52,819 nucleotides of DNA. Source: an uncultured Desulfosporosinus sp. GTDB lineage: Bacteria; Bacillota; Desulfitobacteriia; Desulfitobacteriales; Desulfitobacteriaceae. Every line of letters begins with the position of its first letter. The first letter of the stretch is position 1. Position numbers and translations under genes: made by a program. Shown here in pieces: positions 1 to 52,819 of this stretch. The DNA lies in NCBI GenBank assembly GCA_927405585.1, contig CAKMJS010000049.1, forward strand, positions 1 to 52,819, in the 5' to 3' direction. The notes under the pieces are model-generated. The model was not told the DNA's origin, ran no database searches, and saw only the letters and a program-made list of their open reading frames with translations.

Positions 1-32
1 TCGCTTTCACGTTTGGCTTGCTTGATACTCAC
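1..32 (-). CDS. 5' end of a minus-strand gene (partial)
   Basis: A GGGAGGTG ribosome-binding site on the minus strand (about 39-46) is followed after a short spacer by GTG at 32-30. The frame reads V-S-I-K-Q-A-K-R-E-S and runs off the window start. Only ten residues are visible, so no family can be assigned. A strong RBS with an open frame supports a real start, but it could be any gene divergent from the aminotransferase at 327. Confidence 0.45.
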   Translation of the reverse strand, partial: MSIKQAKRES

Positions 33-119
33 TCTATTCACCTCCCTTCAAGTTAGGGATCGATATGATTAGATTATATCAGAGAGCCTAGACAAAATTA
101 TGTTGGGGTAGGCAATTCA

Positions 120-156
120 TCCCCCACTTAAACACTGCGGAAGTGGGGTCTTTTTG
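120..156 (+). terminator. Hairpin with T-run between divergent genes
   Basis: CCCCACTT (122-129) pairs with AAGTGGGG (141-148) and is followed by TCTTTTT. It points in the + direction although the only gene to its left is on the minus strand. It lies about 170 nt before the aminotransferase, so it could be a leader terminator. The context GGCAATTCATCCCCCACTT also resembles right-end hairpins of IS200/IS605 elements, making a relic end the main alternative. Confidence 0.55.
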
Positions 157-326
157 CTGACTTTGATAAAAACGTTTTCTTTCCACGCACAGATCACGAT
201 TTATCCTCATATTTTTTATAGTGAACCTACTCTAAATAGTGGAAGTAATATGTATTTTGGTGTAGAATTTAGTTGCTAAACTCAGTGCAAAGTGAAGGCT
301 ACGTGCTTTTGTAAGGGAGAAAGATT

Positions 327-1619
327 ATGAATGAGATTGCTCAAGGCTTAAATCGCGAGATACTTCAAGACAATCCCCATATTTACGAATTATTATCGGA
401 ACTTGGCAGGAAGTTATACTACCCCAAGGGGATCTTAACCCAATCGGCAGAGGCAAAACAGAAGGCCCATCGTTTTAACGCCACGATAGGTATTGCGACG
501 GAACAAGATCAACCGATGTACTTACCCGTAATCCACAAATCATTAGCCAATCACGATCCTAAGGACCTTTATCCCTATGCTCCTCCTGCTGGAAAACCTG
601 AGTTAAGGCAGCTTTGGCGAGAAAAAATGATCCATGATAACCCTTCATTAAAGGGTAAATCCATAAGTAATCCCATTGTTACCAATGCCTTGACACATGG
701 GTTAAGTATTGTTGCTGATCTATTTATTAACGAGAACGACCCCTTAGTATTGCCTGACAAATTATGGGGCAACTATAACTTTATCTTTGGGGTGCGTAGC
801 GGAGCTAAAAACGTCACCTTTCCATTCTATAATGAGGAGTGGGCCTTTAATACGAGTGGCATGAAAGAAGCCATCCTTTCTCAACAAGCCCACGGAAAAG
901 CCATTGTTTTGTTGAATTTTCCAAATAATCCAACTGGATACACTCCGAATGAACAAGAAGCAACGGACATCGTCGAAGCCCTAAGAGAGGTCGCCGAACA
1001 AGGAATGAACTTGGTCGTTGTAGCAGATGATGCCTATTTTGGCTTATTTTTTGAAAACTCTATCAAGGAATCCCTATTTGCTCGGATTGCCAATATTCAC
1101 CCGAGAATCTTAGCCATCAAAGTAGATGGTGCTACGAAGGAAGACTATGTGTGGGGCTTCCGAGTTGGATTTATTACCTACGCCAGTGAGCATCCTGCGG
1201 TAATCAATGCCTTAGAGAAAAAGACGTTAGGGATTATTCGAGGTACAATTTCGAGTGCCTCTCATCCCTCCCAAACCTTTATCTTAAATGCACTTCAATC
1301 ACCCGATTTTCAAACCCAAAAGCAAGAAAAGTTTGATGTACTAAAGAAGCGAGCCTGCACAGTCAAACAGATCCTGGAACAAGAGAAATATCGCGATGCC
1401 TGGGACGTCTATCCGTTTAATTCAGGTTACTTCATGTGTCTTAAACTCAAAGGCGTTCAGGGAGAAGACTTGCGCAATCACCTTCTCGATCACTATGGTG
1501 TGGGCATCATATCCCTTGGAGATAACGATGTACGGGTTGCCTTCTCGTGTGTCGAAGAACAGGAAATTGCACTACTCTTTGATCTCATCTATCAAGGCTT
1601 TAAAGATCTATCCGTGTGA
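327..1619 (+). CDS. PLP-dependent aminotransferase, class I/II fold
   Basis: 430-residue fold-type I aminotransferase; the exact amino donor cannot be told. Visible PLP-site motifs are NFPNNPTG (197-204), DDAYFGL (234-240, the aspartate that pairs with the PLP ring nitrogen) and the presumed Schiff-base lysine K271 in DGATKED, followed by the phosphate/carboxylate-binding arginine region GFRVGF (277-282). The lysine context is unusual compared with the common SxSK pattern and resembles a divergent subgroup of aspartate/aromatic-type enzymes. The ATG is preceded by AAGGGAGAAAGATT. It is a single-gene unit, with a terminator at 1726. No biosynthetic neighbour indicates the substrate. Family certain, substrate unknown. 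Confidence 0.85.
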   Translation: MNEIAQGLNREILQDNPHIYELLSELGRKLYYPKGILTQSAEAKQKAHRFNATIGIATEQDQPMYLPVIHKSLANHDPKDLYPYAPPAGKPELRQLWREKMIHDNPSLKGKSISNPIVTNALTHGLSIVADLFINENDPLVLPDKLWGNYNFIFGVRSGAKNVTFPFYNEEWAFNTSGMKEAILSQQAHGKAIVLLNFPNNPTGYTPNEQEATDIVEALREVAEQGMNLVVVADDAYFGLFFENSIKESLFARIANIHPRILAIKVDGATKEDYVWGFRVGFITYASEHPAVINALEKKTLGIIRGTISSASHPSQTFILNALQSPDFQTQKQEKFDVLKKRACTVKQILEQEKYRDAWDVYPFNSGYFMCLKLKGVQGEDLRNHLLDHYGVGIISLGDNDVRVAFSCVEEQEIALLFDLIYQGFKDLSV

Positions 1620-1725
1620 TAATAAAAGGAAGAAATGCAAATTTGCGCAAGATTTTGGGACGCACTCGAACTTGCCTTATAGCCTAGCACTAGCCTTGAA
1701 TACTCAGTTTCACTAATTCATGTCC

Positions 1726-1770
1726 AAGAGAACCCGAAAATAACTTTCTTTCGGGTTCTCTTTCTGTTTT
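1726..1770. terminator. Bidirectional terminator between converging genes
   Basis: AAGAGAACCCGAAA pairs with TTTCGGGTTCTCTTT (about 1750-1763), followed by CTGTTTT on the + side and preceded by A-rich sequence on the other. It ends the aminotransferase and probably also the converging methyltransferase. Confidence 0.8.
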
Positions 1771-1889
1771 AACTGGGGCTCAACCATAAATAAGATTAAA
1801 GGTACCAATCATGCGGACTTATAGAAAAACTTTCAAGACTACAATTCAGAAGATTTGTGCAGGATTAGAGACGGTTCTTGCAGGTTTTC

Positions 1890-2738
1890 TTACTTCAAGC
1901 GAAATACCCGCCGAACCCAACTTCTAAAGCCCCTTTTCTCGGGTGGCGGCGGGGGAGTTGGTTTTCGACCACAAACAAGACCAAATCCAAAGTAACCCCG
2001 ATTCCTCTTCATGAAACCAGCATTTTTTTGAAGTCTGGTAATTAAGCCTGGCAAGTAGGCCGCTTTTTCCGTAAGACCTTTGATCAATACCCAATCCTTT
2101 TTGAGCTCATTTAAGATCACATTCCCATTATTCTTCATGCGCTGCGGGTTCTTGATCTCTACATCCTGAAATCCCGCTGCTGTTAAAGCATTGAGCCATT
2201 CTTCGGGGGGCAATGGATTGGTGCTTGCGCCAAAACACGCCTCCATCTGCAACCTAAGATTAGCAGGTAATTCAGCGAGCAGGACCATTTCGAGATCAGC
2301 GACTCTGCCCTCTGGTTTTAGGACTCGATAGAACTCTTGGTACACTTTAACTTTGTCTAAAAAGACCGCAATCGACTCAGCTATTACCAGATCAAAGTGG
2401 TTATCGACAAAGGATAAACTATAGACATCCGCTTGCCTAAATTCCACTAAGTGAGATACGCCTTCTTTCTGGGCTCTTAGGCCTGCTTTTTCAATCATTT
2501 GAGGATTAATATCGACTCCAATAATTTTGCAGCCAATCGTTTTAGCCAAGTGACAAGCGGTAAGACCGCTGCCGCACCCAGCGTCTAGTACAAATTCCTC
2601 AGGCTTAACTTGCATAGCCTCTAGATTCTGTTGGGTAGCAGGGAAGCCACCCGGATGGGAACTGCCTATACCCAGCCAAGCCAACAGTTCAAAATAGTTC
2701 ATTTCTTCTACTTTCTTGCTTACTGCAACCACCAGCAT
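1890..2738 (-). CDS. Class I SAM-dependent methyltransferase
   Basis: 282 residues. The Rossmann-type SAM motif I is LDAGCGSG (51-58), followed by the acidic loop VDINPQM near 75 that should hold the ribose, and a post-motif ADVYSLSF/FDLVIAES region typical of the UbiE/Methyltransf_11 family. The C-terminus is proline/arginine rich (TPPPPPEKRGFRSWVRRVFRLK region, basic), which could be a membrane- or nucleic-acid-touching tail; that is inference. Start ATG at 2738 follows GGAGGAGGGGT. It stands alone on the minus strand, converging on the aminotransferase. The methyl acceptor cannot be told from sequence. Confidence 0.82.
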   Translation of the reverse strand: MLVVAVSKKVEEMNYFELLAWLGIGSSHPGGFPATQQNLEAMQVKPEEFVLDAGCGSGLTACHLAKTIGCKIIGVDINPQMIEKAGLRAQKEGVSHLVEFRQADVYSLSFVDNHFDLVIAESIAVFLDKVKVYQEFYRVLKPEGRVADLEMVLLAELPANLRLQMEACFGASTNPLPPEEWLNALTAAGFQDVEIKNPQRMKNNGNVILNELKKDWVLIKGLTEKAAYLPGLITRLQKNAGFMKRNRGYFGFGLVCGRKPTPPPPPEKRGFRSWVRRVFRLK

Positions 2739-2810
2739 TACCCCTCCTCCCTCTGGTCTATGGTATTATATTCCATGGAGAGGTTTGATGCCATTCTCAT
2801 AGGAGCAGTA

Positions 2811-2840
2811 AAGAGCATGATCTCAAACGATCATGCTCTT
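2811..2840 (-). terminator. Hairpin between two minus-strand genes
   Basis: AAGAGCATGATC (2811-2822) and GATCATGCTCTT (2829-2840) form a perfect 12-bp stem with a 6-nt loop. It sits just downstream of the 39-residue ORF and upstream of the methyltransferase; the T-run is poor, so termination is likely but not certain. Confidence 0.6.
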
Positions 2841-2849
2841 CGTAGAAGG

Positions 2850-2969
2850 CTATTTATTGGTACTATGCTGCTTACTCGGTAATTTTTTGCCTGGGTTCCC
2901 TTTCCCCTGATGCTCATTGTTTTCTTCGATCTTCTTCTGTATCTCGTGCAATTTTTCAATTTTGTCCAT
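2850..2969 (-). CDS. Small lysine/glutamate-rich protein, 39 aa
   Basis: Unrecognised small ORF. The ATG at 2969 is preceded by AAGGAGGT with 8-nt spacing, one of the best ribosome-binding sites in this part, which decides the start (a longer frame upstream is not used). The product begins MDKIEKLHEIQKKIEENN and ends GKGNPGKKLPSKQHSTNK: an amphipathic, charged N-terminal helix and a basic, glycine/lysine-rich tail, with no cysteine or membrane segment. Size and composition resemble small soluble or spore-associated proteins, but this is only resemblance. It is flanked by a hairpin at 2811. Confidence 0.6.
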   Translation of the reverse strand: MDKIEKLHEIQKKIEENNEHQGKGNPGKKLPSKQHSTNK

Positions 2970-3061
2970 CGAAATACCTCCTTGATTATTTATACTGATT
3001 AATCTAACCAGACTTACTAAAAACATTCTACTTGTTGAAGGGCCATGTGCTTGACCAGTGT

Positions 3062-3166
3062 GACGAAAGACCAGGGCTCCTGATCGTCGAACTTGATCTG
3101 ACACAAGTCGAGCAGGTACGAGAGGCTCTGCCGATTTATAAGCAGCGACGAGACGATCTATACTAA
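3062..3166 (+). pseudogene. C-terminal remnant of a nitrilase-superfamily amidohydrolase
   Basis: An open frame without its own start encodes DERPGLLIVELDLTQVEQVR then EALPIYKQRRDDLY and a TAA stop. The pattern (G)LLIVELDL..V..VR..LP....RR.DLY is the well-known C-terminal end of carbon-nitrogen hydrolases (nitrilase/omega-amidase type). The catalytic Glu-Lys-Cys part is absent: upstream sequence is not recognisably homologous and the frame is too short. I read it as the tail of a deleted gene, converging on the Nudix gene whose stop it touches. Confidence 0.6.
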
Positions 3167-3825
3167 CTCTTTAATTTCGCGACAACATCTCTAATTAATC
3201 TCGCTGTCAATCCCCAGATGGTAACGCCTTCAACTCGATAAACATAAACATTACCTAAGATATTCCCCCATGGTTTTGTATAACGTTCTGGTAATCCTAA
3301 TTCTGTCGCTGGAAAAGTAGTGACCACCTCACCAGCTTGATTCACCGGTGAAGGATTTACTGTAATTTCTACCTTATAAGCCACAGGTTCATGGTTCTCA
3401 AAAAATGAAACTGGGATTGAAAAAACCTTATCAACCTCCTGATGATTTATCTGTAAATCTTCCAAACTATTTAGCTCCAGTACGGCAAGGAATGCGTCTA
3501 CCGTAGCGCCCATTGTACTCATGACCGTATCAAGATTACCAATTATCTGTAGCTTGTCCGCTGAAACTCCTAACTCTTCTACTGTTTCTCTAATTGCAGT
3601 GTCTCGAAAGCTAACGTCTTGATTCGGTTCAAACTTACCCCCTGGAAAGCAAATCTCTCCCGCTTGTCTAATATTGGCCGCTCTTTTTTCAAAGACAAAA
3701 TGAAATTCGTCGTCAACCAGCACTAACAATACCAAGACCGCAAAATTGTAGTATTCTTCTTTGCCATTAATGCCTGGTACGACGGGCAACTTGCCTTTCA
3801 AAGCTTCTATCATAAATTTATTCAT
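3163..3825 (-). CDS. Nudix hydrolase, CoA-pyrophosphatase-like
   Basis: 220 residues from the ATG at 3825 (a TTG seven codons earlier is possible but has no RBS; GGGGTAGG precedes the ATG). The region EKRAANIRQAGEICFPGG followed by KFEP and D70, then TAIRETVEELG (76-86), matches the NudL/YeaB subgroup that cleaves coenzyme A to phosphopantetheine and 3',5'-ADP. The REx2EExG helix (R79, E80, E83, E84) supplies the metal ligands. The upstream FPGGK and the PWG-N-YVY C-terminal region also fit that subgroup. Cytosolic housekeeping role inferred; actual substrate untested. Confidence 0.85.
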   Translation of the reverse strand: MNKFMIEALKGKLPVVPGINGKEEYYNFAVLVLLVLVDDEFHFVFEKRAANIRQAGEICFPGGKFEPNQDVSFRDTAIRETVEELGVSADKLQIIGNLDTVMSTMGATVDAFLAVLELNSLEDLQINHQEVDKVFSIPVSFFENHEPVAYKVEITVNPSPVNQAGEVVTTFPATELGLPERYTKPWGNILGNVYVYRVEGVTIWGLTARLIRDVVAKLKS

Positions 3826-3960
3826 ATTACCTACCCCACTTACCAAATATACTTATCTTACACGCCATGGATTAAACGCACTACACGGGCCTAATATTTA
3901 CAATTCGCTTAAGACTCAATATATCCCTTCTTATTCCTATTTCAAGTTGAGTTCAACATC

Positions 3961-4000
3961 AAAAAAGCTGGGTATTCACCTTATCGGTAATATCCAGCTT
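3961..4000 (-). terminator. Rho-independent terminator of the thioesterase gene
   Basis: On the minus strand AAGCTGGATATT pairs with AATACCCAGCTT and is followed by TTTTTT. It lies about 50 nt after the stop of the gene at 4053-4508. Confidence 0.85.
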
Positions 4001-4052
4001 TCTTCACGAAGGTTCATATCATAGTCGCGTGTACTACTCATTTGGGTACTAC

Positions 4053-4508
4053 TTATTTGGGTAGTACTCCTGTGATTATACTTCCCTTTTCAGTCTCAAC
4101 AATCGCCGCTTTAATGGCCATGGGTAATTCTGCTTTTTGAGAATTATTATAATCATACATCACGATAACTGCTTCTCCAGTAGCCACCACTCCCAATTTT
4201 TCACTGACAATGATGTGCTCCATCACAAAGCTTGATTTGCTCATGGATTTAACTCTGGCACCGGCGACTATTTGATCAGGATACGACAGAGGCTTGTGAT
4301 ACTTACATGTGGTTTGGGCCAGTATCGGGCCTAAACCCGTCTCCGTTTTCAAGTCCATTAATCCGTTATCTTGAAAATATTGAATTCGGGCGGACTCGAA
4401 ATATCTTAAATAATTGACGTTATTGACATGCCCATAGGCATCCATTTCTCCCCAGGCAACTGATATTGTCACATGGACCGGAAAATCCTTCAACTCCAAC
4501 ATATTCAT
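4053..4508 (-). CDS. Acyl-CoA thioesterase, 4HBT/hotdog family
   Basis: 151-residue single hotdog domain. It carries the family signature WGEMDAYGHVNNVNYLRYFE (19-38) with the catalytic aspartate D23 and the helix-start GHVNN, as in YbgC/FadM-type thioesterases that hydrolyse acyl-CoA esters. Start ATG 4508 follows GGAGATTAA. It is 8 nt downstream of the GNAT gene and so is co-transcribed with it; a terminator follows at 3961. The chain-length preference cannot be read from sequence. Confidence 0.85.
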   Translation of the reverse strand: MNMLELKDFPVHVTISVAWGEMDAYGHVNNVNYLRYFESARIQYFQDNGLMDLKTETGLGPILAQTTCKYHKPLSYPDQIVAGARVKSMSKSSFVMEHIIVSEKLGVVATGEAVIVMYDYNNSQKAELPMAIKAAIVETEKGSIITGVLPK

Positions 4509-4516
4509 TTAATCTC

Positions 4517-5026
4517 CTAACCAGCAAATTTCCTTGCTAATTTATTTAAAGACTCATCATGCACTCTATACACCGTCCAATCATCCAGCGGAGTCGCTCC
4601 CAACTGTTTGTAAAACTTAATCGAAGGTTCGTTCCAATCTAAGCACGCCCATTCCAATCGACCGCAGTTTCTTTCGATAGTTAAGTTCGCTAAAAATGAA
4701 AGCAAACTTTTGCCAATTCCCTTGCCTCTCATTTTGGGTTGAACATAAAGATCCTCTAAGTAAATCCCTGGTTTCCCCAAGAACGTAGAAAAGTTGTGAA
4801 AGAACAAAGCAAACCCCACTGGTTCATGGTTATATTCTCCAATGATGACCTCAGCCATTTTTCGTTCAAATAAAGATTCTCTTAATACTTCTTCCGTTGC
4901 GACAACATCACTGGACATTTTTTCATAGTCAGCTAATTCCCTTATGAAGCTTAGAATTAAAGAAACATCGTTTACCTCTGCAAATCTTAATTTTAAATGT
5001 TTTAGATTAGTATCAATTAGTTTCAT
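4517..5026 (-). CDS. GNAT acetyltransferase, diamine-acetyltransferase-like
   Basis: 169 residues. The acetyl-CoA pyrophosphate loop is MRGKGIGK (99-106, R100-x-x-G-x-G). GIYLEDLYV (87-95), ERNCGRLEWACLDWNEP (118-134) and FYKQLGA (138-144) are the block typical of spermidine/spermine N-acetyltransferase-like and thialysine acetyltransferase-like enzymes. First gene of a two-gene unit with the thioesterase. The substrate is probably a polyamine or amino-acid side chain, but this is inference from the family. Confidence 0.85.
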   Translation of the reverse strand: MKLIDTNLKHLKLRFAEVNDVSLILSFIRELADYEKMSSDVVATEEVLRESLFERKMAEVIIGEYNHEPVGFALFFHNFSTFLGKPGIYLEDLYVQPKMRGKGIGKSLLSFLANLTIERNCGRLEWACLDWNEPSIKFYKQLGATPLDDWTVYRVHDESLNKLARKFAG

Positions 5027-5354
5027 CCTTCTGTCTCCTCTCGCGATTTTTTAGTATCCGACTATCCATGTGCATTTAAGGCATCTTTAGCGGATCATAG
5101 GCCGGTTAGTGTTCCGTTTTATTTAACCATTGGTTCGTTTTAATTAAAACTGCTTGCATTTATATTGCTCCATTATTAATGTCATTGGATACTAAAACAT
5201 TGTACACCGTCTACTGCAATATCCAAAGATAATCTATCATTAATCTATTTTGGATAACATTTTCTTAACCATGGCCGATTATACGAAAACGTGAGAGCGG
5301 GCGTAACGAAACTTAAATTCCGTTCGCCCGCTTACTCTTAATATCAAGCAACAC
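5027..5354. other. Intergenic stretch, no gene seen
   Basis: About 330 AT-rich bases between divergent-side GNAT and the end of hisIE. No open frame with an RBS was found. The only structure is the palindrome at 5295-5333; the promoter of the GNAT-thioesterase unit should lie here (minus strand) but no convincing -35/-10 pair is visible. Confidence 0.6.
5295..5333 (-). terminator. GC-rich hairpin after hisIE
   Basis: AGCGGGCG (296-303 of this kb) plus AACG pair with CGTT plus CGCCCGCT, giving a long stem with one bulge. It lies 20 nt beyond the hisIE stop and is the likely transcript end, although neither side has a strong T-run. Confidence 0.6.
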
Positions 5355-6026
5355 CTACTTGCGTCTTCCAAGTAGTTCCCTCGCAACCTCTTTAACTCCA
5401 ACTCCGCGCTCCTCCAGCATCACCAAGACATGATAGAACAAATCGGACACTTCGCCCCGTATCTCCTCAGCGTCAGCATTCTTAGCGGCAATAATTACCT
5501 CGGCGCTTTCCTCTCCGACCTTCTTGAGGATTTTATCAATCCCCTTTTCGAACAGATAAGTCGTATACGCACCTTCTGTCCGCTCAAGGTTTCGAGAGTG
5601 AATTACATCCGTCAACAGTTCCATGGCTCTCCCCAAGGAAGGCTCTGGCCTTACCTCCGGTTCCCCGATGATCTCAAATCCATCGTCGGTCAAATCATAG
5701 TGAAAACACGAGAAGTGGTTCTCGTGGCAAGCCATCCCAATCTGTTTTACAGTCAGGAGCAGTGCATCTTGATCACAATCAAACTTGATATCGATAATCT
5801 CCTGGAAATGTCCGGAGGTTTCCCCTTTCAGCCACAACGATTGCCGACTTCGGCTATAATAACAGGCCTTGCGCTCCAATAAAGTCCGGCGCAAGGACTC
5901 TTCGTTCATATAAGCGAGCATCAGAACCTCTTTAGTCTCCACATCCTGGACAATCGCAGGAACAAGTCCATGAGCGTCCCAGCGGATCTTTGATAAATCT
6001 AAGGTTTTTACTTTATTTGCATCCAT
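5355..6026 (-). CDS. hisI: Bifunctional phosphoribosyl-AMP cyclohydrolase / phosphoribosyl-ATP diphosphatase
   Basis: 223 residues, a HisI-HisE fusion carrying out the second and third steps of histidine synthesis. HisI part (about 1-115): SRSRQSLWLKGETSGH (58-73), metal-binding DCDQD (83-87) and the zinc cysteines C84, C100 and C107. The usual GPACHTG segment reads GMACHENH here. HisE part (about 130-220): VGEESAEVIIAAKN (170-183) and the DLFYHVLVML helix. Normally this is the last gene of a his operon, but here it is alone: upstream on the same strand there is only repeat DNA (6027-6810). The other his genes must be elsewhere, perhaps separated by rearrangement at the repeat. Confidence 0.93.
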   Translation of the reverse strand: MDANKVKTLDLSKIRWDAHGLVPAIVQDVETKEVLMLAYMNEESLRRTLLERKACYYSRSRQSLWLKGETSGHFQEIIDIKFDCDQDALLLTVKQIGMACHENHFSCFHYDLTDDGFEIIGEPEVRPEPSLGRAMELLTDVIHSRNLERTEGAYTTYLFEKGIDKILKKVGEESAEVIIAAKNADAEEIRGEVSDLFYHVLVMLEERGVGVKEVARELLGRRK

Positions 6027-6143
6027 ATGTATCTCTACCTTCCCTCATAGTTCGTGGTTACAACCAGAATACTTAAGAAAAGACGGTGCACATGAAATGT
6101 GCCGTCTCCCAAGACGTCCCACCGTTCTTCGTTCCTCGTTCCA

Positions 6144-6704
6144 AGCCCGGGACGCAGTGTGACAGAGCGCGACGTCTTTACGAAAGCAGTTAGCAAACTT
6201 CCGTGTAAGCGACCCCACATACGGGGGTCCCGCCATCCTTGGCTACAGGGACACTCCGCCATCCTTGGCCAGCGCTCTAATTCTGCTAAAATGTGAACTG
6301 CCGCCACTGCGCCAAGACTCGAACAGGACGTTCGAGATTAGAGCGCCGCCATGGATGGCTAGATGCCGTGATGGCGAATTTGTTAGAACGCTTACCCTTG
6401 TTCCGCCTCGTTCCCCCGCGTCTTTAGCCCGGAACTTCGCGCTTACAAAAGTGAATCTTCTTTGATCGAGCAGTAATCAAACTTGACTTAAGAGCGCTTT
6501 CATACGGCGGGGCAGTGTACATGGACGTACACTGCCGGCATAGCGCCATGGACGGCGCTTATGTCGGGGACCCCGCCCTCTCACGAAGCAAGCTCTTAAG
6601 TCTTAGTTTGATCTGCGAGAGCAAGCAAGTGAGCGTTGTAACGCAAGTTCTCTAGTTTGCTCTGCGTCGTAAGCACCGAGGGCTCGTGTGACACAAGGCC
6701 CCCC
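6144..6704 (-). repeat. Dispersed element R2, copy 1, interrupted by an R3 block
   Basis: Read on the minus strand, this is the same sequence as 39199-39555: TGTGACAC end, GACGCAGAGCAAACTAG, ACGCTCACTTGCTTGCTC, GATCAAACTAAGACT, AAGTCAAGTTTGATTACTGC, GTGAATCTTC (as AAGATTCAC), and the outer GACGTCGCGCTC ... ACTGCGTCCCGGGCT end (6144-6180). Two internal hairpins keep the loop GTCCAT, but their stems differ from those of copy 2. About 190 bp of R3 repeat (6201-6395) interrupt it. The short ORFs here are spurious. Confidence 0.8.
6201..6395 (-). repeat. Mosaic repeat R3, locus 1 (nested in R2)
   Basis: On the minus strand: CGCCATCACGGCATCTAGCC, ATCCATGGCGG, GCTCTAATCTCGAACGTCC, TGTTCGAGTCTTGGC, then further CCAAGGATGGCGG blocks and GTGTCCCTGTAGCCAAG. 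The same blocks recur at 7738, 21727 and 46455. It interrupts R2 copy 1 between the segments equivalent to GGAACAC and GTTTGC of copy 2. Confidence 0.7.
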
Positions 6705-6811
6705 CCCCTAAGTATAGACTCCCTCCATCTTGGGTATCCTTCTAAAAGGTAGTGCGTCAAGTCTGGAGATTGAACTCCAGGTCTTGGACAATTCAAGGAG
6801 GATTTATCTAG

Positions 6812-7009
6812 GTGCAAGGCAAAGTAAAGTGGTTCAGCAAACAAAAGGGATACGGATTCATTGAGCAGGAAAATGGAGAAGATATCTTTGTACATTTTCA
6901 ATCTGTGGTCGGAGAGGGATTCCGTACTCTTGAAGAAGGACAAAATGTGGAGTTCGATGTTATCCAGGGTACACGTGGAGTCCAAGCTTCTAACGTCATG
7001 GTCCGTTAA
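6812..7009 (+). CDS. Cold-shock protein (CspA family)
   Basis: 65-residue single cold-shock domain that binds single-stranded RNA and DNA. RNP1 is KGYGFI (12-17) and RNP2 is DIFVHF (24-29); aromatic residues W7, F16, F26 and F29 line the usual nucleic-acid face. The GTG start is fixed by AAGGAGG 10 nt upstream. A small hairpin (CTGGAG/CTCCAG) lies in the leader about 45 nt before the start. Cold-shock genes often have structured leaders, but this one is too short to call a thermosensor. A strong terminator follows at 7028. Confidence 0.95.
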
Positions 7010-7027
7010 ATTTAAGTATTCTCACAT

Positions 7028-7084
7028 TAAAACCCCTAGAAAGAATCGTTAAGATTAGTTAAACGATTCGCTCTTGGGGTTTTA
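7028..7084 (+). terminator. Terminator of the cold-shock gene
   Basis: AAAACCCC (7029-7036) pairs with GGGGTTTT (7076-7083), with an inner stem AATCGTT/AACGATT. Terminal T-run present. Confidence 0.85.
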
Positions 7085-7179
7085 ATTAAAAAATATCGCA
7101 CCTTAAACTTTATAAAAGCAGGATTTTTTGCGTAAATCGGGAATATTACTTATATACCATTTAGAAGGGGGTTGAATTA

Positions 7180-7701
7180 ATGAATATTATTATTCGTGGT
7201 AAACATATTGAACTAACGGACGCACTTAAAGAGTATGTTATGAAACGGGTGGGAAAGCTAGCGAAATACTCGGATGAGTTTATGGACGTTCAGGTCACCT
7301 TATTGGTGGAGAGAGATCGGCATCGTGTCGAGGTTACTGCCCCACTTCACGGTATGATTTTACGTGGAGAAGAAGAAACTGAAGATATGTATTCTTCGAT
7401 CGATATGGTCGTAGAGAAATTGGAACGCCAAATTGATAAATATCGAACACGGATTAATAAACGGATGCGCTCAAGTGTCTTAAAGGATCATGAACCGAAG
7501 CAACCTGTCGAGGAACCGCGTGAGGAAGTTGTCAGAAACAAGAAATTCCCTGCGAAGCCAATGTCTGTAGAAGAAGCGATTATGCAAATGAATCTAGTTG
7601 GCCATAATTTCTTTGTATTTACAAATTCGGAAAGCCAAGAAATGAATGTAGTTTACCTACGAAACAACGGAGACTACGGTTTGCTACAACCCCAAACTTA
7701 A
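7180..7701 (+). CDS. hpf: Long-form ribosome hibernation-promoting factor
   Basis: 173 residues. The N-terminal domain (1-100, MNIIIRGKHIELTDALKEYV) is the YfiA/HPF beta-alpha fold that occupies the decoding centre. The C-terminal domain (about 118-173, KPMSVEEAIMQMNLVGHNFF ... VVYLRNNGDYGLLQP) is the dimerisation domain found in the long form that makes 100S ribosome dimers in Gram-positives. Start ATG follows AGAAGGGGGTTG. It is directly upstream of secA, the usual arrangement in Firmicutes. The short gap before it (about 95 nt after the csp terminator) leaves no room for the ~200-nt raiA leader RNA of other Clostridia. Confidence 0.93.
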   Translation: MNIIIRGKHIELTDALKEYVMKRVGKLAKYSDEFMDVQVTLLVERDRHRVEVTAPLHGMILRGEEETEDMYSSIDMVVEKLERQIDKYRTRINKRMRSSVLKDHEPKQPVEEPREEVVRNKKFPAKPMSVEEAIMQMNLVGHNFFVFTNSESQEMNVVYLRNNGDYGLLQPQT

Positions 7702-7737
7702 GTAGTTATATCGATCTATGCCTATCTGATAAGGAGA

Positions 7738-7790
7738 CTGGACTAGCGCAATGGATGGCTAGGCGCCGTATGGCGAGAAGGGACCCACTC
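7738..7790 (-). repeat. Mosaic repeat R3, locus 2 (short)
   Basis: On the minus strand this reads CCCTTCTCGCCATACGGCGC then CTAGCCATCCATTGCGCTAG, matching the left part of the locus at 46455 (CCCTTCTCGCCATCACGACA, CTAGCCATC). Confidence 0.6.
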
Positions 7791-7828
7791 GAAACGGCTA
7801 CTTAGAAAACAAATTTTTAGTAATCAAG

Positions 7829-7861
7829 CGAAAGGCCCGTAAATGCGGGTCTTTCGTCTTC
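7829..7861 (+). terminator. Terminator after hpf
   Basis: CGAAAGGCCCG pairs with CGGGTCTTTCG across a TAAATG loop, followed by TCTTCTTC. Confidence 0.75.
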
Positions 7862-7992
7862 TTCATATTGGGAAGAAAGCAAAAGGTACATAGTTCAATT
7901 AGTAAAATTTTCCCGTATTGTGCGGTTCAGTTGCAGTCGGTTCTCAAGGATGTTAGAATTAATGAATATATGGATTGAGAAAGGTGGACATA

Positions 7993-10491
7993 ATGGGTTT
8001 TTTAAATTTGTTCGATGATAATGCGCGAGAAATACGGAAATATCAAAAGCGCGTTGTGGTGATTAATAGCTTTGAACCGACGATTCAAGCGCTGGGCGAT
8101 GACGAATTACGTGGAAAAACCGCTGAATTCAGAGAACGTTTAGATCGAGGAGAGAGTCTAGATGCTCTGTTGCCTGAGGCCTTTGCTGTCGTGCGTGAGG
8201 CGGGCAGAAGAGTAATTAATCAGCGACATTATGATGTGCAGTTAATAGGGGGTATGGTGCTTCATGATGGCCGGATTGCTGAGATGCGTACTGGGGAAGG
8301 AAAAACCCTTGTGTCTACTTTGCCGGCATATCTAAATGCTTTAACGGGTAAAGGTGTCCATATCGTGACGGTCAACGACTACTTGGCACGACGAGATAGC
8401 CAATGGATGGGGCAAATCCATCAGTTTCTTGGTCTTTCCATTGGTTTAGTTGTACATGGCTTGAACTATGAAGAACGCCGGAGCAGCTATGCCTCAGATA
8501 TTACGTATGGAACAAATAACGAATTTGGCTTTGACTATCTTCGGGATAACATGGTCACTCGTCCAGAAATGTTAGTTCAGCGTGAACTGAATTATGCGAT
8601 CGTGGACGAAGTGGACTCTATCCTTGTTGACGAAGCTAGGACTCCCCTTATTATTTCCGGTGAGGCAGACAAGCCTACCGAATTATATTTTAGAGTAGCT
8701 ATGATTATTCCCCGCTTGAAACCTGAAGATGACTACAAAGTGATTGAAAAAGAGCGAGTTGTCACACTTACAGAACAAGGAGTTCGTCGAGTGGAGAGCA
8801 TGCTAGGTGTAGATAATCTATATGAGGATATCCACACTGAGTTAGCCCATCATGTTAATCAGGCTTTAAAAGCACAGTCGCTCTTCAGACGAGACCGCGA
8901 TTACGTGGTTAAAGACGGAGAAGTTATTATTGTCGATGAATTTACGGGACGTCTGATGTTTGGTCGCCGTTATAGTGAAGGTCTGCACCAAGCCATTGAA
9001 GCTAAAGAGGGTGTGAAGATCGAAAAGGAATCACAAACTTTAGCCACGATTACCTTCCAGAACTACTTCCGGATGTACAAAAAGCTCTCTGGAATGACCG
9101 GAACGGCCATGACGGAAGAACCAGAGTTTCGAAAGATTTATAAACTTGATGTAGTAGAAATTCCCACCAATAAACCAATGATTCGAAATGATAGCCCGGA
9201 TGTGATTTACCGTACGGAAGAAGGCAAGTTCTTGGCGGCTGTAGAAAGTGTGATCGAACGCCATTCTAAAGGGCAACCGCTTCTGGTTGGAACGGTTTCC
9301 GTTGAGAAATCTGAGCGTTTGAGTGACATGCTGGGGAGACGCGGTGTTCCGCACCAAGTACTCAATGCCAAATTCCATGAGAAAGAAGCGGAAATAGTAG
9401 CCCAAGCTGGACAACGTGGTATGGTTACGATTGCTACGAACATGGCGGGTCGTGGAACGGATATTATCTTAGGTGATGGAGTCCCTGATCTCGGGGGTCT
9501 ACATATCATCGGGACAGAACGCCACGAATCTCGGCGAATTGATAACCAGTTGCGTGGACGTGCTGCCCGTCAAGGTGATCCCGGATCAACCCAATTCTTT
9601 ATTTCGATCGAAGATGACTTAATGCGCATGTTTGGAAACAATATCATGAGCGTTATGGACAAATTGGGAATGGATGACACCATGCCAATTGAGTCTAGAA
9701 TGGTCTCTAAGTCAATTGAAACAGCCCAACGACGTGTTGAGAGTCGCAACTTTGACATTCGTAAACATGTCCTTGATTATGATGATGTTATGAATCAACA
9801 ACGGGAGGTTATTTATAGCCAGCGACGCTCTGTGCTCATGGGAGAGAACCTTCGGGACAACATTATGGACATGCTGGCGAAAGCGGTCAAAGACAGTGTT
9901 AATATGTTTAGTGGAGAAAGCGCGTTCCCAGAAGAATGGGATCTATCCGGTTTAGCCGACTATATTGAGAGCTTCTATCTGCCGGGGACCCATTTAAAGG
10001 CTGACGAGTTCATAGACCTCTCGGTAGAAGAGATTGAGGAAATGCTGCTTGAAAGAGCCCAAGCCTTCTACGTGACCCGTGAAGAACAGATAGGGTCTGA
10101 GCTAATGAGGGAAATTGAACGCGCGGTAATGCTTCAGGTTGTGGACAGTAAATGGATGGATCATCTTGATTCCATGGATATGCTGCGTGAAGGGATTGGT
10201 CTGCGTGCTTATGGGCAGAAAAATCCTCTAGTGGAATATAGGCGAGAAGGCTTTGAAATGTTTCAAGCGATGATTGACTCCATTCAAGACGATATTATCC
10301 GTTATGTCATGCGTGTGACGCCTCAAGTACGGGAGGAAGTGGCTGAACAGCCTAAGAACGTGACGGAGAACCGCTATGAAGAGGAACCCAGTAAACCTGT
10401 ACACACAGGAGAACAGACAGGGCGTAATGAGCCTTGCCCTTGTGGAAGTGGGAAAAAGTATAAGAAGTGTTGTGGGTCTGTAAAAAAGTAG
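7993..10491 (+). CDS. secA: Preprotein translocase ATPase SecA
   Basis: 832-residue motor of the Sec pathway that pushes unfolded preproteins through SecYEG. Walker A is MRTGEGKT (98-105) and Walker B is [12 protein letters not shown] (205-216), followed by the preprotein cross-linking domain, [10 protein letters not shown], and the second motor domain with [12 protein letters not shown]. The extreme C-terminus is the zinc-binding [13 protein letters not shown] (815-827) that contacts SecB-like factors and lipids. I chose ATG 7993 (AAGGTGG upstream) over the TTG six codons earlier because SecA proteins begin MxGFL. It is 24 nt upstream of prfB and probably co-transcribed with it. Confidence 0.97.
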
Positions 10492-10515
10492 TAGGTTTGA
10501 AAGGGTGATATATAA

Positions 10516-11620
10516 GTGCTATGTGATTGGAAAAAAGAACTGGAAACATTAACATTGTGCTTGGCAGATTTGAGGGCTTCTCTTTGACGTTGCTCAGCGT
10601 ATAGAGAAGATTAGCTCCCTGGAGAGGGAGTTCCAACGGCCTAATTTGTGGGACGATCCCGTCACAGCTCAAAAAATTATGCAAGAATTAGCGCTCCATC
10701 AGGGAAAAGTTAAGGTCTACGATGAACTTGAGCGGGAGCTTGGAGAGACTGTGACTCTTTGGCAGTTGGCAACTGAGGAAGATGATCGGAGTCTTGAATC
10801 AGATATTGAGCGAGAGATCAAGGCGCTTCAGCAACGGTTTAATGCTTTGGAATTAGAAATTCTGCTTAGTGGACCCTATGATCGAAACAATGCCATCGTT
10901 ACCCTGCATGCGGGAGCTGGAGGTACAGAGGCCCAAGATTGGGTGCAAATGCTCTATCGGCTATATATTCGCTGGGGAGAGCGACATGGCTATAAAGTAG
11001 AGACCCTAGACTTCCTGAATGGGGATGAGGCGGGCATTAAAAGTGCGACTCTATCCTTCAGCGGCGAGAATGCCTACGGGTATGCAAAGTCTGAAAAAGG
11101 TGTGCACCGGTTAGTGCGAATTTCTCCCTTTGATGCGTCAGGACGTCGTCACACCTCGTTTGCTTCCGTGGATGTCATTCCAGAAGTATCGGAGGATAAC
11201 GAAATAACGATTGATACGGAAGATTTGAGGATTGATACATACCGGTCCGGTGGGGCAGGTGGTCAGCACGTCAACAAGACGGATTCCGCGATCAGGATTA
11301 CACACATGCCTTCTGGGGTCGTCGTCCAATGTCAGAGTGAACGATCTCAGACTCAAAATAAGGCGGCAGCTATGCGTGTTTTGCAAGCGAAGTTACTGGA
11401 ACTGAAGCACAAAGAACAAGAAGCAGAGATTACAGAATTACGTGGTGAGCAGCAAGAGATTGCCTGGGGAAGTCAGATCCGTTCGTATGTTTTTCATCCG
11501 TATAACATGGTCAAAGACCACCGCACTAATGAGGAAACTGGCAACGTTTCGGCGGTGATGGATGGGGAAATTGATGCGTTCATTGCAGCCTATCTTCAGA
11601 AAACAAAAATTGCACAGTAG
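10516..11620 (+). CDS. prfB: Peptide chain release factor 2, with programmed +1 frameshift
   Basis: RF2 releases peptides at UAA and UGA. The first 23 codons from GTG 10516 run to an in-frame TGA at 10585-10587; translation must slip +1 (CTT TGA C) and continues at GAC 10586, giving 367 residues, the normal RF2 length. The joined N-terminus reads VLCDWKKELETL..LADLRASL then DVAQRIEKISSLEREF. Downstream motifs are the SPF anticodon tripeptide (203-205) that reads UGA/UAA and the catalytic GGQ (248-250) in SGGAGGQHVNKTDSA. The slip site autoregulates RF2 level. Lies between secA and the transketolase genes. Confidence 0.96.
10573..10588 (+). promoter_or_regulatory. prfB: prfB programmed-frameshift site
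   Basis: AGGG (10573-10576) acts as the internal Shine-Dalgarno, five bases before CTT TGA C (10582-10588). The slippery CTT, the UGA and the following C match the universal RF2 autoregulation signal; the spacer is slightly longer than the 3-nt spacer of E. coli. Confidence 0.9.
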
Positions 11621-11636
11621 TAAAGGAGGAACTAGT

Positions 11637-12467
11637 TTGACAACCATGGCCTTGAAGCGGATAGCCAATACTCTTCGTCAAGACATTATTTCTATGCTTG
11701 TAACTTCAAAATCCGGACACCCCGGTGGAAGTTTATCGGCTGCAGAAATATTAGCCACACTATTTTTTCGCGAAATGCGTATCAACCCGAAAGACCCTCA
11801 ATGGGCGGATCGAGACCGCTTTATTTTATCGAAGGGACATGCGGCCCCTGTACTCTATGCGGCTCTCGCAGAGAAGGGTTATTTCCCAAAAGAGGAGCTC
11901 CAAGGGCTTCGTCAAACGGGCCGTATGCTTCAAGGACATCCGGATATGAAGAAAACCCCCGGCGTGGATATGTCCACAGGTTCCTTAGGGCAAGGTCTTT
12001 CTGCAGCCAATGGAATGGCTCTGGCTGGAAAGCTGGATGGCAAAGATTATCGAGTGTTCGCTTTGCTAGGTGACGGTGAGATGGCGGAAGGACAAATATG
12101 GGAAGCAGCTATGGCATCAGCCCACTACAAATTGGATAATGTTACAGCCGTCTTGGATTTAAATGGCTTACAAATCGATGGAACAACGGAGAGTGTCATG
12201 TGTTCTTCTCCGCTAGCGGAGAAATGGCGGGCCTTTTGCTGGCACGTCATCGAAGTCGACGGGCATGATATAGATGCTTTGATTGGGGCCTTCGCCGAGG
12301 CTCGGCAGGTCAAAGGAAAACCAACGATGATCATTGCTAAGACTGTAAAGGGTAAAGGGGTTTCCTTCATGGAAAACCAAGCAGGCTGGCATGGCAATGC
12401 TCCTAGTGTGGAACAAGGCGAGCAGGCATTGACAGAATTACAGGAGGAGGCGTTAACCCTTGGCTGA
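11637..12467 (+). CDS. Transketolase, N-terminal (ThDP-binding) subunit
   Basis: 276 residues. It carries the thiamine-diphosphate half of transketolase: SKSGHPGGSLSAAEIL (24-39), FILSKGHAAPVLYAAL, STGSLGQGLSAANGMA, and the ThDP motif GDGEMAEGQIWEA (145-157). Start TTG 11637 is set by AAGGAGG with 7-nt spacing; ATG 11646 is the alternative. The following gene overlaps it by 8 nt. Together the two chains move ketol units in the non-oxidative pentose phosphate pathway (or in ribulose-type/isoprenoid precursor supply; split transketolases of Clostridia are not always well characterised). Confidence 0.92.
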   Translation: MTTMALKRIANTLRQDIISMLVTSKSGHPGGSLSAAEILATLFFREMRINPKDPQWADRDRFILSKGHAAPVLYAALAEKGYFPKEELQGLRQTGRMLQGHPDMKKTPGVDMSTGSLGQGLSAANGMALAGKLDGKDYRVFALLGDGEMAEGQIWEAAMASAHYKLDNVTAVLDLNGLQIDGTTESVMCSSPLAEKWRAFCWHVIEVDGHDIDALIGAFAEARQVKGKPTMIIAKTVKGKGVSFMENQAGWHGNAPSVEQGEQALTELQEEALTLG

Positions 12468-13404
12468 AAAAGTAGCAACACGTGATGCGTATGGTAACGC
12501 GCTTCTGACTTTAGGGGCAGAAAATCCCAATGTTGTCGTCTTAGATGCAGATCTATCAAAGTCGACCAAGACCGCTGACTTTGGTAAAAAATATCCCGAA
12601 CGTTTCTTTAACATGGGAATTGCCGAGTCCAACCTCTTAGGGACCGCTGCGGGGTTGGCCGCGGCTGGCAAGATTCCCTTTGCAAGTACTTTTGCAATAT
12701 TTGCAGTAGGTCGGGCGTTTGAGCAAATCCGTAATTCGATCGCTTATCCAAAGTTAAACGTAAAAATTGCCGCCACCCACTCTGGAATTACAGTAGGGGA
12801 GGACGGAGGCTCTCACCAGGCCATTGAAGACGTGGCGATCATGCGTGCCGTTCCAAATATGGTAGTCTTAGTCCCTGCTGATGGGGAAGAAACTCGGCAA
12901 GTGATTTTGGCTGCTGCCAAATACTACGGTCCGGTTTATATTCGCATGGGTCGTCTGGCTGTTCCATTGCTATTTGGAGAAGACTATAACTTTGAAATTG
13001 GGAAGGCGAACGTCCTCAAAGAAGGGACGGACGTTGCCATTATGGCCAATGGCTTAATGGTGTCCATGGCTCTAGAAGCTTCTGAAGAGCTGGCTGCTGA
13101 AGGGATTAGCGTCGGTGTCGTCAACGTCGCTTCAGTTAAACCACTGGATATAGAAACTATTGTTCGAATTGCCAAACAAACGAAGGCCATTGTGACGGCG
13201 GAAGAACACAACATCATCGGCGGACTAGGAAGTGCCATTGCAGAGGTTCTAGGTGAAAAACTGCCGACGCCGATGGTACGAGTAGGGCTTAAGGACACAT
13301 TTGGTGAGTCTGGGCGACCACAGGAACTTCTAGAAAAATACGGCTTAACCAAATCGGATTTAGTCAAAGCAGTCCGTGAGGTCCTTGCTAAAAAACTAAG
13401 ATAA
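12460..13404 (+). CDS. Transketolase, C-terminal subunit
   Basis: 314 residues, the pyrimidine-binding and C-terminal domains of the split transketolase. NMGIAESNLLGTAAGLA (51-67) contains the glutamate E56 that activates ThDP. ATHSGITVGEDGGSHQAIED is the substrate-channel histidine region, and the final third (about 190-310) is the transketolase C domain with AEEHNIIGGLGSAIAE. Start TTG 12460 overlaps the end of the N-terminal subunit, indicating translational coupling and 1:1 expression. A terminator follows at 13442. Confidence 0.92.
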   Translation: MAEKVATRDAYGNALLTLGAENPNVVVLDADLSKSTKTADFGKKYPERFFNMGIAESNLLGTAAGLAAAGKIPFASTFAIFAVGRAFEQIRNSIAYPKLNVKIAATHSGITVGEDGGSHQAIEDVAIMRAVPNMVVLVPADGEETRQVILAAAKYYGPVYIRMGRLAVPLLFGEDYNFEIGKANVLKEGTDVAIMANGLMVSMALEASEELAAEGISVGVVNVASVKPLDIETIVRIAKQTKAIVTAEEHNIIGGLGSAIAEVLGEKLPTPMVRVGLKDTFGESGRPQELLEKYGLTKSDLVKAVREVLAKKLR

Positions 13405-13441
13405 TGACACCTAGCTAGGGGTGTAGGGATCGGTCTCCAAC

Positions 13442-13487
13442 AAGAAAGGACGAGCACTTTTCGGGAAGTGTTCGCCCTTTCTTGTTT
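13442..13487 (+). terminator. Terminator of the transketolase operon
   Basis: AAGAAAGGaCGAgCACTT pairs with AAGTGttCGcCCTTTCTT, a nearly perfect long stem. Confidence 0.8.
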
Positions 13488-13489
13488 CA

Positions 13490-13517
13490 TCCAATTGTGA
13501 GACTCCCACTTCTAACA
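13490..13517 (+). repeat. R1 element, left-end fragment
   Basis: TCCAATTGTGAGACTCCCAC then TTCTAACA matches the first 28 bases of the full R1 copy at 40627 (TCCAATCGTAAGACTCCCAC, TTCTACA) with few changes; the rest of the element is missing. Confidence 0.6.
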
Positions 13518-13648
13518 ACTAAAATAAATTCAAATGTGAAGATTTTAGGATGTTTAAATTTAGTAACAGGATATCCACGACAAGTGTCGAATAGTTTAAG
13601 AGTTATGTAGAAAAATGGGTGAGGCGCGAGAAAATCAAGGAGGACAGT

Positions 13649-14335
13649 ATGATTCAGTTAAAAAATGTGTCCAAGATTTATCCGAACGGTGCCAAAGCCC
13701 TTATTGATGTCAATCTTACAATTGGCAAAGGGGACTTTGTTTTCCTAGTGGGTCCTAGCGGAGCTGGTAAATCTACACTGATTAAATTATTTTATCGTGA
13801 TGAAATTCCGACCCGGGGACAGGTGCATATCAATAGTAAAAACTTAATACGAATGAAAGAAAGAGAAGTGCCTTATTTACGACGTACGATTGGGGTCATC
13901 TTTCAAGATTTTAAGTTGTTGCCCAATAAAACAGTGCTTGAAAATGTGGCTTTTGCGCTAGAAGTGATCGGAGTGTCCCGGAAGGAGATCCAGCTTCGTA
14001 CTCGTGCGACGTTAGAACTTGTTGGGCTTGCAAATAAAGAGAAATCCTATCCTCATGAACTATCTGGTGGAGAACAACAGCGTGTCTGTGTAGCCCGGGC
14101 GATTATTAATAATCCGGCATTACTAGTAGCAGATGAACCTACGGGTAACCTTGATCCGGAAACAGCCTGGGGCATTATGGATTTGCTTTATAATATTAAC
14201 AAACGAGGAACGACGGTTGTGATGGCTACCCATGCCAGAGCAATTGTAAATAAAATGCAAAAAAGGGTAATTGCCATAGAAAACGGCCGGGTTGCGCGTG
14301 ATGAAATTAAAGGGGGATACGGCTATGACGCTTAA
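13649..14335 (+). CDS. ftsE: Cell-division ATP-binding protein FtsE
   Basis: 228 residues, ABC-type ATPase that works with FtsX to control septal or elongation-related peptidoglycan hydrolases. Walker A is GPSGAGKST (35-43), the Q-loop is VIFQDFKLLPNKT, the signature is LSGGEQQR (138-145) and Walker B is LLVADEPTGNLD (158-169). FQDFKLL is characteristic of FtsE rather than other ABC proteins. Start ATG 13649 has AAGGAGG 6 nt upstream. The end overlaps the ftsX start by 11 nt. Confidence 0.95.
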   Translation: MIQLKNVSKIYPNGAKALIDVNLTIGKGDFVFLVGPSGAGKSTLIKLFYRDEIPTRGQVHINSKNLIRMKEREVPYLRRTIGVIFQDFKLLPNKTVLENVAFALEVIGVSRKEIQLRTRATLELVGLANKEKSYPHELSGGEQQRVCVARAIINNPALLVADEPTGNLDPETAWGIMDLLYNINKRGTTVVMATHARAIVNKMQKRVIAIENGRVARDEIKGGYGYDA

Positions 14336-15215
14336 TTCCACCCGCTATATTTTGCGCGAGACCATTCACTCTATGAAACGGAATCCTTGGCTTAGCATTG
14401 CATCGGTTTTGACTGTGATGGTTTCCCTAGTGATCTTAGGATTTTCAGTATTTTTCCTAGTAAATGCTTCCAATATGGCGAAATCCTTTGAAGACCAGTT
14501 GGAGATTGCAGCATTTGTGGAAGAAAGCACAACCAAATCAGAACTTCAGGCGTTACAAACCCATATTAAAGGTATGCCGGGGGTAGCTTCTGTGACCATT
14601 GTTACCAAAGAACAAGTCCTTACGGATTTCGGTAAAACGATGGGTGGTACCGAAAATAATATCTTAGCAGATCTTGGGGGAAAGAATCCCTTCTCCGATG
14701 AGTTGACAATCAAAGCAACGGATGCTCAAAACGTCATAGCCTTGGCTGACGCGGTAGACGCTCTCCCTGAGGTATACAAAGTACGTTACGGACAGGGATT
14801 TGTGGATAAGCTTTTGGTGTTTACGCAATGGTTGAGGTGGATTGGACTTGGCGTAGTGGCGGCTTTTGCCATTGCAGCTGTTGTGTTGATCTCCATTAAC
14901 GTAAAGATGAATGTCTTTTCTCGTCGCCGAGAAATTCAGATTATGAAACTAGTGGGAGCGAGTAACAGTTTTGTCCGTTGGCCTTTTCTTATTGAAGGGT
15001 TGGCATTAGGGTTTGTCGGGGGAGCACTGGCAGCCGTTATTGTTGGTATGGGCTATAATTGGATTGCGATGAATGTCCAATCGACCTTAACATTTCTGCC
15101 AATTGTTCAAAACGTGACACTCTTTCAACAAGTTTTAGTTGGGCTTTTGCTCACTGGCATGGGCATGGGTGCTCTGGGAAGTGGGATCTCGTTGCAGAAA
15201 TTCCTTAAAACATAG
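14325..15215 (+). CDS. ftsX: Cell-division permease-like protein FtsX
   Basis: 296 residues. An N-terminal membrane segment (about 21-47, SIASVLTVMVSLVILGFSVF) is followed by an extracellular domain (about 50-165) and three more membrane helices (about 175-290). FtsX does not transport; it passes FtsE ATP hydrolysis across the membrane to a coiled-coil hydrolase activator. The start ATG 14325 lies inside the end of ftsE after AAAGGGGGATA, so translation is coupled. The EnvC-like gene 190 nt downstream is the natural partner. Confidence 0.94.
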   Translation: MTLNSTRYILRETIHSMKRNPWLSIASVLTVMVSLVILGFSVFFLVNASNMAKSFEDQLEIAAFVEESTTKSELQALQTHIKGMPGVASVTIVTKEQVLTDFGKTMGGTENNILADLGGKNPFSDELTIKATDAQNVIALADAVDALPEVYKVRYGQGFVDKLLVFTQWLRWIGLGVVAAFAIAAVVLISINVKMNVFSRRREIQIMKLVGASNSFVRWPFLIEGLALGFVGGALAAVIVGMGYNWIAMNVQSTLTFLPIVQNVTLFQQVLVGLLLTGMGMGALGSGISLQKFLKT

Positions 15216-15260
15216 TATGAAAAATTTTTCAGAAGGCCCTAACTTGAATTAGGAGGAACA

Positions 15261-15362
15261 GTGAATCCCGAGGCGTTGTCTGTGTCACTGACGCAGAGAC
15301 GCTTTGCCTCTACATATACTTCGTCGTATTTCCATAAATATTTTTTTCGAAACAGGATATAA
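15261..15362 (+). CDS. Possible 33-aa leader peptide
   Basis: A GTG with AGGAGG four bases upstream opens a 33-codon frame (VNPEALSVSLTQRRFASTYT ...) ending 40 nt before the murein hydrolase gene. The frame contains a GC-rich hairpin (GAGGCG ... GCCTC, 15270-15309). The RBS is strong but the peptide matches nothing I know; it could be a translated leader or chance. Confidence 0.25.
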   Translation: MNPEALSVSLTQRRFASTYTSSYFHKYFFRNRI

Positions 15363-15401
15363 AGAAAGATTACTAAAAATTTAATGAGGCGGAGGGATCA
15401 T

Positions 15402-16541
15402 ATGTTCAAGAAAAAAGTAATATCGATGATGGTACTTAGCCTGCTTTTACTCGGGACAGTGGCACTGCCTACTCGGGCAGGTGAACTAGAAGATGCTGTT
15501 AAACTGCAAAAAGACATTACCAATAAATCGAATCAAGCCCGAGGACAGTTAAATCAATTAACCTATACAGCAGATAAAATTAAGGCTCAGATGACTCAAC
15601 TAGAAAAGCAAATTGCTACAGCTCAGACGCTTCTCAATCAGAAACAGACTGCTTATGGTCAAGCCCAACAGCAAGTTCTCGCAGTTCAGAAAGAACTGGA
15701 ACAAAAGCAAAAGGAGCTAGAAGAGCGCCAGGTAGCCCTAGGGAAACGGGCAAAGGCAATTTATGAGAGTGGTGAGGTTAGCCATTTTGAATTGCTTATT
15801 CAAGCAGAGAACCTCCGCGACTTAATAACCCGAATAGAATATTTCACGATCTTAGTGGACAATGACCGACAATTATTAGTAGACATTCAAACTGAAAAGG
15901 AACAAATTACCAAAAAGACACTTGAATTGCAGAGCAAACGGGACCAAGCTGCAAAGCTTGCCGCAGAGGCAGCTTCAGTCAAAGCGGATCTCGATAAAGC
16001 TAAATCTCAGCAACGTCAAGCCTTGGAACAAAACCGGAAATCTCAACTAGCAGCTATTGAGAGTATTGAACGATTTGAAGCTGAGGCCAATGCTTGGAAT
16101 GATAAGATTCGAAAGTTGCAGGCGGCACGCCAAGGAAGCGGGAGTGGATCAATCACTACTTGGCCAGTGCAAAATTATTACTCAATCAGTAGCCCCTTTG
16201 GCATGAGGACTCACCCCATAACGGGCAAGCGAAGCATGCATACAGGGATAGATATACCTGCTCCGTCTGGGAAGCAGATTACCGCAGCGGGAGCAGGGGT
16301 CGTTATAATGGCCGGATGGAATGCGGCCTATGGGAATATGTTGATCATCGACCATGGCAAGGGGATATCTACTCTTTATGGACACCTGTTGTCTTTGAAA
16401 GTTAGCGAAGGCCAATCCGTACCAGCGAATCGCCTGGTTGGATTTGTTGGTTCGACGGGGTGGAGCACAGGCGCACACCTGCATTTCGAAATAAGAGAAG
16501 GCGGAAACCCCGTAAATCCTGTAAAATATTACCCTAATTGA
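15402..16541 (+). CDS. EnvC/NlpD-like coiled-coil M23 peptidase (murein hydrolase activator)
   Basis: 379 residues. Signal peptide 1-26 (KKK then MMVLSLLLLGTVALP, cleavage after TRA). A long coiled coil occupies about 28-250 (K/Q/E-rich, with the central LIQAENLRDLITRIEYFTIL turn typical of FtsX-controlled hydrolases). A C-terminal M23 domain (about 262-379) carries H280 and D284 (HTGID) and HLHFE (359-363), so all zinc ligands are present and it may be an active peptidase rather than only an activator. Start ATG 15402 follows GGAGGGATC. Its position after ftsEX supports control by FtsEX. Confidence 0.92.
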   Translation: MFKKKVISMMVLSLLLLGTVALPTRAGELEDAVKLQKDITNKSNQARGQLNQLTYTADKIKAQMTQLEKQIATAQTLLNQKQTAYGQAQQQVLAVQKELEQKQKELEERQVALGKRAKAIYESGEVSHFELLIQAENLRDLITRIEYFTILVDNDRQLLVDIQTEKEQITKKTLELQSKRDQAAKLAAEAASVKADLDKAKSQQRQALEQNRKSQLAAIESIERFEAEANAWNDKIRKLQAARQGSGSGSITTWPVQNYYSISSPFGMRTHPITGKRSMHTGIDIPAPSGKQITAAGAGVVIMAGWNAAYGNMLIIDHGKGISTLYGHLLSLKVSEGQSVPANRLVGFVGSTGWSTGAHLHFEIREGGNPVNPVKYYPN

Positions 16542-16676
16542 CTCAATCAGGAGACTCCCACTACTGAAAACTCTACAAGTGGGAGTGGTACTCCGTATTC
16601 TGCTTCGGTGACGATAGTTAGGCTTTCGTCACCGAAGTCTCAATGTTCAACATTAGTTGGACGAGTTCATTGGATA
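16542..16676 (+). repeat. R1 multi-hairpin element, copy A
   Basis: Hairpin 1: GACTCCCACTA...AGTGGGAGT. Hairpin 2: CTTCGGTGACGA (about 16602) with TCGTCACCGAAG. Hairpin 3: GTTCAACATTAGTTGGAC, then GAGTTCATTGGAT. It starts right at the stop of the M23 peptidase gene and ends about 55 nt before ctpA. The same three-hairpin order occurs at 34178 (inverted) and 40627. Confidence 0.8.
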
Positions 16677-16733
16677 AGCAGTATTTCTGAGCAGGAATAA
16701 GCATATAATAGACTGAGATACTAGGGAAGGGGT

Positions 16734-17921
16734 TTGACTTGCTTGCAAGAGTGGAACTGGAAAAGAGTAGCCAAAAACGCCGGAGTCATCCTGATAATAT
16801 TTTCTGTACTAGTGACCACAATGCTTGGTGGGATTGTTCTTGCCAACGTAAATAACGTGGGACGGTTAGTTCATGTTATGCAACTGATTCGTAGTGATTA
16901 CTTAGAAAACGTTACGACAGATCAGCTTATGGAAGGCGCAACAAAAGGGATTGTTGAAATATTGGGTGATCCCTATTCCACGTATATGAATGCCAAAGAG
17001 AACGAAGAACTTTTTCAAATGCTTGAGGGGAAGTTTGGCGGGGTTGGAATTGTTCTTAGCCTTAAAGACCCTAAAAGGCTCGTGGTACTTCGGCCCATCA
17101 AGAATTCTCCAGCTAGTAAGGCTGGTATACAATCCGGCGATGTCGTCAGTAAGATTGATGATGCAGAGACCGCTGGTATGGAACAGGATAAAGCGGTAGG
17201 TATGATGCGCGGAGAGCCTGGAACAAAAGTAAGCTTGGATCTATATAGGGAAAGTACAAATAAGACCTTCACGGTCAGTCTGACGAGAGAAAACATCACC
17301 GTTCCAACCGTAGATGGAGCTGTATTGCCGGGTCACCCAGATATTGCCTATATTAATATTTCTCAATTCTCCTCCGCTACCGGGACTGAACTTCAAGAAA
17401 CTATGACCAATCTAGATATCAAAAAATTCAAAGGACTTATTCTGGATATGAGATACAACCATGGTGGAGAACTCAAGGCTGCCGTTCAAGTTGCCAGTTA
17501 CTTTATACCAGCGGGCCCTGTTGTCTATATTGTAGATAAACAAGGAAATGTCGATACAAAAATGGCAACAGGTACGTATTTGGGATTGCCTATGGTTGTT
17601 CTCGTCAACGAAGAAAGTGCTTCGGCTGCGGAGATTGTAGCAGGAGCGATTAAGGACAATGGAACGGGGAGTCTTGTCGGAGTAAAAACATATGGCAAAG
17701 GGATTGTGCAAACAATTTTCCCCTTGAGTGGGGGGACGAGTGTGAAATTAACGACCGCCAAATACTTAACTCCGAACAAGGTTGATATTCACAAAAAAGG
17801 GATTGAACCGGATGTAAAGGTAGAACTAATCAAAGGACAGCTAGCGACTATTTCCCCACAAGACAAAAAATTTGATCCCCAGCTTCAAAAAGCACTACAG
17901 ACCTTACAAGCGAAACTATAG
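16734..17921 (+). CDS. C-terminal processing protease CtpA (S41 family)
   Basis: 395 residues. One N-terminal membrane anchor (about 15-38), a PDZ domain (about 98-175, GGVGIVLSLKDP ... AGIQSGDVVSKIDDAE) and the S41 protease domain. The catalytic pair is S297 in NEESASAAEI and K322 in KTYGKG, the 25-residue spacing typical of Tsp/CtpA. Start TTG 16734 sits very close to GGGAAGGGG; TTG 16743 is an equally possible start. Extracytoplasmic; in other bacteria such proteases trim peptidoglycan hydrolases or sporulation regulators, which fits its place after the division genes. Confidence 0.93.
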   Translation: MTCLQEWNWKRVAKNAGVILIIFSVLVTTMLGGIVLANVNNVGRLVHVMQLIRSDYLENVTTDQLMEGATKGIVEILGDPYSTYMNAKENEELFQMLEGKFGGVGIVLSLKDPKRLVVLRPIKNSPASKAGIQSGDVVSKIDDAETAGMEQDKAVGMMRGEPGTKVSLDLYRESTNKTFTVSLTRENITVPTVDGAVLPGHPDIAYINISQFSSATGTELQETMTNLDIKKFKGLILDMRYNHGGELKAAVQVASYFIPAGPVVYIVDKQGNVDTKMATGTYLGLPMVVLVNEESASAAEIVAGAIKDNGTGSLVGVKTYGKGIVQTIFPLSGGTSVKLTTAKYLTPNKVDIHKKGIEPDVKVELIKGQLATISPQDKKFDPQLQKALQTLQAKL

Positions 17922-18019
17922 TAAGTATATATAGACGGCACGCTCATATTCGATATTCGAGGTTCGAGGTTCGAACAACGGTTATCGAACTAAGAACTAC
18001 GAGTAGTAGTGGTTAATCG

Positions 18020-18048
18020 ACACGCTCTAAGATGGAGCGTGTTTTTTT
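18020..18048 (+). terminator. Terminator after ctpA
   Basis: CACGCTC (18021-18027) pairs with GAGCGTG (18035-18041), followed by seven T. Confidence 0.9.
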
Positions 18049-18061
18049 CGACGTATCAACG

Positions 18062-18089
18062 GTAGGGGCAATTCATGAATTGCCCCTAC
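18062..18089. repeat. 28-bp perfect palindrome GTAGGGGCAATTCA + complement
   Basis: GTAGGGGCAATTCA is followed immediately by its exact reverse complement. GTAGGGGC...GCCCCTAC palindromes are widespread REP-like sequences in many bacterial genomes. There is no room for a loop, so in single-stranded form the inner bases must unpair. Confidence 0.75.
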
Positions 18090-18210
18090 GTGGTTTTTCA
18101 TGGTGCGGGGTTCGTGGTTTCGAACCTCGAACCTCGAACCTCGATTTGTGACCGTCGTTCACATTGTTGCATAGACTAAGCTGACCATAAAAAAGACGGG
18201 GGATGCGCGC

Positions 18211-19239
18211 ATGAGAAATAAGACCGGAGTCCGACATTATTTTGCAGAAGGAATGACCACTAGGGGCTACATATCTCTTTTGCCCAATATGATGCCGAGT
18301 TGGCAACGGGTTTATGTCTTGTTGGGAGGACCCGGAACAGGTAAATCGACGATGATAAAGGTTATCGGACTCGAATTGTTGGATCGAGGTTATGGCGTTG
18401 ATTTCTTGCGGTCCGTGCGGGACCCTGATTCAATGGCAGGTTTTATAATGCCGCATTTAGGTTTGGCAATGTTAGATGCCATGGAAGTATCCCCACTTCG
18501 TTGGAGGGCTCCAGGAGTGGTTGAGAAGTTTATTGATTTCAGCAATTTCTGTGATGAGCTTAAGCTTGAGGTACAACATTCAGAAATATTTAAAATTGAG
18601 AATCGGCTACAAGAGCTTCAAATAACCTTAGAGGAAGAGCTGGCTGCAGAACTTGGTGCGTTGATTGGGAGCAGAATTCCAAAATGCCAAATAGAAAAAG
18701 AAGACCTCTCTTGGATATTAGGAAATTCAGCTCGCGTCAAGGTTAAGAAAGAACACTCTGGACCTTGGCCCCTCGCCGAAAATGCTCTCAAACTCTTGCA
18801 AAAAAGTGTTATTGTACCTTATTTCTTGCACGGCTTAACTGGGGAAGGATGGCTAAACCTTGCACCACATTTTCTGACAGACTTTGATCAAATTCGTCTT
18901 GAAGGAGACGAAACGTTGGATGCTTTAGATTGGGTTTTGCGAGAAGCACAACAATTGGGACAAATGATTGAGATTGTCTTACATCCGCTCAATCCGGATG
19001 AAGTGATTGGAATTGTTTTTCCCGAAAGGCATCTAGCAATTTGGCAGGGAAACCCTGAAAATTTAAAAGACCAAGGCTTAGATCGTCCTTTTAGTGAAAA
19101 ATTAAAAGAGACCTTAATATCTTGGCAGACACACAGGTCTCAGCTTAAAGGAATCTATATGAATTCAGTTAATTTTGATCAATTGGATAGCTATAGAGAT
19201 ACCGTGCTCAACCATATTTTATGTGATTTAAAAACATAG
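18211..19239 (+). CDS. P-loop ATPase of the PRK06851-like family
   Basis: 342 residues of unknown function. The N-terminus HYFAEGMTTRGYISLLPN is followed by the P-loop GGPGTGKST (39-47) and LLDRGYGVDFLRSVRDPDSM, a block shared with a family of uncharacterised Firmicutes ATPases (PRK06851-like). Related proteins usually contain two such P-loop halves; here only the first is obvious, and the second half (about 185-342, from WPLAENALKLLQKS) has the layout but no GxxxxGK[ST] of its own. Cytosolic, no signal peptide or membrane segment. Start ATG 18211 follows ACGGGGGA. Family recognised, role unknown. Confidence 0.7.
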   Translation: MRNKTGVRHYFAEGMTTRGYISLLPNMMPSWQRVYVLLGGPGTGKSTMIKVIGLELLDRGYGVDFLRSVRDPDSMAGFIMPHLGLAMLDAMEVSPLRWRAPGVVEKFIDFSNFCDELKLEVQHSEIFKIENRLQELQITLEEELAAELGALIGSRIPKCQIEKEDLSWILGNSARVKVKKEHSGPWPLAENALKLLQKSVIVPYFLHGLTGEGWLNLAPHFLTDFDQIRLEGDETLDALDWVLREAQQLGQMIEIVLHPLNPDEVIGIVFPERHLAIWQGNPENLKDQGLDRPFSEKLKETLISWQTHRSQLKGIYMNSVNFDQLDSYRDTVLNHILCDLKT

Positions 19240-19246
19240 GGTGCGT

Positions 19247-20089
19247 TTAGCTAAAAATGGTAGGATCTAATAGAAACTCTCCGAGGTCGGATATAATTAA
19301 TTCTAGATTAGACTCTTTAATAGATAAGAGGTCGAGAGCTTCTTGTTTTATGGGGTTTAAAAAGCTATCCACACCTCCACCAATACCAAGTAAGCTAGCA
19401 AGTCCATTGGCAACGTGAATTACGCTAGCTAATTCGGCATGGTTTTGCGAACTGGTAGGGGCATGGTGGTAGGAAATACTCTCTACAAGATCATTCGGTA
19501 AATTCCAACCCTTGGCCAGAAATCCACCGACGGTTGCGTGATTGAATCCAATTACTTTTTCCTCGAGCTCAACATAGGAAAGTTTAGCATCGGTCACTTT
19601 TTCTAATAGATAGGAGCCCACTTCCTGGACATAAATAGATATCACTAGTTTGCCGATATCGTGAAGTAAGCCGGCTGTAAAAGCAACATCTCCGTAAGGG
19701 AGTTTGAGTTTTCTACACAAGCTTTTTGCGGCCATAGCTGTAAGCATGGAATGTTTCCATAGCCCATCATGTTCAATCTCGTATCCGACTATTTGGGTTT
19801 TAAGAAAGGGTGCGACAGCGGAAGCCATTGCTAATCCTTGTGTTGCCTGAAAACCAAGTACGACTATGGCTTCTTGGAGGGAAGAGATGCGCCTTGCATA
19901 TCCATAATAAGCGGAATTGGCTTGTCGGAGCATGCCAGCTGCTAGAGCTGGATCTTGGCCAATCACGTGCTCAAGCTCTCTTGCAGAGGTTTGAGGGTTT
20001 TTAGTCAAGGCAATGACTCGCATAGCGGACGTAGGTAAGGGGGGAAGAGCTTGTATTCGTTTCAATATATGTTCTAGCTTAACAGGCAA
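19247..20089 (-). CDS. HDOD-domain signalling protein
   Basis: 280 residues. The HDOD domain covers about 10-210: IGQDPALAAGMLRQANSAYY (43-62), then LLHDIGKLVI (141-150) with the HD pair at 143-144, and a further histidine-rich stretch SISYHHAPT. HDOD proteins are divergent HD-domain relatives that usually act in regulation (motility, stress, c-di-GMP-linked), often without proven enzyme activity. Start TTG 20089: AAAGGAGG lies 7 nt upstream of this TTG and would be inside the coding region if the ATG at 20110 were used. Converges on the ATPase with 7 nt between stops. Confidence 0.88.
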   Translation of the reverse strand: MPVKLEHILKRIQALPPLPTSAMRVIALTKNPQTSARELEHVIGQDPALAAGMLRQANSAYYGYARRISSLQEAIVVLGFQATQGLAMASAVAPFLKTQIVGYEIEHDGLWKHSMLTAMAAKSLCRKLKLPYGDVAFTAGLLHDIGKLVISIYVQEVGSYLLEKVTDAKLSYVELEEKVIGFNHATVGGFLAKGWNLPNDLVESISYHHAPTSSQNHAELASVIHVANGLASLLGIGGGVDSFLNPIKQEALDLLSIKESNLELIISDLGEFLLDPTIFS

Positions 20090-20130
20090 TCCAATACCTC
20101 CTTTTGACATATTAATAATTTTCCTCTATG

Positions 20131-20172
20131 AATGCAGTGAAAAAGTATCGTCTTTTCCGACTGCATTTTTTT
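20131..20172 (+). terminator. Terminator-like hairpin in the leader of the lipoprotein gene
   Basis: AATGCAGT (20131-20138) pairs with ACTGCATT (160-167 of this kb) and an inner GAAAAAG/CTTTTC; seven T end the stem. It points toward the lipoprotein gene, 60 nt before its start, in a divergent intergenic region with no upstream + gene nearby, so attenuation or an early-ending leader RNA is possible. Confidence 0.6.
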
Positions 20173-20233
20173 AGCCGACAAGGGAAAACTAAACTGAAGA
20201 ATTAAGGTTAGAGCTTCGAAAGGAGCGTGCCCG

Positions 20234-21604
20234 ATGTCAAAAAGAGGAAGGTTTCTACTGATCGTTCTTTCGTTATGTCTTAGTTTAATCTCAACAGGTT
20301 GTGGTCTTCAAGACCTTTTAGGTAAAAAAAACAAATCTTCTTCCACAAGTAATGGAGGGGGCGAAAGTAAAACTGTCATTGCGGTTTCATTAAATGAGGA
20401 AGATCCTAATAAACTTCTGATTGTAAAAGGGATCGAAGATATGGCAAAAAAAGAAAAAGTCGACATAAAGTATATGGAAAAGAGCGAAAAGGAAAAAGAT
20501 TCTCCCTTGAAAGGTGCTAAACTCCTAATTTATCAAGGGGGTGATGAAAGTCTACTTAAGAGTGCCGAAGCAGACGAAATCCCCATATTAGCCCTTGGCC
20601 AAATGCCTTCGGGAATAAAGCTCGAAGGGATCATTACATCTGATCAAGGAAAGGCCGGGGAAATTATGGCCCAAACTATTGTCAGCAAGGTAGCGGAGGG
20701 TCAGATTGTTATTCTACAGGGAGACTCATCTGAAAGTGGATCCCAGGAACTTATAGCTGGGAATAAGGCAGTATTTAGCAAATATCCTAAGTTAACAACT
20801 CATACTATCGTAAGTGCCCCGGGTTCTGAAGCAACTGCTAGGCTTGGCTTAGCGGAGTTCCTAGCTAAGAATCCCGACAAAGTACAGGGCGTTTTGGCCC
20901 ATACCGAGAAATTAGCAGCCCAAGCAAGCGGAGTTTTAAAACAAGCACAATTAGACAAAAAGATTATCTTAGTTGGGGGACAAGCTAGTGTTTCCTCGTT
21001 AGAACGGATGTCCACAGGCGCTCAGGTTGGAGATGTCGATACCTCTCCTTATCTTCAGGGGGTTAATGCATATCAATGGGCTCAAAAAATTATTAAAAAG
21101 CAATCCTTAGACGTCAACAATACGGTTACTAGTGAGAGAGGAGAAATACCAGCGAAAATTATTCAGGTAAAGGCTGTAACCCCAGATAATATCGCGGTGA
21201 TCCAAAAGAGTTATACCTTGACCATGAAAAGTGCAGAGCAAGATAAAAAGGAAAAAGAGGAAAAGAAAAAGAAGGATCAGAAAGGAGATCAAGCTGAAGG
21301 GAAAGATAAAGAGCAAGGAGGTTCGAAAAAAGAAGAGGGTCAAGCTGACGATAAGAAAACTCAAGGAGGAGATAAGCAGGAAAGTCCTCTTCCGGCTGGA
21401 GTTGAAAAAGTAACAGAACGGATAAAGACCGAAACCACAAGAGAATATCTTGATGCTCAAGGGAAAGTTATTGGTACCGAAAAAACAGTCAATGAACAAG
21501 TAAAAACAGTCCCACCAGAAATGTTAAAGCAACAACAGACTGAGAAAGCAAAAGACGAGAAGAGCGAAGGGGGGCAGGAGGAAAAGAAAGAGAATAAAGA
21601 ATAA
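20234..21604 (+). CDS. Lipoprotein with sugar-binding-like (Peripla_BP_4) domain and charged C-terminal tail
   Basis: 456 residues. Lipoprotein signal with lipobox ISTGC (C23). Residues about 45-330 resemble periplasmic sugar-binding proteins of the RbsB type (LLIVKGIEDMAKKEKVDIKY, ILALGQMPSGIKLEGIITSD, QIVILQGDSSESGSQELIAG, DVDTSPYLQGVNAYQWAQKI). Then follow a long Lys/Glu/Asp-rich, low-complexity tract (about 335-385), a small conserved-looking insert VEKVTERIKTETTREYLDAQ, and a second charged tail. No permease or ATPase gene is nearby, so it may be a sensor or surface receptor rather than a transport component. Start ATG has GAAAGGAGCG upstream. Confidence 0.75.
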   Translation: MSKRGRFLLIVLSLCLSLISTGCGLQDLLGKKNKSSSTSNGGGESKTVIAVSLNEEDPNKLLIVKGIEDMAKKEKVDIKYMEKSEKEKDSPLKGAKLLIYQGGDESLLKSAEADEIPILALGQMPSGIKLEGIITSDQGKAGEIMAQTIVSKVAEGQIVILQGDSSESGSQELIAGNKAVFSKYPKLTTHTIVSAPGSEATARLGLAEFLAKNPDKVQGVLAHTEKLAAQASGVLKQAQLDKKIILVGGQASVSSLERMSTGAQVGDVDTSPYLQGVNAYQWAQKIIKKQSLDVNNTVTSERGEIPAKIIQVKAVTPDNIAVIQKSYTLTMKSAEQDKKEKEEKKKKDQKGDQAEGKDKEQGGSKKEEGQADDKKTQGGDKQESPLPAGVEKVTERIKTETTREYLDAQGKVIGTEKTVNEQVKTVPPEMLKQQQTEKAKDEKSEGGQEEKKENKE

Positions 21605-21667
21605 AGAATAAAGAGAAATGATTAATGATAAATAATAAATAAAAAATTATGTAGAAAATAATTCCTT

Positions 21668-21701
21668 AGAAAGTCGAAATAATTTTCGGCTTTCTCTTTT
21701 T
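21668..21701 (+). terminator. Terminator after the lipoprotein gene
   Basis: AGAAAGtCGAAAT pairs with ATTTTCGgCTTTCT, followed by CTTTTT. Confidence 0.8.
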
Positions 21702-21726
21702 ACCTTCTAAAGGTCCTTTTCACCAT

Positions 21727-21856
21727 CAGGCCATTTTCCATCCATGGCGATGCTCTAATCTTCTAGCCATCATGGCGATTTGCCTTTCAAGATACCTAGC
21801 TATCCATGGCGGTGTTCTAATCTCAATGTCCTGATCGAATCTTGGCCAGCGTACTA
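21727..21856 (+). repeat. Mosaic repeat R3, locus 3 (degenerate)
   Basis: CCATCCATGGCGATGCTCTA, CTAGCCATCATGGCGA, CTAGCTATCCATGGCGG, TGTTCTAATCTCAATGTCCT and CGAATCTTGGCCAGCG are shuffled, diverged versions of blocks seen at 46455 and 6201. It occupies most of the lipoprotein-uvrB gap. Confidence 0.65.
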
Positions 21857-22056
21857 GATTGGAGAGGTTTTACTTTTATGCTTGTTTAGCGGAGTGGTAT
21901 AATAAGAGTGTATGAGTTTAGTTTGTATAACGGATCGCTTGGATGTAAAATAAGTTAAGAAGAATTATAAAGTATCTGATTCTTACTGAAGTATTTAAGC
22001 AAAGTGAGCTTATACTGAGTATTATACAGCATTTTGCATGAAAGGGAGACCGGAGC

Positions 22057-24081
22057 GTGGAATTTCGTATACATTCCCCTTACCAACCTGCAGGGGATCA
22101 ACCTGAAGCCATTAATACTCTGGTCGCCGGGGTAAATGAAGGTCGGCGCCACCAGACGTTACTAGGAGTCACCGGTTCAGGAAAGACTTTTACAATGGCT
22201 AATATTATTGAAAAGGTACAGAGGCCGACCTTAATTCTTGCCCATAACAAAACGTTAGCCGCTCAGCTATATAGCGAGTTTAAAGAGTACTTTCCTGAAA
22301 ATGCAGTGGAGTATTTCGTGAGTTACTATGATTATTATCAACCGGAGGCATACGTCCCTTCAAGTGATACGTTTATCGAAAAAGATGCTTCGATCAACGA
22401 CGAGATTGAGAAAATGCGTCACTCGGCGACCGCGGCTCTTCTTGAGCGTCGTGATGTTATTGTAGTAGCCAGCGTTTCTTGTATTTACGGTCTAGGTTCC
22501 CCAGAAGATTATCGTGAGCTTGTCCTTTCGTTGCGACAAGGACAAGTTGTTGATCGTAATGATATTTTGCGCAAACTGATCTCAATCCAATATGACCGCA
22601 ATGATATAGCCTTCACTCGGGGTACGTTTCGCGTGCGCGGGGATGTCGTTGAGATTTATCCTGCGGCTTCTAGTGATCGGGTGCTTCGCGTAGAGATGTT
22701 CGGAGACGAAATTGAACACATTTACGAAATTAATTATATAACGGGTGAGATTTTGGGAGAACGTCATCACGTCTCGATTTTCCCGAATTCTCACTACGTT
22801 ACTGCCCAAGAAAAGGTCATGAAGGCTGCAGAAAATATTGAAATAGAACTGGAAGAACGAGTGAAGGTTTTAAAATCCGAAGATAAACTCTTAGAAGTTC
22901 AGAGACTCGAACAGCGGACGCGCTATGATTTGGAAATGCTCAGAGAAATGGGTTTCTGCAACGGAATTGAAAATTATTCTCGCCACTTAACATTTCGCGA
23001 GCCGGGAGACACTCCCTTTACGTTACTTCATTATTTCCCGGAGGATTTCCTCCTTTTTGTGGATGAATCCCACGTTTCTCTTCCGCAAGTAAGAGGGATG
23101 TATGAAGGGGACCGTTCACGTAAAACAACTCTGGTGAACTATGGCTTTCGCCTCCCATCGGCCCTCGATAACCGACCGCTAATGTTCGATGAGTTTGAAC
23201 AAACGATCAAACAAAGCGTTTATGTCAGTGCAACGCCTGGACCGTATGAATTGGCACACTGCCCGACGCTTGTCGAGCAAATTATTCGCCCCACCGGGTT
23301 GTTGGATCCCGAGGTCATTGTCCGTCCAACTAAATATCAGATTGATGATCTACTCGGTGAAATCAGAGCACGAATTGCGAACAAGGAAAGGGTTCTCGTG
23401 ACGACCCTAACGAAGAAGATGGCTGAGGATCTCACAGATTATTTCAAAAACCTTGAGATTAAGGTGAAGTACCTCCATTCGGATATTAAGACCCTTGAAC
23501 GAGTAGAAATCCTTCGGGAGCTACGCCTCGGCGTCATTGACGTGGTCGTGGGGATTAACCTTCTGCGAGAAGGACTGGACTTACCGGAAGTTTCTCTGGT
23601 GGCAATTCTTGACGCAGATAAAGAAGGCTTCCTAAGGTCAGATCGGTCCCTCATTCAGACCATTGGTCGTGCAGCACGCCATGCCCAGGGTAAGGTCATC
23701 ATGTATGGTGATAAAATCACTCGCTCCATGCAAATCGCCCTAGATGAGACGAATCGACGCAGAGCAATACAATTAGCTCAAAACGAGAAAATGGGGGTTA
23801 CACCTCAAACCATTCATAAGCGGATTTATGATGCCCCAGAAGCGACTCGTGTTGCCGAACTGAAAAAGGCCTATGGCTCTAAACTGCCACCTGAAGAGCT
23901 AAAGACACTTATTAAGAGTTTAGAACAAGACATGCGCCTTGCTGCGCGAGAACTCGACTTCGAACGAGCAGCTGAACTTCGGGATGCCATGATCGAGCTA
24001 AAAGGAGAAGATAACAAATACAAAGTCACATCGCAACAAGGCGGAAGCAAAAAGACAACTTACAGAAAAGGTAAGAAGTAG
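22057..24081 (+). CDS. uvrB: Excinuclease ABC subunit B
   Basis: 674 residues, the damage-verifying helicase of nucleotide excision repair. Walker A is GVTGSGKT (37-44); the aromatic beta-hairpin [10 protein letters not shown] (about 90-99) clamps damaged DNA; DESH is the Walker B box; helicase motifs V/VI are in [15 protein letters not shown] and [15 protein letters not shown]. The C-terminal UVR motif (about 625-660, [20 protein letters not shown]) binds UvrC. Start GTG 22057 follows GGGAGACCGGAGC. No canonical LexA/DinR box (CGAAC-N4-GTTCG) is visible in the 150 bases upstream. Confidence 0.97.
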
Positions 24082-24088
24082 GGGAACG

Positions 24089-24259
24089 GAAATTTAATTG
24101 CACGTTCACCAAAGCTACAGAGCGGCTCATTTTGTTGTCGAAGCTAACTCACATAACCTCTGGGCAAACTGCATGTGCGACCAATGCTCGTCTTAACGCT
24201 TCGCCAACTGCATTCGACACGCTCTTCCCGCTTGATGGTTCTCTTTGCAATTAAATTTC
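24089..24259. repeat. R4 long-palindrome element, copy X
   Basis: Left arm GAAATTTAATTGCA (24089-24102) and right arm TGCAATTAAATTTC (24246-24259) are perfect 14-nt inverted repeats, with weaker pairing beyond. Inside, AACCTCTGGGCAAACTGCAT (then GTG) starts at 24155, 53 nt after the left arm. Copy Y (41945-42128) has a quite different arm sequence but the same core at the same distance. Lies between uvrB and uvrA. Confidence 0.75.
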
Positions 24260-24338
24260 ATTCCTAGGCTTGGCTACGACGAGGATGACGTTGAGGAACT
24301 GCGCTTAGGCCAAGAACTGACGATTTAGGAGGACAACT

Positions 24339-27155
24339 ATGACCCAAGATTACTTGCGCGTGCGTGGAGCACGTGCGCATAATTTGAAGAACATCGACAT
24401 CGATATTCCACGTGACAAACTAGTCGTGATTACGGGGTTATCTGGCTCGGGAAAATCATCCCTTGCTTTCGATACGATTTACGCTGAGGGACAGCGACGT
24501 TATGTAGAATCCCTTTCAGCCTATGCTCGGCAATTTTTAGGACAAATGGACAAACCAGATGTCGATTCCATCGAAGGACTTTCTCCCGCAATTTCCATTG
24601 ACCAGAAGACGACGAATCGAAATCCCAGGTCTACTGTGGGCACAGCGACGGAGGTTTCCGATTACCTGCGCCTGCTTTTTGCACGGATCGGGCATCCGCA
24701 TTGTCCAAAGTGTGCGCGACGGATTTCCCAGCAAACCGTTCAGCAAATGGTTGACCAAGTGATGAGTTTACCAGAGCGAACGAAACTACAAATATTGGCA
24801 CCGCTCGTTAAAGGAAAAAAGGGAGAGCATCATAAAATCTTTGAGGAAGCACGTAAATCTGGGTACGTTCGAGTTCGTGTGGACGGGGAGACAAGGGACC
24901 TTAGCGAAGAAATCAAACTGGAAAAGAATAAAAAACACTCCGTTGAGGTCGTGATCGATCGAATTTCTCTGAAGGCAGAGAGTGCTGAACGTTTGGCAGA
25001 TTCTCTGGAAACAGCACTAAAGCTTGGCGAGGGCAATGTCAGCGTCGATATCACCGGTGGGAGTGAGTTGCACTTTAGTGAGAACTTCGCTTGTCCGGAT
25101 TGCGGAATTGCTCTGGAAGAAATATCTCCGCGTCTCTTTTCCTTTAACAGTCCTTACGGGGCTTGCCCTACGTGTACAGGACTTGGAGCAAATCTTGTGG
25201 TCGACATCGACCTTCTCATCCCGAACCGTTCCCTGTCGATGGAAGCCGGAGCGATCGTCCCTTGGGCAAAATCAACCTCGAGTTACTATCCGAAAATGAT
25301 GGAAGCCGTGGCCCTGAACTTAGGGTTTGAGATGGATACGCCCTTGCAAGAACTGAATGAGAGCCAATGGCAAGAACTACTCTATGGAACTAAGACTCCG
25401 ATCTCCTTTCAATACCAAAATATTTTTGATCAAATTAAAACTTATAAAACGAATTTCGAGGGGCTAGTCCCCTTTTTCGGGCGCCGTTATCGGGAATCAA
25501 CCTCGGATCTAGTACGTGCTGAAATCGAAAGGTATATGAGTGATCATCCTTGTACAGAGTGTAAGGGGAAACGTCTAAAGCCGGAAGCCTTAGCGGTGAA
25601 AGTCGGTGGAATTTCTATCGATGATTTGACACGCTTGCCAATTACCGAAGCCTTGAGCTTTTTGAATTCTGTAACCCTTACTCCAAAAGAACAGACGATA
25701 GCCCACCAAATCCTTAAGGAAATCAGAGAAAGACTTGGATTTCTGATGAACGTGGGATTGGACTATCTAACACTGGGTCGTGCAGCGGGCTCACTCTCCG
25801 GAGGGGAGGCCCAGAGAATTCGACTGGCGACTCAGATTGGGTCAAGCTTAATGGGTGTCCTCTATGTTCTGGATGAACCAAGCATTGGACTTCATCAAAG
25901 GGATAATGCACGACTACTTTCAACCCTTAAACGTTTGCGCGACCTTGGAAATACTCTGATCGTGGTTGAGCATGATGAGGATACAATGACGACTGCAGAC
26001 CATATTATCGATATTGGTCCTGGTGCAGGGGCTCACGGTGGGCGAGTAGTGGCTGAGGGGACGTTTGAGGAAATTAAGGCCAATAAAGAATCGATCACAG
26101 GCCAGTATTTGAGCGGTGTCAAACAGATTGCAGTACCTGAGCAACGACGGCAACCGAACGGTAAGTGGCTCAAAGTATTTGGCGCTCGAGAAAACAACTT
26201 GAAGAATTTTCAGGTTGGTGTGCCTTTGGGCTTGTTTACTTGTGTTACAGGGGTCTCGGGTTCGGGTAAGAGTACCTTAGTCAATGAGATTATCTATAAA
26301 GGGCTAGTAACCAATTTGGGTGGTGCACGTCATCGTGCGGGCCTACATGATCGCCTAGAAGGGTTAGAACATCTGGACAAGGTGATTGATATCGACCAGT
26401 CTCCGATTGGACGGACCCCTCGGTCTAACCCTGCGACCTATACCGGAGTTTTTGATTTTATTCGCGAACTCTTTTCTATAACTCCAGAAGCGAAGATGCG
26501 GGGATATAAACCAGGGCGGTTTAGCTTTAATGTCAAAGGCGGGCGGTGTGAGGCCTGTCGTGGAGATGGGATTATCAAGATCGAGATGCATTTTCTACCG
26601 GATGTTTACGTTCCTTGTGAAATTTGCGAGGGTAAGCGGTATAACCGAGAGACCCTAGAAGTACGCTACAAGGGGAAAAATATCGCTCAAGTCCTCGAAA
26701 TGACAGTTGATGAAGCTGTGGAGTATTTCCAAGTAGTTCAGAAAATTGCTCGAAAATTTCAGACGCTACAGGATGTGGGACTTGGCTATATTCGCTTAGG
26801 TCAACCAGCAACGACCTTATCTGGGGGAGAGGCACAGCGTATTAAACTGGCCACTGAGTTGAGTCGACGCAGTACAGGTAAAACCATTTATATTCTCGAT
26901 GAACCGACCACAGGTTTACACTCGGCAGATATCGATAAACTCCTCCACGTGCTCCATCGTTTGGTGGAGGCAGGGGATACGGTGCTGGTCATTGAGCATA
27001 ATCTCGATGTCATCAAAACAGCGGACTGGCTGATTGATCTTGGTCCCGAAGGGGGAAACCGAGGTGGGGAAGTGATTATATCAGGGACTCCAGAGGAAAT
27101 TGCGGCTTTCCCAGCATCCTATACCGGGCAGTATTTAAAGCGTTATTTAGAGTAA
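24339..27155 (+). CDS. uvrA: Excinuclease ABC subunit A
   Basis: 938 residues, the dimeric damage sensor of nucleotide excision repair. Two ABC ATPase halves: first Walker [10 protein letters not shown] (33-41), second GVSGSGKST near 640; signatures [14 protein letters not shown] and [14 protein letters not shown]. Zinc modules include CPDCG...CPTC (about 250-280) and CEAC...CEIC (about 735-765). [13 protein letters not shown] and [10 protein letters not shown] are UvrA hallmarks. The start ATG has AGGAGG 7 nt upstream. It follows uvrB but is separated from it by a 257-nt gap filled with R4, so it may have its own promoter. Confidence 0.97.
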
Positions 27156-27183
27156 TCGAATATCGAACTACGAACTACGAACT
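27148..27183 (+). repeat. Short TCGAAC/CTACGAAC iteron
   Basis: Between uvrA and the HAD gene: ATCGAATATCGAACTACGAA then CTACGAACTT, three or four near-identical units of 8-10 bases, related to the iterons at 17957 and 18119. Confidence 0.5.
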
Positions 27184-27201
27184 TAGAGAGGAGATAAGAG
27201 C

Positions 27202-28047
27202 TTGACAATTCGTTTAGTAGCTATGGATCTCGATGATACGCTGCTTAGGGACGATTGGACGATTTCCCCGCGTGTTATATTAGCGATACAAAAAGCTATT
27301 GCGCAGGGCGTTAAAATGACGATTGCTACGGGGCGCATGACAATCTCTGCGCGTCCCTATGTAGAGCAACTAGGGTTGGATATCCCAGTGATCACATACC
27401 ATGGGGCAATGATCCAACAGGTTTTAAGCGGGGACATTTTATTTCGGTGCGTTATTCCCAGCGCTTTGGCCACAGAGATCGTCGAGGATGTTGCGAGTCG
27501 AGGTGTTCATGCCCAGATTTATCTTAAAGACCGAGTTATTACACCTGAACTAAATGCCTGGTCAGATGAATATGCCCGGATCGCGAGTGTCCGAATTGAG
27601 GAAGCAAATCTATCCACCCTACTTTCTCAGGAACCGGATGGGGTAGAAAAAATTCTGCTCATGGGAGAGGAATCTGTCCTGGACCAATTGGCGCCCTTGT
27701 TAAGACATAGTTATGGGGAAAAGGTACACATTACCAAATCTAAGCCCTGTTTCCTAGAAATAACTCACAGCTTGGTCAATAAAGGTGTCGCATTGGCAGC
27801 CTTGGCAAAGCACCTTGGTATCGAGCGGTCAGAAGTTATGGCAATTGGGGACAGCTTCAATGACATAGAAATGATTATCTACGCAGGTCTTGGCGTGGCT
27901 ATGGGAAATGCCCGCCAGGAAATACAAGATCGAGCGGATATTGTTACCGCCTCAAATGAGGAAGACGGGGTAGCAGAGGCCATAGAACGATATGTGCTGG
28001 AAGACTGTAACGAAGAAGATGGACATAAAAGGATATTGACAAAGTAG
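27202..28047 (+). CDS. Cof-type HAD phosphatase
   Basis: 281 residues, HAD-superfamily type IIB phosphatase. Motif I MDLDDTLLRDD (8-18) with nucleophile D9 and acid D11; motif II threonine in TIATGRM (about 46-52); motif IV GDSFNDIEMI near 218; a cap domain lies between. Such enzymes dephosphorylate sugar phosphates, flavin or PLP; the substrate here is unknown. TTG start with GAGAGGAGAT upstream. The 3' end runs into a purine-rich microsatellite (28122). Confidence 0.9.
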   Translation: MTIRLVAMDLDDTLLRDDWTISPRVILAIQKAIAQGVKMTIATGRMTISARPYVEQLGLDIPVITYHGAMIQQVLSGDILFRCVIPSALATEIVEDVASRGVHAQIYLKDRVITPELNAWSDEYARIASVRIEEANLSTLLSQEPDGVEKILLMGEESVLDQLAPLLRHSYGEKVHITKSKPCFLEITHSLVNKGVALAALAKHLGIERSEVMAIGDSFNDIEMIIYAGLGVAMGNARQEIQDRADIVTASNEEDGVAEAIERYVLEDCNEEDGHKRILTK

Positions 28048-28121
28048 AGACGAATAATAAAAAAAAGAGGCAAAGGGAAAGCAAAACCAAGACATAAGGT
28101 AACTACAAAAGGAAAAATAAC

Positions 28122-28223
28122 AAAGACAAAGACGAAGACAAAGACAAAGACAAAGACAAAGACAAAGACGAAGACAAAGACAAAGACAAAGACGAAGACA
28201 AAGACAAAGACAAAGACGAAGAC
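28122..28223 (+). repeat. Hexanucleotide microsatellite, 17 units
   Basis: Seventeen uninterrupted 6-bp units, AAAGAC (A) or GAAGAC (G), in the order A A G A A A A A G A A A G A A A G. The last part therefore has a 24-bp higher period. Flanks carry decayed units (AAGACTAAGATTAAGAC). The opposite strand gives a spurious Val-Phe-rich ORF. It ends 82 nt before the FMN dehydrogenase start. Confidence 0.95.
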
Positions 28224-28304
28224 AAAGGTAAAGACTAAGATTAAGACAAAAGTTGGGACCAAGACAAAGGAAACGAGACATAAAGAGTGGAGGAGGTAAA
28301 TGTG

Positions 28305-29303
28305 ATGAACATGAAAACAGTTCGCCAAACTGCTCGAGAAAAGCTCAAGGGATTTTGCCGGGTCTGTCCAGAGTGTAACGGCAAGGTCTGTGCTGGGGAA
28401 GTTCCAGGCATGGGAGGAATGGGTACTGGAGCGTCATTTAAAAACAATGTGGAAGCCTTAGCGGCATTTCGTCTAAATATGAGGACGATGCATGGTGTTA
28501 AACAGCCTGACACAGGGTATGAACTATTTGGTCAAAAGCTTTTAACACCGATTCTTGCTGCACCGATCACGGGCAATAACTTTAACATGGGTGGCGCCCT
28601 GAATGAAAAGGAATGGGCAGAGTCCATAATTCAAGGATGCCTGACCTCGGGATCTATGGGGTGTACTGGCGACGCACCAGACCCCACAATGTATTTTGCT
28701 GGAGTGGATGTTATTACAGAAGCCGAGGGTCGTGGTATTCCGATTATGAAACCTCGGGCGTTGGACGAGGTTATCAAATGCCTACGTTACGCCGAGAAAG
28801 CACGAGCACTTGCAGTAGGCATGGACATTGATGCTGCTGGGTTAGTGACCATGGCCGTTAGCCCGAAAACTAAAGAAGAAATGAAAGAAATCATTTCCAA
28901 CACGTCGTTACCTTTTATTATCAAAGGAATCATGACAGTCGATGAGGCAGAATTAGCACTTGAAGTCGGTGCTGCAGCTATTGTAGTATCAAATCATGGT
29001 GGACGATTCCTCGATCATACTCCCGGTACGGCGGAGGTGCTGCCAGAAATTGCTGCAGCGATCGGGAGACAAATCCCCGTGCTTGTTGATGGTGGAGTCC
29101 GAACGGGTGTGGACGTTTTAAAAATGTTGGCATTAGGCGCGGATGCTGTCTTAATTGGCAGGCCACTCATCACTGCAGCATACGGCGGAGGCGCCGAGGG
29201 GGTCGCCTTAGTCATTAGGCGAATGACCAATGAACTGAAACAAGCTATGGTCTTGACCGGATGTGCAACGCTGAATGATATTAATATGGATGTGTTGTAC
29301 TGA
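28305..29303 (+). CDS. FMN-dependent alpha-hydroxy-acid dehydrogenase/oxidase
   Basis: 332 residues, TIM-barrel flavoprotein of the lactate/glycolate oxidase family. FMN- and substrate-site motifs are APITGNN, MDIDAAG, IIKGIM (lysine on the flavin), VVSNHGGRFLD (catalytic His-Gly-Gly-Arg) and LVDGGVRTGVDVLKMLALGA. An extra N-terminal segment holds four cysteines C18, C21, C24 and C29 (C-x2-C-x2-C-x4-C), which suggests an iron-sulphur or metal centre and hence electron transfer to a carrier instead of oxygen; that is inference. Start ATG 28305 with AGGAGG 8 nt upstream. The microsatellite at 28122 lies in its leader. Confidence 0.88.
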   Translation: MNMKTVRQTAREKLKGFCRVCPECNGKVCAGEVPGMGGMGTGASFKNNVEALAAFRLNMRTMHGVKQPDTGYELFGQKLLTPILAAPITGNNFNMGGALNEKEWAESIIQGCLTSGSMGCTGDAPDPTMYFAGVDVITEAEGRGIPIMKPRALDEVIKCLRYAEKARALAVGMDIDAAGLVTMAVSPKTKEEMKEIISNTSLPFIIKGIMTVDEAELALEVGAAAIVVSNHGGRFLDHTPGTAEVLPEIAAAIGRQIPVLVDGGVRTGVDVLKMLALGADAVLIGRPLITAAYGGGAEGVALVIRRMTNELKQAMVLTGCATLNDINMDVLY

Positions 29304-29455
29304 AAATGCTTTTAATAACTAGGCCTCCCTTTTTTCGCGTTTTGAAAAGTTAGATTGAAATATTGTACATTGGAAAAATAACAAGGATTTCTTCGATATT
29401 AAATAGAATATTACATTTTAGGTATTATTAGAGCAATATATCGGAGGAAGACAAT

Positions 29456-30718
29456 TTGACAAGCGATCAGAAAGCGGTTAAACCGCTGACTTTATTGAAA
29501 GAGAAAGATTTTGCTCGCTTGTTGATTGGACAATTCCTTTCAGCTTTAGGGGATAAAATCCACTATGTTGCTTTGGGCGTCTTAATTTACCGACTGACAG
29601 GGAGTGCTTTAGAAGTCGGTAAGATGACGCTGGCGACGTTTCTACCCTACTTATTATTCGGACTTATCGCTGGAGCCTACGTCGATCGTTGGAACAAAAA
29701 ACGAACGATGATCACTGCCGATATATTAAGGGCCGTTTTTGTGAGCTTAATTCCTTTTTTGATCGGTTATTCGCTCAACTTAGTTTATTTCTTAACGTTT
29801 CTGAGTACCACGGCAAACTTGTTCTTTAGCCCTGCAAAAATGGCAGTCATTCCAGCAATCTTTACGAAAGAGAAGATTCTTACGGCAACTTCGTTAGCTG
29901 AGACGGCAGAAAACATCACTGAAATCCTCGGGTATGCACTCGCGGGCGTATTGATTATGTTTATCCCAATTCAAACTGTATTTTACCTCGATTCCTTGAC
30001 TTTTTTACTTTCGGCGACCTTGATCTTTTCTATGAAGTTTAATTTTGAAACTCAGGACAAAGCAGAGCGGAAATTTGAAATAGAAGGCAAGCCACACATC
30101 TTTCAGGATATTTTGCAGGGGTTAGTTTACATAAGAAAAACAAAAATACTAGCCCATACGCTGCTTACGTATTGTTTAGCGTTACTTGTCTTCAGTGGCT
30201 TTAATCCCCTGATTTTTGTATATGCTCTAGATACATTGAAGACATCAACCGCCGGACTGGGGGTCCTCGAAGCGAGCGCAGCGATGGGCATCACGCTGGG
30301 CAGTATAGCGATTAGTTTCTGGGGACATCGTATGAATAAACAAAAACTGGTGCTCTGGGGATATTTTATCTCCGGGCTAACGATCATGATACTCGGAATG
30401 TTTCCCATATATATTATTGCACTTATGGGCTTTTTCGTAGCAGGAGTTTCTAATGCTATGTTTTTAATTCCGATTGTAAGCATTTTTCAAGAAGAAACAG
30501 CAGCCCCTATGCGGGGCAGAGTCTTCAGCGCTCGGTTTGCTTCAACTCGGGTGGCTTTCATGGGCTCCGTTGTTATGCTAACCTACGGCGCCACGCAAAT
30601 CGGGGTGGAAAAAGTATATTTGTTATCAGGATCAGCGTTACTTTTAGGGACAATTTTGCTGTTCGGACTTACTACCTTGGAAGCGAAGACTGCTGCAAAG
30701 ATCTCCAAGACTATTTAA
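29456..30718 (+). CDS. MFS transporter, drug-efflux type
   Basis: 420 residues with about twelve hydrophobic segments. The MFS loop 2-3 motif appears as GAYVDRWNKKRTM. Overall layout resembles the MFS_3 / macrolide-efflux-like group (FARLLIGQFLSALGDKIHYV at the N-terminus, GRVFSARFASTRVAFMG late). Likely proton-driven export of a small hydrophobic compound, substrate unknown. TTG start at 29456 follows GGAGGAAGAC. Monocistronic, ended by the 23-bp hairpin at 30787. Confidence 0.85.
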   Translation: MTSDQKAVKPLTLLKEKDFARLLIGQFLSALGDKIHYVALGVLIYRLTGSALEVGKMTLATFLPYLLFGLIAGAYVDRWNKKRTMITADILRAVFVSLIPFLIGYSLNLVYFLTFLSTTANLFFSPAKMAVIPAIFTKEKILTATSLAETAENITEILGYALAGVLIMFIPIQTVFYLDSLTFLLSATLIFSMKFNFETQDKAERKFEIEGKPHIFQDILQGLVYIRKTKILAHTLLTYCLALLVFSGFNPLIFVYALDTLKTSTAGLGVLEASAAMGITLGSIAISFWGHRMNKQKLVLWGYFISGLTIMILGMFPIYIIALMGFFVAGVSNAMFLIPIVSIFQEETAAPMRGRVFSARFASTRVAFMGSVVMLTYGATQIGVEKVYLLSGSALLLGTILLFGLTTLEAKTAAKISKTI

Positions 30719-30786
30719 TTATTGGTACACCCCATGCCCCTTTCACACAAGGGGGCGATGCTGTGAAATTTGACCGTTAATCCGAA

Positions 30787-30845
30787 AACAGTAACTGAAC
30801 CAGAAGAGACTCATCTCTCTTCTGGTTCAGTTACTGTTCTTTTGA
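30787..30845 (+). terminator. Terminator with a 23-bp perfect stem
   Basis: AACAGTAACTGAACCAGAAG plus AGA (30787-30809), loop CTCATC, exact complement to 30838, then TCTTTT. Unusually long and perfect for a terminator. Confidence 0.85.
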
Positions 30846-31063
30846 AGGTAAGGCACATTCAAAAAAATAACAAGTCAGTATGCCAGTCTAAACACGGAAG
30901 TCAGAGGTCAGAAGCCGGATGTATCAGATCGTTGTATTCCTTTCCGATCTCTGGCCTCTGTTATCAGACCTCTGGAGTGTTTGACGCAAACTATCCGTGG
31001 CATCTTTGACTCGATATTCTCTTTCATATGCCTAAAAGGAAAATTTCTACAGTTCGTGCATTC
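30846..31063. other. Intergenic stretch with imperfect inverted repeats
   Basis: No gene with an RBS seen. CAGAGGTCAG (about 30901) recurs in reverse sense as CTGGCCTCTG and CAGACCTCTG (about 30951-30975), so a larger imperfect palindrome is possible. The 79-codon frame here crosses the terminator hairpin and is not believed. Confidence 0.5.
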
Positions 31064-31079
31064 TGGCACAAGAATTGCA
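31064..31079 (+). promoter_or_regulatory. Sigma-54 (-24/-12) promoter
   Basis: CTGGCACAAGAATTGCAA contains TGGCAC-N5-TTGCA with the exact GG-to-GC spacing of sigma-54 promoters. It lies 47 nt before the radical SAM start with a transcription start expected near 31090. The rpoN gene is 6.7 kb downstream. A sigma-54 promoter needs an AAA+ activator; none is encoded in this window. Confidence 0.8.
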
Positions 31080-31125
31080 ATAAGGGGGCTAAACCGATAT
31101 ACTTAGGCGAAGGGGGTTGTCGCTT

Positions 31126-32976
31126 GTGCGTATTCTTTTAGTTGCACTCAATGCAAAATATGTTCACACAAGTTTAGCCCTTCGCTATCTGCGTAGTGAG
31201 GTCATAGTTGTTTACCCTGACGTTTTGCTTCGGGAATATAGTATTAACGATCGCCTTGATCGAATTGCTGGGGATCTTTTTGAAGCTAAGGCAGACGTCA
31301 TTGGCTTTTCCTGTTATATCTGGAACCTTAAAGAAGTAGTAGCCTTGATTAGACGGCTTCATCCTGTCTGTCCGAATGTGAAATTTGTCGTTGGGGGTCC
31401 AGAAGTTTCTTTCGAGTTCGAGGAATTTCTACTCCAGCATCCGGAGGTGGATGCCCTTGTACTCGGTGAAGGGGAAAAAACCTTTTTAGAACTGCTTACC
31501 GCATGGGAGTACGGCGATGATCTTTCTGACGTCTTAGGTATTGCTTGGAACAAGAGTGGCAAAATCATTATTAATCCTCTCCAACCTTCACCCTTGGATT
31601 TAAATGATCTTACGGATCCCTATACAGAGAAGGAAGACTTCACAGGACGGCTTGTTTATGTTGAGACGACTAGGGGATGTCCGTTTAATTGTCAGTACTG
31701 CTTGTCCTCGACCTTCCGGGGAGTTCGTTTTTTAGAGCCTGAGCGGTTTCGCATTATGTTTCGCCAATTGCTTAAGTACGGTGCCCGCACCATCAAGTTT
31801 GTGGACCGAACCTTCAATGCTAATAAGCGCCACGCTTTTCGGATTTTGGACATTGTCAGAGAAGAGAGCAAACTCCTCCCCGATGTTCAGAGGATTCGGG
31901 TACATTGCGAAATGGCAGGAGATCTATTCGATGACGAATGGATGGAGTATTTCAGAGCTTATCCTGGCGGTTTAATTCAATTAGAAATTGGTGTACAGTC
32001 GACGCATACACCAACACTCAAGATAGTTGCTCGTCCTCAAAACTTTGAAGAGTGGAAAAAATACATACCAGAAATGCAAACTCTAGGGATACCGCTCCAT
32101 CTTGACCTGATCGTCGGGTTACCCGAGGAAAACTGGATAGCTTTCCGAACTTCGTTTAATGATGTATACCGAGTGAAACCGGATATGCTTCAGCTCGGAT
32201 TTTTGAAAGTACTTAAAGGATCAGGACTCCGTTTGGATAGCGAACATTATGGTCTTGTGTACACTCCGGATCCCCCCTATACTATTTTAGAAACCCCGGT
32301 CTTATCCCATGATGAAATACTTCAATTATTACGCATGGAAGACCTACTCGATAAATATTATAATTCAGGGAAGTTTGTTCATGCCTTGAATGAAGTCTTG
32401 AAATTGTTCCCTACCCCGTTTGATTTTTACCATAGGTTTGCTGAGTTTTGGGAACAATGCGGTTGGTTTCATCGACAATGGCAGGGCAAAGCCCTCTTTG
32501 ACAAGCTGTGGGAGTTTATCGAGGAAGTCCGAGGCTCGAGGTCCGAGTCTCAAAGTTCGAAATTGTATGAACGCGAAGCTCTCAGAAGTCAATACTCGTG
32601 CATCCTGCATCGTGCATCGAGCATCGTGCCTCGAGATATCCCCACTCGGGAGAAAATCTGCGATGCCCTTCGTTTTGATTATTACTTATGGGAGCGTCCC
32701 AACACTATTCCTGACTATCTGCGCATTGAAACTGGCTTGGAGACAGTATGGAAAAGTAAACAGGATGAAATTCGACGAGATAGTTCTTGGGAAAACTTAA
32801 TTCCGGAGTCTAAACAAATGGACCGTCGTCAGTGGATGCGTAATACGGCAGTCAGCTATTTTACCTCGGATGTCTTACAGAGTGGGGAACCACCAGCTCC
32901 GTGTTGGTATCTTTTTCACTATCAACAGGGAAATGTATTGGCTTACCGGTTTACGGATGATGGGAGTGCAGTGTAA
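31126..32976 (+). CDS. B12-binding-domain radical SAM protein (DUF4080 type)
   Basis: 616 residues. An N-terminal cobalamin-binding-like Rossmann domain (about 1-140, MRILLVALNAKYVHTSLALR, GFSCYIWN, VVGGPEVSFE) is followed by a radical SAM barrel with CPFNCQYC (C185, C189, C192) binding the 4Fe-4S cluster. The C-terminal DUF4080 region is interrupted at about 467-503 by a stretch made of R5 repeat (see 32524) that keeps the frame. Start GTG 31126 rather than TTG 31117 because AAGGGGG is 10 nt upstream and the family begins MxILLVALNAKY. Transcribed from a sigma-54 promoter; its stop overlaps the next start (TAATG). Reaction unknown, possibly a methylation or rearrangement. Confidence 0.88.
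   Translation: MRILLVALNAKYVHTSLALRYLRSEVIVVYPDVLLREYSINDRLDRIAGDLFEAKADVIGFSCYIWNLKEVVALIRRLHPVCPNVKFVVGGPEVSFEFEEFLLQHPEVDALVLGEGEKTFLELLTAWEYGDDLSDVLGIAWNKSGKIIINPLQPSPLDLNDLTDPYTEKEDFTGRLVYVETTRGCPFNCQYCLSSTFRGVRFLEPERFRIMFRQLLKYGARTIKFVDRTFNANKRHAFRILDIVREESKLLPDVQRIRVHCEMAGDLFDDEWMEYFRAYPGGLIQLEIGVQSTHTPTLKIVARPQNFEEWKKYIPEMQTLGIPLHLDLIVGLPEENWIAFRTSFNDVYRVKPDMLQLGFLKVLKGSGLRLDSEHYGLVYTPDPPYTILETPVLSHDEILQLLRMEDLLDKYYNSGKFVHALNEVLKLFPTPFDFYHRFAEFWEQCGWFHRQWQGKALFDKLWEFIEEVRGSRSESQSSKLYEREALRSQYSCILHRASSIVPRDIPTREKICDALRFDYYLWERPNTIPDYLRIETGLETVWKSKQDEIRRDSSWENLIPESKQMDRRQWMRNTAVSYFTSDVLQSGEPPAPCWYLFHYQQGNVLAYRFTDDGSAV
32524..32634 (+). repeat. R5 iteron element inside the radical SAM gene
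   Basis: Starts CTCGAGGTCCGAGTCTCAAA, contains GTTCGAAATTGTATGAACGC and ends with TCGTGCATCCTGCATCGTGC plus ATCGAGCATCGTGCCTCGAG. The reverse complement of 36606-36722 has the same plan (CGAGGTTCG, TTCGAATTAAAGTGTATGGA, then CGTGCATCGAGCTTCGAGCA). The insertion encodes a low-complexity RGSRSESQSSKLYEREALRS-type segment and does not break the frame. Confidence 0.7.
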
Positions 32977-34166
32977 TGACGTCCCGATATTTCTTACGCA
33001 AAACCGTTACCCTTGGGTTGTTTATATTTGTTCTATTCATACTTGTCAGTGGGTGTACGAAAGCACCTCAAACTGGGCAACCTGGCGGACCAGCTCCTGC
33101 GGTGGTGGACATCTGGCATTCCTTGCAAGGGCCAGAAATCGAGGCTTTACGGGGACAAGTGCAAATAATCATGGAGACACACACCGAAGTGATCATCAAA
33201 TTAAACTATGTTCCAGAGCAAAGCTTTGTAGCCCTTTCCTATCAAGCAGAAGCAGGAGGGGAAGGACCGGAGATTTTTATTGCTTCAAGAGAGATCATCC
33301 GCCAGCTTTATGAACGGGGTACCCTTGCCAAAGCAGCGTACCTGGACCCGCTAGCATTCCCTGCTTCGTTGTCCGCGTTTCAATTTGGTGGTGTGGGATA
33401 TGCTTCTCCTTGGTTGACAGATGTTCCTTTGCTCTATTTCAGGACAGATACTGCCAGCGTGCCTGTCAATTTGGACGACCTTTTCGCTAAAGGCGGAATT
33501 TCCATAGCTGCGCCGGTTACTGCCACACTTTCAACCTGGTGGAAGGGGCAAGGCGGCCGGTTAGTAAATGCAGGAAACCCGGTTCTAAATGATCCCTTCA
33601 ATATTGCGTTTCTTAAACAACTCTTGACCTGGCGTGATGCCTTGAGCCTTCGAATTGATCCATCAGTACTCAGTGCTTTTGTTAGTGGAGAAACACCCTT
33701 CATGATTGCAGGGGCGAGTCAGGCCAAATTCTTAACCCAGCAAAATGTACCATGGGGGAGCATGCAACTGGTTGAATTGGTCGGAGGGCAAGGACAACCA
33801 CTTTTAGGTACGACCCTGGGAATTGCCAATTCTGCCATCAAGACGACTGAAGCCATGCTGCCGGCCATTGAGATGGTTCAGAAAGCACTCCTGACACCGG
33901 AAGTGGAAGGAGCTATGCTGCAAGCAGGACGTCTTCTTCCAGCCAATAGGGAGTATTATCAACGACCAGAAGCCCTTAAAGGCGTGTTTCCGCAGGCGAA
34001 TATTGCCCTGGCCAAGGCATGGAATTTAGAAGGAAATGCGTTAGAATGGAAATTACTCACCTTTCAAGACACGGCATGGAGCAACGTCCTAGTAGGCGGC
34101 GTCACGCCAGAGGAAGCTCTGGCTACTGCGCAAGGGGAAGCTATTAAAGCCTTAGCGGCCAAGTAA
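32976..34166 (+). CDS. Orphan ABC-type solute-binding lipoprotein
   Basis: 396 residues. Lipoprotein signal with lipobox LVSGC (C27), then an extracellular solute-binding domain of the carbohydrate/cluster-D type (VVDIWHSLQGPEIEALRGQV; ADTASV..; AGASQAKFLTQQNVPWGSMQ; LLTPEVEGAMLQAGRLLPAN), as in maltodextrin or multiple-sugar binders. Its ATG overlaps the radical SAM stop, so the two are translated together. No permease or ATPase gene follows, and the next gene (rapZ) is separated by an R1 repeat. Either it shares a transporter encoded elsewhere or works as a receptor. The ligand cannot be told. Confidence 0.85.
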   Translation: MTSRYFLRKTVTLGLFIFVLFILVSGCTKAPQTGQPGGPAPAVVDIWHSLQGPEIEALRGQVQIIMETHTEVIIKLNYVPEQSFVALSYQAEAGGEGPEIFIASREIIRQLYERGTLAKAAYLDPLAFPASLSAFQFGGVGYASPWLTDVPLLYFRTDTASVPVNLDDLFAKGGISIAAPVTATLSTWWKGQGGRLVNAGNPVLNDPFNIAFLKQLLTWRDALSLRIDPSVLSAFVSGETPFMIAGASQAKFLTQQNVPWGSMQLVELVGGQGQPLLGTTLGIANSAIKTTEAMLPAIEMVQKALLTPEVEGAMLQAGRLLPANREYYQRPEALKGVFPQANIALAKAWNLEGNALEWKLLTFQDTAWSNVLVGGVTPEEALATAQGEAIKALAAK

Positions 34167-34177
34167 CAACCTTAATC

Positions 34178-34302
34178 AATCCAAGTGACTCGTTCAGCTT
34201 AAAGCTGAACATCGAGATATTGATGCAGAGACTATCGTCACCGAAGCAAGGTACGGGATTACTACTCCCACTATTATAGATGGAAAAGTCTCAGTATTGG
34301 AT
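34178..34302 (-). repeat. R1 multi-hairpin element, copy C (inverted, degenerate hairpin 1)
   Basis: Read on the minus strand: TCCAATACTGAGACTT, AGTGGGAGTAGTAATCCC, TGCTTCGGTGACGATAGT, CTCGATGTTCAGCTTTAAGC, TGAACGAGTCACTTGGATTG. Hairpin 3 (GTTCAGC/GCTGAAC) differs from the other copies by a compensated pair change. The left arm of hairpin 1 and right arm of hairpin 2 have decayed. Confidence 0.7.
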
Positions 34303-34319
34303 CAGAGGAGGGGCTGAAA

Positions 34320-35243
34320 ATGGCTACCAAAGGATTAGAAATAAAAGGCGCTGGTAAAAAAGGAGTGGAACTAATTGTCATCACGGGCTTATCTGGTGCA
34401 GGAAGGACTCAGGCCATGCAAAGCCTGGAAGATCAAGGATTTTTCTGTGTTGACAATTTACCGCCGAGCTTTCTAGTGAAATTCGCTGAACTATGTGCCC
34501 AGTCGAGGGGAAAAGTCTCCAAAGCTGCGATTGTTTGCGATTTGCGCGGTGGGGAATTTTTTTCTTCACTCAGTGAAGCTTTAAGTAATTTAGAGAAGGA
34601 AGGCTTTCGTCTCGAAGTCCTCTTTTTGGATTCATCGGATGCGACCCTGATACGCCGTTATAAAGAATCCCGACGTCGGCACCCACTCTCACCTCATGGG
34701 CGCGTTCTGGATGGGATTCAAGCTGAACGCCAGCAACTAGAGGAATTAAGAATCCGAGCGGACTACATTATCGATACGTCTGACTTATCCTCTCATCAAC
34801 TTCGCTGCAAAGTAGCTGAGCTGTTTTGTAAAGCCCAGGGACTGGGTCAAATGGCTGTTTCGGTGATTTCCTTTGGTTTTAAATACGGAAGTCCGATGGA
34901 CGCGGATCTTGTGATGGATGTGCGTTTTCTGCCGAATCCGTTTTATGTAGAAACCTTAAGGCCATTGACCGGCGAACACGCTTTAGTTCAGGACTATGTC
35001 TTTGGAAACCCGATCGCCCAAGAGTTTATGGAGAAGTACCTAGCGTTACTGGAATACATCCTGCCTTATTATGTTTTAGAGGGCAAAAACCACTTGGTCA
35101 TTGGGGTTGGCTGTACAGGTGGACAACACAGATCTGTGGCCATTGCGGAACGAGTGGGACAATTTTTAAAGGACCGTCATTATGCCATCACTGTAAAACA
35201 TCGGGATGCTGACAAAAATCAAAAGGGTGGAACAGCGAGATGA
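34320..35243 (+). CDS. rapZ: RNase adapter / nucleotide-binding protein RapZ (YvcJ)
   Basis: 307 residues. N-terminal P-loop domain with GLSGAGRT (23-30): the usual lysine is arginine R29, as in actinobacterial homologues, while B. subtilis YvcJ has GAGKT. LEDQGFFCVDNLPPSFLVKF and the Walker B-like region follow. The C-terminal domain contains VISFGFKYGSPMDADLVMDV, RFLPNPFYVETLRPLTG and the GCTGGQHRSVAIAE motif that binds a glucosamine-type or second-messenger ligand. Start ATG follows GAGGAGGGGCTG. The end overlaps yvcK by 4 nt (ATGA), the conserved rapZ-yvcK-whiA cluster. Confidence 0.95.
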   Translation: MATKGLEIKGAGKKGVELIVITGLSGAGRTQAMQSLEDQGFFCVDNLPPSFLVKFAELCAQSRGKVSKAAIVCDLRGGEFFSSLSEALSNLEKEGFRLEVLFLDSSDATLIRRYKESRRRHPLSPHGRVLDGIQAERQQLEELRIRADYIIDTSDLSSHQLRCKVAELFCKAQGLGQMAVSVISFGFKYGSPMDADLVMDVRFLPNPFYVETLRPLTGEHALVQDYVFGNPIAQEFMEKYLALLEYILPYYVLEGKNHLVIGVGCTGGQHRSVAIAERVGQFLKDRHYAITVKHRDADKNQKGGTAR

Positions 35244-36613
35244 ACCCAAAAAAGCGTGAAGGATTTTTGCGATACTTGAAATGGCTCTACCCCAATCTAA
35301 AAGTAAAAAGGTGGTTTCTCCTAGCTGTTTTTGGAATCTTTCTGTTTGCTACGGGCTTCTCTGTGATGAATGACGGAGTGGCGATTGGTTACGCAGAGTT
35401 ACAGTTTCGAGATATAATTTACCGGATGACGGGCAGTACGCAACACATTGCCGTACCCACTGGTCTTATCATCAGCGGCTTGGGAATCGCTGCGATTATC
35501 ATAGGTTTTAAACGCATGCTCTACTCCATTATTTCATCAGTGCTCCCAGACAACGAAGGAAAAATAGTTGACGTGCTTTACACACGCAACCATTTGCTCA
35601 GAGGACCAAAGATCGTCGTGGTGGGTGGGGGAACTGGGCTTTCGGCTCTCTTACGCGGTCTGAAGCAATACACTTGTAATCTTACAGCCATTGTAACGGT
35701 GTCAGATGATGGCGGGAGTTCGGGCAAATTACGTGATGAACTGGGTATTCAACCACCCGGAGACGTTCGGAACTGTCTTGTGGCTTTAGCTGATACTGAG
35801 GAAATCATGGAAACCCTCTTCTCATACCGTTTTGAAAGCGGTGCCCTTAAGGGGCATAGTTTGGGAAACCTGCTTCTGGCAGGGCTGACCGATACCTTTG
35901 GAGATTTTCAAAAAGGTATTGAACAGGTCAGTAAAGTGTTCGCAATCCGTGGTAAGGTATTTCCTTCGACCTTGGAACAAGTTGTACTGATCGCGGACTT
36001 AGAGGACGGGAACCGCGTCGCCGGAGAAACAGCAGTTCGGGTCACCGAAGGAAAAATTGAGAGAGTTTATCTTGAACCCAGCGATTGTAACCCAGTGCCG
36101 GAAGCCCTGCAAGCCCTAGAAGAGGCAGATCTTATTGTTCTGGGACCAGGAAGCCTCTATACGAGCGTTTTGCCGAATCTGCTAGTGGTAGGCCTCAGGG
36201 AGAAAATCCGAGCAGTAAAAGCCCCTTGCGTGTACGTATGCAATGTTATGACGGAAAAAGGGGAGACGGACGGTTATCGGGTGTCTGACCACCTAAAAGC
36301 TGTTTTAGACCACTGTGGGGTAGGTTTTGTAGACGCAGTCCTCGCCGCCAAGGGGGAAATTAATGCGCCGCTACTAAAACGGTACGTCGCAGAAGAGGCT
36401 GTTCCAGTTATTACGGATCCCCAAGAGGTCGAGCATCTGGGCGCCAAGTATTATGAGGCGAATATCGTCCAAGTAGGGAACGTCGTTCGCCATGACCCTG
36501 ACCGCTTAGCGAAGGAACTTATTCGACTGCTTTTTCGTTTGAAGCCCATGGGAGAGCGCATTGCCTTAGTCGATTCTTATTTGCTCACCCGAAAGCTTAG
36601 CAAAGACTCGTAG
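35240..36613 (+). CDS. YvcK family protein (gluconeogenesis / cell-wall factor)
   Basis: 457 residues. Two N-terminal membrane helices (about 24-42 and 71-89) precede the soluble CofD-like domain, which begins KIVVVGGGTGLSALLRGLKQ (about 131-150) and includes VSDDGGSSGKLRDELGIQPP and GHSLGNLLLAGLTD. YvcK binds UDP-sugars and is needed for growth on gluconeogenic carbon and for peptidoglycan homeostasis in Bacillus. The membrane-anchored form is common in Clostridia. Start ATG overlaps the rapZ stop. Confidence 0.93.
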   Translation: MNPKKREGFLRYLKWLYPNLKVKRWFLLAVFGIFLFATGFSVMNDGVAIGYAELQFRDIIYRMTGSTQHIAVPTGLIISGLGIAAIIIGFKRMLYSIISSVLPDNEGKIVDVLYTRNHLLRGPKIVVVGGGTGLSALLRGLKQYTCNLTAIVTVSDDGGSSGKLRDELGIQPPGDVRNCLVALADTEEIMETLFSYRFESGALKGHSLGNLLLAGLTDTFGDFQKGIEQVSKVFAIRGKVFPSTLEQVVLIADLEDGNRVAGETAVRVTEGKIERVYLEPSDCNPVPEALQALEEADLIVLGPGSLYTSVLPNLLVVGLREKIRAVKAPCVYVCNVMTEKGETDGYRVSDHLKAVLDHCGVGFVDAVLAAKGEINAPLLKRYVAEEAVPVITDPQEVEHLGAKYYEANIVQVGNVVRHDPDRLAKELIRLLFRLKPMGERIALVDSYLLTRKLSKDS

Positions 36614-36722
36614 CGAAGCACGATGCTCGAAGCTCGATGCACGAATGGAGACGTTAGATAACGAACGTTCCATACACTTTAATTCGAACCTCGTGCATCG
36701 AACCTCGCGCATCGCAGAAAGG
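36606..36722 (-). repeat. R5 iteron element between yvcK and whiA
   Basis: TAGCGAAGCACGATGCTCGA, AGCTCGATGCACGAATGGAG, then after a spacer TTCGAACCTCGTGCATCGAA and CCTCGCGCATCG. It has the same plan as the copy inside the radical SAM gene (32524), in opposite orientation. It fills the whole yvcK-whiA gap up to the whiA ribosome-binding site. Confidence 0.7.
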
Positions 36723-36734
36723 AGGTTGGGGCAA

Positions 36735-37682
36735 GTGTCTTTTAGTGCTGACACCAAAGAAGAGCTTGCGCGCTTAGGCGATCAGAAATCATGTTGCGAG
36801 TTAGCCGAACTGGCGGCGTTAGTCCGCATGGACGGAACCCTCCAAATTAGCGCTAATCAACAATACACATTGAATGCCACGACTGAGAGTGCTCCGGTAG
36901 CACGTAAGATTTTTCGCTTGGCTAAAGATTTACTCAAGCGTCCGGTGGATATTGTGGTCAGGCGCAAACTCAGGCTCCGTAAAAATAATTCCTACATGGT
37001 AAGAATCTATCTCCGTGGGCTGGAAGACTTACAAAATCTTGGTTTAGTTGATGAAGAAGGACAAATATACCATGGAATTGCTCCCAATCTGATAAAAAAA
37101 CGCTGTGATCAAAAAGCATATTTGAGAGGGGCTTTTTTAGCAGGAGGCTCGATTAATAATCCAGAAGGAACCTATCATTTGGAAATTGTTAGTAATGATG
37201 AGCAACATGCTTACGCATTATGTCAATTGGTCAATCGTTTTAAATTAGGGGCTAAAGTCAGTAGACGTAAGCACTGGTATGTCGTCTATATCAAAGAAAG
37301 TGAACATATTGTAGACTTTATCGGCTTTATTGGAGCACATCGGGCCCTTTTGGAATTTGAAAACGTTCGCGTGCTTAAAGATGTTAGAAATCAAGTCAAT
37401 CGACTTGTTAATTGTGAAACCGCCAATCTTGATAAAGTTGTGGATGCCGCTGTCCGTCAGATGAAAAATATCCAACTAATCGCTGATACGATTGGATTAC
37501 ACTCCTTGCCACCTACATTACGGGATATGGCTGAGCTGCGTTTGGACTATTCGGATGCCAGCTTGAAAGAACTTGGAGAAATGCTGAGGCCAAAAGTTGG
37601 AAAGTCTGGCGTCAATCATCGGATGAGAAAAATCGATGAGTTGGCTGAACGAATCAGGACCCATAAGGCGGGGAATATATAG
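36735..37682 (+). CDS. whiA: DNA-binding protein WhiA
   Basis: 315 residues. N-terminal LAGLIDADG-homing-endonuclease-like domain (about 1-210; AFLAGGSINNPEGTYHLEIV) that has lost nuclease activity in this family, and a C-terminal helix-turn-helix (about 225-310; LRDMAELRLDYSDASLKELG, NHRMRKIDELA). In Gram-positives WhiA acts in division and chromosome segregation, and in sporulation in Streptomyces. Start GTG 36735 (MSFSADTKEELAR) with GAAAGGAGG upstream; the longer upstream frame only reads through the R5 repeat. Confidence 0.95.
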   Translation: MSFSADTKEELARLGDQKSCCELAELAALVRMDGTLQISANQQYTLNATTESAPVARKIFRLAKDLLKRPVDIVVRRKLRLRKNNSYMVRIYLRGLEDLQNLGLVDEEGQIYHGIAPNLIKKRCDQKAYLRGAFLAGGSINNPEGTYHLEIVSNDEQHAYALCQLVNRFKLGAKVSRRKHWYVVYIKESEHIVDFIGFIGAHRALLEFENVRVLKDVRNQVNRLVNCETANLDKVVDAAVRQMKNIQLIADTIGLHSLPPTLRDMAELRLDYSDASLKELGEMLRPKVGKSGVNHRMRKIDELAERIRTHKAGNI

Positions 37683-37797
37683 CATGTAGGACAATTTGAT
37701 TTAAGGTAGAGGTAGTTTAGTTAAGATAGAGGAATTTGTTAAGTGCAGTAACACCGGATACGGAGAACGTAAAACAGAGAGTTTGGGGGGAGAAAAA

Positions 37798-39198
37798 GTG
37801 CGGCTAGGGTATGGCTTGAATCTAGAGCAAACTCAAAAACTTATTATGACTCCAGAATTGCGCCAAGCAATTACTATTTTACAGTTGTCCGCACTGGAAC
37901 TTTCCACGTATGTTGAGGAGCAGCTTCTGGAGAATCCTTTATTGGAGACCCAAGAAGAAAGTTCTGATCTTAAAGAGGAAGTAGAGCCAACTGTTGAGGA
38001 GGAACGACCAACAGAAGAAAAATGGGAAGTGGATTGGCAGGACTATTTTCATGACCAGGATGAAAATCGTGTTCGCCAGGAACGAGTTGTGGTGGAGGAA
38101 AAACAGCGCTTTGATCCCTTTATTGCTACATCACCTACGCTGTTAGAGCATTTGTTGGAGCAACTCCATGTCCAAAAAGTCTCGGCTTCCTTAGACGTAG
38201 CGGAGTACATTGTTGGTAACTTAGATGATAATGGCTATCTTATGTTGACCTTGGACGAGGTTGCCCGAGATACCAATGTTCCCCTCCCAACGGCAGAAGA
38301 AGCGTTGGCATTGATTCAGACACTTGACCCTTTAGGGGTAGGGGCTCGAAATCTAGAGGAATGTCTTCTCTTGCAGTTACCGCTCCTTCCTGACTATCCC
38401 CCTGAATTACCTGATTTACTCAAGCATCTGGAAGATTTGGCAGCAGGGCGTCTGCAACGAATCGCACATGCCTTGAAAATCACGATAAATAGAGTACAGG
38501 AACTGGCGGATTTAGTGCGAAAACTGGATCCCAAACCAGGCCTCAGCTTTTTTGGTCCAGGAGATGTTCGCTATGTCGTCCCTGATGTAGTGATCGAAGA
38601 AGTAGAAGGGGAATTTATTATCTTAGTTAATGATATCACCGTACCACGGTTGGGGATCAACAAGACGTACCGTGAGGCTCTAAGACTTGAAGAGGGGACA
38701 GACACACGCAAATTTGTTGAACAGAAACTGAACGCGGCAGCCTGGCTCATTCGTAGTATTGAGCAACGTCGCCTAACGCTTTATAAAGTGTCTAATGCTA
38801 TTGTTAAGTGGCAGACAGAATTTCTCCGCCATGGGATTCGCCATCTAAGACCGCTTACATTACGGGATATTGCAGAGGAAATTGGGGTTCATGAGTCGAC
38901 CGTCAGTCGAGCGACAGCCCATAAATACATCCAAACGCCCCGAGGGATCTTTGAATTTAAATTTTTCTTCGCTAACAGCATGGGCAAGGGCCTTCAAAAT
39001 GACTCAGGTATAACGACCGACGTCATCAAACTGGTACTTAAAGACATCATTGCTACCGAAAATCCCAAGAACCCTTATTCGGATCAGAAGTTAGCAGATC
39101 TTTTGAAGGCGAAAAATATTGACATCTCTAGGAGGACGGTAGCTAAGTATCGTGACGAGTTAGGGATTGCGGCGACAACTGTTCGCAAAAGATACTAG
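37798..39198 (+). CDS. rpoN: RNA polymerase sigma-54 factor
   Basis: 466 residues. N-terminal activator-interacting region with LEQTQKLIMTPELRQAITIL (8-27) and LENPLLETQEE; an acidic linker (about 55-100); the core-binding domain (about 110-300); the HTH LRDIAEEIGVHESTVSRATA; and the RpoN box SRRTVAKYRDELGI near the C-terminus, which recognises the -24 element. Start GTG 37798 after GGGGGGAG; the earlier TTG would place the RBS inside the gene. A matching promoter exists in this window at 31064. R2 copy 2 begins directly after the stop. Confidence 0.96.
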   Translation: MRLGYGLNLEQTQKLIMTPELRQAITILQLSALELSTYVEEQLLENPLLETQEESSDLKEEVEPTVEEERPTEEKWEVDWQDYFHDQDENRVRQERVVVEEKQRFDPFIATSPTLLEHLLEQLHVQKVSASLDVAEYIVGNLDDNGYLMLTLDEVARDTNVPLPTAEEALALIQTLDPLGVGARNLEECLLLQLPLLPDYPPELPDLLKHLEDLAAGRLQRIAHALKITINRVQELADLVRKLDPKPGLSFFGPGDVRYVVPDVVIEEVEGEFIILVNDITVPRLGINKTYREALRLEEGTDTRKFVEQKLNAAAWLIRSIEQRRLTLYKVSNAIVKWQTEFLRHGIRHLRPLTLRDIAEEIGVHESTVSRATAHKYIQTPRGIFEFKFFFANSMGKGLQNDSGITTDVIKLVLKDIIATENPKNPYSDQKLADLLKAKNIDISRRTVAKYRDELGIAATTVRKRY

Positions 39199-39555
39199 GG
39201 GACTTGTGTGACACAGCGCTCGGTGCATACGACGCAGAGCAAACTAGGGAACTAGCGTTACAACGCTCACTTGCTTGCTCTCGCAGATCAAACTAAGACT
39301 CAAGAGCTTGCTCTGTGAGAGGGCGGGGTTCCCGGCAAATCGGACGTCCTTGTCCGATTGCCAGCCGTGTACGTCCTTGTACACGGCCCCGCCGTATGAA
39401 GTGCTCTTAAGTCAAGTTTGATTACTGCTCTATCAAAGAAGATTCACTTTTGTAAGCGCGAGTTCCTGGCTAAAGACGGGGGGACGGAACACGAGTTTGC
39501 GAGTCTGCTTACGTATAGACGTCGCGCTCGTGTGACACTGCGTCCCGGGCTAGGA
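39199..39555 (+). repeat. Dispersed element R2, copy 2 (uninterrupted)
   Basis: Begins right after the rpoN stop. It contains CTTGTGTGACACAGCGCTCG, two adjacent hairpins with stems GGCAAATCGGAC and CCGTGTAC around identical loops GTCCTT (about 39336-39385), CCCCGCCGTATGAA, and the outer end CGTGTGACACTGCGTCCCGG. It matches 6144-6704 in reverse orientation except for hairpin stems and the R3 insertion there. No believable gene. Confidence 0.8.
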
Positions 39556-39595
39556 TCGTCGTGGAGAAGTAGCGTAGGGCTTGGAGGAAAACAGT

Positions 39596-40282
39596 TCATT
39601 TAAAGTAATGTAGAGTTAATCCGTCTTCAGTATAGAGCCATCTTGCAGTGCAAGCTTTCCCTTGCACAATTGCATCCGCTTCAATGACTTGATCTTCTTT
39701 GATTGCTTTTTCTAACTCGCAGTAGGGACAAATACTATTCCTACTACATATTGTTTTGTAACAACGCTCGCCTAATTTAATCCCTTTTGCTTGCGCCTTT
39801 AGATTACAAGCCACTACTAACCTGTTCGAAGTGATCAGATAAGCTGGTTCATCAATTAGTTCTAAAAATTTTACGAAACAGCCGATATATTTTTGAAGCT
39901 TTAGATCCCACTCAACTTTTCTATGTTTAGTATTTTTAATCTTATACATATTTAAACAGCGCTGCATACTGATTTGATCATGTGAGGTTAAGAACTTTAA
40001 TCCGTATTCATAAGAACCACTTTTAGAGGTCCTCCGTAGCACTTGAGCATGTAAATTGTAGTGCTCATTTTCAAATTCAAAGTTAACGTCGAGTATTATT
40101 ATTTGCGTGGGCAAATTATATGGGATACGAACCCGCATGCCCCCGGCACTAAGATCAAGTAAAGAAACGGGTATTGTTTTATCAATATCTATAGCTCGAT
40201 TGTTGACTGAGTAAATTCTTGCAATTGCAGGAATTTCTTTTAGCAAATCCACGCGAAAGTATTGTCGTTTATTATTGATCAT
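39596..40282 (-). CDS. PilZ-domain protein with C-terminal CxxC domain
   Basis: 228 residues. PilZ domain about 5-110: KRQYFR (5-10; R6 and R10) and DLSAGGMR (43-50), the two motifs that bind cyclic di-GMP. The second half (about 125-228) looks PAS-like and contains a cysteine cluster C-YKTI-C-SRNSI-C-PY-C (four cysteines within about 17 residues), suggesting a metal or redox centre. Start ATG 40282 is set by AAAGGAGC 9 nt upstream; the longer frame starts with a TTG lacking an RBS. It stands alone, divergent from pgk. Confidence 0.8.
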   Translation of the reverse strand: MINNKRQYFRVDLLKEIPAIARIYSVNNRAIDIDKTIPVSLLDLSAGGMRVRIPYNLPTQIIILDVNFEFENEHYNLHAQVLRRTSKSGSYEYGLKFLTSHDQISMQRCLNMYKIKNTKHRKVEWDLKLQKYIGCFVKFLELIDEPAYLITSNRLVVACNLKAQAKGIKLGERCYKTICSRNSICPYCELEKAIKEDQVIEADAIVQGKACTARWLYTEDGLTLHYFK

Positions 40283-40626
40283 TTCGGGATGCTCCTTTAC
40301 CACGGTATACTCGATCAGCAATTAGTAAGCGATACTCGCCTTGTTTATTAACCTTTCTCTATGAATCGTTATTTCCCTACCTATCGAAGCACTTATTTTG
40401 ATTATTTTAGGATATATTTTTTTGGAAACGTTAAGTTAAACGTTCACATTTAGCCGGTTGTTGAGTCAAAGCAGGAAACCGCTACTTAATGTAGAATTAA
40501 TACATGTTGGGCTAATTGGAATATTTTATACTAAAGGATTAAATGATTCTTTCTTCGGCATACTAAAGTATATTTTAGGATGATTGTCTTGGTAGTATTA
40601 TAGTTGGCCCTTAAAACCTTGGGTTA
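40283..40626. other. Divergent promoter region of PilZ gene and pgk
   Basis: About 340 AT-rich bases with no believable ORF. Both promoters should be here, but I see no clear -35/-10 pair at 17-bp spacing (TATACT near 40540 lacks a good -35). The cggR-gap genes that usually precede pgk in Firmicutes are not here. Confidence 0.5.
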
Positions 40627-40744
40627 TCCAATCGTAAGACTCCCACTTCTACAAGTGGGAGTGGTACCCCCGGCTCCGCTTCGGTGGGGGTAGAGTCCCC
40701 CACCGAAGACTCGATGTTCAACTTTAGTTGAACGAGTTCACTAG
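40627..40744 (+). repeat. R1 multi-hairpin element, copy B (best preserved)
   Basis: TCCAAT end, then hairpin 1 ACTCCCACTT-ctac-AAGTGGGAGT, hairpin 2 CTTCGGTGGGGG-tagag-TCCCCCACCGAAG, hairpin 3 GTTCAACTTTAGTTGAAC, then GAGTTCACTAG. It ends only 18 nt before the pgk start and therefore lies in the pgk leader RNA. Confidence 0.85.
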
Positions 40745-40761
40745 TGAAAGGGGATTTTTAC

Positions 40762-41946
40762 ATGAACAAAAAGAGCGTTAAAGATGCGGAAGTACGAGGA
40801 AAACGGGTGTTGGTACGCGCAGATTTTAACGTCCCTCTTGATGAGCAGGGACACATCACGGATGATACTCGAATACGCGCTTCCCTTCCAACGATTGAAT
40901 ATCTCATCCAAGAAGGAGCGCGGGTTATATTAGTTTCCCACCATGGGCGTCCGAAAGGGAAGGTCAACCCAAAGTATACCTTAGCACCCGTTGCCATGCG
41001 TTTAAGCGAGCAGTTGGCTCAAGATGTGCAACTGGCTGCGGATTGCGTAGGGGATGTAGCCCTGGAAGCAGTAAGCAAGCTTCAAGATGGACAGGTGCTA
41101 TTATTAGAAAATGTCCGTTTCCATGCGGAAGAAGAAAAAAATGATCCGACATTCGCCCGTGACTTGTCAAAGCTTGCCGAACTATTTGTCAACGATGCGT
41201 TTGGAACGGCACACCGTGCTCATGCGTCTACAGAAGGGGTTACACACTATATTCCTGCTTTTGCAGGTCTACTGATGCAAAAAGAAGTTGAATTCATGGG
41301 AAATGCTTTGGAAAGGCCAGAACGACCCTTTGTGGCCATTATCGGCGGGGCCAAAGTGAGCGATAAGATTGGCGTTATTGAAAACCTCCTAGAAAAGGTT
41401 GACGCCTTGATCATCGGGGGAGGTATGGCGAATACCTTCTTGAAAGCCCAAGGATATAAGGTTGGGAAATCTCTTCTCGAAGATGAAAAGGTGGAATTGG
41501 CAAGGCAACTTATCGAGAAAGCCAAAGATAAAGGGGTGGACTTAGAACTGCCAATCGATGTGGTAGTGGCTCTCGCTTTCGAAGCCAATGCGCCTCACCG
41601 TACCGTAAATGTCTCTGACATTCGGGACGATGAAATGGCCTTGGATATTGGCTCTGCCAGTGCTGAGAAGTTTGCCGCCCGAATTTCTACCGCTCGGACA
41701 GTGATCTGGAACGGTCCAATGGGTGTTTTTGAGATGGACGCCTTCGCCAAAGGAACAGAGCGAGTTGCCCAGGCGGTTGCCAATTGCAAAGGAATTACAA
41801 TTGTCGGCGGTGGAGATTCTGTAGCAGCGGTGGAGAAAATGGGCGTTGCAGATCAGATGAGCCATATTTCTACAGGGGGTGGCGCTTCACTTGAGTTTCT
41901 GGAGGGGAAAGCGTTGCCGGGTGTTGAGGCTTTAAGCGAGGCATAA
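40762..41946 (+). CDS. pgk: Phosphoglycerate kinase
   Basis: 394 residues, makes ATP from 1,3-bisphosphoglycerate. N-domain substrate site [20 protein letters not shown] and HHGRPKGK; C-domain nucleotide site [16 protein letters not shown] and [13 protein letters not shown]; hinge region intact. Start ATG 40762 after AAAGGGGA. First gene of the glycolytic cluster pgk-tpiA-gpmI-eno, which lacks gap. Confidence 0.97.
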
Positions 41947-42128
41947 GGAGCGCTTTTCTGCACGCGTCGGCACGTTACGCCGCTAACGAGCTGGACGGTT
42001 CGCGAGCGCGTCCGAACCCCTGGGCAAACTGCATGTGAACCTGCGGCGCGCTACGAGGACGCAAACCGTCGGCGCACGTTTGGACCGCGGCTTCACTAAA
42101 GCCTCCGCTTTGCAGAAAAGCGCTCCTT
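41945..42128. repeat. R4 long-palindrome element, copy Y
   Basis: Left arm AAGGAGCGCTTTTCTGCA (41945-41962), starting within the pgk stop codon, and right arm TGCAGAAAAGCGCTCCTT (42111-42128), an 18-nt perfect inverted repeat. The core AACCCCTGGGCAAACTGCAT (then GTG) starts at 42015, 53 nt from the arm, exactly as in copy X (24089). The interior is very GC-rich (CGCGAGCGCGTCCG and similar), unlike X. Confidence 0.8.
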
Positions 42129-42230
42129 GGCTAGCAGACGACGGGGGAACGTTCTAACCTAGGGTAATGCGAGGCAGAGGTTAGAGAATTTTGAATAAAG
42201 CGCCTCATATAAGAAGTGGAGGAATAATAA

Positions 42231-43019
42231 TTGGCAAATCGAAGGACGGTCATCGCCGGAAACTGGAAAATGTTTAAAACCACAGGCGAAGCGACGGATT
42301 ATGCAGTGAGGTTTTTAGAAGAGGTAAAGGAAGTCACGGATCTCGACATTATTCTGTGTGCTCCTTTTACGGCTCTTTATACGCTAAAGAATGAGTTGGA
42401 AGAAAGTATTGTGCACTTAGGTGCTCAAAACATGGCTTGGGCAGACCAGGGTGCCTACACTGGTGAGATCTCAGCTCAGATGCTACTTGATGTGGCATGT
42501 ACATATGTGATTCTTGGTCACTCCGAACGGCGTGAGATGTTTGGGGAAACGGATGAAGAGATTGCTAAAAAAGTACGGCAAGCGTTAGCTACTGGATTAA
42601 CTCCCATTGTTTGTTGTGGAGAAAATCTGAACCTTAGAGAAGAGGGAAAAGCAGTAGAGAGGGTCCAAGGGCAAGTTACTCGTGCTCTAGAGGGCTTATC
42701 GACTGAAGAGTTAAGTAAAATTATTGTCGCCTACGAACCCATCTGGGCTATTGGTACTGGGAAAACAGCCTCCAGCAAAGACGCCCAAGAAATGTGTGCC
42801 TCGATTCGTGCCACATTGAAGGTTCTCATGGGACTTGCTGCTGAGAAAGTGCCTATACTCTATGGTGGAAGTGTTAAGGCGGAGAACATTGCCGAGCTTA
42901 TGACAGAGCCGGATGTTGACGGTGCACTTGTTGGTGGGGCAAGTTTAGATCCTTTAAGTTTTGCTAAGCTCATCCTCAATGCAGTTCCCAGTTCGGTAAG
43001 CGTGGAGGAAGGGATATAG
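42231..43019 (+). CDS. tpiA: Triosephosphate isomerase
   Basis: 262 residues, TIM barrel. Catalytic residues visible: K13 in GNWKMF, H97 in VILGHSERR and E169 in AYEPIWAIGTG; phosphate-binding GGSVKAENI and GGASL near the end. TTG start set by GTGGAGGA 8 nt upstream. It is 2 nt from gpmI, so co-translated. Separated from pgk by R4 copy Y. Confidence 0.97.
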   Translation: MANRRTVIAGNWKMFKTTGEATDYAVRFLEEVKEVTDLDIILCAPFTALYTLKNELEESIVHLGAQNMAWADQGAYTGEISAQMLLDVACTYVILGHSERREMFGETDEEIAKKVRQALATGLTPIVCCGENLNLREEGKAVERVQGQVTRALEGLSTEELSKIIVAYEPIWAIGTGKTASSKDAQEMCASIRATLKVLMGLAAEKVPILYGGSVKAENIAELMTEPDVDGALVGGASLDPLSFAKLILNAVPSSVSVEEGI

Positions 43020-43021
43020 AG

Positions 43022-44566
43022 ATGGACGTTGCTAAACCACTTCTGCTCATGATATTAGATGGCTGGGGCAATCGTGAGGATATCGAAGGAAACGCAATCG
43101 CCCAAGCAAATTTGCCAAACTTTCGGCGCCTAGAAGAAACATACCCCCACACTTGCCTACAAGCATCAGGGGAAGCAGTAGGCTTACCAGACGGTCAAAT
43201 GGGAAATTCCGAGGTGGGGCATCTAAATATGGGTGCCGGGCGGGTAGTCTATCAGGAATTAACCCGAATCAATAAAGCGATTAGGGATGGAATGTTCTTT
43301 GAGAATCAAGTCCTAATCGAAGCAATGGACCATGCTCACAGCCGTAGAAAGGCCTTTCACCTTTTAGGCTTACTCTCTGACGGAGGCGTTCATTCCCATA
43401 TAGATCACTTGTTTGCCCTTTTAGAGATGGCAAAGGAACGAGAATTAGAAGAGGTGTATATCCACGTCATTCTGGATGGTCGCGATGTCTTGCCCCAGAG
43501 TGCCAAACTATATATCACTCAATTAGAACAGAAAATTAAGGTACTGGGAATTGGAAAAATTGCATCGGTGAGCGGTCGTTATTATGTGATGGACCGAGAT
43601 CAACGCTGGGAACGCTTAGAAATGGGCTACGAGGCCTTAGCTTTAGGTGAAGGAAAAAGCGCGGCGAGTGCCTTAGCAGCCTTGGAGAGTTCCTATGATG
43701 TGCGTGTGATGGATGAATTCGTGGTTCCTACGGTGATTGTGGATGGAAACGGAGTACCAGTGGGTCCCATTCAAGAGGGAGATAGTGTACTCTTTTATAA
43801 CTTCCGTTCAGATCGAGCGCGGCAAATTGCTCATACCTTCGCAGACGAAGAGGTTTTAGGATTTGAATGCCCTATTCACCCGAAGGTCCACTTTGTGTGT
43901 ATGACTCAATATGAAGACACGATCTGCGCACCGATCGCCTTCCCGCAACAAAACCTTAAAAATACGTTGGGAGAAATTCTTTCGCAACACGGATTGAAGC
44001 AGCTGAGGATTGCAGAAACAGAAAAATACGCACATGTAACCTTCTTTTTTAACGGTGGACTGGAAGATCCTAATCCGGGTGAGGAACGTATCCTCATCCC
44101 ATCTCCTAAAGTAGCAACCTATAACCTTCAGCCGGAGATGAGTGCACCAAAATTAACTCAAACCGTCCTTGAAGAACTGAGAAAAAAAATTTATGATGTG
44201 ATCATTCTGAACTTTGCTAACCCAGATATGGTGGGTCATACGGGCGTATTCGAGGCGACTATCAAAGCGGTGGAGACAGTTGACCACTGTATTGGCGAGA
44301 TAGTTGATGAGCTTCAAAAGATGAATGGGACCCTCCTTATCACGGCTGACCATGGAAATGCCGAGGAAAAGTTGGATCCGACGACGGATCTCCCACTAAC
44401 CGCTCACTCCAATAATTGGGTGCCTTTCATTTTGGTTGATGATAAGTATAAGGGGCGGATCCTTCGGGAGGGTGGCGCTCTGTGTGATGTTGCACCTACT
44501 CTTCTCGAATTACTCAATATCCCAAAATCCGAGGAAATGACCGGACAATCATTACTTAAGTTTTAA
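43022..44566 (+). CDS. gpmI: Phosphoglycerate mutase, cofactor-independent
   Basis: 514 residues, the manganese-dependent 2,3-bisphosphoglycerate-independent mutase of sporeformers. LLMILDGWGNRE holds the first metal aspartate; the phosphorylated serine is in GQMGNSEVGHLNMG (about 58-71); later metal ligands are in FANPDMVGHTG and TADHGNAEE. The manganese enzyme is pH sensitive and tied to spore metabolism in Bacillus. The start lies 2 nt after the tpiA stop. Confidence 0.97.
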   Translation: MDVAKPLLLMILDGWGNREDIEGNAIAQANLPNFRRLEETYPHTCLQASGEAVGLPDGQMGNSEVGHLNMGAGRVVYQELTRINKAIRDGMFFENQVLIEAMDHAHSRRKAFHLLGLLSDGGVHSHIDHLFALLEMAKERELEEVYIHVILDGRDVLPQSAKLYITQLEQKIKVLGIGKIASVSGRYYVMDRDQRWERLEMGYEALALGEGKSAASALAALESSYDVRVMDEFVVPTVIVDGNGVPVGPIQEGDSVLFYNFRSDRARQIAHTFADEEVLGFECPIHPKVHFVCMTQYEDTICAPIAFPQQNLKNTLGEILSQHGLKQLRIAETEKYAHVTFFFNGGLEDPNPGEERILIPSPKVATYNLQPEMSAPKLTQTVLEELRKKIYDVIILNFANPDMVGHTGVFEATIKAVETVDHCIGEIVDELQKMNGTLLITADHGNAEEKLDPTTDLPLTAHSNNWVPFILVDDKYKGRILREGGALCDVAPTLLELLNIPKSEEMTGQSLLKF

Positions 44567-44601
44567 ATCAGAGGCCAGATCGAACTAGAATAGTTTCTTG
44601 A

Positions 44602-45999
<1,398 letters not shown>

Positions 46000-46120
46000 C
46001 GATAGTGAATTGCAGTGAACGGAAGTTTCTTGAGTTTTAGTGAGGCCTGTGCTAGAATACTACTATTGGTTAATAATAGATGCTTCAATAGGGACATAGG
46101 TTGATTAGGGGGTGAGTTAT

Positions 46121-46342
46121 TTGGTAATTGCTTTGGTTATTCTTTTGATCATTAGCTCTTTAGGACTTATTGCGGCTGTATTACTTCAGTCCGGACGGAG
46201 TGCTGGATTGTCTGGTGCGATTGCGGGAGCTGGCGAAACAATCTTTGGAAAGAAAAAAGGCATGGATGCATTGTTCGCGAAACTCACGGGCGTTTTAGCA
46301 GCTGTCTTTTTACTAAGTTCCTTGGGGCTAGCTATGATTTAA
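46121..46342 (+). CDS. secG: Preprotein translocase subunit SecG
   Basis: 73 residues, two membrane helices (about 2-22 and 50-72) joined by the conserved LLQSGRSAGLSGAIAGAGET segment that marks SecG. It assists SecYE and SecA during export. Start TTG 46121 is preferred because AGGGGG ends 7-8 nt before it; GTG 46112 would touch the RBS directly. Follows eno, as in many Firmicutes. Confidence 0.93.
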   Translation: MVIALVILLIISSLGLIAAVLLQSGRSAGLSGAIAGAGETIFGKKKGMDALFAKLTGVLAAVFLLSSLGLAMI

Positions 46343-46351
46343 GTAATAAAG

Positions 46352-46406
46352 AGAGTCCAGGACTCTTTTAATCAAGAGGGACACTTCATATGAGGTGTCC
46401 CTTTCG
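46352..46406 (+). terminator. Tandem terminators after secG
   Basis: AGAGTCC-a-GGACTCTTTT (46352-46369) followed by GGGACAC...GTGTCCCTTTC (46378-46405). Confidence 0.8.
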
Positions 46407-46454
46407 TGCTACTAGTCAGAAAGTATAACAGCATGTTATATACTTTCTGGAAGG

Positions 46455-46625
46455 TCCCTTCTCGCCATCACGACACCTAGCCATCACGGCATCTAGCCAT
46501 CCATGGCGATGCTCTAATCTCGAACGTCCATGTTCGAGTCATGGCGGTGTTCTAATCTCGAACGTCCTGTTCGAGTCTTGGCTACAGGGACACTCGTCCA
46601 TCCATGGACAGCGCTTGGCGCTAGC
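46455..46625 (+). repeat. Mosaic repeat R3, locus 4 (fullest)
   Basis: CGCCATCACGACACCTAGCC, ATCACGGCATCTAGCCATCC, ATGGCGATGCTCTAATCTCG; hairpin CTCGAAC-GTCCAT-GTTCGAG; CATGGCGGTGTTCTAATCTC; hairpin CTCGAAC-GTCCT-GTTCGAG; then TCTTGGCTACAGGGACACTC. The TCTAATCTCGAACGTCC unit is itself duplicated in tandem about 40 nt apart. Confidence 0.75.
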
Positions 46626-46682
46626 CGAGTTTTCTTTATTTTTTTGAGGTATGGGTACGCGGATAGTTGGGAGGGCATTCTG

Positions 46683-47486
46683 ATGGAACCACAAAGACGA
46701 TTAGTGGAGCCGTTTTGTTTTCCGGGAAATCGTGTTGGCTGCTTGCTCATTCATGGATTTTCGGGATCTCCTTCAGAGATGCGCTGGTTGGGCGAACGTC
46801 TGGCTAAGTATGGGTGGACGGTCCATGGAATACGACTTTCAGGACATGGAACAACTCCAGAAGATATGGCAAAGACTTGCTGGGAGGACTGGGCTAAAGA
46901 CACAGAAGCCGGAGTCATAGAACTAAGAAAGACGTGCGACACTGTCATCGGGATCGGTCTCTCTATGGGGGGATTGCTTACACTGCATTTGGCGACGCTT
47001 GGCCTGATCGACGGGATTGTTGCGATGAATGCACCTATGGTACTTGCAGATAGAAGAACCCGTTATATCCAGCTTGTTCGACCATTTATGACGTTTGTAA
47101 GAAAACGTCGCATACCACCGTCACTAGCAAACCTTACACGAATCCAAAAATCAACAGGATCGGTGACTGAGACGACGTCAGCACTTGAGCGCTTTGTATA
47201 TGAACGGATTCCGGTAGATAGTCTGATTTCCCTTAACAGAGGGATTCGTCAAGTGCGCTGCAACCTTTCTAAGATTACATGCCCTGCCTTACTGATGCAA
47301 AGTAGGAAGGACTTTACAGTAAACCCTGTTAGTGTTCAAATCATTCAGAAGCAAATTGAGCACGTGAATCCTAGTGTCCACTATTGGGAAAACTCCGGGC
47401 ATATCCTTACGCTTGGACGGGAGCGAGAAGAAGTCGCATTAAAAGTTCATGAATTTCTTTTGGAGTTCAAGGCACAGGGGTCATGA
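46683..47486 (+). CDS. Carboxylesterase, alpha/beta hydrolase (Est30-like)
   Basis: 267 residues. Oxyanion region LLIHGFSGSPSEM (21-33); nucleophile S94 in GIGLSMGG; acid D210 in QSRKDFTV; base H240 in ENSGHILT. Together these match the small carboxylesterases of Gram-positives whose gene usually lies between secG and rnr-smpB. No rnr gene is present between it and smpB here. Start ATG 46683 after GGGAGGGC. Confidence 0.92.
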   Translation: MEPQRRLVEPFCFPGNRVGCLLIHGFSGSPSEMRWLGERLAKYGWTVHGIRLSGHGTTPEDMAKTCWEDWAKDTEAGVIELRKTCDTVIGIGLSMGGLLTLHLATLGLIDGIVAMNAPMVLADRRTRYIQLVRPFMTFVRKRRIPPSLANLTRIQKSTGSVTETTSALERFVYERIPVDSLISLNRGIRQVRCNLSKITCPALLMQSRKDFTVNPVSVQIIQKQIEHVNPSVHYWENSGHILTLGREREEVALKVHEFLLEFKAQGS

Positions 47487-47667
47487 GCGTAGTCGAAAAA
47501 ATAATTATAGAAGCCACTTTTGGGAGAAGAGTTCTACTTTTTCTGGAATTGGATCTTTGATTTAGTGGAAGCGAATGGAGTATTCGAAAAGTAGCCATGA
47601 TTAAGATGTTCTTGGTATAAAAAGGTAATTTATAGTATAATAAGACTAAGTGGGAGGAGGAATCATT

Positions 47668-48138
47668 ATGCCCTCAGAAGGAATAAAAATCGTCTCAGAA
47701 AATCGTAAAGCGTTCCACGATTACTTTATCGAAGATAGAGTTGAGGCTGGAATTGTTCTTACTGGGACAGAAATAAAATCGATCCGTAACGGGAAGGTCA
47801 ACTTAAAGGACAGTTACGCTCGTATTAGCAATGGCGAAGTTTGGGTTCATCAGATGCATATCAGCCCCTATGAGCAGGGTAATCGATTTAATCATGACCC
47901 ACTGCGGCCACGTAAATTACTATTGCACCGTACAGAAATAAATAAGTTAGTAGGAAAAATCCAGCTTCAAGGCTTGACTCTTCTCCCGATTAAGATTTAT
48001 TTAAAGAACGGCATGGCCAAAGTAGAGTTGGCGGTCGGTCAAGGAAAGAAAAATTATGATAAGCGTCAAGTCCTTGCTGAAAGAGAAGGGAAACGCGATA
48101 TAGAACGAGCGCTAAGAGATCGCAATAAAGCTTATTAA
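47668..48138 (+). CDS. smpB: SsrA-binding protein SmpB
   Basis: 156 residues. OB-fold protein that carries tmRNA to stalled ribosomes: [68 protein letters not shown], and a basic C-terminal tail ([20 protein letters not shown]) that enters the mRNA channel. ATG 47668 after GGGAGGAGGAATC. Its RNA partner ssrA is 94 nt downstream. Confidence 0.97.
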
Positions 48139-48182
48139 TAAGGATTTTCCATAAAAAAGTAATAATACCAATGATATTAACC

Positions 48183-48210
48183 TTGGATTTGAGCTCAGAT
48201 ATGTTATACT
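48183..48210 (+). promoter_or_regulatory. Sigma-A-type promoter of ssrA
   Basis: TTGGAT (48183-48188), 16-bp spacer, TATACT (48205-48210). Transcription would start near 48217, about 15 nt before the mature tmRNA 5' end, leaving a short leader for RNase P. Confidence 0.6.
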
Positions 48211-48231
48211 ATGGTTATAGATCACTCACAT

Positions 48232-48582
48232 GGGGGCGTTCTAGACTCGCTCGGAGAAGTGGTGGCATGAGTTGCGCGTCGAGATTCCACCTGGTCTCGT
48301 TAAACGGTGGACTTAATAGTTAACGAAGACAATTACGCTCTAGCTGCTTAAGTGCCGCTAGCATCCTGCCTTCAGAACCTACGATGAAGAACCAGGGTGT
48401 CAATTAAGTAGGACGCTCTAATGTCAATGCTCGGAGACATTAGCTAAGATTATCGAGCTAGCCTGAAATGAATCCTTGCCTTTAGGAGTCAAGACTGGCG
48501 AACTTTAAATTAAAGGACACACGCGTAGACGCTTTTGTGGTTGCTCTTCGATACAGGGGTGCAAATCCCCTCGCCTCCGCCA
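48232..48582 (+). ncRNA. ssrA: tmRNA (SsrA)
   Basis: 351 nt. The 5' end GGGGGCG pairs with CGCCTCC before the discriminator G and an encoded CCA (580-582 of this kb). The T arm is AGGGG-TGCAAAT-CCCCT. The tag frame GTT AAC GAA GAC AAT TAC GCT CTA GCT GCT TAA (48319-48351) gives VNEDNYALAA, ending in the protease-recognised ALAA. A tmRNA normally resumes on an alanine or glycine codon; here the frame suggests GUU (valine). It rescues stalled ribosomes with SmpB. A terminator follows at 48610. Confidence 0.95.
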
Positions 48583-48609
48583 TAACATAACTCAATAATT
48601 GATACAATT

Positions 48610-48636
48610 GAAAGCCCGCCATTGGCGGGCTTTTCA
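48610..48636 (+). terminator. Terminator of ssrA
   Basis: AAAGCCCGCC-att-GGCGGGCTTTT. Confidence 0.9.
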
Positions 48637-49115
48637 GCGTTTTGGAGTAGATTAAGCATTGTGTATGACGATGATTTTTGTGTTTTTGCACCCTTATCGT
48701 TGAAAGATGCACCCCCCCTGAGGTGAAAACTACCTTTCGTTAAAAAGTATAGGCATCGTTAAAAGGTATAATCTGATAGAGGGTAAAAAAATAAATGTTG
48801 AAAAAAGGAATTTAAGAAGTATGCGTAGAACGAAATCACTTAGACGAAGTCTATCGAAAAGAAAATCTTAGCAAGGTCGGGATTGAGATAACGTATGAAA
48901 TGTTGTTATCTATGTATTAAAGGGTGTATGACAAATGAACTGCATCTTTTTTGTGTTTACACAGAATGCTATGATGCCTCCAGGGGTGAATACCAAGGGA
49001 ATTATCAATTATGAATAGAGAAAGAATTTAGGAAGCAGGGCGTTCGGATTAAAAGCAAACTGATTTTATCGCTTTATGGCAATCATCTGCTACAGAGAGG
49101 GTGGGTATAGAGTAT
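48637..49115. other. Start of accessory tail, no intact gene
   Basis: About 480 AT-rich bases. A start-less frame 48816-48920 reads EVCVERNHLDEVYRKENLSK VGIEITYEMLLSMY (shown in two parts) to a stop and has coding-like composition, so it may be the tail of a lost gene. I could not find a second copy of the tmRNA 3' end that would mark an attachment site within this window. Confidence 0.4.
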
Positions 49116-50045
49116 ATGAAGAACAAAAATATCCAGTATTGCCGTGCAGAAAATCTGATAAAACACAGCAATATCTTTAATGGCGATGCAGGTGGCGGAG
49201 TTTTCAGAGGAAAATCCTACCCATTTATTTTGCAGGATGGGAATAACAATTTGTTTGCGCAATCAAGAAATGCTATGTGTGATTATTTTAAAAAGAATAG
49301 AATCGCTTGGTGGAATGGCAAACTTACAAACCATACTCTTTCCTCACAGGTTGCATGTCTGAACCACTTGTTCCCGATACGAGAAGACAAAAAAGCCGTT
49401 TTATCCATTGTAAAGAAGATTTGTCCTGATATTACGGATGTTTTATTGCTTACAACCGACAAGCACATGCCAGCTTACATACAGTTCGAAGCAGTCAGTG
49501 ATGTTGACCACCTCAATGAGATGAATTCAACAAGGGGAAGCAACTGCACATCAGTCGATGCGTTGATTTACGGTGTGCATAAAGGTGGCCGAAAGATCCT
49601 TTTCCCGATAGAGTGGAAATATGTCGAGGCATACGGTAACGAAAACAAGGCAAGTGGTGATAAGGGGGTAATCCGCAAATCGCGCTATACCGAATTGATA
49701 AATCAATCTGCTCAATTAAAAGCCGTTTCCTATGATACTTATTATTTTGAACCCTTTTATCAGCTGATGCGGCAGACAATCTGGGCAGAACAGATGATTA
49801 GACATAGGAATACCGAAACAATTGATGCCGATGACTATATCCACATTCATGTGATACCGGATGAGAATAATGAGCTGTTAAATAAAACCTATCCTTACAG
49901 CGGCAAGGGGATGGAGGAAACCTGGCGCGCTTGCTTGAAAGATCAGAGCAAGTACATCATTATCCCACCGAGTGAATTGCTTGCTCCTGTCATTGATAGG
50001 CAATACGGTGCTCTGCTTGAATACCTTGAAAATCGGTATTGGTGA
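49116..50045 (+). CDS. PD-(D/E)XK-type nuclease, PGN_0703-like restriction-endonuclease family
   Basis: 309 residues. The likely active site is D148 in TSVDALIYG followed by E166-W-K168 in FPIEWKYVE, the D...ExK pattern of PD-(D/E)XK nucleases. The N-terminal part (KIKH.., ARNAMCDYFKKNRIAWWNGK-like stretch at 51-70) and the overall layout resemble PGN_0703-like putative restriction endonucleases. No methyltransferase is next to it. Start ATG 49116; GTG 49101 is possible but touches its own RBS. First intact gene downstream of tmRNA. A defence or element-associated role is inference from context. Confidence 0.6.
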   Translation: MKNKNIQYCRAENLIKHSNIFNGDAGGGVFRGKSYPFILQDGNNNLFAQSRNAMCDYFKKNRIAWWNGKLTNHTLSSQVACLNHLFPIREDKKAVLSIVKKICPDITDVLLLTTDKHMPAYIQFEAVSDVDHLNEMNSTRGSNCTSVDALIYGVHKGGRKILFPIEWKYVEAYGNENKASGDKGVIRKSRYTELINQSAQLKAVSYDTYYFEPFYQLMRQTIWAEQMIRHRNTETIDADDYIHIHVIPDENNELLNKTYPYSGKGMEETWRACLKDQSKYIIIPPSELLAPVIDRQYGALLEYLENRYW

Positions 50046-50095
50046 GACAATTTCTGCAAGCAAATACATTCTTCAAAGAAATGGAGAGCAAATAA

Positions 50096-50236
50096 GTGGT
50101 AAATCAATTAAACATCCTCATAAAAATACCTGAGTGTACAGATAAAATCAAATGCTTAATGCAATGGAATGCTAAACAGGGGGAATTATTTTGCCCTAAA
50201 GCATTGGATGAAATGGCTAGCTATTTGAATAGCTGA
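50096..50236 (+). CDS. Small ORF, 46 aa, unknown
   Basis: GTG start with GGAGAG 10 nt upstream, 50 nt after the nuclease gene. The product reads MVNQLNILIKIPECTDKIKC, LMQWNAKQGELFCPKALDEM, ASYLNS; two cysteine pairs are not arranged as a zinc finger. I do not recognise it. Its end is followed immediately by decayed frames, so it may itself be a remnant. Confidence 0.4.
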   Translation: MVNQLNILIKIPECTDKIKCLMQWNAKQGELFCPKALDEMASYLNS

Positions 50237-50381
50237 GCAAAAGGATGCTGATTAAGGAATCGTAGAACACAACGATATTCAGTGGCGCACTCTGGGTGAA
50301 ATAATGGAATTGACCCAGTTCCATGCTGATAATAAGATGCTCAATCTTGCAGCAGATGAAATACGAAATATGATTTTATAG
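50232..50381 (+). pseudogene. Decayed small frame with internal stop
   Basis: The frame reads AEQKDAD, an in-frame TAA (50253-50255), then GIVEHNDIQWRTLGEIMELT and QFHADNKMLNLAADEIRNMI L before a TAG. Composition is coding-like but there is no start with an RBS. Identity unknown. Confidence 0.4.
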
Positions 50382-50390
50382 GAGCGCAAT

Positions 50391-50643
50391 ATGAAACTGA
50401 GCTTTAGTTTGAAAAATATATAGGCAAGTTTAGAAGCTGATGTTGAAGGGCTTGTGGAAAAAGGCCTTGAACATAAGGCTAAAAATCCTGCTAAGAAGAC
50501 AAGATACCAAATTAAGCAGGAGGAAAAGCGAAAGAACGAAGAGCTTAAACATAAACAATTTAATGCAAGGAATGCTGATTTTACTCGGCATCGCTGTGTT
50601 TGCACTGATAATCGGAATTATTGGAAAGATTTTTGGAATATAA
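50391..50643 (+). pseudogene. Broken small membrane protein gene
   Basis: ATG 50391 with AGGAGC upstream starts MKLSFSLKNI, meets TAG at 50421, continues in the same frame ASLEADVEGLVEKGLEHKAK and a charged coiled-coil-like part to KHKQ, then only makes sense in the +1 frame as NLMQGMLILLGIAVFALIIG IIGKIFGI (membrane helix) ending TAA 50643. So one nonsense codon and one frameshift near 50560. A readthrough of frame 1 would fuse into the next gene, which has its own start. Confidence 0.6.
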
Positions 50644-50714
50644 GAGAATCAATTCGCGGAATTTACAAGGGCTCTAATGTAAGAAATATCTTTCTTAATA
50701 ATAGGAGGTTAATC

Positions 50715-51503
50715 ATGAGAAAACCTGCAAAAATGTTAGGAGAAAAATATGGTCTCAAATCTCAAGAAATGAACTATATTCTGAAGGAAGAAGGCTACCT
50801 GAGCGGCGATACCGGAGAATACGCTGTAACCGATAAAGGTTCACCTTTTGCCGAAGAAAAGGATTTCCATTGCGGAACGGGAGGTTATGCGCATTATAAC
50901 CCTTTTTGGACCACAAGAACATGGGATGAAAGCATCGAAAATGAACTTAATGTCACAGCTGATATGAAAGAAGCTGCAAGAAATGCTGTGGCTAAAGCAA
51001 GAAGACAGCATTGGAATGATATAAAAGCAGCAAGAGCTGAAGCTGATGCAGCCTTTTTGAAAAGAAACGAACAAAATGATGAGAACGACAATGCATCAGA
51101 TGAATCTTCCGAAGATGACTCAAACCTATTAATAGCAGGATTAATAATCGGAGGGCTAATAGTATTGGGATATGGTGTATATAAAGCAGTTCCGCATGTC
51201 GTTAAATGGTGGGAAGATAGTGTTACACCTAAACTTACCGGAAAAAAGGCTGAAAAGAATATGATTTGTCCTTCCTGCGGTGATACATTGAAAACAGATG
51301 ATAAAACGGCCGTTTGGAAATGTGAAAAGTGCAATTATTCTATTTCTGAAAAAGCTCTGAGTAATGGTGAGGTTTTCTGGTTTTGTGACAAATGCGAGGC
51401 CTTTATGAATACTCAGAAAGGTTTTGACCCCGAAAGTGGCCATTGTACATGCTCAAAATGTGGCTTTGACAATGATGTTACAGGCGCCAATATCAATGAA
51501 TAA
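50715..51503 (+). CDS. Winged-helix-like / transmembrane / double zinc-ribbon protein
   Basis: 262 residues from ATG 50715, fixed by AGGAGG 6 nt upstream. N-terminal block KMLGEKYGLKSQEMNYILKE EGYL (about 6-30) and YAVTDKGSPFAEEK look like a small winged-helix or phage-antirepressor-type DNA-binding module; GGYAHYNPFWTTRTWDE follows. Residues about 84-120 are helical and charged, 121-136 acidic. One membrane helix spans about 137-158. The C-terminal part has two zinc ribbons: C185/C188/C203/C206 and C224/C227/C246/C249. I know similar uncharacterised clostridial proteins but no function. A terminator follows. Confidence 0.6.
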   Translation: MRKPAKMLGEKYGLKSQEMNYILKEEGYLSGDTGEYAVTDKGSPFAEEKDFHCGTGGYAHYNPFWTTRTWDESIENELNVTADMKEAARNAVAKARRQHWNDIKAARAEADAAFLKRNEQNDENDNASDESSEDDSNLLIAGLIIGGLIVLGYGVYKAVPHVVKWWEDSVTPKLTGKKAEKNMICPSCGDTLKTDDKTAVWKCEKCNYSISEKALSNGEVFWFCDKCEAFMNTQKGFDPESGHCTCSKCGFDNDVTGANINE

Positions 51504-51504
51504 G

Positions 51505-51545
51505 AAAAAAGCCCTGCCGACCGTAATGGTTAGCAGGGTTTCGTG
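51505..51545 (+). terminator. Terminator after the zinc-ribbon protein gene
   Basis: GCCCTGC pairs with GCAGGGTT over a 15-nt loop, with A-run before and TTTCG after. Confidence 0.65.
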
Positions 51546-51609
51546 CTATACGGGATTATCACTTAATATCAATGCTAACACCGGACTTGAATTCCACGGT
51601 GAATTCGTA

Positions 51610-51762
51610 CTCAAGCGAACGCAGCACGTAGGCGTTACTTCATTGTAAGATTAGTTTGAGCTGTATGTTCCCACGGACAGGGCACGTTGGCGTTACTTCA
51701 CTGAAGGTTTTTTAGAGTTCTGTTCCCGCGGACAAGGCACGTTGAGGTAGTAGTTCTCCTGA
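51610..51762 (+). repeat. Three tandem-like repeats of GCACGT(T/A)GGCGTTACTTCA
   Basis: Unit 1 at 51624 (GCACGTAGGCGTTACTTCA), unit 2 at 51682 (GCACGTTGGCGTTACTTCA), unit 3 at 51737 (GCACGTTGAGGTAGTAG, diverged). Periods are 58 and 55 bp. Units 2 and 3 also share the leader TGTTCCC(A/G)CGGACA(G/A)G. No array-like spacer pattern of CRISPR length and no cas gene. Confidence 0.65.
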
Positions 51763-52110
51763 AAAAAACAGCCAGGAGCTAAAGTTCTCAGCAAACAAAT
51801 TAAAATGATGGAAAAGGAAGCATTAAAACTTGAAATACAACTGCCAGAAAGACCTCCATCTTCATTGACAACTCCTATAGACCCTGAAACCATAGAGGAT
51901 AGCTTCATGTATCAGTTAATATTTAAAGGGATAGACGATTCCGTAGATCTACATATAAGAGCTGTAATAAATACTCTGCGGAATGACCCTTTGCGCAAGA
52001 TTTTTTTAAATTTATATAAAGAAGAATTAAATATACATGATAAGATTATTAAGTATGGAAAGATGAAAGGATGGGCTCTAGTACCACCTATTTATGTTGA
52101 ACCAACTTAA
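51763..52110 (+). pseudogene. Truncated DUF3231 / coat-F-like spore protein
   Basis: The open frame from 51763 (after a TGA) reads KKQPGAKVLSKQIKMMEKEA, LKLEIQLPERPPSS... and ends with DPLRKIFLNLYKEELNIHDK then YGKMKGWALVPPIYVEPT. The final KxGKxKGWxxxPPxY pattern is typical of DUF3231/coat-F-type proteins of sporeformers, which are longer and usually have two such helical halves. Homology-looking residues continue upstream of the ATG at 51805, so the gene has lost its 5' part. The 101-codon frame from 51805 could still be translated but has a weak RBS. Confidence 0.6.
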
Positions 52111-52168
52111 TTATTCGGGGGGAGTTCATCCATATCCCCAGCAACTGCAACAGAAAAACAAAGCTTAA

Positions 52169-52342
52169 CCGGTGCCAGGAGCTATTAAACGTTGTGCTAG
52201 TAAAAATGGAAGAACCAGAAACAAGTTGGGGGGAGTTATATCAAAGTTTACAGGAATTGATCTTCGAATTTGTCCCCATTGTGAAAAAGGAATGATGACG
52301 ATAAAAGAGACGCTGCATCCTAAAAATCTCACCTATCCCTAA
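52169..52342 (+). pseudogene. C-terminal remnant of an IS91-type transposase
   Basis: A start-less frame reads GAIKRCASKNGRTRNKLGG, then VISKFTGIDLRICPHCEKGM and ends with MTIKETLHPKNLTYP and TAA. FTGIDLxxCPxCxxGxM is characteristic of the C-terminal zinc-binding end of IS91/IS801-like (Y2) transposases. The catalytic part is absent upstream. Confidence 0.55.
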
Positions 52343-52640
52343 AGATTGATAGCTTAATTTTGGGATTAAAGCAGTAGGGATAGTGCAACCCTTTTGTAGG
52401 TATATACTTGAAAATTATCCATTGTTTAAATTAACCAACTAATTATTGTTTGTAAAAAACTTGATAATCCAAAATACCAGATAAGGAATATGTTTGCTTT
52501 GCGGCTTACTTTCAACTAAATTGCATCTTAAATTGAGTCTCTGAGCTTTGTTAGAAAAGTATGCTTTAATCAGCTATCTACCTTATTATAGATGGCTGAT
52601 TTTAAATACTCTCAACTTCAGAGACAATCATAAGAGTTAG
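52343..52640. other. AT-rich gap, one hairpin
   Basis: No gene visible. AATCAGCTATCTA (52568-52580) pairs with TAGATGGCTGATT followed by TTT (to 52604), a probable terminator. Confidence 0.5.
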
Positions 52641-52819
52641 GTGACATCAGGTCCATTGCAGGAAGAGTTTGGCTGGAGAGGATATATTCTGGACCGCCAG
52701 CAAGCAAGGTGGAGTGGTTTTACTTCTAATATAATAGTTGGAGCGTCTGGGGAATATGGCATCTGCCATTGTTCTATATACCCGGCGATACCATCTATTA
52801 TCAAAAGCCCTTTTGGGGA
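52641..52819 (+). pseudogene. CPBP (CAAX-type) membrane protease fragment, frameshifted, runs off the window
   Basis: From 52641 the frame reads VTSGPLQEEFGWRGYILDRQ QARWSGFTSNIIVGA with the EExxxR motif (EEFGWR) of CPBP intramembrane proteases. At about 52745 the match jumps to another frame, VWGIWHLPLFYIPGDTIYYQ KPFWG, containing the second-histidine motif WHLP. A stop codon lies directly before 52641, so the N-terminal membrane part is missing. One frameshift plus truncation; the rest lies beyond the window. Confidence 0.65.

Follow-up and report, generated by a model that had tools for sequence, protein, structure and literature searches.

The window, a 52,819-nucleotide stretch from an uncultured Desulfosporosinus sp. 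(contig CAKMJS010000049.1), carries a tight run of six genes in the order rSAM, SBP, rapZ, yvcK, whiA and rpoN, where rSAM stands for a radical SAM enzyme gene and SBP for the gene of a solute-binding lipoprotein (Table 1). The hairpin located upstream of this run probably separates two transcription units. The open reading frame listed for rSAM begins at TTG 31117, a codon that falls directly on the ribosome-binding site; the GTG at 31126 is favoured by the alignment of the relatives and by its 9-nt spacing from AAGGGGG, and this start leaves 46 nt between the sigma-54 site described below and the gene. A search of positions 30600-39400 against Rfam gave no match.

Table 1. Coordinates of the promoter elements and genes of the rSAM-rpoN region.
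Feature	Coordinates	Strand	Basis or remark
Intrinsic-terminator-like hairpin, 20 pairs, then TTCTTTT	30789..30836	+	3' of upstream MFS gene
Sigma-54 -24 element TGGCAC	31064..31069	+	TGGCA invariant in nine genera
Shared element TTGCAA: sigma-54 -12 (TTGCA) and predicted sigma-A -35 hexamer	31075..31080	+	pattern, genus comparison
Predicted sigma-A -10 hexamer TATACT, spacer 17	31098..31103	+	pattern, conservation
B12-binding / radical SAM / DUF4080 enzyme gene (rSAM)	31126..32976	+	GTG start inferred; listed ORF from TTG 31117
Solute-binding lipoprotein gene (SBP), MBP-like fold, no recognised linked permease	32976..34166	+	domains, fold
rapZ	34320..35243	+	domain match
Presumed yvcK-type gene, 4-nt overlap with rapZ	35240..36613	+	name from context
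Presumed whiA-type gene	36645..37682	+	name from context; true start may be downstream of 36645
rpoN (sigma-54), final gene of the run	37783..39198	+	domain match, gene order

The first gene had been annotated at first pass as a DUF4080-type radical SAM gene, and the Pfam domains B12-binding, Radical_SAM and DUF4080 were all found over cut-off in its product. The cysteines of its CxxxCxxC motif (C188, C192 and C195) are invariant in 42 sequences; the alignment made for the structure work covered 25 of 38 rSAM sequences of named loci, together with that of the window. The predicted protein shares this motif with CysS, TokK and TsrM, three cobalamin-dependent radical SAM enzymes whose fold it matches in its B12-binding and radical SAM regions, but it differs from them by an identity of 16-19% in the fold alignments and by its C-terminal DUF4080. 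From its sequence and model, it looks like a cobalamin-dependent radical SAM enzyme. Within the part of the literature that could be searched, nothing was found on DUF4080, on solute-binding proteins in operons with radical SAM genes, or on the subject of cobalamin and radical SAM enzymes in Desulfosporosinus.

The second product has SBP_bac_8/1 domains and a putative signal peptide with a lipobox-like LVSGC, recognised by eye, whose cysteine, C27, does not vary in either alignment. Its structure model is confident and MBP-like (the corresponding alignment covered 31 of 39 SBP sequences of named loci, together with that of the window). MalE and GacH share this fold, with TM-scores of 0.65-0.77 among the matches listed, as well as a lipoprotein-like signal; they differ by an identity of 15-20% and by the window protein having no recognised ABC partner nearby. 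The product looks like an MBP-like binding lipoprotein. A search of plasmids with this protein gave no match.

The earlier observations on this gene pair can be maintained. The rSAM stop codon TAA (32974-32976) does overlap the SBP start codon ATG (32976-32978). Beside the pair, which is flanked by the MFS gene and rapZ, the annotated ORFs of the window include no recognisable ABC permease or ATPase, and neither do the listed ORFs that surround the pair in ten related loci, whose translations were inspected by eye. A hidden permease can be discarded as well: the gaps of 0.9-1.2 kb seen between or beside the pair in some loci of the sister families f2 and f3 hold other ORFs, which from their translations are a PHP-like protein and opposite-strand ORFs, with no recognisable permease among them. 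Finally, loss of the pair in relatives had been named beforehand as the observation that would speak against the initial reading, and the adjacency is kept in 39 loci of the family (f1), 3 of f2 and 17 of f3.

This initial reading saw in the pair a translationally coupled enzyme and receptor under sigma-54 control, devoted to the sensing, or to the uptake and modification, of one ligand. The conserved adjacency and the confident MBP-like model are in its favor, as is the distribution of the SBP relatives, detected in 63 of the 73 genomes of the order and, beyond the order, in 1 of 27 (E 5e-4). Translational coupling, however, is not a conserved feature, the gap between the two genes being zero or negative in only 9/39 loci of f1, 1/3 of f2 (with a doubtful start call) and 0/17 of f3. 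Nor is the module self-contained: the pair heads the rapZ-yvcK-whiA-rpoN genes, it is embedded in a wider cluster, in which uvrA/HAD lies upstream of it and rapZ-yvcK-whiA follows, and it is retained without any sigma-54 site in f2 and f3. In addition, DUF4080-type rSAM relatives exist where no SBP relative was detected, in G052, G054 and G059 as well as in genomes from other families. A dedicated enzyme-receptor module is consequently considered improbable.

The gene order downstream of the pair is tightly spaced throughout the family. The gap between SBP and rapZ does not exceed 47 nt in 37 of 39 f1 loci, and the one between whiA and rpoN remains within 109 nt in 37 of 38; one whiA-rpoN gap was measured at 1000 nt. 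Three gaps of 890 nt measured between rapZ and yvcK are taken to be artefacts of the choice of the best local alignment, since the gene-order view shows no such gap. Three f1 genomes (G036, G042 and G044) have no rpoN match; as whiA is absent too from the first two and the contig of the third ends 79 nt past whiA, they are read as cases of missing contigs and not as members devoid of sigma-54.

Upstream of rSAM, the sequence TGGCACAAGAATTGCA at 31064-31079 matches TGGCACN5TTGCW without mismatch and combines the TGG-N10-GC core with the TGGCAY-N5-TTGCW consensus of sigma-54-dependent promoters, in a genome that also encodes rpoN. Within the window, this pattern was found once with at most one mismatch against 1.41 matches expected, so that the site is not significant from the window alone. 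Its significance comes from its conservation, as it recurs in all 41 family loci with upstream DNA, and a chance match is rejected in view of this recurrence and of the comparison of nine genera. The locus L092, on a contig without rSAM, was left out of the promoter counts, and L098, which starts within rSAM, offers no upstream DNA. Two forms of the -24 element prevail, TGGCAC in 21 and TGGCAT in 19 of 40 sites; the site of L074 (genome G027), which reads TGGTAC, was missed by the strict promoter pattern and was added by hand. The near-perfect sigma-54 promoter sequence reported at first pass, and the conserved TGGCAC-N5-TTGC motif that it proposed to seek in relatives, are thus borne out, with C or T tolerated at one position.

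The same letters would serve a second promoter. The TTGCAW that forms the -12 element doubles as the -35 hexamer of a predicted sigma-A promoter whose -10 hexamer, TATACT, lies 17 nt further on. This promoter matches the two consensus hexamers at 9 of 12 positions with a spacer inside the usual 16-18 nt, the -35 hexamer TTGCAA agreeing at just 4 of 6, and the 7 sigma-70-like matches in this stretch do not exceed the 10.5 expected by chance. In 39 of the 40 family loci TATACT keeps its 17-nt distance, the sole exception, G022, having a spacer of 18 and a perfect TATAAT; it is also present in L074, which escapes the strict pattern. Both promoters are therefore conserved, and the two sites overlap, as those of competing sigma-54/sigma-70 promoters would, sharing TTGCAW in a fixed register. 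Because of the conserved TATACT, the site is best regarded as a composite: the sigma-54 element noted at first pass is a genuine family-wide one, but not a plain sigma-54 promoter.

The comparison of nine genera, with one locus per genus over 107 columns, delimits the conserved letters precisely: the invariant columns are exactly TGGCA, AATTGC and TATACT, that is, 17 of 107. Between genera, identity averages 0.26 at positions -45 to -2, against 0.45 for the 17-nt spacer; as the spacer is also above background, part of the conservation may have another cause. The composite pattern is rare. Each of 40 among the 45 family genomes has a single copy, always before rSAM, while the reversed control gives none; the pattern was found in 0/3 genomes of f2 and in 1/25 of f3, there at a different location. 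In the phylum sample it is present in 6/6 family genomes and in 8/392 others, where 10 matches stand against 1 for the reversed control; these outside matches make a chance or independent overlap of promoters possible. Among the other sigma-54 sites of the genome, a -10 hexamer at the same spacing with 5-6 matches was seen in 0/30 rows and one with 4 matches in 3/30, the rows being those of the 78 genome sites that have loci (29 distinct, as L132 and L133 are an identical site).

Could the sigma-A promoter alone be real, the sigma-54 look-alike being another protein's binding site or a product of chance? The three f2 loci carry TTGACC-N17-TATACT without a sigma-54 site, and the AA that precedes TTGC, invariant at the family site, is found by eye in only 11 of the 78 sigma-54 sites of the genome, this one included, so that it is not a general feature of such sites. 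This explanation is nevertheless very unlikely in view of the sigma-54 core that is invariant across nine genera and of the 77 other occurrences of TGGCAY-N5-TTGC, a genome-wide search having given 78 matches to TGGCAYN5TTGCW and 4 to its reversed control. Judging from the f2 arrangement, the sigma-A promoter probably came first.

Since the run ends in rpoN, the composite site stands before the gene of sigma-54 itself. The reading proposed here, to which an even chance is given, is a composite switch based on the competition of two polymerases, with a negative feedback on rpoN as its probable outcome. The sigma-A polymerase would read the operon from TTGCAA-N17-TATACT, and the sigma-54 polymerase would bind TGGCAC-N5-TTGCA. 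As the -12 box of one is the same DNA as the -35 box of the other, they should not be able to occupy the site together. In the absence of an activator, the bound sigma-54 polymerase would stay inert and keep sigma-A out; an activated enhancer-binding protein would let it start a transcript of its own, which from the spacing is estimated to begin near 31090, about 20 nt upstream of a sigma-A start near 31110. Provided that transcription reads through the operon rSAM-SBP-rapZ-yvcK-whiA-rpoN, rising sigma-54 would lower the transcription of its own gene. Two points weigh on the feedback: whiA may contain a separate promoter for rpoN, and 6 f3 loci keep rpoN behind whiA without a sigma-54 site, so that feedback is not needed for this gene order.

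A less probable, though serious, contender is a pair of ordinary overlapping promoters, in which sigma-A would provide basal expression, while induction of rSAM-SBP and the downstream genes through sigma-54 would depend on an enhancer-binding protein in trans and on some nutrient signal, without important occlusion or feedback. The conservation of both promoters suits it, and so does the abundance of candidate activators, 38 of the 46 PF00158 matches of the genome being strong. None lies on the 52.8 kb contig among the 44 of these 46 matches that are listed, and a crude search that covered 300 nt of upstream DNA for 18 of the 40 loci revealed no dyad or common 9-mer above shuffles, two results that count against it. 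Remote activation would not be unusual in this genome, however, since 27 of its 78 sigma-54 sites, this one included, lie more than 10 kb from an enhancer-binding-protein match (51 lie within this distance); such a protein may therefore act here in trans. A further point against it is that an independent pair would not need a fixed register with common letters.

Sigma-54 is mainly regarded as an activator-dependent factor. Overlapping sigma-54/sigma-70 promoters are already known as a kind from E. coli, where the sigma-54 polymerase represses sigma-70 transcription at some of them (reportedly also treated by Zafar et al. in 2014), and the present site is a variant of this overlapping arrangement. 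According to PMC4551910, sigma-54 represses some sigma-70 promoters of E. coli via overlapping sites, with competition in vitro for four of them (argT, chaC, mdfA and patA), and every repressing motif has a C at -12. The site described here likewise has its -24/-12 elements within the -35/-10 footprint and a C at -12; it differs, as far as the accessible text shows, in having a single set of letters for its -12 and -35 boxes, and further in a register fixed family-wide and in its place before a run ending in rpoN. Autoregulation of rpoN was inferred from sigma-54 promoters in Clostridia among others (PMC12316311), also from a predicted promoter before the transcription unit holding rpoN, but the main text, as far as available, names no composite promoter and does not mention radical SAM, whiA or rapZ. 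Regulons of the same sigma factor, there called SigL, were reconstructed in Clostridiales including Desulfosporosinus and Desulfitobacterium (PMC6615313); the accessible main text ties them to named activators, without radical SAM, rpoN or whiA. Literature searches of the same partial kind, combining YvcK, WhiA or RapZ with sigma-54, led to Listeria only.

If extended, the proposed switch would be a negative feedback common to the Desulfitobacteriaceae, a family of anaerobes, in which inert sigma-54 polymerase on the shared -12/-35 box throttles the operon of sigma-54 and of the cell-wall-sugar regulators RapZ, YvcK and WhiA, sigma-54 acting here chiefly as a repressor and its pool being linked to envelope control. 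This broader view is tentative and rather doubtful. A conserved competition-like site before the sigma-54 gene would make the proposed repressor role of sigma-54 directly testable in an example conserved in nature, and could account for the way in which the sigma-54 level is adjusted in bacteria that have several dozen enhancer-binding proteins. RapZ and YvcK belong to cell-wall sugar control, and the association of the two head genes with rapZ and yvcK leads to the guess, weakly held, that they act close to amino-sugar or envelope homeostasis.

The element TGGCACAAGAATTGCA lies ahead of a gene encoding B12-binding, Radical_SAM and DUF4080 domains (Pfam-type), whose TAA shares a base with the ATG of the next gene. 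The first-pass annotation had read this arrangement as a sigma-54 site preceding a DUF4080-type radical SAM gene (rSAM), the stop of which overlaps the start of a solute-binding lipoprotein gene (SBP), and both observations are borne out in the window. The GTG at 31126 is the likelier predicted start of rSAM than the listed TTG at 31117, because of the alignment of relatives and the ribosome-binding-site spacing. Such sites are not in excess in the window (one found for 1.41 expected, one mismatch allowed). In the whole 4.48 Mb genome, of which the window is one contig, TGGCAYN5TTGCW occurs 78 times and the reversed pattern four times.

Coordinates of the features discussed (window positions unless stated)
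Feature	Position	Remark
sigma-54 site TGGCACAAGAATTGCA	31064-31079	upstream of rSAM
AA directly before TTGC	31073-31074	
Strong terminator-like site	30789-30836	upstream of the run
MFS gene	29456-30718	upstream of the promoter
SBP-rapZ gap	34167-34319	153 nt
rpoN	37783-39198	same window
PHP-like gene	L115 7258-8019; L117 7110-7880	family f2; reoriented-locus coordinates
Peripla_BP_4 protein	20234-21604	
7/14-nt tandem repeats	32596-32633, 36614-36645, 36684-36714, 27164-27183, 18120-18144	
ACAAAG array	28120-28264	

Regions around the pair were fetched from relatives in order to compare the site. Its conservation upstream of rSAM, suggested earlier as a check, holds in all 41 loci of family f1 (probably the Desulfitobacteriaceae) that include an upstream region, counting the window: 40 match the strict pattern and locus L074 reads TGGTAC. 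A search of 400 nt at up to two mismatches found no such site in f2 (three loci) or in f3 (16 loci with upstream DNA), both of them sister families. On the gene-sense strand of the fetched f1 loci (3.8-11.4 kb), the strict pattern is single-copy in 38 of 41 and missing from L074, L092 and L120. The AA directly before TTGC is invariant across the 41 sites and, by a count made by eye, is present in 11 of the 78 genomic sites, that of rSAM included.

The conservation extends to a second promoter. TATACT stands 17 nt past the -12 element in 39 of 40 f1 loci, and L074 fits too; the single deviant, genome G022, has a spacer of 18 and a perfect TATAAT. With TTGCAW read as a -35, the element upstream of rSAM is a predicted sigma-A promoter in which the sigma-54 -12 element does double duty. 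This call rests on conservation because the promoter scan, which lists this promoter at 9 of 12 matches, gives such hits there no more often than chance. When nine genera were compared with one locus each over 107 columns, only TGGCA, AATTGC and TATACT were invariant (four more columns agree in eight genera), and the spacer had a mean identity between genera of 45%, against 26% for positions -45 to -2.

Forty of the 45 f1 genomes contain a single copy of the composite pattern TGGYAYN5TTGCWWN17TATAMT, always just upstream of rSAM, and its reversed control gave zero matches. The remaining five comprise three sequence variants (G022, spacer 18; G033, TTGCAC; G037, TTGCGA), G012, whose contig starts within SBP, and G036, in which a close rSAM relative and whiA are both not assembled. 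The three f2 genomes lack the pattern; one of the 25 searched in f3 has it, but elsewhere. In a phylum sample of 398 genomes, it matched 6/6 f1 genomes and 8/392 others (10 matches in those eight), and the reversed control matched once. When 30 rows (29 distinct) drawn from the 78 genomic sigma-54 sites were examined, none had a -10 agreeing at five or six positions at the same spacing, and three had one agreeing at four. A second composite-looking element, TGGCAYGAAATTTGCATATAATCATGCAATWTATTATAAT, is nearly identical in L246, L247 and L248 (genomes G410, G448 and G252) of another family of the phylum, f93.

All three f2 genomes carry a plain sigma-A promoter, TTGACC-N17-TATACT, ahead of rSAM. 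In f3, rSAM follows closely behind an HAD gene in many loci, and in 13 loci checked over 150 nt the best sigma-A-like score is 7 to 9 out of 12. The simplest history is that a sigma-54 layer was added in f1 onto an older sigma-A promoter; its loss in f2 is a possible alternative.

The pair itself, looked for in related genomes as suggested earlier, recurs there, and within a longer run: the order rSAM-SBP-rapZ-yvcK-whiA is kept in f1 and f3 loci on long enough contigs. Both f2 loci reaching that far have an extra gene between SBP and rapZ, named PHP-like by eye from its sequence (HMHSKYSDG). In f1, whiA is followed by rpoN, which encodes sigma-54, and rpoN lies behind whiA in six f3 loci too (gap 2 to 218 nt). 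The f1 gaps are mostly short: -17 to 330 nt for rSAM-SBP (0 or less in 9/39), at most 47 nt for SBP-rapZ in 37/39 (628 in one, the other being the window), an overlap for rapZ-yvcK in 35/38, and at most 109 nt for whiA-rpoN in 37/38 (one reads 1000). The remaining three rapZ-yvcK gaps read 890, which we take as artefacts. No terminator-like site was detected on the + strand in the gaps that separate the genes of this run in the window; those at 31705, 32892 and 37392 lie inside genes. Together with the strong terminator-like site upstream, this makes one transcript reaching rpoN plausible. The SBP-rapZ gap of the window holds a short open stretch resembling the end of a coding sequence, and the MFS gene adjoins rSAM in only some related loci.

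Sigma-54 polymerase without activator is inert on DNA. A crude search found no activator site upstream of rSAM. The genome has 38 strong enhancer-binding-protein matches, and 51 of its 78 sigma-54 sites have one of them no more than 10 kb away; that of rSAM is among the other 27, and the missing match is weak evidence since so many sites share it. Ordinary dual control at the rSAM promoter, the main rival explanation, seems possible but rather doubtful. In E. coli, according to the part of PMC4551910 available, sigma-54 polymerase represses some sigma-70 promoters via overlapping sites, competition was demonstrated in vitro at four promoters, and all repressing motifs have C at -12; the available part of a second paper likewise mentions earlier demonstrations of sigma-54 repression where its site overlaps another promoter. 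The rSAM site resembles these in its overlap and its C at -12, and has in addition shared letters and a run ending in rpoN. On these four features we favour, with evenly balanced confidence, a model in which sigma-54 polymerase would compete with sigma-A at the composite site, and this competition would exert negative feedback on rpoN. Such feedback is not new as a general idea, because a 2025 survey (PMC12316311, available part) already uses sigma-54 promoters, in Clostridia and elsewhere, to infer that rpoN is autoregulated. The composite site was not found in the available parts of this survey or of a Clostridiales regulon paper (PMC6615313), and no print record of it was found in the open-licence papers searched.

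The lipoprotein gives modest matches over cut-off to SBP_bac_8/SBP_bac_1, and its confident model (mean pLDDT 92.0) is MBP-like, with MalE and GacH among the matches listed (TM-score 0.65-0.77, 15-20% identity). The rSAM model (mean pLDDT 85.2) matches CysS, TokK and TsrM, and all 42 sequences compared keep its CxxxCxxC cysteines. Of 100 genomes, 93 gave a match to the rSAM query, often a distant radical SAM relative; SBP was matched in 63/73 genomes of the order (some weakly) versus 1/27 outside it. We take rapZ and yvcK to be families tied to cell-wall sugar control; that they might link the two head proteins to it is a weakly held guess. A gene some 10 kb upstream of the pair, immediately preceding uvrB, encodes a second periplasmic-binding-domain protein (Peripla_BP_4).

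Tandem repeats are scattered across the contig, their units (TCGTGCA-like or related) being 7 or 14 nt long. One is in frame within rSAM, in or beside a low-confidence linker (model residues 478-505), and this insert has 12 more partial matches genome-wide, one of them within the window. Others fall where yvcK meets whiA and within the opening codons of whiA as its ORF is listed. An array of about 22 ACAAAG hexamers separates the HAD and FMN-dehydrogenase-like genes.
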